A stretch of 64,000 nucleotides of DNA, from the NCBI GenBank assembly GCA_026418905.1, contig JAOAAK010000029.1, forward strand, positions 62,001 through 126,000, in the 5' to 3' direction. A model generated the notes under the pieces. The model had not been told where the DNA came from, made no database searches, and saw only the letters and a program-made list of their open reading frames with translations. Positions within the stretch are counted from its first letter, which is position 1, and the number at the start of each line of letters is the position of its first letter. Both the position numbers and the translations under genes were made by a program. Source of the DNA: Bacteroidales bacterium. Lineage in GTDB: Bacteria; Bacteroidota; Bacteroidia; Bacteroidales; DTU049. This document shows, in pieces, positions 1 through 64,000 of this stretch.

Positions 1-201
1 ATGTGCGGCTGTTTGACCAGTGTTGACCATAATGTTAACAGCATTTAAAGCAAAATCAATTACTGGTACAGCATTAAAACCTAAAGCATAATCGCCTTGT
101 TCAGGTAAAATTTTAAAACCTTTTTTAGTGACCAATTCTTGCCCATCAAGAAGAGAAGAAATCACTATCAAAATAATTGAAAATAACGATAGTCGCTTCA
201 T
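1..201 (-). CDS. Outer-membrane or secreted protein, N-terminal part (runs off window)
   Basis: The frame starts with ATG at 201 on the minus strand and stays open to base 1, giving 67 residues. The first ~20 residues are a signal peptide (MKRLSLFSIILIVISSLLDG). It is followed by a stretch reading ILPEQGDYALGFNAVP, which resembles the start of outer-membrane beta-barrel proteins of Bacteroidota. A TATTTTTG promoter box lies 19 bases upstream, divergent from ppiD. The function cannot be told from this fragment. Confidence 0.7.
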   Translation of the reverse strand, partial: MKRLSLFSIILIVISSLLDGQELVTKKGFKILPEQGDYALGFNAVPVIDFALNAVNIMVNTGQTAAH

Positions 202-219
202 ATTTTTCTTTTTGCTTAG

Positions 220-227
220 CAAAAATA
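220..227 (-). promoter_or_regulatory. -7 promoter box for the partial outer-membrane protein
   Basis: The minus strand reads TATTTTTG, an exact match to the Bacteroidota TAnnTTTG box. It ends 19 bases before the start codon at 201. No clear TTTG -33 element is seen. Confidence 0.55.
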
Positions 228-307
228 AAAAAAAAATGATAAACTAAAATGAGTGATATAATCCTTATCCACAAAAATCTTCGACACCAATAAAAAAATA
301 AAAAGTG

Positions 308-315
308 TACTTTTG
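308..315 (+). promoter_or_regulatory. -7 promoter box for ppiD
   Basis: TACTTTTG matches TAnnTTTG exactly and is followed by CAAAC, a common context in this window. It lies 18 bases before the ATG at 333. Its -33 element is not obvious. Confidence 0.55.
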
Positions 316-332
316 CAAACAAATTCGCATTC

Positions 333-2474
333 ATGGGAACCATAAGTAAAATAAGAAAACGCTCCGGCTTGCTTCTCATAGCCATAGGAGGTGCTATGGT
401 ACTTTTTGTTATGAGTGACCTTTTTTTCAAAAATAAGCGTCCCACCATTCCTCCTCTCGCTAAAGTTTTCGACGAAAATATCACTTATAATGAATTTCTG
501 AGCAGGTATGAAAGTACCAAAGAACAATACAAAATGCAATATGGTGAAGATATGACATTTTCTGGAGCAGAAGAATTTCAGATAAAAAACTCTGTATTCG
601 ATCAACTGATAAAAAACATATTAATCCAGATTGAATACGAAAAAACAGGATTAAAATTAACTGATGCAGAAATCTACGAATATATTACCGGACAGCTGAC
701 TCATCCTATCGTAAAACAATTATTCACCAATCCCCAAACAGGTGAATTTAATCAAACACTGGTTTATAATTTTATCAACAACTTGGAACAAAGACCTGAA
801 CGAGAACAAAAAATATGGAAAATGTATGAAAAAATTATTATTGATGAACTTTTCACAAATAAATACATCAACCTTATCACCAAATCTTTTTACTTTCCCA
901 AACGTTTTGCTGAGAAAGAAAATAAGGAAAGAACCGTTAAGAAAAAGGTGGTGTATGTAGCCTTACATTATGGTTCTTTAAAAGATTCCGCTATTCAGGT
1001 TACCGACAAGGATTTCGAAAAATATTATGCAGAAAACAAATATTTGTACACTTACGAAGAAGAACTAACAGATATTGATTATGTCATTTTTCATATCAAG
1101 CCTTCTCAGATCGACATGCGTATGACGAAAACCAAAGTAGATACAACCTTTACTTCCTTTATCAACACACCAATTGAAAAATTACCCGAGTTTATCGTCA
1201 GAAATAGTGATTTGGATTACACGTGGGATTCATCCTATCTTGCAAAAGAAGAATTGTCATATTACCAAGATACATTGTTTAATGCAAAAATTGGTTCTTA
1301 TGTCAAGCCATATCTCGAGGGATTTAGCTTTTTTATGCATAGACTCATTGATCGCAAAGAGCTGCCTGATTCAATGAAAGCAGCACATATTCTAGTTTCA
1401 TATCAAGGAGCCATGTTTGCTCAGGATACTATAACACGTACCAAAGAACAAGCTAAAGCTAGAGCCGATAGTATATTGAATCTTGTAAAAGGTAAGGACA
1501 GCTCCACTTTTGCAAAAATAGCTAAAGAAATGAGTAACGACCCCTCAGCCCAGCAAAACAATGGTTTTCTTGGATGGTTCAAAGAAGGAACCATGGTCCC
1601 CGAATTTAATAATGCCTGTCTTCATGCCAAACCTGGAGAATTCATGGTAGTAGAAACTCCATACGGATTTCACGTGATCAAACTATTAGCAAAATCAAAG
1701 CCAACTCCCAAGGTTAAAATAGCTACTGTTAAAATATCTGTGCCAGTAAGTAAACAAACGACTGACTCGATTTATAATCTAGCAAGTGTCATTGCCGCTG
1801 AAACAAAAAACTATGAAGATTTCGAAAAAATCCTTTCCGAAAAGGGATATATCAAAAACGTAGCAGAAAAAGTACGAAAAACAGATTATACCATTGCTGG
1901 TCTAGAAAATGGGCGAGAAATCATTCGATGGTCTTTTTATAAAGAAACAAAACCACGTGAAACTGTAAATCTTTTCGACCTATCTACCGAAAACAAATAC
2001 GTAGTAGCCATAGTGAAAAACAAATATGAATCTGGTCCAGCACCTCTCGAACAAATTAAAGACCTGATTAAACCTATGGTTATTAAAGAAAAAAAAGCAG
2101 AAATGCTTGAAAAAGAACTTAAAACAAAAATGGAAGGGTGTAAATCTGTGTTCGATCTTGCTAGCAAACTCAAAGAAAATCCGGACACTTTTGATATTAA
2201 TTTCTTCACCTATTCATTACCTGGATACGGGCCTGAATCCAAACTAATTGGAAAAATGTACGCCACAACCAAAGGTAAATTGGTAGGACCTGTTAAAGGA
2301 GAAGGTGGTGTTTATGCATATGAAATCATTGACGAAACTAAGCCCGATAGTTTAAAATACGATGACTTTTTTAAACAAAAATTTTATCATTATCAATCCA
2401 AAGTGAATGGCCAACTCTTCAAAGCTTTGCAAAAACTTGGCAATTTAAAAGATAATCGAATAGAATACTATTAA
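333..2474 (+). CDS. ppiD: Membrane-anchored peptidyl-prolyl isomerase / periplasmic foldase, PpiD type
   Basis: This 713-residue protein has one N-terminal membrane anchor (about residues 12-32, LLLIAIGGAMVLFVMSDLF). A SurA/PpiD-like chaperone region with YNEFLSRYE and a LIKNILIQIEYEKTGLKLTDAEI segment follows. The parvulin rotamase domain is at about 348-450 (AAHILVS, SNDPSAQQNNGFLGWF, PEFNNA, TPYGFHVIKL). A second, more degenerate isomerase-like or chaperone half fills the C-terminus. PpiD proteins are anchored in the inner membrane with the body in the periplasm and help outer-membrane and secreted proteins fold. Length and layout fit the PpiD/SurA_N family of Bacteroidota. Its own promoter box sits at 308-315. 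Confidence 0.88.
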   Translation: MGTISKIRKRSGLLLIAIGGAMVLFVMSDLFFKNKRPTIPPLAKVFDENITYNEFLSRYESTKEQYKMQYGEDMTFSGAEEFQIKNSVFDQLIKNILIQIEYEKTGLKLTDAEIYEYITGQLTHPIVKQLFTNPQTGEFNQTLVYNFINNLEQRPEREQKIWKMYEKIIIDELFTNKYINLITKSFYFPKRFAEKENKERTVKKKVVYVALHYGSLKDSAIQVTDKDFEKYYAENKYLYTYEEELTDIDYVIFHIKPSQIDMRMTKTKVDTTFTSFINTPIEKLPEFIVRNSDLDYTWDSSYLAKEELSYYQDTLFNAKIGSYVKPYLEGFSFFMHRLIDRKELPDSMKAAHILVSYQGAMFAQDTITRTKEQAKARADSILNLVKGKDSSTFAKIAKEMSNDPSAQQNNGFLGWFKEGTMVPEFNNACLHAKPGEFMVVETPYGFHVIKLLAKSKPTPKVKIATVKISVPVSKQTTDSIYNLASVIAAETKNYEDFEKILSEKGYIKNVAEKVRKTDYTIAGLENGREIIRWSFYKETKPRETVNLFDLSTENKYVVAIVKNKYESGPAPLEQIKDLIKPMVIKEKKAEMLEKELKTKMEGCKSVFDLASKLKENPDTFDINFFTYSLPGYGPESKLIGKMYATTKGKLVGPVKGEGGVYAYEIIDETKPDSLKYDDFFKQKFYHYQSKVNGQLFKALQKLGNLKDNRIEYY

Positions 2475-2546
2475 TTATCTATTTTCTACATGTCCACCTA
2501 CTTCCATTCGATTTTAATGCAAGCAACATAAACAAATGTGTCAAAT

Positions 2547-2554
2547 TAAATTTG
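2547..2554 (+). promoter_or_regulatory. -7 promoter box abutting the C1B peptidase start
   Basis: TAAATTTG matches TAnnTTTG exactly and ends 7 bases before the ATG at 2562. Transcription would therefore start at or within a few bases of the start codon. Confidence 0.55.
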
Positions 2555-2561
2555 AAATAAA

Positions 2562-3938
2562 ATGAAGCAACTTCCGTATATTTGGGTGGTTTTCTTGCAT
2601 ATTACATTGTTTTCTCAACATTTAACAAATGAGATTTTGCAAGAAATTAGAAAAAAATACGAACAATCATCACCCAATCAGGGGTTAATTAATGCTCTTT
2701 ACTCCAACGAACTTAACAAAATTGTCGTTAACCAAAAAAACAGGGCTAAACCTGATGACTATTTTACCTATAAAGTAAAAACATATGGTATAACTGATCA
2801 AAAAAGCTCAGGTCGTTGTTGGATGTTTGCAGGTTTAAACACATTGCGTCCTCGCGTAATCGAAAAATACAACCTAAAAAATTTTGAATTTTCCTACAAC
2901 TTTCTATTTTTTTATGATTTGTTGGAAAAAGCAAATCTATTTTTAGAAAGTATCATTCAAACTTCAGACAAACCTCTCGATGATAAAAAAGTTGAATGGT
3001 TATTAAAAAATCCTATTTCCGATGGTGGCACATGGGCAGGCCTTGCCCATCTTATTGAAAAATATGGACTTATTCCAGCTGAGATCATGCCAGAAAATTT
3101 TTCGTCTAATAACACAAGAGGTCTTATCTCCATTCTTTCAACGTATCTTCGACAGGAAGCACTATCTCTCAGAGAGATGGCCGAAAAAAAAGCAAAAAAA
3201 GATGATATTCAAAAAGCAAAAATACTTGCTTTATCCAACGTATACAAAATTCTTGCCTATCATCTTGGTGAACCCCCAAAAAATTTCACTTATCGTTTTA
3301 TTGACAAAGATGGAAAAGCATCTTCTCTGAAAAGCTACGATCCAATTAGCTTCCGAGATGAAGTTTTACCAAACTTTAAAGCTCAAGATTACATCATGTT
3401 CATGAATGATCCCTCCCGTCCATATTTTAAACTCTATGAAATTGACCTTGACAGAAACATCTACGAAGGATTTAATTGGAAATATATTAATCTTCCCATA
3501 GAAGAAATTAAAAAAATGGCCATTGAGGCTTTGAAAAACAACGTAAGCCTTTATTATTCTTGTGATGTTGGTAAGCAAATCGACAAAAATGAAGGTCTTC
3601 TTGATCTTAACAATTACGATTATTTTTCATTGTACGGCATACCCTTTATAATGGATAAAAAACAACGAATCATTACTTTTGAAAGTGGTAGTACGCACGG
3701 CATGAATCTAATTGCAGTCGATATCTTAGACAATAAACCTGTCAAATGGTTGGTAGAAAATAGCTGGGGAAGCACAGGAAAAAATGGAAATCTTCTTATC
3801 ACTGATGCTTGGTTTAATGAGTATACTTTCAGAATTGTTATTCCCAAAGAATTTGTCCCTGAAGATATCTTGAAAATATGGAAAGAAAAACCCATTCTTC
3901 TTCCTCCATGGGATCCTATGTTTTCTATGGACGAGTAA
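2562..3938 (+). CDS. Secreted C1B cysteine peptidase (bleomycin hydrolase / aminopeptidase C family)
   Basis: The protein has 458 residues, the usual size for PepC/bleomycin hydrolase. The papain-fold triad is visible: the nucleophile in DQKSSGRCWMFAGLN (Cys about residue 87), the His in GSTHGMNLIAVD (about 380) and the Asn in WLVENSWGSTG (about 400). The first ~20 residues form a hydrophobic signal sequence (IWVVFLHITLFSQ), so unlike classical cytosolic PepC it is probably exported to the periplasm or beyond. It would trim amino acids from peptide N-termini. It has its own promoter box and is followed 10 bases later by the MscS-like gene, so the two are likely co-transcribed. Confidence 0.88.
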   Translation: MKQLPYIWVVFLHITLFSQHLTNEILQEIRKKYEQSSPNQGLINALYSNELNKIVVNQKNRAKPDDYFTYKVKTYGITDQKSSGRCWMFAGLNTLRPRVIEKYNLKNFEFSYNFLFFYDLLEKANLFLESIIQTSDKPLDDKKVEWLLKNPISDGGTWAGLAHLIEKYGLIPAEIMPENFSSNNTRGLISILSTYLRQEALSLREMAEKKAKKDDIQKAKILALSNVYKILAYHLGEPPKNFTYRFIDKDGKASSLKSYDPISFRDEVLPNFKAQDYIMFMNDPSRPYFKLYEIDLDRNIYEGFNWKYINLPIEEIKKMAIEALKNNVSLYYSCDVGKQIDKNEGLLDLNNYDYFSLYGIPFIMDKKQRIITFESGSTHGMNLIAVDILDNKPVKWLVENSWGSTGKNGNLLITDAWFNEYTFRIVIPKEFVPEDILKIWKEKPILLPPWDPMFSMDE

Positions 3939-3948
3939 AGCACTTCAT

Positions 3949-5148
3949 ATGCAAAATAAATTTGCTTTATATGATTTTGTAAAAAATTTACTGGAAAAAA
4001 ATCAGATTTTTGCTCACATTGAACATCAAATTATCATTTTCGTCAATCTTGGTTTTCTCTTACTTATCAGTTTTTTGGTTTATTACATCACCAAATTTTT
4101 TGCTATTCGCATCATTAGAAGAATTACTAAGCGTACTAAAACACTATTAGATGATGCATTTAGTGATACACGTTTTCTTAAACGTGCCTCTTTTATTATT
4201 CCTTTAATCATCATTTACAAACTCACTCCTTACACCTTGCCACATTATGTTGGTTGGATATCCTTACTTCAAAATGCCACCAAGATTTTTATTGTTTTTT
4301 TTCTCATTCTAGCTTTGTATGCTCTAGCAGATGCATTTTACAAAATTTACGATTCGATAGAAAATACCCACTTTCAACCCATCAAAGGTTATGTACAAGT
4401 ATTCAAGTTAGTAATTGGCTTGATGGGTGGCATTGTTATTTTGTCTATTTTGCTGAGTAAGAGTCCTGCTGTGCTCATCGGAGGACTTGGAGCATTGAGT
4501 GCTGTGCTTCTTCTTGTTTTCAAAGATCCCTTGCTGGGTTTTACCTCATCCATTCAACTGACAAGTAATAAAATGATTCAGAAAGGCGACTGGATTTCCA
4601 TTCCAAGTTCCAACATTGATGGAGAAGTTGAAGAAATTACCCTATCTTCGGTTAAAATCAAAAATTTTGATCTCACTTACTCATATTATCCAACCTATTC
4701 ACTGCTCACCAGTCCCTTCATTAACAACAGAGGAATATATGAAAATAAATGCCGACGAGCTTTTCGAAAAATCTATATCCAACCATCATCCGTAAAACTA
4801 CTAACGAAAGAGCAATCTCTACTCATCAAAGATAATCTTCCTTCTCATTTACAATCTTACTTTCCTGTCAATATAAGTGAGTCTATAACCAACTTGCAAC
4901 TATTTCGAATGCTTTTACAATCTTATCTGGAACAAGATGATCGTTTTGATCATCAACAATTGACTATGGTTTATGTTCGTGATGTTGAACCATTTGGTCT
5001 TCCTCTTTTTTATTATGCTTTTACTCGAACTACAGAATGGAAAGAATTTAATGAAATTAACAATGAACTTATGGAATTGATATTTTCTCTTTTACCCATT
5101 TTTGAAATCAAACTTTCAGAAAATATACCTCGCAACCCGATGAATTAA
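3949..5148 (+). CDS. Mechanosensitive ion channel, MscS family (YbdG/MscM-like)
   Basis: This 399-residue membrane protein has about five predicted membrane spans in the first ~200 residues. The pore-lining MscS helix follows, rich in Gly/Ala/Leu (VLIGGLGALSAVLLLVFKDPLLGF, about 177-200). A beta domain comes next (GDWISIPSSNIDGEVEEITLSSVKIKNFD) and then a cytoplasmic vestibule domain. Such channels open under membrane tension and release solutes during osmotic downshock. Length and the inserted segment after the beta domain fit the YbdG branch better than the short MscS of E. coli. It lies 10 bases after the C1B peptidase. Confidence 0.86.
   Translation: MQNKFALYDFVKNLLEKNQIFAHIEHQIIIFVNLGFLLLISFLVYYITKFFAIRIIRRITKRTKTLLDDAFSDTRFLKRASFIIPLIIIYKLTPYTLPHYVGWISLLQNATKIFIVFFLILALYALADAFYKIYDSIENTHFQPIKGYVQVFKLVIGLMGGIVILSILLSKSPAVLIGGLGALSAVLLLVFKDPLLGFTSSIQLTSNKMIQKGDWISIPSSNIDGEVEEITLSSVKIKNFDLTYSYYPTYSLLTSPFINNRGIYENKCRRAFRKIYIQPSSVKLLTKEQSLLIKDNLPSHLQSYFPVNISESITNLQLFRMLLQSYLEQDDRFDHQQLTMVYVRDVEPFGLPLFYYAFTRTTEWKEFNEINNELMELIFSLLPIFEIKLSENIPRNPMN
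4936..4954. repeat. Short perfect inverted repeat inside the MscS-like gene
   Basis: GATGATC, five bases GTTTT, then GATCATC form a 7-bp stem. It is wholly inside the coding frame and may be chance. Confidence 0.3.
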
Positions 5149-5195
5149 TTTTTTTAATAATTATCAGTATGGTTAACAACAAAGCTGAAAATTCG

Positions 5196-5203
5196 TAACT
5201 TTG
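5196..5203 (+). promoter_or_regulatory. -7 promoter box for ferritin
   Basis: TAACTTTG matches TAnnTTTG exactly and lies 15 bases before the ATG at 5219. Confidence 0.6.
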
Positions 5204-5218
5204 TAAAAATATTTAATT

Positions 5219-5701
5219 ATGAATTCAAAAGTTGTTAAAGCCTTAAACGATCAAATCCAAGCTGAATTGTATTCTTCATATTTGTATCTTTCCATGGCAG
5301 CCTATTTTGCAGATGCTAATTTGAATGGTTTTTCTCACTGGATGAAAATACAAGCTCAAGAAGAATATGGGCATGCCATGAGAATATTTGATTATCTCAA
5401 CGAAAGAAATCAACGAGTAGAACTTCTTTCCATCCAACAACCCCCTAAAGATTGGTCATCTCCAAAGCAAGCTTTTGAGGATGCTTACAAACATGAATGC
5501 TACATTTCCGACAGAATTAACAAAATTCTCGAATTAGCTATCGAAGAAAAAGACTACGCTACCCAGAATTTTCTCCAATGGTTTATAGCAGAACAAGTTG
5601 AGGAAGAAGCTTCTGTCAACGAAATACTCCAACATCTCAATATGATTGAAGGGAACACCGGACTTCTCATGTTAGACAAAGAACTAAAAAAACGCAGTTA
5701 A
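5219..5701 (+). CDS. ftnA: Non-haem ferritin
   Basis: A 160-residue four-helix ferritin. Ferroxidase-site residues of bacterial FtnA are present: Glu16 in DQIQAELYSSYLYLSMA, Glu49 and His52 in AQEEYGHAMRIFDYL, a Glu near 93 in YKHECYIS, and EQVEEEASVNEIL near 127-133. It oxidises Fe(II) and stores iron as a mineral inside a 24-subunit cytosolic shell, limiting iron-driven oxidative damage. It has its own promoter and is convergent with the CNNM gene. The call is firm. Confidence 0.95.
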   Translation: MNSKVVKALNDQIQAELYSSYLYLSMAAYFADANLNGFSHWMKIQAQEEYGHAMRIFDYLNERNQRVELLSIQQPPKDWSSPKQAFEDAYKHECYISDRINKILELAIEEKDYATQNFLQWFIAEQVEEEASVNEILQHLNMIEGNTGLLMLDKELKKRS

Positions 5702-5724
5702 TACCAAATCGCTTTTCACGTTTT

Positions 5725-6741
5725 TCAGGCTTGACCCCTAATCTTTTCTCGAAAATCGGGGTGTATATCTTTTTCGTCAATAATTTTTAATCCTAGCAAA
5801 GCTTCGAGTATATCTTCTAGGGTGATAATGCCACTAAAAATACCGTATTCATCTACCACGACAGCAATATGTTCTTTTTTCTGGAGCATTTTGTTAAAAA
5901 CCTGATGGAGGGGATAGTATTCAAAAGTTACAATAGCTGGACGAGAAATTTTATAAACAGGCGTAGCTTCTCTCTTTTCTACAATTTCTTTTAAGACATC
6001 CGATTTAAGAACATATGAATAAACACGATGCTTTTTCTTATCAAGGAACAGAGGTATTCGAGAAAATTGCTCGAATTCTTTATATTGGGTCATTCCTCCA
6101 CAGGGGGTTTTATAATGTACAATAAATGCAGCTTTCCTAGGTGTCATAACCGAAAAGACTGGATGATGATAACAAGAAATAAAATGTTGAATAATGTGAG
6201 TTTCCTGGGGATTGAATAATCCTTCTTCTTCTCCCTTTTTGGCAAGAGCATAAATTTCTTTCCTATCTAAGGTTGTTTTTTTGGTGTTTTCGGTATTTAA
6301 TCGCCGTGTTAAAAAAAGTGTTATTTGGACAAAAGGATAAGTAAGATAGATCACACCGATAATAATTGCAACAGTAATAGCCATGGTCTTTTTCCAATAC
6401 AAGCTTCCCAAAGTTTTGGGGATAATTTCCGAAAAAATTAAAATAGTTATGGTAAGAATTGCCGAAATGAGGCCATAGGATATATTTTCAAAGTGTATGC
6501 TAGCCAATGCACCTATAAGAGTAGCTCCCGCTGTATTAGCAATGGTGTTTAATGTAACGATAGCTGTGATAGGAACTGATGTTTGTCTTTTGAATTCCAG
6601 TGCTTTATTAGCCCAATTTGCGCCATCTTCTCTCATTTGAACCAAATAAGATATTTGCGACGACAACAATGAAGACTCAATAAAACTACAAGTAAAGGAA
6701 ATAAGTACCGTTGCCACGAAAATCAAAAAAAGAGAAAGCAT
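5725..6741 (-). CDS. CNNM/CorB-type membrane protein with CBS pair, short form
   Basis: 338 residues. The N-terminal DUF21/CNNM membrane domain (about 1-150) carries the family signatures SFIESSLLSS, NTIANTAGATLIGA and IFSEIIPKTLGSLYWK. A tandem CBS domain follows (about 190-320, SVMTPRKAAF to GIFSGIITLEDILEALLG). CNNM/CorB/C proteins are linked to Mg2+ or Co2+ export or homeostasis. The protein stops shortly after the CBS pair, whereas many bacterial homologues (about 420 aa) add a C-terminal CorC_HlyC domain that is missing here. It lies 9 bases after the lipoprotein gene at 6751-7791 and probably shares its promoter. Confidence 0.85.
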   Translation of the reverse strand: MLSLFLIFVATVLISFTCSFIESSLLSSQISYLVQMREDGANWANKALEFKRQTSVPITAIVTLNTIANTAGATLIGALASIHFENISYGLISAILTITILIFSEIIPKTLGSLYWKKTMAITVAIIIGVIYLTYPFVQITLFLTRRLNTENTKKTTLDRKEIYALAKKGEEEGLFNPQETHIIQHFISCYHHPVFSVMTPRKAAFIVHYKTPCGGMTQYKEFEQFSRIPLFLDKKKHRVYSYVLKSDVLKEIVEKREATPVYKISRPAIVTFEYYPLHQVFNKMLQKKEHIAVVVDEYGIFSGIITLEDILEALLGLKIIDEKDIHPDFREKIRGQA

Positions 6742-6750
6742 AATTTTCTC

Positions 6751-7791
6751 CTACTCAAAATTAGGGAAATAGCCAAAGAAATTCAAATTTTTTGTTTTAT
6801 CATTCTCAAGAATTTCTTCTTGAGTCTGGGAATTTAACTTAAATTTTAGAGTTTTTCTCAAACGGAAAGCAAATAAACCTAGAGCATCGGAAATATTGGT
6901 ATATGTCAATTTATCTTGAACAATGGTATTTGAGGGGCTACTTGCTCGAATATAAGTGGCAAAGTCATCATTTCCAACGGTAATAACTAACCAAACATGG
7001 CCAAAATAACGCTTAACATCGTTCACAACAGGTATGTTTCGTTGAAGTAAATCATAAAATGTTGAACCGTTGTAGTTAATGGCCATAGTTTCTCCTCCAT
7101 TCAAAAAAGAAGATTGTAAACTACCCAGATGCCATTCTATCGATTTTGCTATGGTGTCCTGCGGATGCATGTTATATATTTCGAAATAGTCGAAAATAAA
7201 TTTGACTTCATAAATCCTGCCATTGGGAGTAGATTTCCATTCAATTACTGAACTTGTTGAGGGAAGAAAGCCTATAGAAGTTTGGTAAAAGCTGGGTTTA
7301 ACGACTTCAAAATTCTGAAGAGGTTTTGCTATTGCTTCGTAAATTCTTTCATTAACTGTATCCTCAACAACCAGTTTGTATGAATATGCTGGATTAAACC
7401 AAAAGGTATCTGTTTTAACAACCTGATAAAATGTGGGAATTTTCAAGCGGTAATAAGGGTGTTGTCCAGTAAAGAATTTATCGCCACTCGTGAAAAAATG
7501 AACTGTATCGGCGTAATATTCACTCAACACATTGCCACCAGATGTTAACGATTGCAATTTGACTTTCAATAAATAAGGATAAAAAATACTGTCGTACAAC
7601 TGAGTGTAATGGTACACGTTACCATCCGCAAGAAAAGTACGATGTATCTTAATGTACTGAGTAGGTGAAGTTACATCTAATATGGCATAAATGACAGGCT
7701 TATGGTCAGCTTTCCCTGTAATATCCACCTCTGTTGAACAGGATTCTAATAATGTGATGATTATCCCTAAAAGAATTATTTTTTTGTGCAT
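6751..7791 (-). CDS. Lipoprotein, DUF4249-like
   Basis: 346 residues with a lipoprotein signal peptide ending in LLESC (Cys about residue 18), so it is probably lipid-anchored. The body has beta-rich stretches such as HKPVIYAILDVTSPTQYIKIHRTF and YSYKLVVEDTVNERIYEA, a pattern like the DUF4249 lipoproteins of Bacteroidota. The molecular function of that family is unknown. It has a TATTTTTG promoter box at 7805-7812 and is followed by the CNNM gene. The family assignment is by overall resemblance only. Confidence 0.6.
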   Translation of the reverse strand: MHKKIILLGIIITLLESCSTEVDITGKADHKPVIYAILDVTSPTQYIKIHRTFLADGNVYHYTQLYDSIFYPYLLKVKLQSLTSGGNVLSEYYADTVHFFTSGDKFFTGQHPYYRLKIPTFYQVVKTDTFWFNPAYSYKLVVEDTVNERIYEAIAKPLQNFEVVKPSFYQTSIGFLPSTSSVIEWKSTPNGRIYEVKFIFDYFEIYNMHPQDTIAKSIEWHLGSLQSSFLNGGETMAINYNGSTFYDLLQRNIPVVNDVKRYFGHVWLVITVGNDDFATYIRASSPSNTIVQDKLTYTNISDALGLFAFRLRKTLKFKLNSQTQEEILENDKTKNLNFFGYFPNFE

Positions 7792-7804
7792 CTATATTTT
7801 TGAA

Positions 7805-7812
7805 CAAAAATA
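7805..7812 (-). promoter_or_regulatory. -7 promoter box for the DUF4249-like lipoprotein
   Basis: TATTTTTG on the minus strand, 14 bases before the ATG at 7791, in the short gap after the lutA stop. Confidence 0.5.
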
Positions 7813-7813
7813 A

Positions 7814-8536
7814 CTATTTTCTGATGCTTTGATAAAAAAAATCGATAAGAGTCCAAATTTGAATGGGAAAGCTGTTCTTTGCTTGAATAGCGCTTAAGTG
7901 CATGTAGCATGAAACATCCGATACAATAAGATATTCAGCACCTTCTACACATGTTTTCTCAAGTTTGAATAATCCCATGTCGACACTTATTTCTGGATAT
8001 TTAACGGAAAATGTTCCTCCGAATCCGCAACAATGATAATCCACATTCGTTTTTATCAATTCTAAGTTTGGAAATTGGACAAGAACTTCAAAGGTGAGAT
8101 TTTTCCCTTTATATAATTTTCTCAATCCTGTACAGCTTTGATGAATGGCCACCCTTCCTTGTATTTTGGGTGAAAAATAATCCTCGAGACGATGTTTTAT
8201 GATAAAAGACGAAAAGTCTTCAACAAAAAAAAGCAAAGAATATTTATTATCATTAAATAAGGTAGGATAAACATTTTTTACCATGTGGGTGCAGGATGCC
8301 CCTAAAACTACCACGTGTACACTGGAAGGGAAAAAGTTCTGCCAATGTTTGGCAAATAACCGAGCTTCATCAAAATAACCACTGTTGTAAGCAATTTGGC
8401 CACAGCAAGGCTGATCGGGCAATATTTCTACATCATATCCCAGATGTTCTAAGATATGACAAGCTTTGTCGGCCTGTTCAGGAAAAAGGTGATCAACATA
8501 ACAAGGGACAAATAGATAAATTTTTTTTGTTGACAA
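7814..8536 (-). CDS. lutA: LutA/YkgE-type Fe-S oxidoreductase subunit (CCG domains)
   Basis: 240 residues with two cysteine-rich CCG domains: FVPCYVDHLFP with DQPCCGQIAYNSG, and IHQSCTGLR with YHCCGFGGTFSVKYPEIS. This is the layout of LutA/YkgE, which with LutB and LutC oxidises L-lactate to pyruvate and passes electrons through Fe-S clusters. Neither LutB nor LutC is adjacent here, so the substrate is uncertain. The frame starts with TTG at 8536 and no in-frame ATG lies upstream. A TAAAATTG box (8553-8560, minus) overlaps the divergent promoter of the lipoprotein gene. Confidence 0.85.
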   Translation of the reverse strand: MSTKKIYLFVPCYVDHLFPEQADKACHILEHLGYDVEILPDQPCCGQIAYNSGYFDEARLFAKHWQNFFPSSVHVVVLGASCTHMVKNVYPTLFNDNKYSLLFFVEDFSSFIIKHRLEDYFSPKIQGRVAIHQSCTGLRKLYKGKNLTFEVLVQFPNLELIKTNVDYHCCGFGGTFSVKYPEISVDMGLFKLEKTCVEGAEYLIVSDVSCYMHLSAIQAKNSFPIQIWTLIDFFYQSIRK

Positions 8537-8544
8537 TATGGAAT

Positions 8545-8560
8545 AATTTTTGCAATTTTA
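8545..8560. promoter_or_regulatory. Overlapping divergent promoter boxes (lutA and lipoprotein)
   Basis: The plus strand reads AATTTTTG at 8545-8552 for the gene starting at 8577. The minus strand reads TAAAATTG at 8553-8560 for lutA at 8536. Each is one base from TAnnTTTG. The two boxes touch, so the promoters probably compete. Confidence 0.4.
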
Positions 8561-8576
8561 CTCAAAATTTTTTCAC

Positions 8577-9251
8577 ATGAAAAATGTTTTAGTTTCATTT
8601 TTAATGATTTTTTTGATGAGTTCTTGTGACTTATTGCTTGAAGAAGAGCCACCTACTAAAAGTAGCATGGAAGGTGTGTGGAAGGTAACCCGGGTTGTTG
8701 ATCAGGAAAGTGGTAAGGATATCACAAATATGATCAATTTTCCTATTACTGCATTTCACTTAAGCAGTGATGGAACCATCATTTCAACAGCAGGCCCACT
8801 TTTTATGTATATCGTTTACGGAGAAAACAAGTATACTCAGATTGCAAGCAAGATCGATCAGGTATTTAATTATGCAAGCTTAGATTTCAACGGCGGAGAA
8901 TTTTTTGTGGGTGGTGGAGTTCAGAAAAGCTTCACGATTGAAATGAAATTGGAAGGACTTCCTGGACAAAAAGCTTTAACTATGTTGCTTGAAATGATTG
9001 GTATTGGTAATGACTATCTCGATGTGGTGATTTACCATAAATTTATGGATGTCCACATTGATTTTTCGGAGGATTACAATAAAATGTATTGGACATTTGA
9101 CAATCGAACCAAAGCCGTCTACAACACCAAAGACAATTACGGGAATTACGTACTATGGCAAGGATGGCCAGTGGATGTCTTCAGGAAAGTAAGAATCACA
9201 CTTGAAAAACAAACCAAAGATATTCGTGACCTTGTTAAAGAAGCTTCCTAA
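8577..9251 (+). CDS. Lipoprotein of unknown function
   Basis: I start it at the ATG at 8577, not the in-frame TTG at 8550, because the first residues then form a clean lipoprotein signal peptide ending in FLMSSC (Cys about residue 17). It gives 224 residues. The body opens with SSMEGVWKVTRVVDQESGKDI, like lipocalin-type beta-barrel lipoproteins that begin with a GxW motif, followed by beta-rich sequence with several aromatic strands. I do not recognise a specific family. Convergent with the tail-fibre-like gene. Confidence 0.7.
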   Translation: MKNVLVSFLMIFLMSSCDLLLEEEPPTKSSMEGVWKVTRVVDQESGKDITNMINFPITAFHLSSDGTIISTAGPLFMYIVYGENKYTQIASKIDQVFNYASLDFNGGEFFVGGGVQKSFTIEMKLEGLPGQKALTMLLEMIGIGNDYLDVVIYHKFMDVHIDFSEDYNKMYWTFDNRTKAVYNTKDNYGNYVLWQGWPVDVFRKVRITLEKQTKDIRDLVKEAS

Positions 9252-9279
9252 ATACCATCTCCAATAACAGCCTTATCAG

Positions 9280-11046
9280 CTATTTTTCGATAACTTTTCC
9301 TGGTTTTTTAGGAGAGTTTTCAGGAATATGATCTATGTATCTTCCAGGCTGAAGAAGAATTTCTACAAAAGATTCCCCTGGATTTTGATTGGTAATGGCG
9401 TAACCGATGATGGGACCTGGTTTACTAGCTTTCTGAGCTAATCCTGGTACATCAGATACAGTCAGAAAATCTCCACTGCGAATGAGTTCTGAAGAAGGTA
9501 CCAATTTTACTTTAACTCTACCTACAAAAGCTATAGGATAACCTTGAGAGGGATTGTTTAAAACAAACGTGGGATTTTCTGAAATTACCCCGGCTAAATG
9601 GTAAACATTCTCCCACGTCGCAAGAGTAAAATTAGCATTACTGCCAGGTATAAAACTAACCAACATTCCAGGCTCAATCGCAAAGTTAGCAGGGGCAATG
9701 ACTTGATAATGCTCTGCCAGATCACCATATTCACTCATAGAATAAATTTCACGTGAATAGACTCTACCAGAAGCTACTATATCTCCTCGCTGAGGAGCAA
9801 GTGAGTATTCATAATAAATGGTAATAAATCCATTCAATATATAGAAATAATCGTCGATAAGATCTGATGCATCATAAATCCGGAAATATACATTCTGCGA
9901 AGAAGTAAAAACATTTGAATGGGAACTTGTGTTAATCCAATCCACGGCAACATACCCATTATTAGCTGTTTCGTAAATGGACCCGAAATCAGTGCTTCCT
10001 ATACGAACCATGACTCCGTGTTGTTCGTCTCCATCTTGATGATAGCCGTTAATAGCATAGACAACTTTGGTAACAGTAAAACTTGACGCACCAGTAGGCA
10101 CATCAAGAGTTCCTAAAGATGCTGATTGGGCATATCCATTTTGAACACTTAAAGTTGATGTTAAATAAAAGGTTTTCATGCCCCTACGAGTAATAGCAGA
10201 AGTTGAAGGATTACCCACCAGCAAAAATGTATCAACTCTTGCCTTACCTTGAACATGTAAGGTATAAGAAGGGTAAGTAGTGTTAATTCCTACGTTTCCT
10301 CCCATAAAGATTCCTGACGGAGCAATGTTGTTACCGTTAGCATATAAAGCACATGTAGTAAATAAAGTCGGTAGATTTGGATCAAGAGTTGCATACACTC
10401 CTACTGCTCTCCAACTATTTGTTTTATCTGCCACCCCCAATACACCGACGGCATATCCCCATGTTGAATTTGCACCTACAGCACTGCCAAGTACACCCAC
10501 ACTACGAAAATCAGTTGTGGTAGATGTTTGCGTAGCAAAACCAAATACAGCACTTTTATGAGCATTCAAATTCGTAGAGACATGCAATTTTTCTGTCGGT
10601 GTAGTAGTTCCAATACCAACATTTCCGTTACTACTTACCCGCATTCGCTCCGTATTATCTGTATAAATTCTGAAATCGACAGGATTGGTAGTACCTATAA
10701 AATTACTAGCATTTGCCACATTGCCAGTGAGCAACCAACCAGGTGTTGTACTGTTTGCATCCATCACTCTAATCCATTTAATTCCATCCCAATAATAGTA
10801 ACCGGGAGTTACATCATTTACAGTAGCTGTATTGTATACTAGCAAACTGATAGCAGGTGCTGTAATAGGTGAAGGTGAACTGGTCTGTGTCAAAGAAACA
10901 CGAGGTATTAAAAGACCTTTGGAACTTGCTTGGATTTCCAACATTGCTGAAGGATCAGGAATAATGGGGTTATCTGAGATCCCAACATTTTGACCCCATG
11001 CTATAAACGCATTTAAAAAGCTAATGAATAAAATTACTCTTTTCAT
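9280..11046 (-). CDS. Secreted tail-fibre-like surface protein
   Basis: 588 residues with a signal peptide (VILFISFLNAFIAWGQ). The N-terminal part contains SAMLEIQASSKGLLIPRVS and GYYYWDGIKWIRV. Two copies follow of the NVGIGTTTPTEKLHV motif (about 142 and 250; the second reads NVGINTTYPSYTLHV), common in phage tail fibres and bacterial surface proteins. Between them are GVLG-type repeats. The C-terminal ~130 residues (EYGDLAEHYQVI, PIAFVGRVKVKL, SGDFLTVSDVPGLAQKA) resemble the peptidase-G2/IMC auto-processing or chaperone domain of tail spikes. No type IX sorting tail is visible. Role unknown; adhesion or a cell-surface fibre is inferred. Confidence 0.65.
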   Translation of the reverse strand: MKRVILFISFLNAFIAWGQNVGISDNPIIPDPSAMLEIQASSKGLLIPRVSLTQTSSPSPITAPAISLLVYNTATVNDVTPGYYYWDGIKWIRVMDANSTTPGWLLTGNVANASNFIGTTNPVDFRIYTDNTERMRVSSNGNVGIGTTTPTEKLHVSTNLNAHKSAVFGFATQTSTTTDFRSVGVLGSAVGANSTWGYAVGVLGVADKTNSWRAVGVYATLDPNLPTLFTTCALYANGNNIAPSGIFMGGNVGINTTYPSYTLHVQGKARVDTFLLVGNPSTSAITRRGMKTFYLTSTLSVQNGYAQSASLGTLDVPTGASSFTVTKVVYAINGYHQDGDEQHGVMVRIGSTDFGSIYETANNGYVAVDWINTSSHSNVFTSSQNVYFRIYDASDLIDDYFYILNGFITIYYEYSLAPQRGDIVASGRVYSREIYSMSEYGDLAEHYQVIAPANFAIEPGMLVSFIPGSNANFTLATWENVYHLAGVISENPTFVLNNPSQGYPIAFVGRVKVKLVPSSELIRSGDFLTVSDVPGLAQKASKPGPIIGYAITNQNPGESFVEILLQPGRYIDHIPENSPKKPGKVIEK

Positions 11047-11062
11047 AAATTTCCCTTTATTG

Positions 11063-11070
11063 CAAAAATA
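11063..11070 (-). promoter_or_regulatory. -7 promoter box for the tail-fibre-like gene
   Basis: TATTTTTG on the minus strand, followed by CAATAAAG, 17 bases before the ATG at 11046. Confidence 0.55.
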
Positions 11071-11161
11071 TTAAAAAACTAAAAGACTAAAAAGAAAAAG
11101 TAAAAGTCAAGTTTAATCCATGATCATAATTAAGGAAAAAATACGCATATTTGTAAAAAAA

Positions 11162-11779
11162 ATGCATATCGCTATTGCTGGCAACATCGGAAGCGGAAAA
11201 ACAACATTGACAAGTTTACTTGCAGATCATTACCAATTCAAGGCTCTTTATGAATCTGTTGATGATAACCCATACTTAGAAAGCTTCTACGAAGACATGA
11301 AAAGATGGTCTTTTAATCTTCAAATTTACTTTCTTAATAGTCGCTTTCGCCAAATTATCCAGATACAACGAAACAAAGAAAATGTTATTCAAGACAGAAC
11401 CATTTACGAAGATGCTTACATATTTGCTCCAAATTTGCATGAAATGGGACTGATGAGTTCGAGAGATTTTGAAACATATCGTGAACTTTTTGCTCTGATG
11501 ACCAGTTTTATTTCACCTCCAGATCTTCTTATTTATTTAAGAGCAGATGTTTCGTTGTTAGTTAAGCAAATTCAAAAGAGGGGTCGCCATTATGAAACCT
11601 CAATCCGTCTTGATTACTTAAAAAGTCTCAACGATAAATATGAAAACTGGATTTCTTCTTATAAGGAAGGGCGATTACTCATCATTGATGTAAATAAAAT
11701 CCGTTTTGAAGAAAACAAGGAAGATCTGGGATATGTTATTGATTTGATAAATGCTGAATTATTTGGTTTATTCAGATGA
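11162..11779 (+). CDS. Deoxynucleoside kinase (dNK family)
   Basis: 205 residues. The P-loop GNIGSGKTT starts at residue 7, and the ERS/DRS-type motif is DRTIYEDAYIF. The lid region contains RGRHYE, and YLKSLNDKYENWI closes the domain. It phosphorylates salvaged deoxynucleosides to monophosphates in the cytosol. Sequence alone does not separate deoxyadenosine, deoxyguanosine and thymidine specificity. I chose the ATG at 11162 over 11120 because the P-loop strand then starts immediately and a promoter-like CATATTTG lies at 11146-11153. The stop overlaps the kdsB start by 4 bases (ATGA), so the two are translationally coupled. Confidence 0.88.
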   Translation: MHIAIAGNIGSGKTTLTSLLADHYQFKALYESVDDNPYLESFYEDMKRWSFNLQIYFLNSRFRQIIQIQRNKENVIQDRTIYEDAYIFAPNLHEMGLMSSRDFETYRELFALMTSFISPPDLLIYLRADVSLLVKQIQKRGRHYETSIRLDYLKSLNDKYENWISSYKEGRLLIIDVNKIRFEENKEDLGYVIDLINAELFGLFR

Positions 11780-12528
11780 AAAGTATTGGTATCATACCTG
11801 CACGTTATCATTCAAGTCGGTTTCCCGGTAAACCACTTGCGCTCATTGCCGGAAAACCCATGATTCTTTGGGTGTACGAACGTGCAAAAAAAGCCACCCA
11901 ACTTACGGATCTCATAGTTGCTACTGACGACGAAAAGATATTTACGACTGTATCCATGGCAGGCGGTAAAGCTTTGATGACATCTCCATCTCACGAAACC
12001 GGAACTGAACGCGTTTACGAAGCAGCCTCACTATATATTTCACCTCAAGATATAGAGAATACCATTGTCATTAATATTCAAGGAGATGAACCTCTTATTG
12101 ATCCTGAACTCATAAATCATATCATTTCAGCTTTTAAGGATCCATCAATTCAAATAGTTACCCCTATTAGGAAAGTTTTTAAAAAAATCTCCGAACATTG
12201 TCCTCACGAAGTAAAAGTTGTCAAAAATTTAAACAATAAAATCTTGTACTTCAGCAGATCTAACATACCCTTTTGCCGAGATGCAGAAAATACTCTACTC
12301 TTTCCTTTCTACATTCACATTGGAATATACGCTTATCGTTTCACTGTTCTCGAAAAAATCGTTAAGCTTCCACCCACCGAACTTGAGAAAACTGAAAAAC
12401 TAGAACAATTGAGATGGCTTGAACACGGCTATGAAATTTATGCTATAGAAACCAACTATGAATCACACGCAGTAGACACGCCTGAGGATATTAAAATCAT
12501 CCACCAATTGATAGCGTCTAATCAGTGA
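11776..12528 (+). CDS. kdsB: 3-deoxy-manno-octulosonate cytidylyltransferase (CMP-KDO synthetase)
   Basis: 250 residues, the normal KdsB length. Family motifs are IIPARYHSSRFPGKPL at the N-terminus (CTP binding), VATDDEKI, SHETGTERV, NIQGDEPLI, HIGIYAYR, EKLEQLRWLEHG and VDTPEDI. It joins KDO to CMP from CTP, the activation step before KDO transfer to lipid A in lipopolysaccharide synthesis. Its start overlaps the stop of the deoxynucleoside kinase. The pairing with that kinase may only reflect shared transcription. Confidence 0.95.
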   Translation: MKSIGIIPARYHSSRFPGKPLALIAGKPMILWVYERAKKATQLTDLIVATDDEKIFTTVSMAGGKALMTSPSHETGTERVYEAASLYISPQDIENTIVINIQGDEPLIDPELINHIISAFKDPSIQIVTPIRKVFKKISEHCPHEVKVVKNLNNKILYFSRSNIPFCRDAENTLLFPFYIHIGIYAYRFTVLEKIVKLPPTELEKTEKLEQLRWLEHGYEIYAIETNYESHAVDTPEDIKIIHQLIASNQ

Positions 12529-12581
12529 TATATATCTTCTAACAAATAACTTTTCAAGTTTTTCATAATTTTACAAAAAAA

Positions 12582-13580
12582 ATGAGAACAATATCAGGAA
12601 TTTTTGTAGCCATTATGTTGCTAATTTCATGTGTTCCAGCGCGACAATTTCAAGATGAGAAAGCCCGTAGAGAAAAAGCAGAAAAAGAACTCATAGACCT
12701 TAAAGCAAAATATGATCAGCTTCAAGCCACCAACACTGAAATGGGAGAAAAAATTCGCACGATGGAAAAACAAATTGCAGCTTTAGAACGTGATACCAAC
12801 ATCACTGGTACCAGCCTAAGGAAAATGACCGCACAATACGATAAAGTAAATAAATTATACGAAGAACTTAATCGAAAATACCAAGAACTTCTATCTCTCA
12901 ATGTTAGCGAAACACAAAAAATTAGTACCGAGCTTCAATTAACCCAGGAACAACTCAGCAAGAAACAAGAAGAATTAAGAAAACTTGAAAACGAATTGAA
13001 TGAGAAAAAAGCCAATTTAGAAAAGTTACAAAATGATTTGATCAATAAAGAAAAACGAATCAACGAACTGGAAAGCATGCTTTCCAAAAAAGATAGCGAG
13101 GTCAAAGCCCTCAAAGAAAAACTTAAGTTTGCTCTCAAAGGTTTTGAAAATAATGGGCTTACGATCGTAGAAAAAAATGGTAAAATTTATGTTTCGCTCG
13201 AAGAATCATTACTTTTTGCTTCTGGGTCATGGAATGTAAATGCCAAAGGAAGAGAAGCTCTTGCTAAATTGGCAAAAGTTCTTGAAGAAAATCCCGACAT
13301 TAACATCATGGTGGAGGGACACACAGATAATGTTCCCTATCGAGGCAGTGGTCCAATAAAAGATAATTGGGATTTAAGTGTGATGCGTTCTACAAGTGTT
13401 GTGAAAATACTTCTTGAAAACGGAAAAATTAACCCAGCACGCATCATAGCTGCTGGAAGAAGTGAATACGTGCCTATTGATCCCTCCAATACTAGCGAAG
13501 CCCGTCAAAAAAACCGAAGAACTGAAATTATTCTTACACCAAAACTGGATGAACTGCTGAAAATTTTGGAAGATAATTAA
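12582..13580 (+). CDS. OmpA-family lipoprotein with long coiled coil
   Basis: 332 residues. A lipoprotein signal ends at LLISC (Cys about residue 17). Residues ~25-190 are a nearly unbroken coiled coil rich in Lys, Glu and Leu heptads. The C-terminal OmpA-like domain (about 195-325) has the peptidoglycan-binding pattern: FASGSWNVNAKGREAL, NIMVEGHTDNVPYRG, WDLSVMRSTSVV, PARIIAAGRSEY and RQKNRRTEIIL. It should tether outer membrane to peptidoglycan, with the coil spanning the periplasm. The gene ends 2 bases before rarA. A weak box TAATTTTA lies at 12566-12573. Confidence 0.9.
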   Translation: MRTISGIFVAIMLLISCVPARQFQDEKARREKAEKELIDLKAKYDQLQATNTEMGEKIRTMEKQIAALERDTNITGTSLRKMTAQYDKVNKLYEELNRKYQELLSLNVSETQKISTELQLTQEQLSKKQEELRKLENELNEKKANLEKLQNDLINKEKRINELESMLSKKDSEVKALKEKLKFALKGFENNGLTIVEKNGKIYVSLEESLLFASGSWNVNAKGREALAKLAKVLEENPDINIMVEGHTDNVPYRGSGPIKDNWDLSVMRSTSVVKILLENGKINPARIIAAGRSEYVPIDPSNTSEARQKNRRTEIILTPKLDELLKILEDN

Positions 13581-13582
13581 TC

Positions 13583-14851
13583 ATGAAATACACTCCCTTA
13601 GCAGAAATTCTTCGCCCATCTTCTCTCGATGAAATAGTGGGTCAGGATCATCTGTTAGGTAAAGATGGACCTATTCGTAAGTTTATCGAAAAAAGTTTTT
13701 TACCATCCCTTATTTTCTGGGGTCCCCCTGGTTGTGGAAAGACGACACTGGCATACGTACTTGCTAAAGCTCTTGAAAGACCATCTTTCTTTTTGAGTGC
13801 TGTCGAAGCTGGTGTTAAAGAAGTACGGGAGATTATCAAAATTGCCGAGAAAAAAAAAGGAACCATTTTATTCATTGATGAAATTCATCGATTCAATAAG
13901 GCTCAACAGGAATACATATTGCATGCGGTCGAAAAAGGAAATGTTGTTTTAATAGGTGCCACCACAGAAAATCCTTCTTTTGAGGTGGTGCCACCTCTTC
14001 TCTCTCGATGTCAAGTGTACGTTTTACAAAATCTCGATATCAAAAGTCTCTCTCTTCTGCTAGACCGAGCTAAAAACTACTATCATCAACATGGTATTAC
14101 TTTAAATATCAAAGAAAAAGATGCTTTATTCTATTTTTCGGCTGGCGATGCTAGAAAACTTTACAATATCATTGAGTTGTCGGTGGAAGCTAATCCCAGC
14201 CAAGTAGCCGAGATTACCAATCAACTTGTCGAAGAAATCGTTTTGAAAAAATTTGCTCGTTTCGATAAAGCTGGAGATCAACATTACGACACTATTTCAG
14301 CATTTATAAAATCGGTCCGTGGAAGTGATCCCCATGCTGCATTATATTGGCTTGCTCGGATGTTGGATGCCGGAGAAGATCCTCTCTTCATAGCTCGAAG
14401 ACTTATTATCTTGGCTGCTGAAGATATTGGACTTGCTAATCCCAACGCAATTTTGCTTGCTAACGCTACCTTCGACGTGGTACACAAAATTGGCATGCCC
14501 GAGGCGCGTATTCCGTTAGCTGAATGTACCATTTATCTTGCTGCATCTCCTAAAAGTAATTCTGCTTACCTTGCCATAGAAAAAGCACTACAGTTGGCTA
14601 AAAATACTTGCGAACAACCTGTACCTCTTCATTTGCGAAATGCACCTACTTCTCTTATGCAATCACTGCATTACGGAAAAGAATATCTTTATCCCCACCA
14701 ATTTCCACACCATTTTATTCTCCAAGAATATTTTCCAGAAAAGCTTAAAGGAACTACCATTTATATCCCTGCGTCCAATCCTCGTGAAAATGAACTCAAA
14801 ACTTATTTACTCAATTGCTGGAAAGACAAGTACGATCTTAATGAAAGTTAA
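13583..14851 (+). CDS. rarA: Replication-associated recombination ATPase RarA (MgsA)
   Basis: 422 residues of the AAA+ clamp-loader-like family. It opens with PLAEILRPSSLDEIVGQDHLLG. Walker A is GPPGCGKTT, Walker B with sensor region is TILFIDEIHRFNKAQQ, and GATTENPSFEV is typical of RarA/WRNIP1. The C-terminal part contains VRGSDPHAALYWLARMLDAGEDP, the tetramerisation domain signature. RarA acts at stalled replication forks. The start lies 2 bases after the OmpA lipoprotein stop, so it is in that transcript. Its stop overlaps the stop of the convergent YchF-like gene by 4 bases. Confidence 0.95.
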   Translation: MKYTPLAEILRPSSLDEIVGQDHLLGKDGPIRKFIEKSFLPSLIFWGPPGCGKTTLAYVLAKALERPSFFLSAVEAGVKEVREIIKIAEKKKGTILFIDEIHRFNKAQQEYILHAVEKGNVVLIGATTENPSFEVVPPLLSRCQVYVLQNLDIKSLSLLLDRAKNYYHQHGITLNIKEKDALFYFSAGDARKLYNIIELSVEANPSQVAEITNQLVEEIVLKKFARFDKAGDQHYDTISAFIKSVRGSDPHAALYWLARMLDAGEDPLFIARRLIILAAEDIGLANPNAILLANATFDVVHKIGMPEARIPLAECTIYLAASPKSNSAYLAIEKALQLAKNTCEQPVPLHLRNAPTSLMQSLHYGKEYLYPHQFPHHFILQEYFPEKLKGTTIYIPASNPRENELKTYLLNCWKDKYDLNES

Positions 14852-15942
14852 ATATTAAAGCGAATGTGTAAAATATCCCCATCCTGCACGACATAGGTTT
14901 TTCCCTCAAGTCTGATTTTACCTGCTTCTTTTACTTTTAGTTCGCTTTTATGATATAGTAAATCATCAACATTATACACTTCCGCCCGAATAAAACCTTT
15001 TTCAAGATCACTATGAATGACTCCTGCAGCTTTGGATGCCGTTGTACCACGAGGAATTAACCATGCCCGATTTTCTTTCCCGCCAACGGTGTAAAAAGTA
15101 ATTAGATCCAACATTTCAAAAGCAGCTAATGAAACTTGTTTAATGACAGGCTCTTCAACACCATAACTCAGTAGAAATTCCTTCTGCTCCTCCAGAGGAA
15201 GTTGCATAATTTCCTCTTCCAGTTTCCCACAGACCATCACGAACTTTTGATTATTCTCTTGCAGGTAAGATACGATTTCTCTGATTGTATCATCTGTCTC
15301 TGTCAGTGTTTTTTCGTCTACATTAAGAAGGTAAACAACAGGTTTTATGGTAAGAAGGCCCATTTCTTGAGCAAGCCGATTTTCCTCGTCTGAGAAAGGG
15401 CGAAGTATTCGTAAACTTTGCATGTTTTCTAGTACATCTTTAAATTTCAACAAGATTTCATAGGTGATTTTCTGTTGAATATCACCTGATTTATAACTCT
15501 TTTCTATTTTGGCTAATTTTTTTTGAATTTGATCGAGATCACGAATTTGAAGTTCAAATTCTAACCACTCGAGATCTTTAAGTGGCAGGAGGTTATCGTG
15601 TGGATGAACAATAGCTGGATCACCGAAACAACGCAACACATGAATGAAAACTTGTGTTAGTCTGAGATGATTAAAAAATTCTTGGGCTTCTCGAGAGTTA
15701 AGATTAACCTTTGATATGCCAGGTAAGTCGTAAAGTTCTAATGTGGCATAAGTTATTTTCTGAGCTGATACAAACTGATGAATTTTTTCCAATCGTGGAT
15801 CGAAGATAGGAGCCGTACAGATATTGACTCGTGTGGTAGTATACAATGCAGGAGAAGTTTCTACGTTTGAGCCAGTCATGCTGTTAAATATGGTACTTTT
15901 TCCTGAATTTGTTATCCCCATTAAGCTAACCTTAATTGCCAT
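14848..15942 (-). CDS. Divergent YchF-like GTPase/ATPase with TGS domain
   Basis: 364 residues, the YchF length. The P-loop is GITNSGKST (usual YchF: GLPNVGKST). The C-terminal TGS domain is well kept (FYTVGGKENRAWLIPRGTTASKAAGVIHSDLEKGFIRAEV). HVLRCFGDP and the coiled-coil region with LNVDE also fit. But the usual NYPFCTI segment after the P-loop is replaced (ETSPALYTTTRV), and the switch II region reads YDLPGISKVNLNS instead of the usual DIAGLVKGAS. Canonical YchF binds ATP/GTP and ribosomes. This looks like a derived paralogue; whether a standard YchF exists elsewhere is unknown. Last gene of the gatE operon, 5 bases after the porin. Confidence 0.72.
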   Translation of the reverse strand: MAIKVSLMGITNSGKSTIFNSMTGSNVETSPALYTTTRVNICTAPIFDPRLEKIHQFVSAQKITYATLELYDLPGISKVNLNSREAQEFFNHLRLTQVFIHVLRCFGDPAIVHPHDNLLPLKDLEWLEFELQIRDLDQIQKKLAKIEKSYKSGDIQQKITYEILLKFKDVLENMQSLRILRPFSDEENRLAQEMGLLTIKPVVYLLNVDEKTLTETDDTIREIVSYLQENNQKFVMVCGKLEEEIMQLPLEEQKEFLLSYGVEEPVIKQVSLAAFEMLDLITFYTVGGKENRAWLIPRGTTASKAAGVIHSDLEKGFIRAEVYNVDDLLYHKSELKVKEAGKIRLEGKTYVVQDGDILHIRFNI

Positions 15943-15947
15943 ATGAA

Positions 15948-17744
15948 CTAGTTAAAAAATATCCAACTTATACCCCAACGTACACCACGGTCAGGTAAAG
16001 GATAAGCTGGCACCTGCCAGTAACGCACGGGAAACAACCCGGCTGCAAAATTATAGATTTCAACAAAAAAAACTGCCCTTTTAATTTGAGATCTTATAAA
16101 AAAAGTGGGGTACCAAAATCCATCTGTTTGTATATCTTGTTGAGGATAAAAAATTCCCAAGTATGGGTAATAAGCATCAGCAAAATAGGAACTATTATAA
16201 AAATACTTCATGCCCACTTCGCCAAGTAGTTTTCGCTGAAAAAACCACGTTCGGTAGAAGATTTCTCCCCGTATTCCAAACAAAGGTAATGACAGCAATT
16301 CTGACGTAGACCTCTGTAAAATCATGCGATTCAGTATAAAAAAGTTCTTGAAATTTGCGTTAAAATAGCAACTCACACCACCTACTCCTATTTGACCTAA
16401 TGAAGTAAACATATTTTGATAAAAAACAGGCATGTTTCTAACATCAGCTCCATACACCTCGAGAGTCATAAATTTGCTTTTCAAACCTACACGATGTAAT
16501 AAAACAACAACATCAGAAAGAGAATGGTCATACTGTAAATGATTTCCTCGATACCGTTCATACAACAACGATGGATGAAAAGAATAAATCTCTTGAGTAA
16601 GATATAATTTTCCAGATGATAGAACCTTGATCATCAATCGATGCTGTATTTCAAGTAAAGACCTATTGGCCCCGACTATACCTTTACTCGTTTTACCAAC
16701 CCACAAAAGCTTTTCATTCCGGGAGGTCCAGTTCCATTTAAAATATGACATAGTCGACATCGTATCGAAATTAAACATAGAAGAAAAACGGTTCCATTCT
16801 TGCCACATCGAGAGTTGAAAAAAAATATTTTTCAATTTTCCATTTAATGCCGTAGCTACACGATAAGTCAGAACATGAAGTGAATCAAGTGTGATGGAAC
16901 TATCCAAATAAATATTCTGATAGTAACCTGATCCGGGAAATTCATCTTTGAATCGGTTATATTTTTTCTCTAATTCAATATTAAGAGGAAATAATCGAAT
17001 TTCAAGGAAAGGTTTTTGAATGATAGCATAAGAACTATTCCATGAAAAACGAGTAAATCTTACATGACGCGAAGCTTTACTTAACAAAATCTGACATAAA
17101 GCTCGATCATAAATGGATGTGTCAAGAAAATCTTCTGCATACTTAATTCCTCCATTTTCTTGAAAACGAAAGTAATTGTCTTGTAGGAGGAATAAAGTTC
17201 GAAAACGATAGTTTTTCGAGTGAAAATTAATCTTCGAAAAAAAATTACTTAGACTGATTTTCTGGTTCTTATACCAGCCTGCAGAGCCTACTAAGTGATA
17301 ATTTAAGAGAACATCTACTTGTTTTCCCCAAGGAAAATAAAACCAGAAGGAAAATTGTTGTTCGCGTTTCGATCCCTGGCTATAAGACGTTATAGAGTAA
17401 GGTTCATGTTTTGGTTTGAAAAGAAAAGAAAACGATGTATCAAGACAAACGAAATGTTCAAAATTTTGTAAGAAAGAATCAAATTTTTTAGGCATCCTTT
17501 CTACTACATCGGCAAAGTACAAATACTGATACATACTTTCTGCAGGTCCTATTCTGTGATAAAATTCGAGATTGGTGTCTAACCATTGATTAAGCCAATG
17601 TTTTATATAATACGTTTGAATAAATAGACCATCATCTTTTTTCTCATGACTCGAAAAAAAAGTAGAATCCGTTTTCTCTTGGGAAAGCAATATCAAGGTG
17701 TAGCTCAATAATAAATTTCTCCAAACAAGCTTAAATAATTCCAT
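15948..17744 (-). CDS. Putative outer-membrane porin (Porin_10-like)
   Basis: 598 residues with an N-terminal signal-like segment (LVWRNLLLSYTLILLSQ). The body is rich in alternating aromatic and polar strands. It ends in YPLPDRGVRWGISWIFFN, with the terminal aromatic residue expected of outer-membrane beta-barrels and resembling the C-terminus of the Bacteroidota Porin_10 family. Substrate unknown. The start overlaps the upstream VTT gene by 14 bases and the end lies 5 bases before the YchF-like gene, so it belongs to the gatE operon. Confidence 0.68.
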   Translation of the reverse strand: MELFKLVWRNLLLSYTLILLSQEKTDSTFFSSHEKKDDGLFIQTYYIKHWLNQWLDTNLEFYHRIGPAESMYQYLYFADVVERMPKKFDSFLQNFEHFVCLDTSFSFLFKPKHEPYSITSYSQGSKREQQFSFWFYFPWGKQVDVLLNYHLVGSAGWYKNQKISLSNFFSKINFHSKNYRFRTLFLLQDNYFRFQENGGIKYAEDFLDTSIYDRALCQILLSKASRHVRFTRFSWNSSYAIIQKPFLEIRLFPLNIELEKKYNRFKDEFPGSGYYQNIYLDSSITLDSLHVLTYRVATALNGKLKNIFFQLSMWQEWNRFSSMFNFDTMSTMSYFKWNWTSRNEKLLWVGKTSKGIVGANRSLLEIQHRLMIKVLSSGKLYLTQEIYSFHPSLLYERYRGNHLQYDHSLSDVVVLLHRVGLKSKFMTLEVYGADVRNMPVFYQNMFTSLGQIGVGGVSCYFNANFKNFFILNRMILQRSTSELLSLPLFGIRGEIFYRTWFFQRKLLGEVGMKYFYNSSYFADAYYPYLGIFYPQQDIQTDGFWYPTFFIRSQIKRAVFFVEIYNFAAGLFPVRYWQVPAYPLPDRGVRWGISWIFFN

Positions 17745-18381
17745 AAATAACTAATGCATAGAGGTAGAAGTGTAGAATCCTCATCGTTGCCCAGAAAGCA
17801 AGAAGGGGAAAAGGATATCGTATAAGGCCCATGGAAATTACAACAAAAGTATATGGAAGCGGTGTAAGAGCTGCAGCTGCAATTAGGTACCCTCCCCATT
17901 TTTTAGAATTTTTGACATATCTGTCAAACCTCAATAAAAAATATGTATTAACAGAAGGAATTTTTCGTATCATTCTTCCTATTGCATAGGCCGTTAAAGA
18001 TGCAAAGTACGATATGAGAGCAAGAACGGTTAAACACAACCAAGGATTTTCTAAACTATTTGTCCAAAAAATAAATAAATCCACTGGCAAAATTGGTAAA
18101 GCTGCTTCCAGAATGAAAAAAATCACCATCACCCATCCGAAAGGAACATAGGTAACCATCATATCAAAAAAAGCATCGATGTCGAACAAGCTATTTCCCA
18201 AGAGATACAATAAAACCACAATAACAATGAAAATTATCAAAAGTTTAAGAAGAGGTTTTCCAACGTATTTAAAAAAACCTGTTCTTTTCAATTGATGATA
18301 AGTAAGGGACCATGATTTAAGAAAATTTCTTTTTTTCTTAGAACCATTGTTTCCGTTGATCTGATTTACCTGCGGTTTCAT
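17731..18381 (-). CDS. VTT/DedA-type membrane protein (YqaA-like)
   Basis: 216 residues with about five hydrophobic spans. The re-entrant VTT-type segment is recognisable: WGGYLIAAAALTPLPYTFVVISMGLIRYP (about 160-188). A hydrophilic, Lys-rich N-terminus of ~40 residues precedes the first span. Family members (DedA, YqaA) are inner-membrane proteins, some of which move lipid carriers such as undecaprenyl phosphate across the membrane. The specific substrate is unknown here. It lies 4 bases after gatD and overlaps the porin. Confidence 0.7.
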   Translation of the reverse strand: MKPQVNQINGNNGSKKKRNFLKSWSLTYHQLKRTGFFKYVGKPLLKLLIIFIVIVVLLYLLGNSLFDIDAFFDMMVTYVPFGWVMVIFFILEAALPILPVDLFIFWTNSLENPWLCLTVLALISYFASLTAYAIGRMIRKIPSVNTYFLLRFDRYVKNSKKWGGYLIAAAALTPLPYTFVVISMGLIRYPFPLLAFWATMRILHFYLYALVIYGII

Positions 18382-18385
18382 AAGC

Positions 18386-19771
18386 TTACTTGTGGTATTT
18401 TTTTAAAAATTCCTCTACTTCTGGCACTCCTCCTTGCAAGATGATATAACCATTGTAAGGCTCACGTTCAGTGATTTCATCATTGATTGGTGTGAGCATA
18501 AGTTCTTTAACTTTCTCAGGATCATCTGTTTGTCCTAATACCCAACCTAGTTTAATGTAAGCTGTTTCTGGCAGCATGTTCCCTGCAGGAATAATTCCTT
18601 TTGCCATTAAATCTCGTCCTGTATCATATACAAACATATGAGCATATCCCCATAAAGTTTGAACAGTCATGAACATATGTACTCCTTTTTTATGAGCCCG
18701 TTCAATGGCGGGATACAAAGGTTTATTGACATGACCTAGGCCAGTACCCGCAAAAACTATTCCCCTATAGCCATTTTCCACAAGGCTATCTATGATGTCA
18801 GGTTGCATGTTGGGATAATAGTAAACAATGGCTACTTTTTCTTCAAAATAAGGTAAAATTCTAACATCTTTATCTTTACGTCGTTTTTTAAAATTTTCTT
18901 TCATAGGGAAAACTCCCTTTCGTGTTACTTTTGCCAAAGGTATATCACCAATGGTTCTAAAAGTAGAACGATAAGATGAATGCATTTTACGCACACGAGT
19001 TCCACGATGCAGAAAACCGTATTCGTCAGAAGTGGGGCCAAACATACAGACCATGATTTCAGCTATTTCACCATGTCCTGCGGCTACCATAGCATGAATC
19101 AAGTTGAGAGCGGCATCAGAACTAGGTCTGTCGGAACTCCGCTGTGAACCAACTAATACAATCGGCACTGGTGGATTCTGTACCATGAAAGTTAAAGCAG
19201 CGGCAGTGTGAGAAAGAGTGTCTGTTCCATGACCAATAACAATACCATCAATGCCTTTTTCAATTTCCTGCCCAATAGCAATAGCTAATTTCTTATATTG
19301 CTCTGGTCCCATGTTTTCACTAAATACAGCAAACAATTTTTCGGTGGTCAAGTTACAAATGTCTGCTAGTTCTGGTACTGCTCCATACAATTCACCGGGA
19401 GTAAAAGCAGGTATGACAGCACCTGTACGATAATCGAGTCTGGATGCGATGGTGCCCCCTGTGCCAAAAAGCTTAACTTTTGGCAAACCAGGCTTCATCG
19501 GAAATTCTTTCTCTGGTATCTTGTAGTGTGCTTTCTTATAACCGACCTCCTCCATGTGAGTAATAGTCTGAATATCAAGACCTATATTGTAGCCTGTTTG
19601 GATTTTAAGTACTATATGTAAATCATCGTCGTTTTCAGCTCTTGGCAACACTGTTCCAAAAAACTCCCCTCGGGTTGTTTGAATTTTTGCTTGCCCCCAA
19701 ACACGAACCTGAAATTTTTTCAGTAATTCCAGTGCCCTACCTTTATAACCTTGAAATAAATCCTCATTCAT
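18386..19771 (-). CDS. gatD: Glu-tRNA(Gln) amidotransferase subunit D (archaeal-type GatDE)
   Basis: 461 residues. An N-terminal beta-barrel-like domain (about 1-90, FQVRVWGQAKIQTTRGEFFGTVLP) precedes an L-asparaginase-fold glutaminase domain. The catalytic set is visible: Thr107 in FGTGGTIAS, Thr183-Asp184 in HGTDTLSHTAAAL, and a Lys near 262 in TRVRKMHSSYR. The extra N-terminal domain and the RVRKMHSSYRSTF stretch distinguish GatD from ordinary asparaginases. GatD releases ammonia from an amide donor and passes it to GatE, which amidates Glu-tRNA(Gln). Its start overlaps the gatE stop by 8 bases. This two-subunit enzyme is known from archaea; finding it here is unusual. Confidence 0.93.
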   Translation of the reverse strand: MNEDLFQGYKGRALELLKKFQVRVWGQAKIQTTRGEFFGTVLPRAENDDDLHIVLKIQTGYNIGLDIQTITHMEEVGYKKAHYKIPEKEFPMKPGLPKVKLFGTGGTIASRLDYRTGAVIPAFTPGELYGAVPELADICNLTTEKLFAVFSENMGPEQYKKLAIAIGQEIEKGIDGIVIGHGTDTLSHTAAALTFMVQNPPVPIVLVGSQRSSDRPSSDAALNLIHAMVAAGHGEIAEIMVCMFGPTSDEYGFLHRGTRVRKMHSSYRSTFRTIGDIPLAKVTRKGVFPMKENFKKRRKDKDVRILPYFEEKVAIVYYYPNMQPDIIDSLVENGYRGIVFAGTGLGHVNKPLYPAIERAHKKGVHMFMTVQTLWGYAHMFVYDTGRDLMAKGIIPAGNMLPETAYIKLGWVLGQTDDPEKVKELMLTPINDEITEREPYNGYIILQGGVPEVEEFLKKYHK

Positions 19772-21746
19772 GACCTAAAATTTCTTTTATAACTGTCTTT
19801 GCTAGCAATGTTAACTTCACATTCCCAAGGGCCTGATATCTAATTTGACCTAAAACCCAGTTGACTTTGTCCTCAGCTGATGCTCTCTTGCTAGGATGAA
19901 ATTTACCGATTAGTATGCGAATTTTTTCCATCAGTTCATCTTGGGAAGTACGTTTAAAACCTATGGTAGTTAGTATGGAATGAAAATCCATCTGAGGATG
20001 TTCATACAACACGGGAAGTATTTTATATGCCAATTCCTCATCTATTTTTTCATTTCGAAGGAAAACAAACAACTCTTTTATTTTATGATAATTAAATCCG
20101 AAACCTTTCTTATAATGCCCTTCTACGTACTTGAGAAATTGACCCAAAAAATGTCCGATCCATTTGGGTGGAATAGATAACAAGTTACTGATTTCCTCTA
20201 ACAAAGGGAAAAGATTTTTACTTAAAATGTAAGTAAACAAGTGTTCTCCAATGCCCCATTCTTTCATTTTTTTCATTCTTTCGAAAACATCCTCTGGAAG
20301 ATCCTTTTTTAAAGATTCAATATAAGCTGAACTCAATGGAATGGGAGCACTATCAGTGTCTGGATACATGCGATCAGGTCCCGGTAGCACACGTTCAAAC
20401 ATGGTAGTGCCGTTAGGGAAACTTTTACGAGTCTCAGGAGGAACACCTTTGAAAGCCAATTTGCAACGTTCTTCGACAGTTTCTAAAGCTGTAGGAATAT
20501 CATCCTGCGGACCCCATAAAAGTAAAAAACTATCCTGCTCGCCAATTTTTAAAATGCTCTCTAAATAGCGGATTTGTTCAAGCGTCATGGGATGAAATAT
20601 TTCTTCAGCATGCTGCATATTGGGCTTTTCAATGCAAGCAATGACTTTTAGTCTATCACTTATTTCATCTGCAAACACACGGCCTGGTTGAGTAAAATGA
20701 CTCAATATTCCTCTAAAGCCAGGCAAGCGAATAGCATGAAACTGAAAACCTTGCTGAGCAAAATGTGCCAAATCAGGAAATAAAGCTGAAATATCGTCGT
20801 TTTTTACCTGTACCTCTTCTATTTTCCACAAATCTGGTTGTTGCACAGATTGAAGTAGCTTATTGCGTATGAGCAAAAGCGACCATTGCCTGAAAACTTC
20901 ATTGTGGGTCAATTCCGGTATCCATTTGGTATGACTTACTCCTTTGATTTCAACTCTTGTTCCACCACGACAGCTTACATTTACATCCTGACGAGAAGCT
21001 CCTATCCCTGTTCTAACCAGACCTGAACTTCTGTTTAGAAAACGGATGTAATCACATGCTTCCTTCACTTCATTGGGATTTTTCATGTCGGGGTAAGTCA
21101 CCGTTTCGATCAATGGCATTCCCAATCGATCGGTTTTGTAAACTCTTACATGACCTATATCAGAGATTTCCCTGCAGCTATCTTCTTCTACACTAAGTTG
21201 CATGAGGCGAACCTTACGATTTTTTAATGGAATTTCTCCACCCACCCCTACAATAGCCGTACGTTGAAACCCAGTTGGTATACTTCCATCCAGATATTGT
21301 TTACGTGTAATATGTACCTCTCCCACGATATTCATCTTACACATAAGTGCAAGCTTGATTGAAATTTCAAGGGCTTCACGATTAATAGGAAATGGAGGAG
21401 TATCATCAATTTCATACGTACAAGTGGTGATATTTTTTATTCGATAAATGATTTCTTTTCTGGTTTTAAACTCCATCAAAGCAGTCCCATCGTATTCACC
21501 CAACTCACTGAGGGTAGGTCTCATGTGGCGTATGATTTCAGCATCAAATTCGTCATCATCATGGTAAATACCTGCTGGACAATGACAAAAAAGTTTTTTT
21601 GTTGTAAGAAGTTGTTGGTGAACTTCCAGCCCACTCATAAAACCTATTCGATCATAAGTTTCTTGGGTTGCTTCTAAGCGAGATACGTAGCCAGCTTCCT
21701 TCAATGTTTTTTCATAATTAGCGCGTGAATCGAAATTTCCTAGCAT
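19764..21746 (-). CDS. gatE: Glu-tRNA(Gln) amidotransferase subunit E (archaeal-type GatDE)
   Basis: 660 residues. The catalytic GatB/GatE cradle has GFMSGLEVHQQLLTTKKLFCHCP, RHMRPTLSELGEYDGTALMEF, TRKQYLDGSIPTGFQRT, EEDSCREI and GIGASRQDVNVS. The GatE-specific AspRS-like GAD insertion (about 300-430, ALFPDLAHF, LPGFRGILSH, VFADEISDRL), absent from GatB, is present. A helical tRNA-binding tail with VNWVLGQI ends the protein. It phosphorylates Glu on tRNA(Gln) with ATP and transfers ammonia supplied by GatD, making Gln-tRNA(Gln) without GlnRS. A TACTTTTG box at 21766-21773 drives the operon gatE-gatD-VTT-porin-YchF-like. Confidence 0.94.
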   Translation of the reverse strand: MLGNFDSRANYEKTLKEAGYVSRLEATQETYDRIGFMSGLEVHQQLLTTKKLFCHCPAGIYHDDDEFDAEIIRHMRPTLSELGEYDGTALMEFKTRKEIIYRIKNITTCTYEIDDTPPFPINREALEISIKLALMCKMNIVGEVHITRKQYLDGSIPTGFQRTAIVGVGGEIPLKNRKVRLMQLSVEEDSCREISDIGHVRVYKTDRLGMPLIETVTYPDMKNPNEVKEACDYIRFLNRSSGLVRTGIGASRQDVNVSCRGGTRVEIKGVSHTKWIPELTHNEVFRQWSLLLIRNKLLQSVQQPDLWKIEEVQVKNDDISALFPDLAHFAQQGFQFHAIRLPGFRGILSHFTQPGRVFADEISDRLKVIACIEKPNMQHAEEIFHPMTLEQIRYLESILKIGEQDSFLLLWGPQDDIPTALETVEERCKLAFKGVPPETRKSFPNGTTMFERVLPGPDRMYPDTDSAPIPLSSAYIESLKKDLPEDVFERMKKMKEWGIGEHLFTYILSKNLFPLLEEISNLLSIPPKWIGHFLGQFLKYVEGHYKKGFGFNYHKIKELFVFLRNEKIDEELAYKILPVLYEHPQMDFHSILTTIGFKRTSQDELMEKIRILIGKFHPSKRASAEDKVNWVLGQIRYQALGNVKLTLLAKTVIKEILGHE

Positions 21747-21765
21747 AAAAAATGTAAAATTTTTT

Positions 21766-21773
21766 CAAAAGTA
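21766..21773 (-). promoter_or_regulatory. -7 promoter box for the gatE operon
   Basis: TACTTTTG on the minus strand, 20 bases before the ATG at 21746: an exact Bacteroidota-type box in front of an archaeal-type gene pair. Confidence 0.6.
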
Positions 21774-21834
21774 ACATATTTTTTCATGCTTTTTCATGAG
21801 GTTCTAATTTTAAAAAAACAAGCATCTTTGCTAT

Positions 21835-22227
21835 ATGAAAAACAAATCATTCTTATTACTTATTTTTATCTTAATAATGATCAATGTTCTATTTGATTGC
21901 TCTAAGAAAGAATCAATTCGTCAGGACTCCCCCCCCATAGATGTTAAAATCATTCCACCTGACACAATGGAATTGCTTATGAGAGATATGTACTTAACTG
22001 AGTCTTACATCAGGTGGTCTTCAGCCAAAGGAAACAACCCTGCTGATGTTTCCTATTTTTTCTACAAACTTTTGCTTACAAAATATCATCTCGACACCCA
22101 TCGTGTGAATGCTTCAATAAAATTTTACATTGCCCACGAAGATCAGTGGATAAAGATTCTTACACGTATTATAAATGAAGAATTTTCAGATGTTGAAATA
22201 AAACCAGATCAAAATCAACCCTTTTAA
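21835..22227 (+). CDS. Small lipoprotein, DUF4296-like
   Basis: 130 residues with a lipoprotein signal peptide ending in VLFDC (Cys about residue 20). The body matches the DUF4296 pattern: IIPPDTMELLMRDMYLTESYI, FFYKLLLTKYHLDTHRVNASIKFYIAHEDQWIKIL. The family is known from Bacteroidota and has no assigned function. A near-match box CATCTTTG precedes the start. It is divergent from gatE, and its stop overlaps the stop of the C10 protease by 4 bases. Confidence 0.75.
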   Translation: MKNKSFLLLIFILIMINVLFDCSKKESIRQDSPPIDVKIIPPDTMELLMRDMYLTESYIRWSSAKGNNPADVSYFFYKLLLTKYHLDTHRVNASIKFYIAHEDQWIKILTRIINEEFSDVEIKPDQNQPF

Positions 22228-23921
22228 TCGAAAACCATGATTTTTTCTGTGATGGAAAAATGGTCTCCATAAATCTTCACGAAGAAAGTTCCTGCATTAT
22301 GCAGTTTCAACGAAATATGGGTTTGGTTAGCCATTGTTTCATAGACTTTTTGAAACAATGAATTATAAAGTTCAATTTTTATTCCTTCATTAATTATTTC
22401 AGATGGAATATCCACAAAAAACTCATCGTTGGCAGGATTAGGGTAAACATGTATCTTATCCCGTGCATATTCTTGAAGATCCACAAAGCTGGTGGTATAA
22501 TAAAAGGAAAAACCATCTGAACGCAAGATATCATCTGACGAAAAGGTTATATAAGCAGCATTACCCCATACCAGGATAGGTTGCGTTGGTATTTCATATC
22601 CAGATATTGTTGCTACTAGTTGTGCGTTAGTATTGGTCCCCTGATAGATTTTGATTTCATCGGCATCTTTTTCTGTAGCAAGTTTAGTAAAATGAATGTA
22701 GATCAACCCTGCTCCTGGAGGTTGAATGAGCCAAGCACATTGGCTATTGTTTCCATAACGTTCAGATCCGCTACCATCTTCAATAGTATCCGTCAAATTG
22801 GTATAAACCTGCATCGAGGGGCAATATATGAAATCGGTTTCAGCAGGTTCTAAACCTACAATTAACCTCTGATCAGAATTAAAATTGATACTTCCAGGAT
22901 TAAAATTGGAAAGGGAATAATACCCATCGTAAGCTCCTCCCCATCCCCAATTAATATGAAAACGACCAGAAGCATCAATCCCATCAACCACAAAAGCATG
23001 GCATCCCCCGTTACCACATCCAGCATAAACAAGAGGCCTACGGGCAAGTAATTCGTTCTGCATGATTTCTGCCCACGTGGCATCGTCAATTCCGTTTCGT
23101 TCAATTAATGTGGCATAGTTTGCGTATTTAAAATATGTTTTGAATGCTTCGGCAGCAAGAGACAAACTAGATCCTGAACCAGTCGGCCCGTAATCCATAT
23201 TGACAGAGACACCACAGTGAAATAACAAAGTTGCTACTGGGATGTTGTTAGTAGTAAGCTGACTTGGCATGCTATCCCAAAGATATGTAGTTGCTCCAAA
23301 ATTAGCTGAAAGATTTGGATAGAGATATGTGCCATAGATGTGACTTCCTTGTCCCTGCACAGGATATGCATGAAATTTCATAACCTGTCCCATAGCAGTT
23401 GCCACGCAACCCGCATAACAATGACCGCATGGGCCATCCACATGTTCCGGACAAAGTTCATTGTAATAACAATCTTGATTCCATTTTGTCGCTAGTAAAG
23501 GAGCAACTGCCAGTTTATTTGACTCAAACAACTTCCCATCCCTCAAAAACAAAGACCATGCTTCACGAGCACCATCGCTCGAGCTTTTTCTATTTTTTTC
23601 CAACTCTATTTGTTGTTGTACGAAGTTAAAATACCATTTAACGGAAGGAGGCATTACTCCTAAATCAGATTCTTCGCTGTAGGCTACGATGGGATCAAAC
23701 ATCTTATCCTTTGTGGTTACTATAAACCCTTTGCCTATTTTATTCTGAATAAAAACAAGATCCGGGTATTCCTGCTGAAAATTGGTACAAATCTGTGGAA
23801 TAAACTCTATATTCTTTGCCTTGAAAAATTTCTCTGCGCCTGCCTCAATCTGAAATAGAGAAACATCTTGAGCACTTAATCCAAAAGCAATAAACATAAA
23901 TAACAAAATAAAAGTTTTCAT
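22224..23921 (-). CDS. Secreted C10 (streptopain-like) cysteine protease with CUB domain and type IX sorting tail
   Basis: 565 residues from the ATG at 23921. The frame extends to 24035, but a signal peptide (TFILLFMFIAFGLSAQ) and a TAATTTTG box fit 23921. A propeptide (about 20-140) precedes the catalytic domain. The nucleophile is Cys172 in YAGCVATAMGQVM, the base His308 in GCHAFVVDG, and INWGWGG follows. A CUB domain lies at about 355-470 (YCPSM to FSFYYTTSF). The last ~80 residues are a T9SS type A tail (HVYPNPANDEFFVDIP, ending KIMVFD). It should cross the outer membrane by T9SS and act on extracellular protein. Confidence 0.9.
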   Translation of the reverse strand: MKTFILLFMFIAFGLSAQDVSLFQIEAGAEKFFKAKNIEFIPQICTNFQQEYPDLVFIQNKIGKGFIVTTKDKMFDPIVAYSEESDLGVMPPSVKWYFNFVQQQIELEKNRKSSSDGAREAWSLFLRDGKLFESNKLAVAPLLATKWNQDCYYNELCPEHVDGPCGHCYAGCVATAMGQVMKFHAYPVQGQGSHIYGTYLYPNLSANFGATTYLWDSMPSQLTTNNIPVATLLFHCGVSVNMDYGPTGSGSSLSLAAEAFKTYFKYANYATLIERNGIDDATWAEIMQNELLARRPLVYAGCGNGGCHAFVVDGIDASGRFHINWGWGGAYDGYYSLSNFNPGSINFNSDQRLIVGLEPAETDFIYCPSMQVYTNLTDTIEDGSGSERYGNNSQCAWLIQPPGAGLIYIHFTKLATEKDADEIKIYQGTNTNAQLVATISGYEIPTQPILVWGNAAYITFSSDDILRSDGFSFYYTTSFVDLQEYARDKIHVYPNPANDEFFVDIPSEIINEGIKIELYNSLFQKVYETMANQTHISLKLHNAGTFFVKIYGDHFSITEKIMVFD

Positions 23922-23938
23922 TTCCCTCACTTTTGCAA

Positions 23939-23946
23939 CAAAATTA
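23939..23946 (-). promoter_or_regulatory. -7 promoter box for the C10 protease
   Basis: TAATTTTG on the minus strand, 17 bases before the ATG at 23921. It falls inside the longer frame that starts at 24035 and so supports the shorter protein. Confidence 0.55.
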
Positions 23947-23982
23947 TCACATTTACATAAATTAGCATCTAAATTCAATTCC

Positions 23983-24411
23983 ATGGGAAAAATAGTTCTT
24001 GCTTTTATGTTCATGTGGTTCCTATATGATAACATGATCTCTCAACAGGTTGAAATAACTATCACCAACATTCGCAACTCCAAAGGTGTGATCAGAATCG
24101 GGATTTTCAAAGATCAGGAAAGTTTTGACAAGGAAACCCCCTATGATGGCAAAATATTTCCTAAGAAATCCGTTTTAAATGGAAAACTTGTTGTCAAATT
24201 TGATTTACCACCTGGTAAATATGGTTTTGCTGTTCTTGATGATGAAAACGAAGATGGAAAGATGAATTACAACTTATTAGGTGTACCCAAAGAAGGGTAT
24301 GGTTTTTCAGGAAATACCTTTTTTTTAAGCAAACCTTCTTTTTCGGAATTTGCTGTGAACATTCGTAAAGGGCTGAACAAGTTTACCATTGAGATGAACT
24401 ATGTTTTTTAA
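23983..24411 (+). CDS. DUF2141 secreted protein
   Basis: 142 residues with a signal peptide (IVLAFMFMWFLYDNMISQ). The body follows the DUF2141 pattern: VEITITNIRNSKGVIRIGIF, GKLVVKFDLPPGKYGFAVLDDENEDGKMNYNLLGVPKEGYGFS. DUF2141 proteins are small, exported, beta-sandwich-like proteins of unknown function, and the DENEDGKMN stretch could bind a cation. It is divergent from the C10 protease. A near-match box CACTTTTG is at 23928-23935. Confidence 0.82.
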   Translation: MGKIVLAFMFMWFLYDNMISQQVEITITNIRNSKGVIRIGIFKDQESFDKETPYDGKIFPKKSVLNGKLVVKFDLPPGKYGFAVLDDENEDGKMNYNLLGVPKEGYGFSGNTFFLSKPSFSEFAVNIRKGLNKFTIEMNYVF

Positions 24412-24417
24412 AAATAT

Positions 24418-24425
24418 TAAATTTG
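24418..24425 (+). promoter_or_regulatory. -7 promoter box for tRNA-Pro/tRNA-Thr/lipB
   Basis: TAAATTTG matches TAnnTTTG exactly and ends 10 bases before the mature 5' end of tRNA-Pro. It is the only box seen ahead of lipB. Confidence 0.6.
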
Positions 24426-24435
24426 CTTCCGTTGA

Positions 24436-24508
24436 CGGGATGTGGCGCAGTTGGAAGCGCGCTTCGTTCGGGACGAAGAGGTCGCTGGTTCGAGTCCAGT
24501 CATCCCGA
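24436..24508 (+). tRNA. tRNA-Pro (CGG)
   Basis: Acceptor arms CGGGATG (24436-24442) and CATCCCG (24501-24507) pair fully, with discriminator A. The anticodon stem CTTCG/CGAAG encloses loop TTCGGGA, giving anticodon CGG, which reads CCG. The T-arm contains GGTTCGAGTCC. The CCA end is not encoded. Three bases separate it from tRNA-Thr. Confidence 0.95.
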
Positions 24509-24511
24509 CAT

Positions 24512-24586
24512 GCCTCTTTAGCTCAGCGGTAGAGCAGCTCACTCGTAATGAGCAGGTCGTGGGTTCGAATCCCATGAGAGGCTCCA
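24512..24586 (+). tRNA. tRNA-Thr (CGT)
   Basis: Acceptor arms GCCTCTT and GAGAGGC pair (one T-G), with discriminator T and encoded CCA at 24584-24586. The anticodon stem GCTCA/TGAGC encloses loop CTCGTAA, giving anticodon CGT, which reads ACG. The T-arm is GGGTTCGAATCCC. One base after the CCA comes the ATG of lipB. Confidence 0.95.
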
Positions 24587-24587
24587 A

Positions 24588-25292
24588 ATGCTGCAAAAAA
24601 AAATTGAGTACATCGACCTAGGTTTACAGGCCTATCTTACAACTTGGAAGTTTCAAGAAAAACAGCTTCAAAGTTTATTGAAATTAAGAGAAGACCAAAA
24701 AAAGCAAGATTTTGCTGGATGGTTCTATGTGGTGGAACATCCCCATGTATATACCCTTGGGAAAAATGGTAAATTAAGCAATCTTTTACTATCTTCTTAT
24801 GAACTTCAAAAAAAAGGGATAGAGTTTGTTCAGACCAACCGCGGAGGTGATATTACTTACCATGGACCTGGTCAGGTAGTAGGTTATCCTATTTTGGATC
24901 TGAAGAAACTATCGATCGGAGCCAAAATGTATGTTTTCATTCTCGAAGAAACCATCATACGTGTACTTTCACATTTTGGCATTAAAAGTGAAAGACTTCA
25001 TGGAGCGACAGGAGTTTGGCTTGATACTTCTCAACCAACCAAAGCCCGAAAAATATGTGCCATAGGTATTCGTATATCCCACGGTATCACCATGCATGGT
25101 TTTGCTTTTAATGTTAACACCGATTTAAATTACTTTTCTTTTATCCATCCTTGTGGCTTAGCTAACATGGGTGTTACCTCTCTCCAAAAAGAACTTCAAG
25201 CTCCACAAGACATGACTCAAATAAAACTTATGATTTTTAAGGAATTTAAAAATATATTAGATAATATAGCAGATATCTTTCCACAGATTTAA
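24588..25292 (+). CDS. lipB: Octanoyl-[acyl carrier protein]:protein octanoyltransferase
   Basis: 234 residues. LipB motifs are VVEHPHVYTLGKNG, QTNRGGDITYHGPGQVVGYPI, the lysine of KARKICAIGIR, and the catalytic Cys in FIHPCGLANMGVTSL. It moves octanoate from acyl carrier protein to lipoyl-domain lysines, the first step of lipoate cofactor assembly, and so serves the glycine cleavage system whose gcvT is convergent just downstream. The ATG is one base after the CCA of tRNA-Thr, and there is no in-frame alternative near it. The N-terminus aligns well with known LipB, so this start is probably real and the mRNA must come from the tRNA transcript. Confidence 0.94.
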   Translation: MLQKKIEYIDLGLQAYLTTWKFQEKQLQSLLKLREDQKKQDFAGWFYVVEHPHVYTLGKNGKLSNLLLSSYELQKKGIEFVQTNRGGDITYHGPGQVVGYPILDLKKLSIGAKMYVFILEETIIRVLSHFGIKSERLHGATGVWLDTSQPTKARKICAIGIRISHGITMHGFAFNVNTDLNYFSFIHPCGLANMGVTSLQKELQAPQDMTQIKLMIFKEFKNILDNIADIFPQI

Positions 25293-25414
25293 CAAAAACA
25301 AAGAAATAAGAAAATTTACTTGAAATTAACAACGAACAAGTTAGATTATGTTAGATTTTGGTTAATTCCACCTTGCCAATATATACGATGCGTTAGACAC
25401 AAATAAAGTAATGC
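25293..25414. other. Convergent gap between lipB and gcvT
   Basis: AT-rich, with two close copies of GTTAGATT (25340-25347 and 25350-25357) and a third GTTAGA at 25392-25397. No convincing terminator hairpin and no ORF. Confidence 0.4.
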
Positions 25415-26521
25415 TTATACTTTTTTGTAAAAAGGCAATTTGACAACTTGAGCCTTTAAAAGTTTTTCACGAATCTTTACGTATATTTCAGATCCTTCTT
25501 TAGCAAATGCAACTTGTACATAACCCATCCCAATGTACTTTTGAAGAGTAGGACTTAAAGTACCTGAAGTTACACGTCCAATAGTATTTCCTTCACTATC
25601 GCAGATGTCATAACCTTGACGAGGAATGCCACGATCAATGAGTTCAAAACCCACTAATTTTCGTTGAACTCCCTCTGTCTTTTGTTTCCAAAGATAATCT
25701 TTATCAATGAAGTTCTTGTGTTCCACGAATTTGGTAATCCAGCCAAGACCTGCTTCGATTGGGGATGTGGTATCGTCAATCTCATGACCATAAAGGCAAA
25801 AACCCATTTCAAGGCGAAGGGTGTCGCGGGCACCAAGACCTATAGGAGCAATACCCTCTTCTTTACCAGCTTCAAAAACTGCGTTCCAAATTTTTTCAGC
25901 TACATCGTTAGGAAAATAAATTTCGCATCCTCCAGAACCAGTATAACCCGTAGTCGAAAGTAAGACATTTTCCACACCAGCTAGTTCAACATATTTCCAG
26001 GTGTAATAGGGCATATCGATGATAGGAGTTGTTGTCAATTTCTGCACAATTCGTAAGGCTAAAGGTCCTTGAATGGCTAGTTGGCTGGTCTCATCCGAAG
26101 CATTGATCAGATTTTTCCCGGGTTCAAGATTAAATTTTTTGGCTTGTTCAATAAGCCAATTCCAATCTTTGGTGATATTGGCAGCATTGACCACGAGAAG
26201 ATAAGTTTCTTGGTCAATCCGATATACTAGTAAATCATCGACAATTCCTCCCTGGCCATTGGGAAGACAAGAATACTGAACTTTGCCATCGTATAAAACC
26301 GATACATCGTTGGAAGTAACATATTGAAGAAAATCAAGAGCTTTTTCACCCTTTACCCATATTTCTCCCATGTGAGAAACATCGAAAACTCCAGCTCTTT
26401 CGCGAACAATTTGATGTTCTTCAGTGATACTTGTATATTGAATGGGCATGTAAAATCCGGCAAATTCAACCATTTTAGCTCCTAATTTTTCGTGAACATG
26501 AGCAAGTGCTGTTTTTTTCAT
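25415..26521 (-). CDS. gcvT: Glycine cleavage system T protein (aminomethyltransferase)
   Basis: 368 residues from the ATG at 26521. GcvT motifs are [45 protein letters not shown] (the Asp needed for catalysis), [36 protein letters not shown] and [12 protein letters not shown]. It transfers the methylene group from lipoyl-bound aminomethyl on H protein to tetrahydrofolate, releasing ammonia. The frame could start at 26551, but the promoter box at 26530-26537 lies inside that extension, so 26521 is preferred. It is divergent from the nucleotide-sugar dehydratase. Confidence 0.95.
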
Positions 26522-26529
26522 TTTTTTTA

Positions 26530-26537
26530 CAAAAGTA
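26530..26537 (-). promoter_or_regulatory. -7 promoter box for gcvT
   Basis: TACTTTTG on the minus strand, ending 8 bases before the ATG at 26521. This leaves room for at most a few bases of leader. Confidence 0.6.
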
Positions 26538-26557
26538 TGGATTTTGTTCATTTAGTT

Positions 26558-26565
26558 TACTTTTG
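26558..26565 (+). promoter_or_regulatory. -7 promoter box for the nucleotide-sugar dehydratase
   Basis: TACTTTTG followed by CATATAA, 18 bases before the ATG at 26584. Confidence 0.6.
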
Positions 26566-26583
26566 CATATAAAATTCGCTTAA

Positions 26584-28440
26584 ATGTTTTTTTTCAAATC
26601 ATTTATACCCCGATGGGCATTATTTCTTTTTGATATTTTTATTGTTTTTTTTTCCATAGTCGTAGCTTATCTGAGTAGATTTAACTTCAATATACCTTCA
26701 CAAGAATATCCATTAATTTACTATAGTGTTGTTCTGATTCTACTGATTCGAGCTTCTATGTTTGCTCTTTTCGGAACTTACCGGTATGTGGTACGTTACA
26801 CCAGTACTCAAGATGCCTTGCTTATTGGACTTAGTCTTCTAACTGGTTCATTGCTCATGGCTTTACTTAATCTCATTTGGTATTATTTTTTTCACTTCAA
26901 TTTAATCCCGTATTCCATCATTTTAATTGAATTCAACATCTCGCTAGTTTTTTTACTCGGATATCGTATCGTTCTTAAAATGGCATATTTAGAAAATAAA
27001 ATCCCTACCAGAGAAAAACAATCAGTATTGATTTTTGGAGCAGGCGAAAGTGGTGTTATTGCTAAAAGAGCCATTGAAAGAGATGCAGGAACAAAATTTA
27101 AAATATTTGGTTTTTTAGATGAAGACAAAAAAAAGATTGGAAATAAAATTGAAGGTATTTTGGTATATCCTTTGGAAAAATTAAGCGAAATCCTTTCACA
27201 TAATGAAATTAAATTCATTATCATTGCTATCCAAGATTTGAAACCAAGCAAAAAAAAATTAATTACAGAAATAGCTCTTCAACATAATACAAAAGTTCTT
27301 ATCGTTCCTCCTATATCAACATGGATCAATGGAGAATTGTCCTTTAAGCAAATTAAAAAAATTCCCATCGAAGAATTGCTGGAGCGTGACGAAATAAAAA
27401 TATCGAATGCTAAAGTCTATTTGGAATTAAATCGCAAAACCATACTCATCACTGGAGCTGCAGGTTCCATTGGCAGTGAACTCGTCCGGCAAGTTTTAAA
27501 ATTTGATCCCAAACGTGTGGTATGTGTCGATATAGCTGAAACTCCCATGTTTTACCTTCAAGATGAGCTGAAAAAAAGTACAGCATTTCAAAAATGTGAG
27601 TTTATACTTGCGAACATCCTTGACGAAAATAAAATGTACTATATTTTTGAAAAATATCAACCCCATATTGTTTTTCATGCAGCAGCATACAAGCATGTTC
27701 CACTGATGGAAGAAGCTCCTTACGAAGCTTTTAAGGTAAATGTACTGGGTACTAAAATTATTGCTGACCTTGCGCTGAAGGTTAATGTAGAAAAATTTGT
27801 CTTCATTTCAACCGACAAGGCAGTAAATCCTGTGTCAGTTATGGGTGCTTCAAAGCGAATGGCTGAAATGTACATTCAAGCTCTTAACAACGCAGGAAAA
27901 ACCCTTTTTATGTCTGTCCGATTTGGAAATGTTCTTGGTTCCAATGGTTCCGTCATACCGTTATTCAGGAAGCAAATTGAATCTGGAGGGCCTATAACCA
28001 TAACTGATCCTGAAGCAACTCGTTATTTTATGACCATTCCAGAAGCGTGTTTATTAGTTCTCGAAGCAGTTACGATGGGAAAAGGAGGAGAAATTTTTAT
28101 GTTGAACATGGGTGAACCTATAAAAATTATTGATCTTGCTAAAAAAATGATTAAACTCAGTGGTTTAGAACTTGGAAAGGACATTCAAATTCAGATTACT
28201 GGCCTTCGTCCTGGAGAAAAATTACATGAAGAATTATTAGCCGATAAAGAAAAATCCATACCCACCTATCATGAAAGCATAGTCATAGCACAACATCGTC
28301 AAACTGACCACGAACAAATTAAAAAGCATATTTCTGAACTTGAATATCTTCTTTCAGAATTAAATGAGCAACATATCTACAACAAAATACGGGAATGGAT
28401 ACCTGAATTTAATCAAAACAACGAAAGTCATAATAATTAA
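26584..28440 (+). CDS. Membrane-bound nucleotide-sugar dehydratase/epimerase (FlaA1/WbpM/CapD family)
   Basis: 618 residues. Four membrane spans occupy about 1-135. A CoA-binding-like Rossmann domain follows (about 145-270, VLIFGAGESGVIAKRAIE). The catalytic extended SDR domain comes after about 285, with NAD motif ITGAAGSIGSELV and HAAAYKHVPLMEEAP. The active-site region reads STDKAVNPVSVMGASKRMAE, where Met replaces the Tyr of a canonical YxxxK, as in the WbpM/PglF group. It should remove water from UDP-GlcNAc to give the 4-keto-6-deoxy sugar for surface polysaccharide or glycoprotein glycans. Own promoter; no other glycan gene is adjacent. Confidence 0.9.
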   Translation: MFFFKSFIPRWALFLFDIFIVFFSIVVAYLSRFNFNIPSQEYPLIYYSVVLILLIRASMFALFGTYRYVVRYTSTQDALLIGLSLLTGSLLMALLNLIWYYFFHFNLIPYSIILIEFNISLVFLLGYRIVLKMAYLENKIPTREKQSVLIFGAGESGVIAKRAIERDAGTKFKIFGFLDEDKKKIGNKIEGILVYPLEKLSEILSHNEIKFIIIAIQDLKPSKKKLITEIALQHNTKVLIVPPISTWINGELSFKQIKKIPIEELLERDEIKISNAKVYLELNRKTILITGAAGSIGSELVRQVLKFDPKRVVCVDIAETPMFYLQDELKKSTAFQKCEFILANILDENKMYYIFEKYQPHIVFHAAAYKHVPLMEEAPYEAFKVNVLGTKIIADLALKVNVEKFVFISTDKAVNPVSVMGASKRMAEMYIQALNNAGKTLFMSVRFGNVLGSNGSVIPLFRKQIESGGPITITDPEATRYFMTIPEACLLVLEAVTMGKGGEIFMLNMGEPIKIIDLAKKMIKLSGLELGKDIQIQITGLRPGEKLHEELLADKEKSIPTYHESIVIAQHRQTDHEQIKKHISELEYLLSELNEQHIYNKIREWIPEFNQNNESHNN

Positions 28441-28442
28441 TA

Positions 28443-28470
28443 TTTGTTTTTACAAAAATTTCTATTTTTG
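28443..28470 (+). promoter_or_regulatory. Promoter of tRNA-Ser (-33 TTTG and -7 TATTTTTG)
   Basis: TTTG at 28443-28446 and TATTTTTG at 28463-28470 are separated by 16 bases. The second box ends 8 bases before the mature tRNA 5' end, which sets an upper limit on the box-to-start distance in this genome. Confidence 0.6.
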
Positions 28471-28478
28471 CAATAATT

Positions 28479-28566
<88 letters not shown>

Positions 28567-28591
28567 AGGGCTTTAGTCCCTTTTTTTTTTC
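28567..28591 (+). terminator. Weak intrinsic terminator after tRNA-Ser
   Basis: AGGG, a seven-base loop CTTTAGT, CCCT and then ten Ts. The stem has only 4 bp, so some read-through into the following peptidase gene is likely. Confidence 0.45.
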
Positions 28592-28604
28592 AAAAAAATA
28601 TACT

Positions 28605-30275
28605 ATGAAAAAATTGTTAGCTTTTCTATTCTTGTTTACGAGTTTTTCAGTTTTTCCTTGTACCAATTTCATTATTACCAAAGGGGCATCAACCGACGGG
28701 TCTGTCATTTTATCTTATTCTGCAGATAGTCACGTGTTGTATGGTGAACTATACTACTGGGCCCCGGGAGTTTATCCTGATGGAACGATGATGGACATTT
28801 ATGAATGGGATACCGGGAAATACTTAGGTAAGATCAAGCAAGCCAAAAGAACTTATAATGTAGTAGGAAACATGAACGAATTTCAGTTAGCTATCGGTGA
28901 AACAACGTTTGGAGGGAGAAAAGAGCTTCATGAGCAACCCGGTGCTATTTTAGATTATGGAAGTCTAATTTATGTAACCCTCCAAAGAGCAAAAAATGCT
29001 AGAGAAGCTATTAAAATTATGGCAGAACTTGTTGAAGAGTATGGTTACGCAAGCAGTGGAGAATCTTTTTCAATTATAGACAAAAATGAAGCATGGATAC
29101 TCGAAATGATAGGCAAAGGTCCTGGTGAAAAGGGTGCTGTTTGGGTTGCTGTGCGTATTCCTGATGGTTACATATCTGGGCATGCCAATCAGGCACGCAT
29201 CCGTACATTCCCCTTAGCTGATGGAAAAAAATCCATCACCAACAAGCAATGGGATAAATTATTTAATCCAGCTATTGAATGTATTTATTCACATGATGTT
29301 ATCGAATTTGCCAGAAAGAAAAAATTTTTTGAAGGAAAAGATAATGAATTTAGTTTTTCTGATACGTACAATCCATTAACTTTTGGAGGAGCTCGTTTTT
29401 GTGAAATTCGTGTTTGGAGTATGTTCCGTCAAGTAAACAAAGAGATGGACAAGTATCTAGACTATGTGCGTGGAGAAAATTTAAAAAATCGTATGCCTCT
29501 CTACATCAAACCTGATAGAAAAATTTCTGTTCGTGACGTGATGAATTTTATGCGCGATCATCTCGAAGGGACACCCTTTGATATGACTCAAGATATGGGT
29601 GCAGGGCCTTTTAAATGCCCTTACCGCTGGAGACCTTTGACTTTCAAAGTCGATGGTAAAGAATACCTCAATGAAAGAGCTACTGCTACTCAGCAGACTG
29701 GTTTTTGCTTTGTTGCTCAAGCCCGATCTTGGTTGCCTGACGAAATCGGTGGAGTTTACTGGTTTTCTGTAGATGACGTGGCAAGCACTGTATTTACACC
29801 AATATACTCATGTTCAAGACAAATTCCTGAAACTTACGCTGAAGGCAACGGTTCCATGATGCAGTGGAGTGATAATGCTGCTTTCTGGGTTTTTAATCAA
29901 GTATCTAATTGGGCATATACACGTTATAGTTACATTCATCCTGAAATCCAAGCAAAGCAAGATTCACTAGAAAACCTTTATTTACAGAGAGTAAAGCAAA
30001 TGGATGAAAAAGCTCTGCAAATTTACTCACAGGATAAAATACAGGCGGTTAAGATTCTATCAGATTTTTCAGTGCAAAATGCTAATGAGTTGGTGTACTA
30101 CTGGAAAAAGTTCTACCAGTATCTTTTCATGAAATATATGGACGGTAATATTAAGACTCCCGTCCCAGGTGAAAAAAACCCCAAAGTTAATCAACCTGGT
30201 TATGGTGAAGATTGGTACAGAAGAATTATAAGAGAAACTGGAGATAAATTGAAAGTTTTGGGTTCAGATGAATAA
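28605..30275 (+). CDS. Secreted C69-family dipeptidase
   Basis: 556 residues. A signal peptide (LLAFLFLFTSFSVFP) ends exactly before Cys19 in CTNFIITKGASTDGSVI. In this N-terminal-nucleophile family that Cys becomes the first residue and the catalyst after processing. Further family stretches are NEFQLAIGETTFGGR, GESFSIIDKNEAWILEM, GYISGHANQARI and PIYSCSRQIPE. It would cleave dipeptides in the periplasm or outside the cell, supporting peptide use. No TAnnTTTG box lies in the 38 bases between the tRNA and the ATG, so it may rely on read-through past the weak terminator of tRNA-Ser. Confidence 0.9.
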   Translation: MKKLLAFLFLFTSFSVFPCTNFIITKGASTDGSVILSYSADSHVLYGELYYWAPGVYPDGTMMDIYEWDTGKYLGKIKQAKRTYNVVGNMNEFQLAIGETTFGGRKELHEQPGAILDYGSLIYVTLQRAKNAREAIKIMAELVEEYGYASSGESFSIIDKNEAWILEMIGKGPGEKGAVWVAVRIPDGYISGHANQARIRTFPLADGKKSITNKQWDKLFNPAIECIYSHDVIEFARKKKFFEGKDNEFSFSDTYNPLTFGGARFCEIRVWSMFRQVNKEMDKYLDYVRGENLKNRMPLYIKPDRKISVRDVMNFMRDHLEGTPFDMTQDMGAGPFKCPYRWRPLTFKVDGKEYLNERATATQQTGFCFVAQARSWLPDEIGGVYWFSVDDVASTVFTPIYSCSRQIPETYAEGNGSMMQWSDNAAFWVFNQVSNWAYTRYSYIHPEIQAKQDSLENLYLQRVKQMDEKALQIYSQDKIQAVKILSDFSVQNANELVYYWKKFYQYLFMKYMDGNIKTPVPGEKNPKVNQPGYGEDWYRRIIRETGDKLKVLGSDE

Positions 30276-30304
30276 GAAATGTTTTATGATTTTTTAAAAA
30301 AGAT

Positions 30305-30312
30305 TTAATTTG
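30305..30312 (+). promoter_or_regulatory. Possible -7 box for the beta-propeller protein
   Basis: TTAATTTG, one base from TAnnTTTG, followed by CAAAAAAA, 28 bases before the ATG at 30341. Confidence 0.35.
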
Positions 30313-30340
30313 CAAAAAAATTGAAAACAATAATATCGTT

Positions 30341-33115
30341 ATGAAAAGATACATCAATTTTATTTTGATTGGTACAATCTTGTGGGCATTTACCTTAAAT
30401 GCTCAACAAAGACACGAAAAAAAGTACACTCCGCGAGATAATCAAACTACAACTACTCCCAAAAAACTTGCAGCTGGAGCACTTGAATATTACGAATTGG
30501 TAAGAGGAACGCCCACTCCCGAGCTTATTTGGAATGCTCATAAGCAAGCCGACTTACTCAATTCTTCTAAATCTCTCACTTGGAATGAACTGGGGCCAAA
30601 TAATAAAGCAGGACGAACACGTGCTATTTTAATAGACAGAAACAATCCAAATATCATTTATGCTGGAGGTGTATCTGGAGGTTTGTGGCGATCGACCGAT
30701 GGTGGAGCCAGTTGGACTTTAATTTTCCCCACTGCAGAAAATTACGCCATTTCTGCTTTAGCACAAGATATTAATGGTATTATCTATGTGGGAACTGGAG
30801 AGGGCTTTGGTGTAGTTTCAGGTTCTGCAAATGGCGGAACAAGTTTTATCGGAAATGGTATTTACAAATCCACCGATGCAACTGGAACATCTTTTGTACA
30901 TCTATCTTCCACAACTCCAACATCACTTACTTCTCCATGGATTTATGTTAACGAACTAGCTACCAGCACTAATTCTACTCGTATTTATGCAGCCACATAT
31001 AAAGGTCTTTATAAAAGTGATGACGGTGGGCAAACATGGGAAAATATAGTATATTATCCAGGTTCTTCGCCTTACGTAGCTGAAGCTCAAGACGTAGAAG
31101 TAGCTTCGAACGGGTATGTTTATGCTGTCGTAGGGGGTAAAATTTTCTTTTCTACTAGTGGAGACGTAAACACCTTTTCTAACATTACTATTCCAAATCT
31201 TGGAAATTCCAGCCGAATTGAAATAGCTGTGGCTCCTTCCGATCCCAATTACGTGTATGCAGTAGTTGCCGCAACCAATGGTAGCCTTAAAGGGGTTTAT
31301 CGCACGACTGATGCTGGTACTACATGGGAACTCATAGGCCCTGGGGGAAGTCAAAATTTTAATCTTTTCGGTAGTAATAACCAAGGCCGGTGGGATAATA
31401 CTGTTGTGGTATATCCCAACAATAAAAACAAGATTCTTGTTGGTGGCATTGATTTATGGGTATATGAATACAATGGGAACTGGATTCAAAAGACATTGTG
31501 GTACTTATCTGAAGCCAGTCCTTATTATCTTCATGCAGACCATCACGATATTAAGTTTCATCCTACCAACCCCAACATTGTATATCATGCTAGCGATGGG
31601 GGTGTAAGTATAAGCACAGATGGTGGTAACACATGGCAAACAAGAAATCGAAATTACTCAACCATTCAGTTCTATTATCTTACAGCTAATTGCTTTAATC
31701 AGCTACTTGGTGGCACACAAGATAACGGCACTTTATTGATGCCTAATTATCCTTCAAATACAAAGCAAGCATTTGATTATATAGGTGGAGATGGTGGGTG
31801 GGCAGCAATGTCTTACATCAACCCAGAAGTTATCGTGGGTACCATGTATTACGGAGATGCCTATCGGGATGATGAATTTGGAACCAATCCTCGTTCTATT
31901 TACGATACCAAACTGTCTAATATTAGCCCTAAACCAGGTAATCCTGGTTATGCTTCGTTTGTAACACCCCTTCTCCTAGATGAAAAACTCTGGGATTTTT
32001 ATAGTCAAGACAGTGTTTATTTCAAAGCTGATACTAATTACCATGCGGGTGATACAGTGACAGTCAAAAGTAAAAATAATAACTATCCTTTTCCTTATGT
32101 TTTACCAATATCCCTTAATGCGGGGGATAGTATACTAGTACAGGACATAGTGACTGCTCGTTTCTATATTGGTTTAAAAAATGCTGTCTGGATGACCAAA
32201 GAAATACATAATTTTGGACGTGCACCTAAATGGATACAAATTGCTTCTGTATCAGGTTATCCTCAAAGTATGGCCATAAGTAGTGATGGAAATTACTTGT
32301 TCGTAGGTACTTCTGAAGGTAAGTTATATCGAATTTCGAACTTACTTTTCGTGAAAGATTCTATTAATGGGGATATTAGCAGTCCTTATTGCGTAGTAGA
32401 AACTAAAGAAATTGCTTCCCATACCAATAGAGCCATTACTTCTATTGCCTCAGATCCATCCGATCCAAATAAACTATTATATACACTCGGTAAATACGGT
32501 GAAAATCAGTATGTATTCTATTCTACTAATGCATTGAGTCAAACCCCAACTTTCACCAATAAAACAGGAAATCTTCCTAAGATGCCAGTGTACGCAAGTT
32601 TGATCGAAATGCATAACAGCAATTATGTTATGTTGGGTACAGAATTAGGAGTTTTTGTCACCACTAACATCAATGCTTCTTCTCCTACTTGGGAAGAAGC
32701 CAACAATGGTTTAGGTCGAGTTCCTGTTTATTCCCTTAAACAGCAGACATGGAACTATCCTGGTGCAACCAATTACGGAGTTATTTATGCTGGAACCCAT
32801 GGTCGTGGCGCTTTCAAATGTGAACAGTTCGTTTCTCTTAATGACCAACCTACCCAAATCTCTCCTGATGTTTTAACCATCTTTCCTAATCCAGCACATG
32901 AAAACGTAAGAATTTCATTTCCTACCTCTGAAGAAACCATCGTGGAAGTTATCACTTATAACGTGACAGGCCAACTAGTCATGAATAAAATATTTAGAAC
33001 AGGGGCCGGGAACACAATGATACTATTACCCGTGAATCACTTACCTGAGGGTTTATACACCGTGCAAATTAAGATCAAAGGAAAAACTTTGACTGGTAAA
33101 TTCGTTAAAAATTAA
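30341..33115 (+). CDS. Large secreted beta-propeller (VPS10/BNR-type) protein with type IX sorting tail
   Basis: 924 residues with a signal peptide (FILIGTILWAFTLNAQ). Repeated Asp-box motifs of sialidase/sortilin-type propellers occur through the body: STDGGASWT, SDDGGQTWE, TTDAGTTWE and STDGGNTWQ, together with repeats like PNNPNIIYAGGVSGGL and PSDPNYVYAV. The last ~80 residues are a T9SS type A tail (IFPNPAHENVRISFP to GKFVKN). It should be exported through the outer membrane by T9SS and anchored or released. Binding of glycans or proteins is possible, but no catalytic residues can be assigned. It lies 3 bases before the next T9SS cargo gene. Confidence 0.85.
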   Translation: MKRYINFILIGTILWAFTLNAQQRHEKKYTPRDNQTTTTPKKLAAGALEYYELVRGTPTPELIWNAHKQADLLNSSKSLTWNELGPNNKAGRTRAILIDRNNPNIIYAGGVSGGLWRSTDGGASWTLIFPTAENYAISALAQDINGIIYVGTGEGFGVVSGSANGGTSFIGNGIYKSTDATGTSFVHLSSTTPTSLTSPWIYVNELATSTNSTRIYAATYKGLYKSDDGGQTWENIVYYPGSSPYVAEAQDVEVASNGYVYAVVGGKIFFSTSGDVNTFSNITIPNLGNSSRIEIAVAPSDPNYVYAVVAATNGSLKGVYRTTDAGTTWELIGPGGSQNFNLFGSNNQGRWDNTVVVYPNNKNKILVGGIDLWVYEYNGNWIQKTLWYLSEASPYYLHADHHDIKFHPTNPNIVYHASDGGVSISTDGGNTWQTRNRNYSTIQFYYLTANCFNQLLGGTQDNGTLLMPNYPSNTKQAFDYIGGDGGWAAMSYINPEVIVGTMYYGDAYRDDEFGTNPRSIYDTKLSNISPKPGNPGYASFVTPLLLDEKLWDFYSQDSVYFKADTNYHAGDTVTVKSKNNNYPFPYVLPISLNAGDSILVQDIVTARFYIGLKNAVWMTKEIHNFGRAPKWIQIASVSGYPQSMAISSDGNYLFVGTSEGKLYRISNLLFVKDSINGDISSPYCVVETKEIASHTNRAITSIASDPSDPNKLLYTLGKYGENQYVFYSTNALSQTPTFTNKTGNLPKMPVYASLIEMHNSNYVMLGTELGVFVTTNINASSPTWEEANNGLGRVPVYSLKQQTWNYPGATNYGVIYAGTHGRGAFKCEQFVSLNDQPTQISPDVLTIFPNPAHENVRISFPTSEETIVEVITYNVTGQLVMNKIFRTGAGNTMILLPVNHLPEGLYTVQIKIKGKTLTGKFVKN

Positions 33116-33118
33116 AAA

Positions 33119-34588
33119 ATGATTCATATGAAACTTTTGCATTTTTTCATAGGAATTGGTTTTGTTCTATTTGTAACTGCACAGGAAAAAACCTACGCTC
33201 CAACTCTGGCATCTCCTGCCAATGGTGCTACAAATATCCATCCATCAGTATTGTTGGACTGGAACCCTGTAGCAGCAGCCATGAAATACGAATTGTGGAT
33301 CGACACTTCTTCTACTTTTATATCTCCCCTCAAATTTTCTACTACTAACACAGCCCTGACGGTTACCAATTTATTATTTAACACAACCTATTTTTGGAAA
33401 GTTAGAGCAATCTCTATAAATAACGACACATCAGCTTGGTCAACTACTTGGTCATTGTCAACCTTGAGCAAACCTACTCTTAAATATCCCTCATTGGGTT
33501 CTAAGCCACCTCACATAGTGACAAATTTATCATGGAATGCCATCAGCGGCGCTACTGGTTATATTTATCAGATAGACACCTCTCTTTCTTTCTCTAGCCC
33601 CCTTCTCATAGAAGGAACATCTACTTCCCCATCAGCGGTTGTACACCTATTGCGGTATGGTCAAAGCTACTCATGGCGTGTAAAGGCATACCATTCCTTA
33701 GATACATCAGATTGGGCTAATGCATTCTCATTCAAAACACGTGATTCCGTACCCATTCTCATTCCAGTCAACGGAAGCAATTCAGTTACACCTATTAATG
33801 CTTGCAAGGTTAAATCCATTTTAGGTACAAAAAAATATGAGTTCTGGGTTGATAATAGCAATACTTTTCCAAATCCCTTTATTTTTTATTGGGACAGCAC
33901 TAAAATTAAAATCAGTTCAGGAGATACAGTAGCAGAATATGTGCTCGATACCATTCCTTTTGATTCTAAGTACATGAAATTTAGATGTATTAGCAAATTT
34001 GATACCAGTAAATGGTCTAATGTTATTTCATTCAATACAGTGAACAAAGTCGTCTTGAAATCTCCTGCTGACGGATCCACTAATGTTGCTTGCAACACAT
34101 CACTTTCATGGAAGACCTTACCCGGCTGTGTTAAATATATACTTGAATTTGATACACTTTCAACGTTCTCAACTTCAACTACGATTACCATCAGTGATAC
34201 TAATTATACAGGACCTGCCTCTGGTTATCTTAAAAAACTAAAAACATATTATTGGCGTGTTTGGGGTATTACATTGAATGATACCACACCACAGTTTAAT
34301 GTATGGTCCTTTACAACTGGTTTTGGTGTTGGTTTTGATGAAAACAAACAAATTTCTTTTTCTTTATACCCAAATCCTACTTCAGATTTCATAAATTTGG
34401 CCCATTCTGGTGATCAAATTATAGAAATCATGATTAGAGATGTTTTGGGCAACGTTGTGCAAACTTTTTCACCTCAAGAAAACAATAATATACAAAAAAT
34501 CAACCTGTCCAGCTTGACCAGAGGAATTTATTTTCTAGAAATTAGGGGTCAAAAGGGCATATATCAATTAAAATTCACCAAACAATGA
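33119..34588 (+). CDS. Secreted multi-domain FN3-like protein with type IX sorting tail
   Basis: 489 residues with a signal peptide (LLHFFIGIGFVLFVTAQ; the ATG at 33128 is an alternative start). About four fibronectin-III-like units of ~90-100 residues follow. Each has the pattern LxSPANGATNIxxxxxLxW, YELWIDTSSTF and TYFWKVRAI (second unit YIYQIDTSLSF and SYSWRVKAY; fourth unit YILEFDTLSTF and TYYWRVWGI). The third unit is the most diverged. A T9SS sorting tail closes it (SLYPNPTSDFINLAHSG to YQLKFTKQ). It shares the transcript of the propeller protein 3 bases upstream. Probably a surface scaffold or partner of that protein. Confidence 0.84.
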   Translation: MIHMKLLHFFIGIGFVLFVTAQEKTYAPTLASPANGATNIHPSVLLDWNPVAAAMKYELWIDTSSTFISPLKFSTTNTALTVTNLLFNTTYFWKVRAISINNDTSAWSTTWSLSTLSKPTLKYPSLGSKPPHIVTNLSWNAISGATGYIYQIDTSLSFSSPLLIEGTSTSPSAVVHLLRYGQSYSWRVKAYHSLDTSDWANAFSFKTRDSVPILIPVNGSNSVTPINACKVKSILGTKKYEFWVDNSNTFPNPFIFYWDSTKIKISSGDTVAEYVLDTIPFDSKYMKFRCISKFDTSKWSNVISFNTVNKVVLKSPADGSTNVACNTSLSWKTLPGCVKYILEFDTLSTFSTSTTITISDTNYTGPASGYLKKLKTYYWRVWGITLNDTTPQFNVWSFTTGFGVGFDENKQISFSLYPNPTSDFINLAHSGDQIIEIMIRDVLGNVVQTFSPQENNNIQKINLSSLTRGIYFLEIRGQKGIYQLKFTKQ

Positions 34589-34603
34589 GAAATTCTTAAA
34601 ATG

Positions 34604-34628
34604 AGCCGCTTTGTGCGGCTTATTTTTT
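34604..34628 (+). terminator. Intrinsic terminator after the FN3-like gene
   Basis: AGCCGC, loop TTTGT, GCGGCT (6-bp GC-rich stem), then TATTTTTT. It closes the two-gene T9SS cargo operon. Confidence 0.8.
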
Positions 34629-34632
34629 ATCC

Positions 34633-35298
34633 ATGGAAAAGCATCAGTACTTATTGTTTAAACGCATTTATCAAGGAGAAAATGAAACATTGGATTTTAA
34701 ATTTTCAATAGCTGATGGTCCTAAAATCGCACGCACCATTTCTGCTTTTGCAAACACACAAGGGGGATCCATACTTGTTGGAGTAAAAGATAACGGCAAA
34801 ATTGGTGGTATTCGTTCGGAAGAAGACATCTATTATGCTCAGCATATAGCAGAACATTTCTGTAATCCCCCTGTTCCTATTGAAACTATTCTCTACGAAT
34901 TGGAAAAAAAAGAAATACTTGAATTAATTATACCCCCATTGGCCGATGTTCAATTAACTCGTGCTCCCAATGAAGAAGGCCAATATGTTGCCTATCTACG
35001 ATATCGATCCTCCAATCATGTAGCTGGTCCTATTTATGAACGCATATGGGAAAAAAGTCGTAGCTCTTACATTAATAATATCACGCTTTTGCCTTCTCAT
35101 TTAGAACTTCTGAATTTTTTTGAAAAAAAAGCTCAAGCATTTTTTCTTGAAGAAATTTTAGAATCAGTTTCTTTTTCCCGATCTGCTACAATAAAAATCC
35201 TTGAATCTTTGATTTTATCTGGTTTTGTTGAGTTTTACCTTACCGATGAAGGAATGAAATATAAGCGAACCACATTACAAAATGATAAAAAATTATAA
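34633..35298 (+). CDS. AlbA_2 (Schlafen-like) domain protein with C-terminal winged helix
   Basis: 221 residues. The AlbA_2/divergent AAA-4 domain occupies about 1-130, with the usual ENETLDFKFSI entry, ARTISAFANTQGGSILVGVKDNGKIGGI and a closing YVAYLRYRSSNHVA. The last ~70 residues look like a winged helix (FFLEEILESVSFSRSATIKILESLILSGFVEFY), so a DNA-binding or regulatory role is inferred. AlbA_2 proteins are often annotated as transcriptional regulators or RNA/DNA-binding proteins, with little experimental support. The start follows the terminator by a few bases with no clear box. The tail contains the tRNA-Leu promoter. Confidence 0.8.
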   Translation: MEKHQYLLFKRIYQGENETLDFKFSIADGPKIARTISAFANTQGGSILVGVKDNGKIGGIRSEEDIYYAQHIAEHFCNPPVPIETILYELEKKEILELIIPPLADVQLTRAPNEEGQYVAYLRYRSSNHVAGPIYERIWEKSRSSYINNITLLPSHLELLNFFEKKAQAFFLEEILESVSFSRSATIKILESLILSGFVEFYLTDEGMKYKRTTLQNDKKL

Positions 35299-35303
35299 CT
35301 TTG
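35296..35303 (+). promoter_or_regulatory. -7 promoter box for tRNA-Leu and probably tig-clpP-clpX
   Basis: TAACTTTG matches TAnnTTTG exactly, overlaps the stop codon of the AlbA_2 gene and ends 10 bases before the tRNA. Confidence 0.6.
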
Positions 35304-35313
35304 TTTTCCAACT

Positions 35314-35398
35314 GCGGATGTGGCGTAATTGGTAGCCGCGCCAGACTTAGGATCTGGTGCCGAAAGGCGTGTGGGTTCGAGTCCCTCCATCCGCACCA
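35314..35398 (+). tRNA. tRNA-Leu (TAG)
   Basis: Class II tRNA. Acceptor arms GCGGATG and CATCCGC pair, with discriminator A and encoded CCA (35396-35398). The anticodon stem CCAGA/TCTGG encloses CTTAGGA, giving anticodon TAG, which reads CTA. The variable arm is TGCCGAAAGGCGT and the T-arm GGTTCGAGTCC. Thirteen bases separate its CCA from the tig start. Confidence 0.95.
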
Positions 35399-35411
35399 TT
35401 AATTTATATCT

Positions 35412-36761
35412 ATGAAGTACGAACTTAAAACTGATCCAGAATTTTTGCACGTTGCCATCATGGATGTTACCGTAGAAGCCAATGATTATAGCGAAGAAGT
35501 TGAAAAACAACTTAAAAAATATAAGCAACAATATGTTCTACCTGGTTTCCGTCCAGGACATGTGCCTATGACCATCATCCGAAAAAGATTCTATTCATCA
35601 ACTGTTCTTTCTCAATCGACTCAACTGGTAGAGGATAAGATTTTTGATTTTATTAAAGAAAATAATATCCAATATTTTTATTATCCCATTCTAACACATG
35701 TGCCTTCGCTAGAATCGATCAGCTCTGAAAAAGAATCTCCTGTTCTTACATTTACTTTTAAAATCCCTTTAATTCCTGCAGAGAATTTACCACTTAACGA
35801 AATCGTTTTACCTGAATACTACCATATCCTCGTTACCGAAGAAAACATTAACGAAGAAGTAGTGAGATGGCAAAAAGAATTTGGTAAGCTTATTACATCA
35901 AGACCCGTCCAAGAAGACAGCATAGTATTCATCCAAATCAAAGTACCAGAACATTTGCCTCTTGCTTCAAAACAAGCTTATCTGATGCCTCTTGTCAGTA
36001 AAGCTTCAGCTCCCCAACTCATACAACTACTGAAAGACAAAGAGAAGGGAACTACCGAAACCTTGAAAGTTAAGGAGATGTTCTCTAATCTACAGGAAGC
36101 TGAGCCTATACTACGTGTAAAAGAAAACGACCTTGCTCAGTTGTGGGAAGAACAGGTAGATTTGACCATCATGGAAACTTATGTCCAAGAACCTGCTCCT
36201 ATCAATGCCGATTTGTTCAATAAGGTATTCCCAAATGAAAATATTGAGACAGAAGAAGCTTTCAGAAATAGAATCTTATCATCTCTGAATTTTCATTATC
36301 AGAGAGAAGCCAATTATCATTTTGTCCAAACTCTTATTTCTACCATATTGCCAACATATCCCATCCATTATTCAGATGAAATTTACTACCATTTGTATGA
36401 AAGCATAACAAAAAAACAATCCAATGGAGAATTGAACGAAGAAATAAAGAAGGCTTTCAATAAAATCGTTATAGAAGAAAAATTAATAGCTGAACTTAAT
36501 TTGACCGTTGAAGACCATCACATCAAAGATTATATTGCTCGTTATTTTATGCTCAACAAAGAACAGGAGGACTTTGAGAGAAAAATACAAACGATCATGT
36601 ATAGCCTTCAGCAAGACAATAAAACGTATAAAAATTTGCTCGATGATGTCAAGCATGAACTATTGGTAAAGAAATTTATGGAAAAATACCCTGTTATTTC
36701 CAAGGAAATCAACATCAAGGAATTTCATCACATTTTACAATCCCAAAACCACAAATCATGA
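35412..36761 (+). CDS. tig: Trigger factor (ribosome-associated chaperone)
   Basis: 449 residues, normal for trigger factor. The N-terminal ribosome-binding signature is GFRPGHVPMTIIRKRF (about 45-60). The central region where the FKBP-type isomerase domain normally sits (about 155-260) is divergent and shows no clear active-site pattern. The C-terminal helical chaperone arms follow (NIETEEAFRNRIL to the end). It binds nascent chains at the ribosome exit tunnel. First gene of tig-clpP-clpX, overlapping clpP by 4 bases. No promoter lies between tRNA-Leu and tig, so they are probably one transcript. Confidence 0.93.
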   Translation: MKYELKTDPEFLHVAIMDVTVEANDYSEEVEKQLKKYKQQYVLPGFRPGHVPMTIIRKRFYSSTVLSQSTQLVEDKIFDFIKENNIQYFYYPILTHVPSLESISSEKESPVLTFTFKIPLIPAENLPLNEIVLPEYYHILVTEENINEEVVRWQKEFGKLITSRPVQEDSIVFIQIKVPEHLPLASKQAYLMPLVSKASAPQLIQLLKDKEKGTTETLKVKEMFSNLQEAEPILRVKENDLAQLWEEQVDLTIMETYVQEPAPINADLFNKVFPNENIETEEAFRNRILSSLNFHYQREANYHFVQTLISTILPTYPIHYSDEIYYHLYESITKKQSNGELNEEIKKAFNKIVIEEKLIAELNLTVEDHHIKDYIARYFMLNKEQEDFERKIQTIMYSLQQDNKTYKNLLDDVKHELLVKKFMEKYPVISKEINIKEFHHILQSQNHKS

Positions 36762-37438
36762 AAAGAGATGAATTTTATTCATTTGCCGTAAAACATAGAG
36801 GTATCAATTCACTAGTAATGGATGACTATATGCGAATCACGAGTGGCTATATAAGTCCTACTATCATTGAAGAACGTCAGCTCAATGTGGCAACCATGGA
36901 CGTCTTTTCCAGACTTATGATGGACAGAATCATATTTTTGGGAGTACCCATAGACGATTATGTTGCCAATATTGTTGAAGCTCAATTGCTGTTTTTGGAA
37001 TCTACTGATGCTGAAAAGGACATTTATCTCTATTTGAACACGCCAGGGGGTTCTGTTTACGCTGGTTTAGGGATATACGACACCATGCAATATGTAGCGC
37101 CCCGAATAGCTACCATATGCACCGGTATAGCTGCTTCCATGGGAGCTGTTCTTCTTTGTGCAGGAACGAAAGGTATGCGCTCAGCTCTTCCTCATAGTCG
37201 TATTATGATTCATCAGCCCATGGGAGGAGCTGAAGGGCAAGCCACGGATATCGAAATTGTAGCAAGAGAAATTAAAAAGCTTAAAGATGAATTGTATCAA
37301 ATCATCTCACTCCACACCGGTCAACCTTTTGAAAAAGTAGAAAAAGACGGTGATCGCGACTATTGGATGCGCGCTGACGAAGCTCTAGAATATGGTATGA
37401 TTGATGAAATACTCGTACGTGATAAAAACAAAAAATGA
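36758..37438 (+). CDS. clpP: ATP-dependent Clp protease proteolytic subunit
   Basis: 226 residues. The serine-protease triad is visible: Ser in [11 protein letters not shown], His in [19 protein letters not shown], and Asp in [23 protein letters not shown]. The [18 protein letters not shown] loop is typical. It forms the tetradecameric chamber that degrades proteins fed by ClpX. It starts within the tig stop codon (ATGA overlap) and overlaps clpX the same way, so the three proteins are translationally coupled. The N-terminal extension of ~30 residues before the conserved core is common in Bacteroidota. Confidence 0.97.
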
Positions 37439-38655
37439 CAAGTAAATTAAATGTTTGCTCTTTTTGTGGAAGATCTGCTAAGGAAGTACAAGCATTGATT
37501 ACAGGTATCAATGTTGCTATCTGTAATCACTGTATTGAACAAGCTCACGATATTTTGCAACATGACCTTAAGCTTCAAAAGCCAAAGAAATTCAACTTAC
37601 AAGTTAAAATTCCAAAAGAAATTTATGAGTTTTTAAATCAGTATGTAGTAGGTCAAGAGTATGCCAAAAAAATTCTTTCAGTTGCTGTATACAACCATTA
37701 CAAAAGAATTTTAAATCCAAACCAAGACGTTGAAATTGAAAAAAGTAATATTGTACTCGTAGGTGAAACAGGTACTGGGAAAACTTTATTAGCACGGACT
37801 ATTGCAAAATTTCTTGACGTACCTTTTGCCATTGCTGATGCCACAGCACTCACTGAAGCAGGTTACGTAGGAGAAGATGTAGAAAATATTCTCACCCGAC
37901 TTCTTCAGGCCTCTAATTACGATGTAGAAGCAGCAGAAAAAGGTATTGTTTTTATTGATGAAATCGATAAAATTGCACGAAAAAGTGACAATCCTAGTAT
38001 TACTCGAGATGTAAGTGGCGAAGGTGTACAACAAGCATTGCTAAAAATGCTTGAAGGATCAATTGTGAACGTTCCTCCTCAGGGTGGCAGAAAGCATCCC
38101 GAACAGCACATGATTCAGGTTAATACACAAAACATACTTTTCATATGTGGTGGTGCTTTTGAAGGAATTGAAAAAATTATCGCACGTCGTTTACAGACTT
38201 CTACCATTGGCTTTAAGGGCGAAACCATCAACAAACCAATTAAACAACATCTCATTCAACACATCACTAGTGAAGACTTGCGAAAATTTGGTCTTATTCC
38301 AGAATTAGTTGGCCGGCTTCCTGTCATCGCCTACCTTGAGCCATTGAACAAAAAAACATTAAAGCGGATCCTTCTTGAACCTAAAAACGCACTTATAAAG
38401 CAATACAAAGCCCTTCTCAAGTTAGACAATATAGAACTTGAATTTGAACCAAAAGCCATTGATTGTATTGCAGAATATGCTCTTAGCAGCAAACTAGGGG
38501 CTCGTGGTCTTCGTTCGATTCTTGAGAAAGTCATGACAGACATTATGTTTGAATATCCATCCCAGCATAAAGAATATATTCTGATTACAGCTAAATATGT
38601 CAAAGAAAAAATTGAAGAAGTAAGTGAAACTAAAACCTTAACCAAAGCATCATGA
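37435..38655 (+). CDS. clpX: ATP-dependent Clp protease ATP-binding subunit ClpX
   Basis: 406 residues. The N-terminal zinc finger is [11 protein letters not shown] with ICNHCIEQ (four Cys). Walker A is GETGTGKT, the pore loop is GYVGEDVE, Walker B is [12 protein letters not shown], and sensor 2 is [11 protein letters not shown]. It unfolds tagged proteins and threads them into ClpP. Third gene of the tig-clpP-clpX unit. A DUF4294 gene follows after 16 bases and may be in the same transcript. Confidence 0.97.
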
Positions 38656-38671
38656 AAATGATATATACCTT

Positions 38672-39265
38672 ATGAATATTTACTTTCGCATATTATTTTT
38701 GAGTTTTTTATTATGTTTTATGTCGTTGCATGTTTATTCACAAGAACCCAAAGGCATTTTAACCAGAGCTATCATTTACGAAGGTGATACCATACCTCTT
38801 TTCTGGTTACCTACGGTAAAAATCTATGGAACTCGTATTTTTAAAAATAAAACAGAAGCTATTGAATATACCCGACTTGTGCGAAATGTGAAAAAAGTAT
38901 ACCCCCTTGCCAAACTTGTAGGAACCAAGGTCAACGAAATTAATGCCTATTTAAATACCATCCCCAACGAAAGAGTAAGAAAAAAAGAACTCAATCGACT
39001 TGAGAAAGAACTCAGAGATCAATATCAAGATCAGGTGATGGCTCTCACTTTTAGTCAAGGTAAAATTCTTATTAAACTCATATACAGAGAAACTTCTCGA
39101 ACAACTTATCATCTTATAGAAGATTACCGTGGCAGCATTGTAGCTTTTTTTTGGCAATCGTTCGCAAAACTTTTTGGCTATGATTTAAAAGTAACTTATG
39201 ATCCTAACGGTCGTGACCGTGAAATAGAAAACATTGTCATTCTCATTGAAGATGGAAAATTATAA
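38672..39265 (+). CDS. DUF4294 secreted protein
   Basis: 197 residues with a signal peptide (ILFLSFLLCFMSLHVYSQ). The body matches DUF4294 of Bacteroidota: AIIYEGDTIPLFWLPTVKIYG, YTRLVRNVKKVYPLAKLVGTKVNEIN and GKILIKLIYRETSRTTYHLIEDYRGSIVAFFWQS. Function unknown; probably periplasmic. It lies 16 bases after clpX, which hints at an envelope-stress or quality-control link, but this is inference only. Confidence 0.85.
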   Translation: MNIYFRILFLSFLLCFMSLHVYSQEPKGILTRAIIYEGDTIPLFWLPTVKIYGTRIFKNKTEAIEYTRLVRNVKKVYPLAKLVGTKVNEINAYLNTIPNERVRKKELNRLEKELRDQYQDQVMALTFSQGKILIKLIYRETSRTTYHLIEDYRGSIVAFFWQSFAKLFGYDLKVTYDPNGRDREIENIVILIEDGKL

Positions 39266-39311
39266 TATGAAAAAAAAAGACTTGACTTGAAAAGAAATTC
39301 ATTGCAAACCC

Positions 39312-39341
39312 TTTGTTTTTCAAAATAATATATTAATTTTG
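39312..39341 (+). promoter_or_regulatory. Promoter of rpsO (-33 TTTG, -7 TAATTTTG)
   Basis: TTTG at 39312-39315 and TAATTTTG at 39334-39341 have an 18-base spacer, the best two-box match in the window. The ATG is 20 bases downstream at 39361. Confidence 0.7.
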
Positions 39342-39360
39342 CAAACTCAAAAAAATAATT

Positions 39361-39630
39361 ATGAGCATTTCAAAAGAAGAAAAACAATTGCTGATTGAAC
39401 AGTTCGGAAAAAAACCTGGCGATTGTGGTTCACCAGAAGTTCAAATTGCCATTTTTACACAAAGAATCAAAGAACTCACTGAGCACCTGAAAAACAATAA
39501 AAAGGATTTTGTCACAGAAAGAAGCCTTTTAAAACTAGTAGGTAAAAGAAAAAGATTACTTCAGTATCTCAAGGACAAAGATATTGAAAGATATAGGGAT
39601 ATTGTTAAAAAATTGAACTTGCGTAAATAA
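39361..39630 (+). CDS. rpsO: 30S ribosomal protein S15
   Basis: 89 residues, the standard length. S15 signatures are [56 protein letters not shown] and [12 protein letters not shown]. It binds the 16S rRNA central domain during 30S assembly. It is followed by pnp after 36 bases, the same rpsO-pnp order as in many bacteria. Confidence 0.98.
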
Positions 39631-39666
39631 ATTTCTTTGCAGGTTCGGAAAAAGTAGCATGATCTT

Positions 39667-41793
39667 ATGGAAGGCATTCGCGAAGAGATTGAATGGTATG
39701 ATGGACGAAAAATCATTATAGAAACAGGCTTACTTGCCCGCCAAGCAGATGGTGCAGCAATGGTGAAAGTTGGTGACACGATGATATTTGCTACTGCTGT
39801 AGCTAAAGATGAACCTGTTGAAGGTGTTGACTTTATGCCTCTTACTGTTGAATACCAAGAAAAATATGCTTCAACAGGTCGTTTTCCTGGTGGCTTTATT
39901 AAAAGAGAAACCAAACCCAGCGAACATGAAATTCTAATTGCTCGACTTGTAGATAGGGCCCTACGTCCACTTTTTCCTGAAGATTTTAGAGCAGAAACTC
40001 AAGTGTTAATATATCTTGTATCGGCCGACAAGAACACACCCCCTGATGCATACGCAGCTCTTGCTGCCTCTACCGCTCTCATTGTTTCAGACATACCCTT
40101 TACCACTCCTATTTCTGAAGTGAGAGTAGCTAAAATTAATGAAAAATATGTAATCAATCCTTCTTTTAGTGAGCTAGAAAATGCTACTCTCGATATTATC
40201 GTAGGTGGAAACTACGACGATATTAACATGGTCGAAGGTGAAATGAAAGAAGTTAGTGAAGAAGAACTTCTTGAAGCTCTCAAAATTGCCCATCAAGCCA
40301 TCAAAATCCAAATAGAAGCCCAAAAGCGACTGGCTGAAAAAGTTGATAAAGCTAGAAATAAAAGAACTTATCACCATGTCGAACAAGATGAAGAGTTAAA
40401 AAAACAAATTGAAGATTATTGTTATCCCAAAATTTATACTATATCCAAACAGTTTATCTCTTCAAAAAAAGAAAGAAAAAAAGCATTTGCTGCTATTTTA
40501 GATGAATTTCTTCTATCAATCCCCGAAGAAATCAGAGAATCCAAAAAAAGCTTAGCTGCTCGATATTTTCATGACATTCAGCGAAAAGCTATGCGGGATC
40601 TAATCCTGAATGAAAAAGTTAGAATTGATGGAAGAAAGCTTGATGAAATCAGACCTATTTGGTGTGCAGTAGATTACTTGCCTTCAGCTCACGGAAGTTC
40701 TCTTTTTACACGAGGAGAAACCCAAAGCTTAACAACAGTAACTTTAGGAACTAAACTTGACGAACAAACTATAGACGGAGCCGTTATTGAAGGATCTAGT
40801 AAATTCATCTTACATTACAATTTTCCTCCATTTTCTACCGGTGAAGTTAAGCCCATCCGTGGAACTTCCAGACGTGAAATAGGTCATGGCAATTTAGCTC
40901 AGAGAGCTTTAAAAAATATGATCGTTTGGGACGATGATAATCCTTATACTATCAGGGTAGTTAGTGATATTCTTGAATCCAACGGTAGTTCATCCATGGC
41001 TACCGTATGTGCTGGCTCATTGGCTCTCATGGATGCTGGCGTAAAAATTAAAAAAGCTGTTGCCGGCATTGCGATGGGACTTATAATGGACAATGAAACA
41101 AATAGATACGCCATACTTAGCGACATTCTCGGGGACGAAGATCATTTAGGAGACATGGATTTTAAAGTAGCAGGTACTGTTGACGGCATTACCGCTTGTC
41201 AGATGGATATTAAGATCAAAGGATTATCTTATCAAATTCTTGCTGAAGCATTGCAACAAGCAAAAAAAGGCCGTCTTCATATCTTAAGCATAATGAACAA
41301 AGTCATTTCAGCTCCACGTGAAGATTATAAGCCTCATGCTCCTCGTGTTGTCCGCATCAAAATACCACGAGACATGATAGGTGCTGTAATCGGTCCGGGC
41401 GGTAAAATTATCCAAGATCTACAACGTGAAACCGAAACTACCATTGTTATCGAAGAACAAGGAGATTACGGGTTGGTTGAAATTTATGCAACCAACCGCG
41501 AAAATATGGAAAAAGCAAAGGATGAAATTCAACGCATTGCAGCTATTCCTGAAATAGGCAAGGTTTACGATGCTGTAGTAAAATCTATACAGCCATACGG
41601 AGTTTTCGTAGAAATTTTACCAGGAAAAGCTGGTTTGTTACACATTTCTGAATTTGATTGGAAAAAAGTCACTAATGTTCGAGACTACTTCAATGTAGGG
41701 GACAAAGTTAAAGTAAAACTCATTGACATTGAAGAAAAAACAGGAAAACTTAAACTCTCGAGAAAAGCCATTTTACCAAAAAATCAATCATAA
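39667..41793 (+). CDS. pnp: Polyribonucleotide nucleotidyltransferase (PNPase)
   Basis: 708 residues. Two RNase PH domains are present (first about 10-220, RFPGGFIKRETKPSEHEIL; second about 310-545, RDLILNEKVRIDGRKLDEIRPI, GSSLFTRGETQ, GEVKPIRGTSRREIGHGNLA, GDEDHLGDMDFKVAGT). A KH domain follows (IGAVIGPGGKIIQDL) and then an S1 domain (GKVYDAVVKSIQPYGVFVEILPGKAGLLHISE). It degrades RNA 3' to 5' using phosphate. It lies downstream of rpsO in the same orientation and probably the same transcript. Confidence 0.98.
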   Translation: MEGIREEIEWYDGRKIIIETGLLARQADGAAMVKVGDTMIFATAVAKDEPVEGVDFMPLTVEYQEKYASTGRFPGGFIKRETKPSEHEILIARLVDRALRPLFPEDFRAETQVLIYLVSADKNTPPDAYAALAASTALIVSDIPFTTPISEVRVAKINEKYVINPSFSELENATLDIIVGGNYDDINMVEGEMKEVSEEELLEALKIAHQAIKIQIEAQKRLAEKVDKARNKRTYHHVEQDEELKKQIEDYCYPKIYTISKQFISSKKERKKAFAAILDEFLLSIPEEIRESKKSLAARYFHDIQRKAMRDLILNEKVRIDGRKLDEIRPIWCAVDYLPSAHGSSLFTRGETQSLTTVTLGTKLDEQTIDGAVIEGSSKFILHYNFPPFSTGEVKPIRGTSRREIGHGNLAQRALKNMIVWDDDNPYTIRVVSDILESNGSSSMATVCAGSLALMDAGVKIKKAVAGIAMGLIMDNETNRYAILSDILGDEDHLGDMDFKVAGTVDGITACQMDIKIKGLSYQILAEALQQAKKGRLHILSIMNKVISAPREDYKPHAPRVVRIKIPRDMIGAVIGPGGKIIQDLQRETETTIVIEEQGDYGLVEIYATNRENMEKAKDEIQRIAAIPEIGKVYDAVVKSIQPYGVFVEILPGKAGLLHISEFDWKKVTNVRDYFNVGDKVKVKLIDIEEKTGKLKLSRKAILPKNQS

Positions 41794-41838
41794 TTTGCAA
41801 CATTTATTTATGGTTTAAGAGTATAAAGGGTAAAACAT

Positions 41839-42711
41839 ATGAGTATGAGACAACTAAAAATAAGTAAACAAGTTACTAATCGAGAAACCGCATCACTGGA
41901 TAAATATTTGCAAGAAATTGGTCGGGAAGAACTCATTACAGCCAACGATGAAGTCATTCTTGCACAACGGATACGTCAAGGTGACAGGCAAGCCTTAGAA
42001 AAATTGGTTCGTGCTAACTTGCGTTTTGTTGTATCTGTTGCCAAGCAATACCAAAACCAAGGGCTCAGTTTACCAGATTTAATCAATGAAGGGAATTTAG
42101 GACTCATTAAAGCTGCTGAGCGATTTGATGAAACTCGTGGATTCAAATTTATTTCATATGCTGTTTGGTGGATTCGACAATCTATTTTGCAAGCATTGGC
42201 AGAACAAAGTCGTATTGTACGCCTACCACTTAATAAAATCGGCACTATCAACAAAGTCAACAAAGCATACGCTCTTTTAGAACAGAAATATGAACGTGAA
42301 CCTTATGCTGAAGAGTTGTCCGAAGTACTAGATATGGCAGAACATGAAATCAAAGAAAGTCTTCGCCACACAGGACGTCATGTTTCCATGGATGCCCCAG
42401 TAACTACTGAAGAAGACACTAATCTTTACGACCTTTACATAAGTCCAGATGAAAATGATCGCCCTGATAAAAATCTTTACATCGAATCGTTACGCATAGA
42501 AATTCGTCGTGCAATGAGTACGTTAACTCACAGAGAACGTGAGGTATTAAAATATTATTACGGTTTGGATGGTGCTCCACAACTTACTATGGATGAAATT
42601 GGTAACAAGTTTGGTTTAACACGTGAACGGGTTCGCCAAATCAAGGAAAAAGCTATCCGTCGCTTAAAAAATGGCAATAAAAGCAAAAATCTGAAAACAT
42701 ATCTTGGATAA
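41839..42711 (+). CDS. rpoD: RNA polymerase primary sigma factor (RpoD/SigA, short Bacteroidota type)
   Basis: 290 residues. Region 1.1 is absent. Region 1.2 is [21 protein letters not shown], region 2 is [30 protein letters not shown] with [21 protein letters not shown], and region 4 is [17 protein letters not shown] with [19 protein letters not shown]. Bacteroidota use this short sigma with the unusual -33/-7 promoter TTTG/TAnnTTTG, which is the element seen repeatedly in this window. It lies 45 bases after pnp. Its 3' end overlaps the next gene by 8 bases. Confidence 0.96.
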
Positions 42712-43138
42712 TTTAACGCTTCCCTCATCCGTTGAAAGATTCATAAAAAAACACCATGTTTTAACTTTATCAACTTCATTAAACGAAGAACCATGGGTTG
42801 CTCATTGTTATTACGCTTTTGAACCAAAAAATATTTCCCTAATTATAGCAAGCGATTTAAACACTATTCATGGGCAACACATGTTGAAGAATCCTTCTGT
42901 TTCCGTGGGTATTGCCCTTGAAACCCGGATAATAAAAAAAATTCAAGGTGTGCAAATCAAAGCTTATGCTCATTTGCTTAAAAATGAAGAACTGACATAT
43001 GCTAAATTAATTTATTTCAAGCGTTTTCCAGAAGCTTTACTTTATCCCCCCTCTACTTTTTGGAGATTGGATATCATGAGCGTCAAAATGACAGATAATC
43101 GTTTTGGACTAGGAAATAAACTGATTTGGGAACGTTGA
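42704..43138 (+). CDS. Pyridoxamine 5'-phosphate oxidase-like flavin-binding protein (YhbP-like)
   Basis: 144 residues, starting at the TTG at 42704 inside the rpoD 3' end. No later Met fits, because the conserved [28 protein letters not shown] begins almost at once. This split-barrel pattern, with [21 protein letters not shown], resembles the YhbP/UPF0306 group of FMN-binding-barrel proteins. Cofactor and substrate are unknown. Translation is probably coupled to rpoD through the 8-base overlap. Confidence 0.75.
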
Positions 43139-43303
43139 TCCATCTTTAACTAAAATCAATTAATAATTTTGTCGGTTTAAAAATACCTCCTTTTGTTAAA
43201 AATTTCTCCTCATATCATAAAAGATTTAAATTAACTTTGCCATCCCTTGCATGAGATGAAGATTTTTATAAAAAATTGTTTTTTATCAAAAAAATAATGT
43301 AAT
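43139..43303 (+). promoter_or_regulatory. nrdJ upstream region with two candidate -7 boxes
   Basis: TAATTTTG at 43164-43171 and TAACTTTG at 43232-43239 both match TAnnTTTG. The second leaves a leader of ~58 bases. I looked for a cobalamin riboswitch because nrdJ needs B12, but the leader is too short and I see no B12-box-like sequence. Confidence 0.5.
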
Positions 43304-45901
43304 ATGGAAGAAAATATTTTAACATCGACTAAAAACAAAACTTTATCTTTTACCAGAATGAAAGGCCATGACGACATGAATAAAAACAAAAAAATCTATA
43401 CATTCGAAGAAGCACTAGCTAAAGCAATTGAATATTTTCATGGTGATCAGTTAGCTGCCAGTGTGTGGGTAAATAAATATGCCTTAAAGGACAGTGAAGG
43501 AAATATTTACGAATCTACACCCGACGAAATGCACTGGCGAATCGCACGAGAAATCCATCGAATTGAAAAAAAATATCCTCACCCATTGTCTGTGGAAGAA
43601 ATTTATGAAGTTCTTAAAGATTTTAAATACATCATTCCTCAAGGCAGTCCAATGGCAGGGATTGGAAATCCTTTCCAAGTAGTAAGCCTTTCTAATTGTT
43701 TTGTCATCGGATATGAAAATGCTGATTCATACGGAGGAATTTTAAAAATAGATGAAGAACAGGTGCAATTGATGAAACGAAGGGGTGGTGTTGGTCATGA
43801 TTTGAGTCACATTCGCCCAAAAGGTTCGCCTGTTAAAAACAGTGCACTAACTTCAACCGGTGTGGTTCCTTTTATGGAACGTTACAGCAATTCTACTCGC
43901 GAAGTAGCCCAAGATGGTCGCCGTGGAGCTTTGATGCTGACCATTTCTATTAAACATCCAGATGCCGAAAGTTTCATTGATGCTAAAGTTGAACAAGGTA
44001 AAATTACCGGAGCTAATATTTCAGTTAAAATTGATGATGAATTCATGCGTGCAGTTCTAAATGATACTGAATACATCCAAAAATATCCTATCGACAGCAA
44101 TAACCCTAAATTCACGCGAACCATTCGTGCCATAGAGTTATGGAAAAAAATTATTCATAATGCATGGAAATCTGCTGAACCGGGGATTCTTTTCTGGGAT
44201 ACTATCATCCGTGAATCTATACCTGATTGTTACGCTGATTTGGGTTTTAAGACAGTATCTACAAACCCTTGTGGAGAAATTCCTCTCTGCCCATACGATA
44301 GTTGCCGCTTGCTTGCTATAAACTTATACAGTTACGTTGAAAAACCCTTTACTTCAAACGCATACTTCAATTTTACTTTGTTTAAAAAACACGTTGCTCT
44401 CGCACAACGTATCATGGATGACATTATCGACCTCGAACTTGAAAAAATCGACGCCATTCTGCAAAAGATTGATAGTGACCCTGAGCCAGATGAACTTAAA
44501 CAAACAGAACGTAATCTTTGGCTAAAAATTAAAGATAAAGCCATTCAAGGACGGCGAACTGGTATTGGCGTAACAGCAGAAGGAGATATGTTAGCAGCAC
44601 TGGGCTTGCGTTATGGATCTGATGCTGCTATTGCTTTTAGTGAAAAAGTTCACAAAACCCTTGCTGTCGAAGCTTATCGCTCAAGCATTATGCTCGCAGC
44701 TGAAAGAGGTCCCTTCCCCATCTTTGACTTTGAACGTGAAAAAAACAATCCATTTCTCAATAGGTTATTCGATGCCGACCCATCTCTGAAAGAGGTCATG
44801 CAAAAATATGGTAGGAGAAATATCTCCTTGCTAACGATAGCCCCAACAGGTAGTGTAAGCATATTAACTCAAACTACCAGTGGTATTGAACCTGTTTTTC
44901 TTCCAGTCTACACAAGACGGCGCAAAGTAAATCCCAATGATAAAAATGTCCGCATTACATTTACCGATGAAGTTGGGGATCATTGGGAAGAATATTTGGT
45001 TTTTCATCCTAAATTTCTAACTTGGCTACAAGTAAATAACTATGACGTAGAAAAAATTAAACAGAATTTTTCACCTGAATTGATTAAAGAATTGATTGAA
45101 AAATCACCTTATCATCAGGCTACAGCTGCAGATGTAGATTGGGTAGCTAAAGTAAAAATGCAAGGTGTTATTCAGAAATGGGTCGATCATAGCATCAGTG
45201 TAACCATCAATCTTCCTGAACATGTTAGTGAAGAACTTGTTGACACATTATACAGAACTGCATGGGAAAGTGGATGCAAAGGAGTAACTGTTTACCGTGA
45301 AGGTTCACGCAGCGGCGTACTTGTAAGTTCTAGTAAAAAACAAGAAGACGCTTTTATTGAAACCAAAGCACCAAAAAGGCCAAAAAAATTGGAAGCTGCT
45401 GTTGTTCGTTTTCTGAATGAAAACGAAGAGTGGATTGCTGTTGTTGGATTGCTTAACAACAGACCTTACGAAATTTTTACGGGTAAAGCCGATAATTTTA
45501 TCATCCCCACCTACGTAAAAAATGGTTGGGTCATCAAAGAAAAAAAACCAGGAGAGAAAGCTCGTTACGATTTTGAATACATTGACAAAGATGGATATCT
45601 CATTACGATGAGGGGACTTTCAAGAACATTCAAACCTGAATATTGGAATTATGCCAAGCTCATTTCTGGTGTATTACGACATGGTATGCCTTTGCCAAAG
45701 GTAATCGATCTTGTGGAAAACCTTCGCTTCGACAACGAAAGCATCAATACTTGGCGAACAGGTGTTGTTCGAGCTCTTAAACAATTTATACCCAACGGCA
45801 CCAAAGCTAAAGGATCCTGCCCTCAGTGTGGTCAAGAAACACTTGCTTATCAAGAAGGATGCTTGACTTGTTCAAGTTGTGGCTATTCAAAATGTGGCTA
45901 A
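43304..45901 (+). CDS. nrdJ: Adenosylcobalamin-dependent (class II) ribonucleotide reductase
   Basis: 865 residues. Active-site features are SNCFVIGYENADSYGGI (redox Cys), MKRRGGVGHDLSHIRPKGSPV, STNPCGEIPLCPYDSCRLLAINL (thiyl-radical Cys and Glu) and APTGSVSILTQTTSGIEPVF. The C-terminus ends in a zinc-ribbon-like Cys cluster (CPQCG, CLTCSSCGYSKCG) that can shuttle reducing power. It makes deoxyribonucleotides with or without oxygen, using B12. The region about 690-800 is the extra C-terminal part seen in long vitamin B12-dependent NrdJ. It is preceded by two possible promoters and followed by cdaA, which has its own box. Confidence 0.95.
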   Translation: MEENILTSTKNKTLSFTRMKGHDDMNKNKKIYTFEEALAKAIEYFHGDQLAASVWVNKYALKDSEGNIYESTPDEMHWRIAREIHRIEKKYPHPLSVEEIYEVLKDFKYIIPQGSPMAGIGNPFQVVSLSNCFVIGYENADSYGGILKIDEEQVQLMKRRGGVGHDLSHIRPKGSPVKNSALTSTGVVPFMERYSNSTREVAQDGRRGALMLTISIKHPDAESFIDAKVEQGKITGANISVKIDDEFMRAVLNDTEYIQKYPIDSNNPKFTRTIRAIELWKKIIHNAWKSAEPGILFWDTIIRESIPDCYADLGFKTVSTNPCGEIPLCPYDSCRLLAINLYSYVEKPFTSNAYFNFTLFKKHVALAQRIMDDIIDLELEKIDAILQKIDSDPEPDELKQTERNLWLKIKDKAIQGRRTGIGVTAEGDMLAALGLRYGSDAAIAFSEKVHKTLAVEAYRSSIMLAAERGPFPIFDFEREKNNPFLNRLFDADPSLKEVMQKYGRRNISLLTIAPTGSVSILTQTTSGIEPVFLPVYTRRRKVNPNDKNVRITFTDEVGDHWEEYLVFHPKFLTWLQVNNYDVEKIKQNFSPELIKELIEKSPYHQATAADVDWVAKVKMQGVIQKWVDHSISVTINLPEHVSEELVDTLYRTAWESGCKGVTVYREGSRSGVLVSSSKKQEDAFIETKAPKRPKKLEAAVVRFLNENEEWIAVVGLLNNRPYEIFTGKADNFIIPTYVKNGWVIKEKKPGEKARYDFEYIDKDGYLITMRGLSRTFKPEYWNYAKLISGVLRHGMPLPKVIDLVENLRFDNESINTWRTGVVRALKQFIPNGTKAKGSCPQCGQETLAYQEGCLTCSSCGYSKCG

Positions 45902-45943
45902 AAATTTAATCTATTTTTTAAAATTTCCTGAGTTCTTTCTTTT

Positions 45944-45951
45944 TACCTTTG
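45944..45951 (+). promoter_or_regulatory. -7 promoter box for cdaA
   Basis: TACCTTTG matches TAnnTTTG and is followed by CAAGAA, 19 bases before the ATG at 45971. Confidence 0.6.
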
Positions 45952-45970
45952 CAAGAATCATCTACATAAG

Positions 45971-46756
45971 ATGGATTATTTTCATCAGATTTTTTCCGTG
46001 TCTTGGATTGATGTCTTTGATATATTGCTGGTTTCGCTTTTAATTTATCAAATTTTTAAGATATTTAAAGATACTAATGCTATCAAGATACTTCTTGGCA
46101 TCACTGTTCTTTACCTTACATGGAAAATTGTTTCTTTTCTTGGTTTTAATTTGCTTGGAGAAATTATTGGAAATTTCATCAATGTTGGTGTTCTTCTTCT
46201 TATCATTGTCTTTCAACCAGAAATACGAAAATTTTTACTTTACATGGGATCTCAGACTTTTATTTCTCGTCACCGAGGCAAATTCCTTTTTTGGCACTAT
46301 AATAAACCCTCATCTTTCAATTTAAACGTAGAGGAAATCGTAGACGCATGTGCATCAATGTCATCTCAAAAGATAGGAGCTCTAATCGTACTGACCCGTC
46401 ATGCTCCACTGATGGATGTCATCCTCACTGGTTATATGTTTGATGCAGAAATTAAGAGCTTACTTTTACAAAGCATTTTTTTCAAAAATTCACCACTTCA
46501 TGATGGTGCCGTGGTAATCCGAAATAATAAAATTATAGCAGCTCGTTGTACATTACCTCTTCCTACGGATACACCACTTACCAATCAATGGGGAATGAGA
46601 CATCGTGCAGCCATTGGTGTAACTGAAAACTCCGACGCTCTGGCGATTGTGGTATCGGAACAAACCGGTAATATCTCCTTGGCTGCAAACGGTCAACTTC
46701 ACCCTGTCATTTCTGTTCAACAATTAAAGGATTTACTACATTTGTATTACGCTTAA
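45971..46756 (+). CDS. cdaA: Diadenylate cyclase CdaA
   Basis: 261 residues. Three membrane spans occupy about 1-85. The DisA_N/DAC catalytic domain carries the DGA motif (SPLHDGAVVIRNNKIIAARCTLPL) and the RHR motif (WGMRHRAAIGVTENSDALAIVVSEQTGNIS). It condenses two ATP into cyclic di-AMP at the inner face of the membrane; that messenger controls potassium and osmotic balance and cell-wall state. The usual Firmicutes partner CdaR is not adjacent. It starts a two-gene unit with rlmD, 3 bases downstream. Confidence 0.95.
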   Translation: MDYFHQIFSVSWIDVFDILLVSLLIYQIFKIFKDTNAIKILLGITVLYLTWKIVSFLGFNLLGEIIGNFINVGVLLLIIVFQPEIRKFLLYMGSQTFISRHRGKFLFWHYNKPSSFNLNVEEIVDACASMSSQKIGALIVLTRHAPLMDVILTGYMFDAEIKSLLLQSIFFKNSPLHDGAVVIRNNKIIAARCTLPLPTDTPLTNQWGMRHRAAIGVTENSDALAIVVSEQTGNISLAANGQLHPVISVQQLKDLLHLYYA

Positions 46757-46759
46757 AAA

Positions 46760-48139
46760 ATGAGTAAAATTGTTCATCTATACGTTGAAAGTCTTGCATC
46801 GGAAGGATATGGAATTGCCTACTTGGATGGCAAGGTGACTTTCATACCTTTCACCGCTCCTGGTGATGAAGTTGAAGCAGAACTTATACAAATCAAAAGA
46901 AATTACAATTATGCTCAATTTTTAAAAATTGTAAAACCATCTTCGATACGTATTGAGCCTTTATGTCAGCATTTTGGAACGTGTGGTGGATGTAAGTGGC
47001 AACATCTTTCTTACAAGACACAATTAGAATGGAAACAACAATTTGTCGTGGATGCTTTTGAAAGAATTGCAAAAATTATCCCTCATGAAACATACCCTAT
47101 CGTTCCCTCCCATCAACCATTTTATTACCGCAACAAAATGGAATTCAGTTTTTCTCCGAGCGATTCATGTCCAGAAAAACCAGTTCTTGGTTTCCATTTA
47201 CCAGGAAAATTTAATCGTGTTTTTCACGTCGAAAAATGTTTTCTTCAAAACGATTTTCATAATGTCCTTCGACACCATCTTTATGAAATTATCTTGTCTT
47301 TAAATTTAAGTCCTTACAACAGAAAAACACACGAGGGTTTTTTACGCAATCTAATTATTCGAAAAAACTCGAAAGATGAATGGATGATTATCTTAGTTGT
47401 AACTGAAGATAAAAAAGAGATTATTCATCACATCTTTGAAAAAATCATTCCTTTATTTCCTCAAGTAATATCTTGGAATTACGTGGTAAACCAGAAAAAA
47501 AACGATTCTTTGCACGATTTAGACCCAATTCTTTTTTACGGGATGCCCTATTTGGAAGAAACCATTTTGCAAATTCAATTTAAAATTAGACCTCTCTCGT
47601 TTTTTCAGGTCAATAAGAACCAAGCAGAAAAATTGTATAGTAAGGTTGTTCAATGGGGAGCTTTCAAAAAGGAAGATGTGGTGTATGACCTTTACACGGG
47701 AACTGGGACAATTGCTCTTTCCATTTCTCCATTCGTAAAAAAAGTTATCGGAATAGACAACTCTTCGCAGGCTATTCAAGATGCTCAAGAAAATGCCCGG
47801 AATAACTCTGTTTGTAATTCTGTGTTTGTCTTTTCAGATGTCGCTAAAGGTTTTAACGATTCTTTGATTGAAGAACATGGTCGTCCAAATGTAGTTATCC
47901 TTGATCCTCCACGAAGCGGTGTGCACCCACAAGTAATTAAGCAACTATTAAAAAAACGACCTGAACGGATTATATATGTGAGTTGCAACCCTGGCACACA
48001 AGCTAGAGATATTAGCATGCTCTCCGAACTTTACGAATTGCATAAAATTCAACCTTTTGACATGTTTCCACAAACGGCACATGTAGAAAATATAGCTTTA
48101 TTAATTCTCAAAAACTCTTCTGTTTCCACTCCTCAATAA
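46760..48139 (+). CDS. rlmD: 23S rRNA (uracil-5-)-methyltransferase, RlmD/RumA family
   Basis: 459 residues. An N-terminal TRAM domain (VESLASEGYGIAYLDGKVTFIPFTAPGD) is followed by the Fe-S Cys set QHFGTCGGCKWQHL. The methyltransferase core has the SAM motif YDLYTGTGTIALS and DPPRSGVHP. The catalytic Cys is in IYVSCNPGTQARD. It methylates uracil C5 in 23S rRNA, or in tRNA if it is of the TrmA-like branch; the TRAM plus Cys cluster favours rRNA. It follows cdaA by 3 bases. Confidence 0.9.
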   Translation: MSKIVHLYVESLASEGYGIAYLDGKVTFIPFTAPGDEVEAELIQIKRNYNYAQFLKIVKPSSIRIEPLCQHFGTCGGCKWQHLSYKTQLEWKQQFVVDAFERIAKIIPHETYPIVPSHQPFYYRNKMEFSFSPSDSCPEKPVLGFHLPGKFNRVFHVEKCFLQNDFHNVLRHHLYEIILSLNLSPYNRKTHEGFLRNLIIRKNSKDEWMIILVVTEDKKEIIHHIFEKIIPLFPQVISWNYVVNQKKNDSLHDLDPILFYGMPYLEETILQIQFKIRPLSFFQVNKNQAEKLYSKVVQWGAFKKEDVVYDLYTGTGTIALSISPFVKKVIGIDNSSQAIQDAQENARNNSVCNSVFVFSDVAKGFNDSLIEEHGRPNVVILDPPRSGVHPQVIKQLLKKRPERIIYVSCNPGTQARDISMLSELYELHKIQPFDMFPQTAHVENIALLILKNSSVSTPQ

Positions 48140-48474
48140 TTACTTCCTAATTTTTGTCGGTATTGATCGTCTTTACAACTATATTTAAAAAAATTTATAG
48201 TTTTTCTCCACAAATTTATTCATCAACATTTCTCATCTGAGATTTGTTCAAATATCACTTCATACACCAAATTCACGAGTTTTTTCGAAAATATTTTTTA
48301 CCAAAAGGAACAGAGACACTGAAGAATAACAATATCCGATGTTGAATTTTTTATTGTTGATGTTAACAAACAAATCAAAAAATTTTTTTATTTAATTACA
48401 ATTTTTTGCATCTTTAACGAAAAAATATTACAAAAAAAAATAATGACTTTTTTCTAAAATTGCAAAAAATTAGG
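48140..48474. other. AT-rich gap of ~335 bp between rlmD and an envelope protein
   Basis: No ORF of note on either strand. One imperfect hairpin lies at 48225-48248 (AACATTTCTCA, TC, TGAGATTTGTT; 9 of 11 positions pair), with no T-run. Near the right end TAAAATTG (48455-48462) is one base from the promoter box and lies 12 bases before the next ATG. An ncRNA cannot be excluded but nothing known is recognisable. Confidence 0.4.
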
Positions 48475-49191
48475 ATGAAATATAAGCTTTGCTTTATATT
48501 AACATTTTTAATGATTTTTTTTCTTGAAGCCACATGTCAGTTTCAGTGTGTTGGTTTTTCTTATGGGAGGGGAAAGTATACTTTTGGATTTCCAAACATA
48601 AAAAACGACATGGAATTTTTTAATTACCTTTATCCTGAATTAGAAAAACCATTTAAATATCATCGTTTTTACGAAAATTACTCCATTAAGACAGGAGCCC
48701 TTTTTGATGAAGATGATGATTTTTCACCTTTGGTGGTAGTTTATTTAAAACATCAACGTTCCGTTTTTTATGCAAAAGGACAATCACATGCTTTATACGA
48801 TCATACTAACTCTCATATTTATGACATTACGGCAAAATATAGCATCTACTATACCTCTTTGGGCCTCAATATTTACTTGTGTTTAATTCCGCATGTATTT
48901 TATTTTGGTTTGGCTGGAATAGAGTTAGCACATTTAACTCAAAAATTTACTCAAACCGTGAAAAAAGGAGGAATCACACCTTATGAAAATATAACCAAAA
49001 CCCAACGGGAAATTCAGGGTTGGGAGTTTAGTTTATTACTGCAAGTTCCACTAAAAGAAAAACCCTTGCTGCAAATTAAACCTTATGTTTCTATGGAACC
49101 TTTCACTTCTCTTCTTTCTGTTGATATGGCCCATTTTTATAATCGATACAACCATGTAGGAATTGACGTTACTTTTTGTATCCCTTTGTAA
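48475..49191 (+). CDS. Putative outer-membrane beta-barrel or secreted protein
   Basis: 238 residues from the ATG at 48475. An in-frame TTG at 48460 gives five more residues ahead of the signal peptide and is less likely. The signal peptide is LCFILTFLMIFFLEATCQ. The rest alternates aromatic and polar residues in ~10-residue strands (FYAKGQSHALYDH, YTSLGLNIYLCLIPHVFYFGLAGIE, PYVSMEPFTSLLSVD, HVGIDVTFCIPL), as expected of a small outer-membrane barrel. No family recognised. It is followed 20 bases later by a small lipoprotein, likely the same transcript. Confidence 0.65.
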   Translation: MKYKLCFILTFLMIFFLEATCQFQCVGFSYGRGKYTFGFPNIKNDMEFFNYLYPELEKPFKYHRFYENYSIKTGALFDEDDDFSPLVVVYLKHQRSVFYAKGQSHALYDHTNSHIYDITAKYSIYYTSLGLNIYLCLIPHVFYFGLAGIELAHLTQKFTQTVKKGGITPYENITKTQREIQGWEFSLLLQVPLKEKPLLQIKPYVSMEPFTSLLSVDMAHFYNRYNHVGIDVTFCIPL

Positions 49192-49211
49192 AACAAAAAA
49201 CTATAAAAGTT

Positions 49212-49688
49212 ATGAAAAAAACAATTTTATATTTTGTTTTATCATTACTTGTATATGCTTGCCATCATGTAATCCCACCTTTTAGTTATTATGAAAAATT
49301 CTATGGGGTATGGAAAATCAAAACTTATCAGTTGAAAAACGATTCAGGTCAGTGGATCACTATATTGAAAGACACAGGACGTTTTATTTTCTACGATGCT
49401 CTCGAAGATTTATTCCAACATTATGACGACAGCTGTAAATTACTCATACTTTATCCTCCTCCATATTCTCATCTCTTTATCAATTCTCCATCATTTTGGT
49501 GTGTAGTTTCATTTCCAAGTTATTACGAACAATTCTACTGGCGCCTCTTAGGCGAAAATAAACTTATGATAAAAAAGTATCTCGACGCTGCGGAACAATT
49601 ACATTTTACATATAAATTCACAAGCAAAAAAGAATTGGAAATAGTTGATAAATATGAAAAAGAGAAATGGATTTTGGAAAAAATATAA
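49212..49688 (+). CDS. Small lipoprotein of unknown function
   Basis: 158 residues from the ATG at 49212. The frame runs back to 49176, but only the internal start gives a clean lipoprotein signal ending at LLVYAC (Cys about residue 17). The mature part begins with FSYYEKFYGVWKIKTYQLKNDSGQ, again a GxW start typical of lipocalin-like small lipoproteins, and closes with ELEIVDKYEKEKWILEKI. Compare the lipoprotein at 8577-9251, which has a similar opening. Function unknown. Confidence 0.68.
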   Translation: MKKTILYFVLSLLVYACHHVIPPFSYYEKFYGVWKIKTYQLKNDSGQWITILKDTGRFIFYDALEDLFQHYDDSCKLLILYPPPYSHLFINSPSFWCVVSFPSYYEQFYWRLLGENKLMIKKYLDAAEQLHFTYKFTSKKELEIVDKYEKEKWILEKI

Positions 49689-49715
49689 TATCTACTTATT
49701 TAGTTGCATTTTGTC

Positions 49716-49723
49716 TATTTTTG
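49716..49723 (+). promoter_or_regulatory. -7 promoter box abutting the aminotransferase start
   Basis: TATTTTTG followed by CAAAAAA; it ends 7 bases before the ATG at 49731. It lies inside the longer frame that starts at 49704, which supports the later start. Confidence 0.6.
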
Positions 49724-49730
49724 CAAAAAA

Positions 49731-50951
49731 ATGATTCCTTTTTCCCCCCCACGCATAGACGAAAAAATAATTGAAGCTGTTGTTGAAGTATTGCGTTCGG
49801 GGTGGATTACAACAGGGCCAAAGACTTATGCTTTCGAAGAAAAATTGCAAAAATACACGGAAGCACAAAAAGTAGTGTGTGTGGGTAGTGCTACAGCAGG
49901 GCTTGAGCTAGTGCTACGATGGTTTGGCATAGGTCGTGGTGATGAAGTAATTGTACCTGCATATACCTATGCTGCTAGCGCCAATGTCATTTTACATTGC
50001 GGAGCGAGGCCTGTTTTCATTGATTCTTCCCCAGAGGATTACAATTTGGATATAGAAACTCTCGAGAAGCTCATCACTGAAAGAACAAAAGCCATTATCC
50101 CAGTAGATATTGGTGGCTTTCCTTGCGACTACGATAGAATTTATGAAATAGTAACATCTTCTTTAATTCAACAAAAATTCCAACCTGCCACTGATAAGCA
50201 ACGGCAACTTGGTCGAATTCTTATCCTTTCTGATGCAGCTCATAGCCTTGGAGCAATTTATAAAGGTAGAAAAACTGGAACATTAGCCGACTTCACTGTC
50301 TTTTCTTTTCATGCAGTTAAAAACCTAACCACAGCCGAAGGAGGTGCCATCAGCATTCAACTTCCTGAAAATTTTGATGTTGACCAAGTATATCGAGAAC
50401 TAAAACTTCTATCTCTCCACGGCCAAGACAAAGATGCTATGACTAAACTTAAACCTGGCAACTGGGAATACGACATTCTTCTTCCGGGTTATAAGTACAA
50501 CATGACCGATATTCAAGCCGCAATGGGTCTGATAGAACTCGAGAGATACGATTCGGACATGTTGAGCAAACGAAAATATATTTTCAAAACTTATGACGAA
50601 CTCTTAGAAGGACAAGGATCAATAAAACTTCCGCTTTACAAAGATCATTTTCGAGAAACATCTTATCATCTCTACCAGATTCAAATATCTTTTGCTGATG
50701 AAAAGATACGCAATGAAATTATTCAGCAAATTTTTCAGAAGGGAGTTTCAGTAAATGTCCATTTCAAACCCCTACCTCTTATGACAGCTTATCATCAACT
50801 CGGCTATCGGATAGATGATTATCCCCACGCTTATGAACACTACAAAAAAGAAATTACACTTCCTGTATACTACCAACTTACCGATGATCAGATTTACACT
50901 ATTGCTAAAGTTGTTCGTGAAACAGTTGAACAATATGAAAAGATTTTTTGA
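49731..50951 (+). CDS. PLP-dependent sugar aminotransferase (DegT/DnrJ/EryC1/StrS family)
   Basis: 406 residues from the ATG at 49731. Family motifs are MIPFSPPRIDEKIIEAVVEVLRSGW, GSATAGLELVLRW, EVIVPAYTYAASANVILHCGARPVFID, the PLP region ILILSDAAHSLGA, and the Schiff-base Lys in FSFHAVKNLTTAEGGAI. YKYNMTDIQAAMGL follows. It would add an amino group to a nucleotide-linked keto sugar for surface glycans or lipopolysaccharide. Its end overlaps the sugar transferase by 17 bases, so the pair acts in one glycan pathway. The keto-sugar could come from the dehydratase at 26584-28440 (inference). Confidence 0.92.
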   Translation: MIPFSPPRIDEKIIEAVVEVLRSGWITTGPKTYAFEEKLQKYTEAQKVVCVGSATAGLELVLRWFGIGRGDEVIVPAYTYAASANVILHCGARPVFIDSSPEDYNLDIETLEKLITERTKAIIPVDIGGFPCDYDRIYEIVTSSLIQQKFQPATDKQRQLGRILILSDAAHSLGAIYKGRKTGTLADFTVFSFHAVKNLTTAEGGAISIQLPENFDVDQVYRELKLLSLHGQDKDAMTKLKPGNWEYDILLPGYKYNMTDIQAAMGLIELERYDSDMLSKRKYIFKTYDELLEGQGSIKLPLYKDHFRETSYHLYQIQISFADEKIRNEIIQQIFQKGVSVNVHFKPLPLMTAYHQLGYRIDDYPHAYEHYKKEITLPVYYQLTDDQIYTIAKVVRETVEQYEKIF

Positions 50952-51540
50952 TTTTGTTGTTTCTCTTATAGCTATTATTCTTCTTTTACCAGTTTTTTTG
51001 ATTATTTCAATTCTTATTATAGCAACATCGAAAGGAGGGCCTTTTTATTTGCAAACACGAGTAGGTAGATATGGGAAACTTTTTAAGATCATCAAATTCC
51101 GTACGATGTACAAAAAAAGTGATCAAAAAGGCCTTCTGACAGTCGGGATGCGAGATCCACGAATAACTCCCGTAGGCTTTTTTTTAAGAAAAACCAAATT
51201 AGATGAACTTCCTCAACTGTTTAACATTCTCTTAGGACATATGAGCTTTGTAGGTCCTAGACCAGAAGTTCCTAAATACGTCGAATTGTATACAGAAAAA
51301 CAAAAAAAAATTCTTACCGTTCGACCTGGTCTTACCGATTACGCTTCTCTTGCCTATATTCACGAAAACAAAATTCTTGCCCAGGCCGAGGATCCAGAAA
51401 AATTTTACATAGAACAAATCATGCCCGCTAAATTAGAACTTAGTCTTCAATATATTCACGATCAAAATCTGATAACGGATTTTAAGATCATTTGGAAAAC
51501 AATCAAGCAAATTCTCAATAACGATAATGCTCAGGTTTAA
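50935..51540 (+). CDS. Initiating sugar-phosphate transferase (bacterial sugar transferase family)
   Basis: 201 residues from the ATG at 50935; a longer frame from 50815 is only overlap with the aminotransferase. One N-terminal membrane segment ([23 protein letters not shown]) precedes the conserved catalytic part: [53 protein letters not shown] and [10 protein letters not shown]. These monotopic enzymes (PglC/WecP/WbaP type) move a sugar phosphate from a nucleotide sugar to undecaprenyl phosphate, starting a glycan on the lipid carrier. Its 3' end overlaps convergent ahcY by 26 bases. Confidence 0.92.
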
Positions 51541-52927
51541 AGGGACCATCTATGGGCACACCTATGTAAGCAGCTTGTTCGGGTGTTAGTTTTGTTAATT
51601 TAACACCAAGAAAATCAAGATGCAAACGTGCAACTTCTTCATCTAGCTTTTTAGGTAAACGATAAACTCCTATTTCATATTGATTTTGCCACAATTCTAT
51701 TTGAGCTAGCGTCTGATTAGTAAAGGAATTACTCATCACAAAAGAAGGATGACCATTAGCATTACCAAGATTGACAAGTCTGCCTTCTGATAAAAGAATG
51801 ATGGAATGTCCATCTGGAAAAATATACTTATCAACTTGGGGTTTGATGTTGATTTTCCGAATGCCTGGATAATTTTCAAGAGCAGAAACTTGGATTTCAT
51901 TGTCAAAATGTCCGATGTTGCAAACGATAGAACCATCTTTCATTTTTTCCATATGTTCGATTCGAATCACATCACGGTTACCGGTGGCTGTAACATAAAT
52001 ATTAGCAATGGGCAAGGCATCTTCGACGGTAGTGACTTCAAAACCTTCCATAGCTGCTTGCAAAGCACAAATAGGATCTATTTCCGTAACCAATACACGT
52101 GCTCCAAAACCTCTAAGTGAACGTGCAGATCCTTTTCCTACATCTCCAAAACCGCAAACCACCGCTACTTTTCCAGCAATCATAACATTGGTGGCTCGTT
52201 TTATCCCGTCAGCCAGGGATTCTCTGCATCCGTATAAGTTATCAAACTTCGACTTGGTTACGCTATCGTTGACGTTAATAGCTGGCACTAAAAGTTCCCC
52301 TTTCTCATGCAATTTATATAAACGATGAACTCCCGTTGTGGTTTCTTCGGAAACTCCCCTCCACTCACTTACCACTCTATGCCACCACGATGGATCTTCG
52401 ATGTAAATTTTCTTTAACATTCTTAAGAGAGCAGCTTCATCTTCCGAAGTGGGTTCTCTGTCAAGTATAGTTGGATCGTTTTCAACTTGATACCCCAGAT
52501 GAATCATTAAAGTTGCATCCCCTCCATCGTCAACAACTAGATGTGGCCCCTTGCCATCATGGTTCAAAGCCATAAAGGTTGCCCACCAGTATTCATCTAG
52601 TGTTTCACCTTTCCATGCAAAAACGGGAATACCTGCCTTAGCAATAGCTGCAGCAGCATGATCTTGAGTTGAAAAAATATTGCAACTGGCCCATCGAACC
52701 TCTGCTCCCAAATGTCTAAGAGTTTCAATGAGCACAGCAGTTTGAACAGTCATATGAAGTGAGCCAGATATCCTTGCTCCTTTCAAAGGCTTGGAATCCC
52801 CATATTTCTGACGCAAGGCCATTAACCCTGGCATCTCTTTTTCGGCGATTTCGATTTCTTTTCTTCCCCACTCTGCCAGTGAGATATCTTTCACTTTATA
52901 ATCCAACTTTTCCTTTATGTTAAACAT
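51515..52927 (-). CDS. ahcY: Adenosylhomocysteinase
   Basis: 470 residues from the ATG at 52927, preceded by GGAAG; an in-frame TTG at 52936 is less likely. AhcY motifs are [78 protein letters not shown], the NAD site [12 protein letters not shown], and the C-terminal [25 protein letters not shown]. It splits S-adenosylhomocysteine to adenosine and homocysteine, clearing the inhibitory product of methyltransferases. Third gene after the EF-G-like and VOC genes, 11 bases from the VOC stop. No SAH riboswitch fits in that gap. Confidence 0.97.
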
Positions 52928-52938
52928 AACTTCCAATT

Positions 52939-53322
52939 TTAAACCAAATTTATTTCTTTAATTTCAAAGATATTTCCCGCTTTATCCTTGATAAAATACC
53001 CTTTTTTACCAGTCCTTTTTTCAAATTCTACGACAGTATAATTAGCTTTTCTAGCTTTTTCGATGATTTGGTTAGCCTGCCAATATTCCAAAGCCATATG
53101 AGATACGCCAGGAGTAAATGGGACAGGACATACGAAGAGCTCCAGAATAACTTCGAACCTCTGCATGCGATGGATAGGTATTAATCTTTCCTCTCCAAAT
53201 AATTTTAATGCAGCATCTGGATAAAAAATGTAAGTTTTGATCTTCGTAAAACCTAAGACTTGCTCATAAAAGTCATGGACTTCACTTTCTTCAAAAATAT
53301 GTACTCCTATGTGCCGAAGCAT
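52939..53322 (-). CDS. VOC/glyoxalase-superfamily protein
   Basis: 127 residues with a single VOC beta-alpha-beta fold pattern: [50 protein letters not shown] and [18 protein letters not shown]. Metal-ligand-like positions are the first-strand His5 or His8, the His in SHMALE, and the Glu in NIFEIKE. Substrate unknown. It sits between the EF-G-like gene (18 bases upstream) and ahcY. Confidence 0.75.
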
Positions 53323-53340
53323 AGAGGGAAAGTATTGTTA

Positions 53341-55476
53341 TTATTCCTCTTCTTTCGCTTGTTCTTCATATGCTTTAAGTAATTGAGCTTGAATTTCAGC
53401 AGGTACTTGCTGGTAATCGCTAAATTTCATTGTATAGGTTGCTTTACCGGAAGTAAGAGAGCTGAGGGCGGTAGAATAGCGAGTCATTTCTGCCAATGGA
53501 ACCCTTGCTCTGATTTTCTGATAATGTCCTTCTCCTTCCATGCCAAGAACAACTCCTCTCCTATTTTGAAGATCGGTCATGACATCGCCCATCCGATCTG
53601 ACGGTACTATAACTTCCACTTCATAAATGGGCTCTAAGATTTTAGGAGCAGCATTTTTAAAAGCTTCCTTGAAAGCATTTCGTCCTGCTAATCGAAATGA
53701 AATTTCATTTGAATCTACAGGATGCATTTTTCCATCGTAAATATAGACAACGATATCTCGAGCATAGGAACCTGTCAACGGTCCTTCTTCCATTTTTTCC
53801 ATTATACCTTTCAAAATGGCAGGCATAAAACGTGCATCAATAGCTCCACCCACAATACAATTATGAAAAACAAGTTTCCCACCCCATGGCAGATTATATT
53901 CTTCCGTTCCACGAATTGGAAATTCTGTTGAATAAGACATGCCTTCCCGATAAGGTTCTATCATCATATGCACTTCGCCGAACTGACCTGCACCACCTGA
54001 TTGTTTCTTATGACGATAGGAAGCTTTCGAAGCTTTAGTAATGGTTTCACGATACGGTATTTTAGGTGGAAGAAATTCTATGGGTATTTTTTCAATGGTT
54101 TCAATGTGCCATCTGGCTGCATTTATATGCATTTCACCCTGTCCCGAAACAATAATTTGTTTAAGTTCCTTCGAATACTCAACCAGAATGGTTGGATCCA
54201 TTTTTCTTAACTTAGCCAAAACTTCACCTAACTTTTCATCGTCCGCAGTATTCTGAGCCTTTACTGCAGTTCTGAATTTGGGATCAGGGTAGGCAATAGG
54301 AGCAATCTTTATTTCTGAACGTTTAGGATGATATAGTGTATCGTTGGTGCCTGTACTCTTAAGCTTTACAGTAGCCACGATGTCACCGGCGACAGCCCTT
54401 TCCACTTTCTCTCGAATCTTTCCTGCAGTTACTAAAATTTGAGAGATCCTTTCCTTCCCACTATTGGATGCATTGATAACATCGACTCCTTCTGTTATTT
54501 CTCCCTGTAGAATCTTGAAAAATGAAATTTCACCTAAATGTTGTTCAATGGTTGTCTTAAATACGAAACCCACGAATGGCTCATCTGCTTTAATAAGCAA
54601 CTCTTTCCCATCTTCTGTTTTGAGAGGTTCTACTTGGTCAGGTGCCGGAAGGTAATTAATAATGAATTCCATTAAAGATGTTGTCCCTATATTCAACTTT
54701 GAACTTCCACATAACAAAGGATAAATATTTCGTTGAATAATGCTTTGCATAAGACCTTCATGAAAATCTTCGGGCGATAAATCACCTTGCTCGAAAAATT
54801 TCTCCATTAAGGATTCGTTACTTTCAGCTGCAGCTTCAATTAGTTGGTTTCTGTAAGCTTCTGCTTTAGTTTTTTCCGAATCAGGTAGGTCCTTTACTTC
54901 AGGTTTTCCTCCACCACTGGGAAAAGTCAAGAGTTTCATGCTTAACACATCAACTAAAGCATTAAACCCATGACCCACTTGTAAAGGATATTGAACTGGG
55001 ATAACTTTGTTTCCGAAAGTATTTTGAAGGTCTTTAACCACTTCTTCAAATTGAGCTTTTTCGTGATCTAGTTGATTAAGAAAAAAAACTACAGGTTTCC
55101 TCATTCGAGTAATGTTTCGCCAGCTTATTTCCGTAGTTACCTCAATTCCGTTCTGAGCATTGATAAGCATGATTGCCACGTCAGATACTGTCAAAGCTGC
55201 TAACACTTCACCAACAAATTCATCAAAACCAGGTGTATCTATAATATTTATTTTTTTCCCACCGTACTGAGCAAAAAGCACAGTTGAAAAAATGGAACTT
55301 TGTTTTTCAATTTCTATTTCACGATAGTCGGATACCGTATTTTTATCTTCGATGGTACCACGTCGGTTAATGACACCTCCCTCAAACAACATACACTCTG
55401 CAAGGGTGGTCTTACCAGATTTTGCTCCACCTACCAGTGCAATGTTTCGAATCTCCTTTGTCTGATATACCTTCAT
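53341..55476 (-). CDS. Elongation factor G-like translational GTPase (FusA2 type)
   Basis: 711 residues with EF-G domain order. The P-loop is GGAKSGKTT, G3 is DTPGFDEF, and G4 is NQLD, not NKxD, as is common in the EF-G-like FusA2 branch. Domain IV and V stretches are KQSGGAGQFGEVHMMIEP, GGAIDARFMPAILKGIMEKM and EPIYEVEVIVPSDRMGDVMTDLQNRRG. This branch is distinct from FusA, which is usually in the str operon with rpsG and tuf. Its role (ribosome recycling, stress or modulation of translocation) is not settled. A TACTTTTG box lies at 55501-55508. Starts the operon with the VOC gene and ahcY. Confidence 0.9.
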   Translation of the reverse strand: MKVYQTKEIRNIALVGGAKSGKTTLAECMLFEGGVINRRGTIEDKNTVSDYREIEIEKQSSIFSTVLFAQYGGKKINIIDTPGFDEFVGEVLAALTVSDVAIMLINAQNGIEVTTEISWRNITRMRKPVVFFLNQLDHEKAQFEEVVKDLQNTFGNKVIPVQYPLQVGHGFNALVDVLSMKLLTFPSGGGKPEVKDLPDSEKTKAEAYRNQLIEAAAESNESLMEKFFEQGDLSPEDFHEGLMQSIIQRNIYPLLCGSSKLNIGTTSLMEFIINYLPAPDQVEPLKTEDGKELLIKADEPFVGFVFKTTIEQHLGEISFFKILQGEITEGVDVINASNSGKERISQILVTAGKIREKVERAVAGDIVATVKLKSTGTNDTLYHPKRSEIKIAPIAYPDPKFRTAVKAQNTADDEKLGEVLAKLRKMDPTILVEYSKELKQIIVSGQGEMHINAARWHIETIEKIPIEFLPPKIPYRETITKASKASYRHKKQSGGAGQFGEVHMMIEPYREGMSYSTEFPIRGTEEYNLPWGGKLVFHNCIVGGAIDARFMPAILKGIMEKMEEGPLTGSYARDIVVYIYDGKMHPVDSNEISFRLAGRNAFKEAFKNAAPKILEPIYEVEVIVPSDRMGDVMTDLQNRRGVVLGMEGEGHYQKIRARVPLAEMTRYSTALSSLTSGKATYTMKFSDYQQVPAEIQAQLLKAYEEQAKEEE

Positions 55477-55500
55477 AACTTGCTGTTATTAAATTTTTTG

Positions 55501-55508
55501 CAAAAGTA
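55501..55508 (-). promoter_or_regulatory. -7 promoter box for the EF-G-like gene
   Basis: TACTTTTG on the minus strand followed by CAAAAAAT, 25 bases before the ATG at 55476. Confidence 0.55.
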
Positions 55509-55539
55509 GCAATTTCTAATTTAAGAAGTTTAAAAAGCA

Positions 55540-56289
55540 TTAAAATATCCATTCTATTTCGTGATGATAAAATAACCTAACAAATCCCCACTGATCGCTC
55601 ACGACGATTTGCCCTTCTTGTGAAACATCTTCAAACTTAGCTCGAAAAATTTCTTTTTTTTCTTTAATTAACAAATCAATCCATTGGTTTTTTTTCCAAA
55701 GCATATCTACATAATTTTCCCTTAGCTCTATAAATTTTCTCTGTGCCCATTTTTGAAAATATTTGCTAAAAAATGTCATGAAAGCGGTTGTTTCTTTACG
55801 AATATCTCTTGCCTTACCGGTAATCAGATAAATCGACGTTGCCTTTTGGACAATTTCAGGAGGAAAAACAAGTTGGTTAATGTTAATACCAACACCAATA
55901 AAAACCCATTTTAAAACCCTTCCTGTATAAAGATTTTCAACTAAAATACCAGAGATTTTTTTATTGCCAACTAAAATATCGTTGGGCCACTTTATACGAA
56001 CATCATTCGCAGAAGTCACCTGTGTAACATATTCCCAAACCGATAAAGAAATCATGTGGTGTAACGAAAAAATAGGAAACTTAATTTCACCATTTAAAGG
56101 TATGCAAATGGTAAACAAAAGATTTTTATCCTTTTCTGAGAACCATTGATGATCTCCTTGTCCTCTTCCCCTTGTTTGAAAACCGGCTTGAATTACTGTG
56201 ATGATCTCAGGATTAAAATGTTGTACGTGTTTCCATGCATAATCATTGGTAGATTCAAGTTCATCAAAATACCAAATATCATAAATCAT
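55540..56289 (-). CDS. birA: Biotin-[acetyl-CoA-carboxylase] ligase (single-domain BirA)
   Basis: 249 residues. BPL motifs are WYFDELESTNDYAW, TRGRGQGDHQWFSEKDKNLLFTICIPL (biotinyl-AMP loop), IKWPNDILVGNKKISGILVEN (catalytic Lys) and WVFIGVGININQ. The N-terminal DNA-binding domain of E. coli BirA is absent, so this enzyme only attaches biotin, for example to acetyl-CoA carboxylase carrier protein, and does not repress transcription. It overlaps the DUF2007 gene by 11 bases. Confidence 0.93.
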   Translation of the reverse strand: MIYDIWYFDELESTNDYAWKHVQHFNPEIITVIQAGFQTRGRGQGDHQWFSEKDKNLLFTICIPLNGEIKFPIFSLHHMISLSVWEYVTQVTSANDVRIKWPNDILVGNKKISGILVENLYTGRVLKWVFIGVGININQLVFPPEIVQKATSIYLITGKARDIRKETTAFMTFFSKYFQKWAQRKFIELRENYVDMLWKKNQWIDLLIKEKKEIFRAKFEDVSQEGQIVVSDQWGFVRLFYHHEIEWIF

Positions 56290-56533
56290 CTAACGATGAA
56301 TTTACAGATTTATTGGGATCAAGATACTCTTGCAAAAGTTGTTGAGCCACTTCCAAATCCTGGTTTTTCACCCATACTTTTATTCCCCCGATGGCTTGAG
56401 AATAAAAAGGCTGGATGGTGATAGTATTATAATCCTGAACAACATGAGGAATTTCATAAGCCTCTAGTTTGGCAATAAAAAGCAAAGCTTCGTGATAATA
56501 TGAAAAAACGTGTAACAATTTCCAATCTTCCAT
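56279..56533 (-). CDS. DUF2007 small protein
   Basis: 84 residues: WKLLHVFSYYHEALLFIAKLEAYEIPHVVQDYNTI, then GGIKVWVKNQDLEVAQQLLQEY, the pattern of DUF2007 (sometimes called a putative signal-transducing protein). It folds like a small ACT-type domain in known members; the role is unknown. Promoter box TATGTTTG at 56541-56548. Its 3' end overlaps birA by 11 bases. Confidence 0.82.
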   Translation of the reverse strand: MEDWKLLHVFSYYHEALLFIAKLEAYEIPHVVQDYNTITIQPFYSQAIGGIKVWVKNQDLEVAQQLLQEYLDPNKSVNSSLDDL

Positions 56534-56540
56534 TACTGTG

Positions 56541-56548
56541 CAAACATA
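56541..56548 (-). promoter_or_regulatory. -7 promoter box abutting the DUF2007 start
   Basis: TATGTTTG on the minus strand ends 7 bases before the ATG at 56533, so the message should be leaderless or nearly so. Confidence 0.55.
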
Positions 56549-56568
56549 ATTTTTTTACAGAAATTATA

Positions 56569-56640
56569 TGACAGACATGACTTTTTTGTCAGCTTTTGTG
56601 GAAAAAATGACAGCAGTTCTAATTTGGCATAAAACATGAA
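56569..56640 (+). promoter_or_regulatory. groESL control region: TGACAG/TGTCAG repeats and -24-like element
   Basis: TGACAG at 56569-56574 and 56608-56613 flank TGTCAG at 56587-56592. A perfect palindrome TGACTTTTTTGTCA spans 56578-56591. Downstream, TTTGGCAT (56623-56630) looks like a sigma-54 -24 element, with a poor -12 match (ATGA, no GC). CTAATTTG at 56619-56626 is one base from TAnnTTTG. The repeats look like operator or activator sites for heat-shock control. Confidence 0.5.
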
Positions 56641-56663
56641 AAGGAAGGGCAAAAATTTAGACT

Positions 56664-56942
56664 ATGGGCGAAATAAAGATTAAACCATTGGCAGATCGGG
56701 TTGTTATTAAACCTGAACCAGCAGAATCAAGAACAAGTAGTGGAATTATTATTCCCGACACAGCAAAAGAAAAACCTCAGAGAGGAAAAGTTGTGGCTGT
56801 TGGAATAGGAAAAAAAGATGAACCTCTATCAGTAAAGGTGGGCGACATGGTTCTTTATAGTAAGTACGCAGGTACTGAGATTACCATTGATGGGGAAGAT
56901 TACCTCATTATGAAAGAATCCGACATTTTAGCAATTATTTAA
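56664..56942 (+). CDS. groS: Co-chaperonin GroES
   Basis: 92 residues, with [42 protein letters not shown], the mobile loop region, and [30 protein letters not shown]. It caps the GroEL cage. It is followed by groL after 26 bases and preceded by an unusual repeat-rich control region. Confidence 0.98.
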
Positions 56943-56953
56943 AAAACAAATAA

Positions 56954-58597
<1,644 letters not shown>

Positions 58598-58603
58598 AAT
58601 CTC

Positions 58604-58627
58604 AAGCCGCCTTAAGGCGGCTTTTTT
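58604..58627 (+). terminator. Intrinsic terminator after groL
   Basis: AAGCCGCC, TTAA, GGCGGCTT (8-bp stem), followed by a T run. The last T is also the first base of the promoter box TATTTTTG of the next gene. Confidence 0.85.
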
Positions 58628-58634
58628 ATTTTTG
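58627..58634 (+). promoter_or_regulatory. -7 promoter box abutting the hydrolase start
   Basis: TATTTTTG ends 4 bases before the ATG at 58639 and follows directly on the groL terminator. Transcription would start at about the start codon. Confidence 0.6.
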
Positions 58635-58638
58635 CAGT

Positions 58639-59466
58639 ATGAAACTTTATTGTATTTCTCGAGGAAATCCTCAAAATCCAGCATTAATACTTCTTCATGG
58701 TTTATTGGGAATGTCGGATTTTTGGATCCCACTAATAAACAAGTGGGAAAAAAATTTTTTTGTTTTAGCTCCTGATCTTCGCAATCACGGGCGAAGTCCC
58801 CATGTTGACAATTCTTCTTATGAAGCAATGGTTGACGATATAGTTGAGCTTTTTTCATCTAACAAAATTCCATCGGCTCATGTGATTGGGCATAGCATGG
58901 GAGGTAAAGTAGCTATGGTATTAGCCTTTAAATATCCTTCACTGCTTGATTCTCTTGTCGTTGTAGATATGGCTCCTGTAAAATACGAGGAACTTAGTCA
59001 AGAGTTTAAAAAAATTTTTTACATCGTAAACCATTTCGCTCCACAGCATTATCCAAATTTGACTGAAATTTATCAAACTTTTGTCTTGCAAGGTATAGAA
59101 GAAAAGTATGTTCAATTACTACTTAAGAACATAAGGAAAAACCCCATTACTAGCCGTTTTGAGTGGAAATTTAACCTTTCATCTTTGCTTTCATTTGAAA
59201 AAGAATTCTCTGATTTTCCAATTCCTGTCACACAATCTTCTGTTCCTACCTTATTCATAAGAGGTTCATTGTCTTCCTATTTAACTGAAAACCACGTTCC
59301 TATTATTCATCAATATTTTCCTCAAAATCAGATTGTAACTATTCCCAATGCAGGCCATTGGGTTCACGTCGATCAGCCAGATCTTTTTTTTAATATTTGT
59401 AATCATTTTCTAATAAAGGTCATTCAAAAAAAATATCCAAAACATTATCCCTATGTCATGGATTGA
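58639..59466 (+). CDS. Alpha/beta hydrolase (YbfF-like)
   Basis: 275 residues. The oxyanion region is ILLHGLLGMSDFW, and RNHGRSPH follows. The nucleophile elbow is GHSMGGKVAM (Ser about 92). The acid and His are near the end (IPNAGHWVHVDQPDLF). The sequence fits esterases of the YbfF type, which act on short acyl esters or acyl-CoA; the physiological substrate is unknown. Its 3' end overlaps tatD by 14 bases, so it starts the hydrolase-tatD-ansA operon. Confidence 0.88.
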   Translation: MKLYCISRGNPQNPALILLHGLLGMSDFWIPLINKWEKNFFVLAPDLRNHGRSPHVDNSSYEAMVDDIVELFSSNKIPSAHVIGHSMGGKVAMVLAFKYPSLLDSLVVVDMAPVKYEELSQEFKKIFYIVNHFAPQHYPNLTEIYQTFVLQGIEEKYVQLLLKNIRKNPITSRFEWKFNLSSLLSFEKEFSDFPIPVTQSSVPTLFIRGSLSSYLTENHVPIIHQYFPQNQIVTIPNAGHWVHVDQPDLFFNICNHFLIKVIQKKYPKHYPYVMD

Positions 59467-60223
59467 CACACATGCTCATCTTTACTTAAAAGAATTCAAC
59501 CATGATTTTTACCATGTCGTTGAGCGAGCAAAATTGAATGATGTTGAAAAAGTAATTCTACCCGACTTGGATAGCACCGAAAGAGAAAAGATGATCAATG
59601 TTTTTAGAACTGATCCTCACTTTTTTTCTTTTATGTTAGGGATACATCCAACCTCCGTCAAAAGTAATTATCGTGAGGAGATTCTTAAATTGGAAGAATC
59701 CTTTAATAATTATCCAAATCCATGCGGCATTGGCGAAATTGGTATTGATCTTTACTGGGATATTACATACAAAAAAGAGCAAATTGAAGTTTTCGAATAT
59801 CAATTGCATCTTGCTCAAAAGTTTAATCTACCAGTGAGTATACATCAACGTAATTCGATCGAACTCGTACTCGATATTCTTCAACATTTCAATGGGAAAA
59901 TCACTGGGATTTTACACTGTTTTAGTGGGAACGTTGAACAAGCAAAAAAAGCCGTTAATATAGGTTTTTATTTAGGAATTGGTGGTGTTGTTACTTACAA
60001 AAATAGTCAAATAGCTGAAGTGGTAAAAAACGTAGGATTATCTGCTCTTGTTCTAGAAACAGACGCCCCTTATCTTTCTCCCGCTCCGCTTCGAGGAAAA
60101 AGAAACGAACCTGCCTTTTTACCTATCATAGCCGAAAAAATTTCCTCCCTTACTGGCCATTCCATCGAAGAAGTTGCTAGAATTACATATCAAAATAGCA
60201 AAAAATTATTTTATTATGAATAG
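59453..60223 (+). CDS. tatD: TatD-family metal-dependent deoxyribonuclease
   Basis: 256 residues. Metal ligands and motifs are WIDTHAHLYL (HxH), GIHPTSVK, GIGEIGIDLYWD (Glu), LPVSIHQRN (His), ILHCFSGNVEQA (His) and VLETDAPYLSP (Asp). It is a cytosolic nuclease acting on DNA 3' ends, linked to DNA repair and breakdown. Its start overlaps the hydrolase gene by 14 bases and its stop overlaps the ansA start by 8 bases. Confidence 0.94.
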   Translation: MSWIDTHAHLYLKEFNHDFYHVVERAKLNDVEKVILPDLDSTEREKMINVFRTDPHFFSFMLGIHPTSVKSNYREEILKLEESFNNYPNPCGIGEIGIDLYWDITYKKEQIEVFEYQLHLAQKFNLPVSIHQRNSIELVLDILQHFNGKITGILHCFSGNVEQAKKAVNIGFYLGIGGVVTYKNSQIAEVVKNVGLSALVLETDAPYLSPAPLRGKRNEPAFLPIIAEKISSLTGHSIEEVARITYQNSKKLFYYE

Positions 60224-61253
60224 AAGATCTGTTTTGATTATTTATACGGGTGGAACTATCGGAATGGTAAAAAATCCACGAGATGGTTCATTAAAACCTC
60301 TTGACTTCGATAAATTTTATGTTCATATGCCAGTACTTGAAAACTATCCCATTGATATTTCATTTATCTCCTTGCCGAAAGTGATTGACTCATCAGACAT
60401 GAACCCTGATTTTTGGAGAGAAATAGGACAACTCCTTTATGATCATTATGAACAATATGATGGCTTTGTAATTTTACACGGTTCAGACACGATGGCTTAT
60501 ACTGCCTCAGCTTTGAGTTTCATGCTGGAAAATTTAAATAAACCTGTCATTTTAACTGGTTCACAACTTCCCATTGGCATGATTCGCAGTGACGCACGTG
60601 AAAACCTTATCAATTCCATCGAAATAGCTGCCACCTATGAAGACGATACACCTGTGGTTCCTGAAGTTGCCATTTGCTTCGAAAACAAGCTTTTTCGAGG
60701 AAACCGCACGGCCAAAATTAATGCGGAAAATTTCGATGCTTTCTTATCTCCTAATTATCCATTACTAGCTGAAATCGGTGTACATATCAAATTCAACAAA
60801 ACTGCCATAGCTAAACCCTCGTTTAAAAAACTCAAACTCTTAGATAGATTTAAGGAACGCGTAGGAGTTCTGAAACTTTTTCCAGGCATGTCGCTTAACT
60901 ACGCCCAAAGCTTACTCTTACATCAAGAATTAGATATCATTATACTTGAAAGTTATGGCTCAGGCAATGCTCCAACCAACCCAGATTTTTTAACTCTTCT
61001 TAAGGAAGCTATACTTCATGGTAAAATAATATTTAACGTCACTCAATGTAAAGGAGGTTCTGTTCTAATGGGAAAATACGAAGCCAGCAAACAATTGCTT
61101 GATTTGGGAGTAATTTCTGGTTATGACATTACACTCGAAGCAGCCATTACCAAATCTATGTTTCTGCTTGGAAATCTGGAAAACAAAGACAAAATTAAAG
61201 AACTATTAAACAAAAATTTACGAGGTGAAATTACTCCTGCACCAGAAAATTAA
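60216..61253 (+). CDS. ansA: Type I L-asparaginase
   Basis: 345 residues from the ATG at 60216 (a longer frame from 60174 only overlaps tatD). The first catalytic Thr is in IIYTGGTIGM (Thr14). The second motif reads LHGSDTMAYTASALSFML, with Ser where E. coli AnsA has Thr. RENLINSIEIA and the allosteric C-terminal region of type I enzymes are present, and there is no signal peptide. It hydrolyses asparagine to aspartate and ammonia in the cytosol. It shares its fold with GatD elsewhere in this window but lacks the N-terminal GatD domain. Stop overlaps the ECF sigma stop by 4 bases. Confidence 0.93.
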   Translation: MNRRSVLIIYTGGTIGMVKNPRDGSLKPLDFDKFYVHMPVLENYPIDISFISLPKVIDSSDMNPDFWREIGQLLYDHYEQYDGFVILHGSDTMAYTASALSFMLENLNKPVILTGSQLPIGMIRSDARENLINSIEIAATYEDDTPVVPEVAICFENKLFRGNRTAKINAENFDAFLSPNYPLLAEIGVHIKFNKTAIAKPSFKKLKLLDRFKERVGVLKLFPGMSLNYAQSLLLHQELDIIILESYGSGNAPTNPDFLTLLKEAILHGKIIFNVTQCKGGSVLMGKYEASKQLLDLGVISGYDITLEAAITKSMFLLGNLENKDKIKELLNKNLRGEITPAPEN

Positions 61254-61855
61254 ATGTTTTTATTTTTTAAAATTTGATATAATAACTCTCTGGCTCTGAA
61301 CAATTTAGCTTTGACAGTTCCAATAGGAATATTTAAATATTCAGCTATTTCCTCATAGCTCAATTCGTTGTAAAAACGAAGTTCAATGATTTCGCGATAA
61401 TCTGGTTTAAGTTGTTCTAAAATTTTCTTTACTAACTTCTTCCTTTGTTTTTTTATAAAAAGTTCTTCCGGGTTCGGGCAAGTATCTTTTAAAGTATGAC
61501 GAATGAACATTTGTTCTTCATCTTCTTTCTCTTCATCGAGTGATGTGTAATAAAATTTTTTTCTTCGTATGTAATCGATAGCATTATTGGAAGCTATCTT
61601 ATAGAGCCAAGTACTGAAAGCATACTGAGTGGAATATTGACGTAGATAACGAAAAGCTTTACCAAATGCTTCTATAGTTAAGTCATAAGCATCATTGTGA
61701 TCCCCCGTCATTTTATACATTAAATAATATACGGAATCCTTATATAAACTTAAAAGCTCTGCATATGCTGCCTGATCGTTGTCTTTTAAAGCACGTTCTA
61801 TTAATTTTAGATCTCGTTTTGCTTTTTCCGTCAAATGATCATGTTCTAGCTCCAT
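61250..61855 (-). CDS. ECF-type RNA polymerase sigma factor
   Basis: 201 residues. Region 2 has YKDSVYYLMYKMTGDHNDAYDLTIEAFGKAFRYLRQYSTQYAFSTWLYKIASNNAIDYIRRKK. Region 4 has LKPDYREIIELRFYNELSYEEIAEYLNIPIGTVKAKLFRARELL. Region 3 is absent, as expected of the RpoE/ECF family. Target genes cannot be told, and no anti-sigma factor gene is adjacent. Its start overlaps the glycosyltransferase end by 10 bases, so the two are one transcript. Confidence 0.93.
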   Translation of the reverse strand: MELEHDHLTEKAKRDLKLIERALKDNDQAAYAELLSLYKDSVYYLMYKMTGDHNDAYDLTIEAFGKAFRYLRQYSTQYAFSTWLYKIASNNAIDYIRRKKFYYTSLDEEKEDEEQMFIRHTLKDTCPNPEELFIKKQRKKLVKKILEQLKPDYREIIELRFYNELSYEEIAEYLNIPIGTVKAKLFRARELLYQILKNKNI

Positions 61856-62955
61856 TGATGTAAAAATTTTTTCCTATTTATATAAGGCAGCCAAAGTATC
61901 AAAATAAGGAAAATTTCCAAAAAAGGTATAGCATAAGTATAAGGCTTTTCTTTCCATTTTTTTGCAATCAAACCATATACCACACTTTGAAAAAGTATTT
62001 TAGCAGTCACCAAACATGCTGTAAACACCAAGAGAACTTTATCCTCATCAAAAAAAATAAAAATGAATATTACCGAAAAAATAAAAAAAAATAATTGCAA
62101 AATCGTATATAAACCAGAAAATAGAGTGGCTTTTAAATTATAGAAATCGCTCGTTGTAAAATGCCGGCTTTTTTTAAGAAACCATTTCTTCCAGGAAGAA
62201 GGTGAAGTAGAATAGACAAATCCTTCTGGATCTGTGCATATAGCCGTATTATTTCGCCTTGCAACTTGTTGAATAAACAAATCATCGTCTCCAGAAGCTA
62301 TATGAAGGTGCCGACTAAAACCATGATGCTTAAAAAAAAGAGAACGAGTATAAGAGAGATTTCTGCCTATTCCCATGTATGGAAGACCTATTTTTGCAGC
62401 TGAAAGATATAATAATGCTATTTGAAAAGCATCAAAACGAACAAACATGTTCAGCAAATTCTTTTTTCTTTCATAAAGACCTACTCCTAGTATAATCTCT
62501 TTATTGCCTTCATTTGACAACATCATTTTTTCAATCCACCTCGAAGAAGCAGGTTTACAATCAATGTCCGATAGCAAAATACGTTCGTAAGTTGCTTCTT
62601 TTATTCCAACTGAAAGAGCAAACTTTTTACCGGGATAAATCTTATTACCATGGGTCAAATTCACCACTTTCAAATGAGGAAAGCGATGCTTCATCCACAT
62701 TAATCTTTCTGCAGTAGCATCTGTGCTGTGGTCATTTACTACAACCACTTCATATTGAGGGTATTCTTGTTTCAGAAACGGAAAAAGGCTTTCTTCGATA
62801 TGACTTTCTACATTCTGAACACAAATAATTACTGATACAGGTGGCATTGACTCAGCCTGGTTAGTTCTTGATTTATGGAAAAGTAACAATAAAAAAAGAA
62901 CGTAATAAATTAATAGTAGAAAAAATACCACTCCTAAAATATATATTGCAAACAT
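61846..62955 (-). CDS. Membrane glycosyltransferase, family 2
   Basis: 369 residues from the ATG at 62955. A longer frame starts with TTG at 62973, but that would lie inside the promoter box at 62971-62978. An N-terminal span (about 1-25) precedes the GT2 domain: PPVSVIICVQNVESHIEESL, VVVNDHSTDATAERL, the metal-binding ILLSDIDCKPASSRW, SGDDDLFIQQVAR (acceptor Asp), and a KKWFLKKSRHF stretch in the place of QxxRW. Three further spans end the protein. It would transfer a sugar from a nucleotide donor at the inner membrane; acceptor unknown. Confidence 0.88.
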   Translation of the reverse strand: MFAIYILGVVFFLLLIYYVLFLLLLFHKSRTNQAESMPPVSVIICVQNVESHIEESLFPFLKQEYPQYEVVVVNDHSTDATAERLMWMKHRFPHLKVVNLTHGNKIYPGKKFALSVGIKEATYERILLSDIDCKPASSRWIEKMMLSNEGNKEIILGVGLYERKKNLLNMFVRFDAFQIALLYLSAAKIGLPYMGIGRNLSYTRSLFFKHHGFSRHLHIASGDDDLFIQQVARRNNTAICTDPEGFVYSTSPSSWKKWFLKKSRHFTTSDFYNLKATLFSGLYTILQLFFFIFSVIFIFIFFDEDKVLLVFTACLVTAKILFQSVVYGLIAKKWKEKPYTYAIPFLEIFLILILWLPYINRKKFLHQWS

Positions 62956-62970
62956 TGCAAAGATTCTTCG

Positions 62971-62978
62971 CAAAAGTA
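62971..62978 (-). promoter_or_regulatory. -7 promoter box for the glycosyltransferase
   Basis: TACTTTTG on the minus strand, 15 bases before the ATG at 62955, in the 31-base gap after the rho stop. Confidence 0.6.
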
Positions 62979-62986
62979 AATCAATT

Positions 62987-64000
62987 TTAACTATTCATGA
63001 TAGATAAAAATTCTTCATTGGTTTTAGTTTTACTCATTTTATCTTTAAGAAACTCCATGGCTTCGACAGGAGTCATATCAGCCAAATGATTTCGTAAAAT
63101 CCACACACGTTGCAAAACGTCTTTGCTTACCAGCAGATCATCTCTTCGAGTACCACTTGCAACAATATCGATAGCTGGAAAAATTCGTTTATTAGCTAGC
63201 TTTCTATCGAGTTGAAGTTCCATGTTGCCTGTTCCTTTGAATTCCTCAAAAATCACTTCATCCATTTTAGATCCTGTATCTATGAGAGCTGTGGCAATAA
63301 TGGTGAGTGATCCTCCGTTTTCGATTTGACGTGCTGCACCAAAGAATCGCTTAGGTTTTTGTAGAGCACTTGATTCAACTCCACCAGATAATACCTTACC
63401 ACTGGCAGGAGAGATGGTATTGTGGGCACGTGCAAGACGTGTGATGGAATCTAATAAAATAACCACATCATGACCACATTCAACTAATCTCTTTGCTTTT
63501 TCTAGAACGATTGAAGCAATACGAACATGCTTCTCGGCTGGTTCATCAAAAGTAGATGAAATAACTTCTGCTCTGACGCTTCGCTGCATATCTGTCACCT
63601 CTTCAGGTCGCTCATCGATCAAAAGAATGATAAGATATACTTCAGGATGATTATAAGCTATGGCATTTGCAATTTCCTTTAAGATCATAGTCTTTCCAGT
63701 TTTGGGCTGAGCTACTATAAGTCCTCGTTGTCCTTTGCCAATAGGAGAAAAAAGATCAATAATTCTGCTTGTCAAAGTTTCATGTGGATGCCCAACAAGT
63801 TTGAACTTCTTGATAGGAAAAAGAGGTGTGAGGTAGTCGAAAGATATTCTGTCTCGAATTTTTTCAGCTTCAAGACCATTGATTTCCAAAATATTGACAG
63901 CAGTATAATACTTCTCATTTTCTTTTGGAGGACGTATACGACATGTTATCGTGTCGCCAGTTTTTAATCCATAGGTCCGTATGAATTGATGTGCAATAAA
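62987..64000 (-). CDS. rho: Transcription termination factor Rho, C-terminal part (runs off window)
   Basis: 337 codons are visible, open to base 64000. The first residues ([37 protein letters not shown]) are the end of the RNA-binding domain. The ATPase core follows: [21 protein letters not shown] (Walker A), [32 protein letters not shown] (Walker B), [23 protein letters not shown] and [11 protein letters not shown]. Rho unwinds nascent RNA from the polymerase to end transcription. The N-terminal part, often extended in Bacteroidota, lies beyond the window. Confidence 0.97.

Follow-up and report, generated by a model that had tools for sequence, protein, structure and literature searches.

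Within the window analyzed, a stretch of 64,000 nucleotides from the genome (2.1 Mb, 97% complete) of an uncultured Bacteroidales bacterium, we found two adjoining minus-strand genes, gatE first and gatD second, which are predicted to encode the subunits of a GatDE-type amidotransferase (Table 1). The ORF list returns exactly the sizes, positions and 8-base overlap given for them in the initial annotation. That annotation also had the two genes run into a porin gene: a Porin_10 gene is indeed present, but the gene for a membrane protein of 216 aa, for which the Pfam search gave no match, lies in between and is probably part of the same transcript as gatD. Across the neighborhood clusters of the other loci, neither of these two genes belongs to a conserved neighbor family beside gatED. 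The Bacteroidota box proposed ahead of gatE was found as TACTTTTG, a short motif and thus weak evidence. Elsewhere in the window, positions 22224-24035 code for a 603-aa protein; on visual inspection, it looks like a C10-type cysteine peptidase that is secreted and has a sorting domain at its C terminus.

Table 1. Coordinates of the gatE/gatD locus and its flanking features, in window positions.
Feature	Position	Strand	Description	Basis
gatE	19764..21746	-	660 aa, predicted Glu-tRNA(Gln) amidotransferase subunit E	Above the cut-offs of TIGR00134 and NF003107; fold resembling archaeal GatE
gatD	18386..19771	-	461 aa, predicted glutaminase subunit	TIGR02153, 497 bits; nearest solved structures archaeal GatD (2d6f_A, 1zq1_A)
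GAD-type insertion of GatE	20451..20846 (approximate)	-	Residues 301-432; GatB is without it	Alignment and AlphaFold secondary structure
GatD N-terminal domain	19562..19687	-	Residues 29-70	PF18195 GatD_N, E=1e-10
GatD active-site stretch	18986..19453	-	Thr107, Thr183, Asp184, Lys262	Invariant in 123 sequences
Possible Bacteroidota -7 box	21766..21773	-	TACTTTTG, 19 bases before the gatE ATG	Short motif, weak evidence
Membrane-protein gene	17731..18381	-	216 aa, 4 bases after gatD	ORF
Porin_10 gene	15948..17744		Beyond the 216-aa membrane-protein gene	Pfam

Judged by curated models, fold and catalytic residues, the two genes are a genuine GatE and GatD, as the initial annotation had claimed. 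GatE scored 411 bits on TIGR00134 (cut-off 320) and 472 on NF003107 (cut-off 456) and fell far below the cut-off of the GatB model (131 bits against 315), while its AlphaFold model (mean pLDDT 84) matched archaeal GatE at E=2e-38, compared with 2e-18 for the best GatB. GatD, which comprises the GatD_N, Asparaginase and Asparaginase_C domains of Pfam, exceeded the TIGR02153 cut-off of 324 bits and, as expected, also satisfied the general type I asparaginase subfamily model. It shares the catalytic domain and active-site residues with the type I L-asparaginases/glutaminases but differs from them in having GatD_N, passing the GatD model and being co-encoded with GatE. These model scores and fold matches rule out a GatB or a plain asparaginase mis-called as GatE or GatD. 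The solved structures nearest to the pair are the archaeal GatDE entries 2D6F (Methanothermobacter thermautotrophicus) and 1ZQ1 (Pyrococcus abyssi), with which it has in common the subunits, the GAD-type insertion, the catalytic residues and the fold. The insertion, claimed from the outset, is borne out as an extra segment of ~130 residues by both the alignment and the AlphaFold model; Pfam GAD was not called in this GatE and gave weak calls in two relatives (L001, L159). The N-terminal domain and the Thr/Thr/Asp/Lys glutaminase site claimed for GatD were likewise recovered, the former as GatD_N and the latter as four residues that are identical in 123/123 aligned GatD sequences, including two archaeal ones. 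With bacterial GatCAB the pair shares the reaction type and, in GatE, the catalytic domain of GatB (PF02934), but for glutaminase it has a GatD of the asparaginase type where GatCAB has an amidase-type GatA. In the GatDE family, GatD hydrolyzes glutamine and passes the ammonia to GatE, where the glutamyl group carried by tRNA-Gln is phosphorylated and amidated; the catalytic conservation supports an intact version of this chemistry in the pair described here.

The same genome encodes a full-length GlnRS (737 bits) with HIGH- and MSKR-type active-site motifs and a catalytic core that aligns well throughout, as well as an AsnRS, so that, going by these genes, both Gln and Asn can be charged directly. 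Its GluRS, present in a single copy, has Arg392 where the Thermus thermophilus enzyme has Arg358; an arginine there marks discriminating enzymes, although it failed to predict specificity in Helicobacter pylori GluRS1 (PMC3927822). Searches of the genome gave no match for GatA or GatB, found no amidotransferase other than GatDE and identified no non-discriminating GluRS. The setting thus differs from the archaeal-style indirect pathway, which combines GatDE with a non-discriminating GluRS and has no GlnRS: here GlnRS is present and the GluRS is bacterial and apparently discriminating, the arginine on which this assignment rests being an unreliable marker in some lineages. Of the two roles first suggested for GatDE, replacement of the bacterial route was rejected in view of this GlnRS and of its equal frequency with and without GatE (see below), while that of a backup fits the coexistence of the two enzymes without being proven by it.

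GatE over the cut-off is found in 30/395 genomes sampled across the phylum, in 121/295 of the order (about 40% of those sampled) and in 5/12 of the family, in which the genus g172 is entirely without it; many relatives, g172 among them, do without GatDE. A pattern scan of named genomes recovered at least 571 loci with relatives, and nearly all of the best 80 come from Bacteroidales, with the isolates Perlabentimonas gracilis and Labilibaculum sp. K2S among them. GatDE is hence no lone transfer. In the order, GlnRS accompanies GatE in 110/121 genomes (91%) and is as common where GatE is missing (156/174, 90%), which shows that GatDE was added to GlnRS and is not a substitute for it; the 11/121 genomes with GatE and no full GlnRS are mostly less complete assemblies. 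In the phylum sample, GlnRS occurs in 26/29 other GatE carriers, and the three in which it falls below the cut-off (G314, G287 and G251) all have GatB. Two of these, the other-class genomes G314 and G287 (L003, L004), combine GatDE and GatB with no GlnRS over the cut-off, that is, two amidotransferases and no direct route. At 115/138 loci, gatD lies on the strand of gatE and no more than 400 bases behind it, though the flanking genes change. Some of the exceptions are contig ends; five others (L133, L136, L161, L166, L174) have ample sequence 3′ of gatE and no adjoining gatD. Among about 140 gatE loci, we found no conserved third partner gene beside gatED, and glnS adjoins the pair at one alone, in G433 (L347, G433:C78), where glnS, gatE and gatD lie on one strand at 1893-3599, 3700-5697 and 5697-7082, with gaps of about 100 bases and then -1 base. 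This cluster ties GatDE to Gln charging in one relative.

We posit, with middling confidence, that GatDE is an active Glu-tRNA(Gln) amidotransferase that is inherited within Bacteroidales and kept besides the direct GlnRS route as a backup or proofreading enzyme. GatD would free ammonia from glutamine; GatE, using ATP, would activate the glutamyl moiety of Glu-tRNA(Gln) and add the ammonia to give Gln-tRNA(Gln). With GlnRS in place, no GatCAB and an apparently discriminating GluRS, the most likely substrate would be the little Glu-tRNA(Gln) that arises from mischarging, whether by GluRS or, under glutamine shortage, by GlnRS. Such a supply would make GatDE a backup or repair step, which keeps Glu from Gln codons. 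The model scores and fold, the invariant GatD residues, the low dN/dS, the coexistence with GlnRS here and across the order, the AsnRS and the single GluRS with its arginine, the lack of GatA and GatB, the adjacency of gatE and gatD and the G433 cluster all speak for this reading; the U1:A72 pair of tRNA-Gln, the relatives without GatDE, the poorly conserved helical and tail parts of GatE and the assumed supply of Glu-tRNA(Gln) speak against it.

The helical and tail parts of GatE have diverged. According to PMC4810234, archaeal GatE uses its tail to check the small D-loop of tRNA-Gln and its helical part to grip the T-stem. Positions conserved in both Bacteroidales and other-class GatE make up 157/348 of the catalytic cradle compared with 2/180 of the helical and tail parts, which indicates a catalytic machine that is effectively frozen and tRNA-reading parts that have moved, which sets the pair apart from archaeal GatDE. 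In a quick GatE tree, the Bacteroidales branch is fully supported, holds one other-class row and has a long stem of 1.16 changes per site. This stem and the uneven conservation would suit an enzyme that retains the GatDE chemistry but acts on something other than Glu-tRNA(Gln), e.g., a different aminoacyl-tRNA or a glutamyl group not borne by tRNA, as would the fact that a cell with GlnRS does not need GatDE to charge Gln. We regard such a repurposed enzyme as rather unlikely, given that the overall fold is still predicted by AlphaFold with the helical and tail parts included, that GatE scores above the curated equivalog cut-offs, that glnS, gatE and gatD are clustered in G433 and that no other conserved partner gene was found.

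On the tRNA side, both tRNA-Gln genes of this genome have the bacterial U1:A72 pair and A73, and not the archaeal A1:U72, which archaeal GatDE is said to read together with the D-loop (PMC9499178); this is a second departure from the archaeal-style pathway, besides the presence of GlnRS. The tRNA-Gln genes of the order fall into two classes: the D-loop is short in one, while members of the other have one more base there as well as a variable loop of five bases. In this genome, the UUG tRNA belongs to the short class and the CUG tRNA to the long one. The preference for a particular tRNA-Gln that had been suggested for GatDE finds an echo in the co-occurrence of the long class with GatE, in 95/126 genomes with GatE versus 47/169 without (order-wide, GatE fragments counted) and, by family, in 52/62 versus 19/58. 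When kinship is controlled for with the GlnRS tree standing in for the species tree, pairs independent by descent agree in direction 5.5-6.6 times and disagree 0.2-0.4 times (median p 0.03-0.06). The strong raw association is thereby weakened; the long class is tied to genome size as closely as to GatE, and in families of mixed GatE status, the tRNA-Gln class shows no consistent shift. Coupling of GatDE to a special tRNA-Gln was set aside on these grounds, and we treat the association as a suggestive lead.

The same figures bear on a division of labor, in which GatDE with a partly non-discriminating GluRS would be the main route for one tRNA-Gln, e.g., that with the longer D-loop, and GlnRS would serve the other. 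Both the excess of the long class among GatE carriers and the agreement of the independent pairs point that way, and the failure of the Arg358 marker in H. pylori (PMC3927822) leaves room for a GluRS of this kind. We nonetheless consider it improbable: the GluRS retains the discriminating Arg, the tRNA link is of borderline significance, equally tied to genome size and without a consistent shift in mixed families, and the long CUG tRNA is often found beside glnS in genomes with and without GatE alike. In our survey of glnS loci (L249-L367, e.g., L307, L326, L330), 33/120 genomes, 25 with GatE and 8 without, have a long-D-loop tRNA-Gln(CUG) at a distance of about 700 bases or less from glnS. 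More broadly than the backup or proofreading role, we tentatively propose a third arrangement for coding glutamine, which we think somewhat doubtful as a whole: many Bacteroidota would combine GlnRS and GatDE with no GatCAB, and the tRNA-reading parts of their GatE would have re-evolved for U1:A72 tRNA-Gln, perhaps of one D-loop class, giving either proofreading of Glu-tRNA(Gln) or a separate isoacceptor route.

The pair is also at home in its present lineage. GatE is 57-65% identical to its Bacteroidales homologs and 32-35% to archaeal GatE; for GatD, the corresponding values are mostly 75-85%, reaching 85%, and 48%. Mean identities fall from 62% within Bacteroidales through 42% to other-class bacterial GatE to 31% to archaea, and for GatD from 79% through 66% to 46%. 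As regards the old transfer from archaea inferred in the initial annotation, bacterial GatE stands apart from archaeal GatE with full support in the quick tree, which holds two archaeal sequences, and a plasmid search gave one partial archaeal match. Most unsaturated close pairs have a dN/dS of 0.005-0.03 for GatD and 0.03-0.07 for GatE, with one outlying pair each (0.12 for GatD and 0.18 for GatE); purifying selection on the pair is strong, and that on GatD is extreme. Three further readings, namely contamination, a recent and transient uptake from archaea, and a functionless gene in decay, for which the archaeal names of the protein families and the patchy carriage within the genome's own family (5/12) might be cited, are ruled out for practical purposes by the neighboring Bacteroidota gene (Porin_10), the homologs in sequenced isolates, the very low dN/dS and the far higher identity to Bacteroidales than to archaeal sequences. 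The view of the initial annotation that this is not archaeal contamination is upheld by the many Bacteroidales genomes with such homologs. Three gatE genes (L148, L151, L156) that are placed among Bacteroidales sequences are on contigs labeled as Archangium and Aminicenantes groups, suggesting mis-binned contigs or transfer.

An amidotransferase that is kept despite direct charging of tRNA-Gln has a precedent in the GatCAB that occurs beside GlnRS and AsnRS in Deinococcus and Bdellovibrio. That GatCAB is linked to the formation of Asn on tRNA-Asn (PMC4206432), unlike the amidotransferase here, which is of the Gln-specific type. Two open-access reviews treat GatDE as confined to archaea, as the initial annotation had said, among them a 2022 review, which builds on this confinement for its arguments on LUCA and on why archaea never took up GlnRS (PMC9499178). 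The conserved GatDE that accompanies GlnRS in this order, with a carriage of about 40% among the genomes sampled, contradicts that statement. A wide distribution already described in this phylum had been named as what would speak against the initial annotation; the pair is widespread in the order, and in the open-access literature on GatDE that we consulted, we found no description of bacterial carriers. For Bacteroidetes, a survey concluded from the lack of GatCAB that the indirect route for Gln is defunct (PMC3927822), a conclusion that the combination of GatDE and GlnRS in Bacteroidales reopens. As carriers such as Perlabentimonas and Labilibaculum are in culture, the question is directly testable. 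The NCBI models already name both genes correctly, and GatDE may be silently annotated across many genomes.
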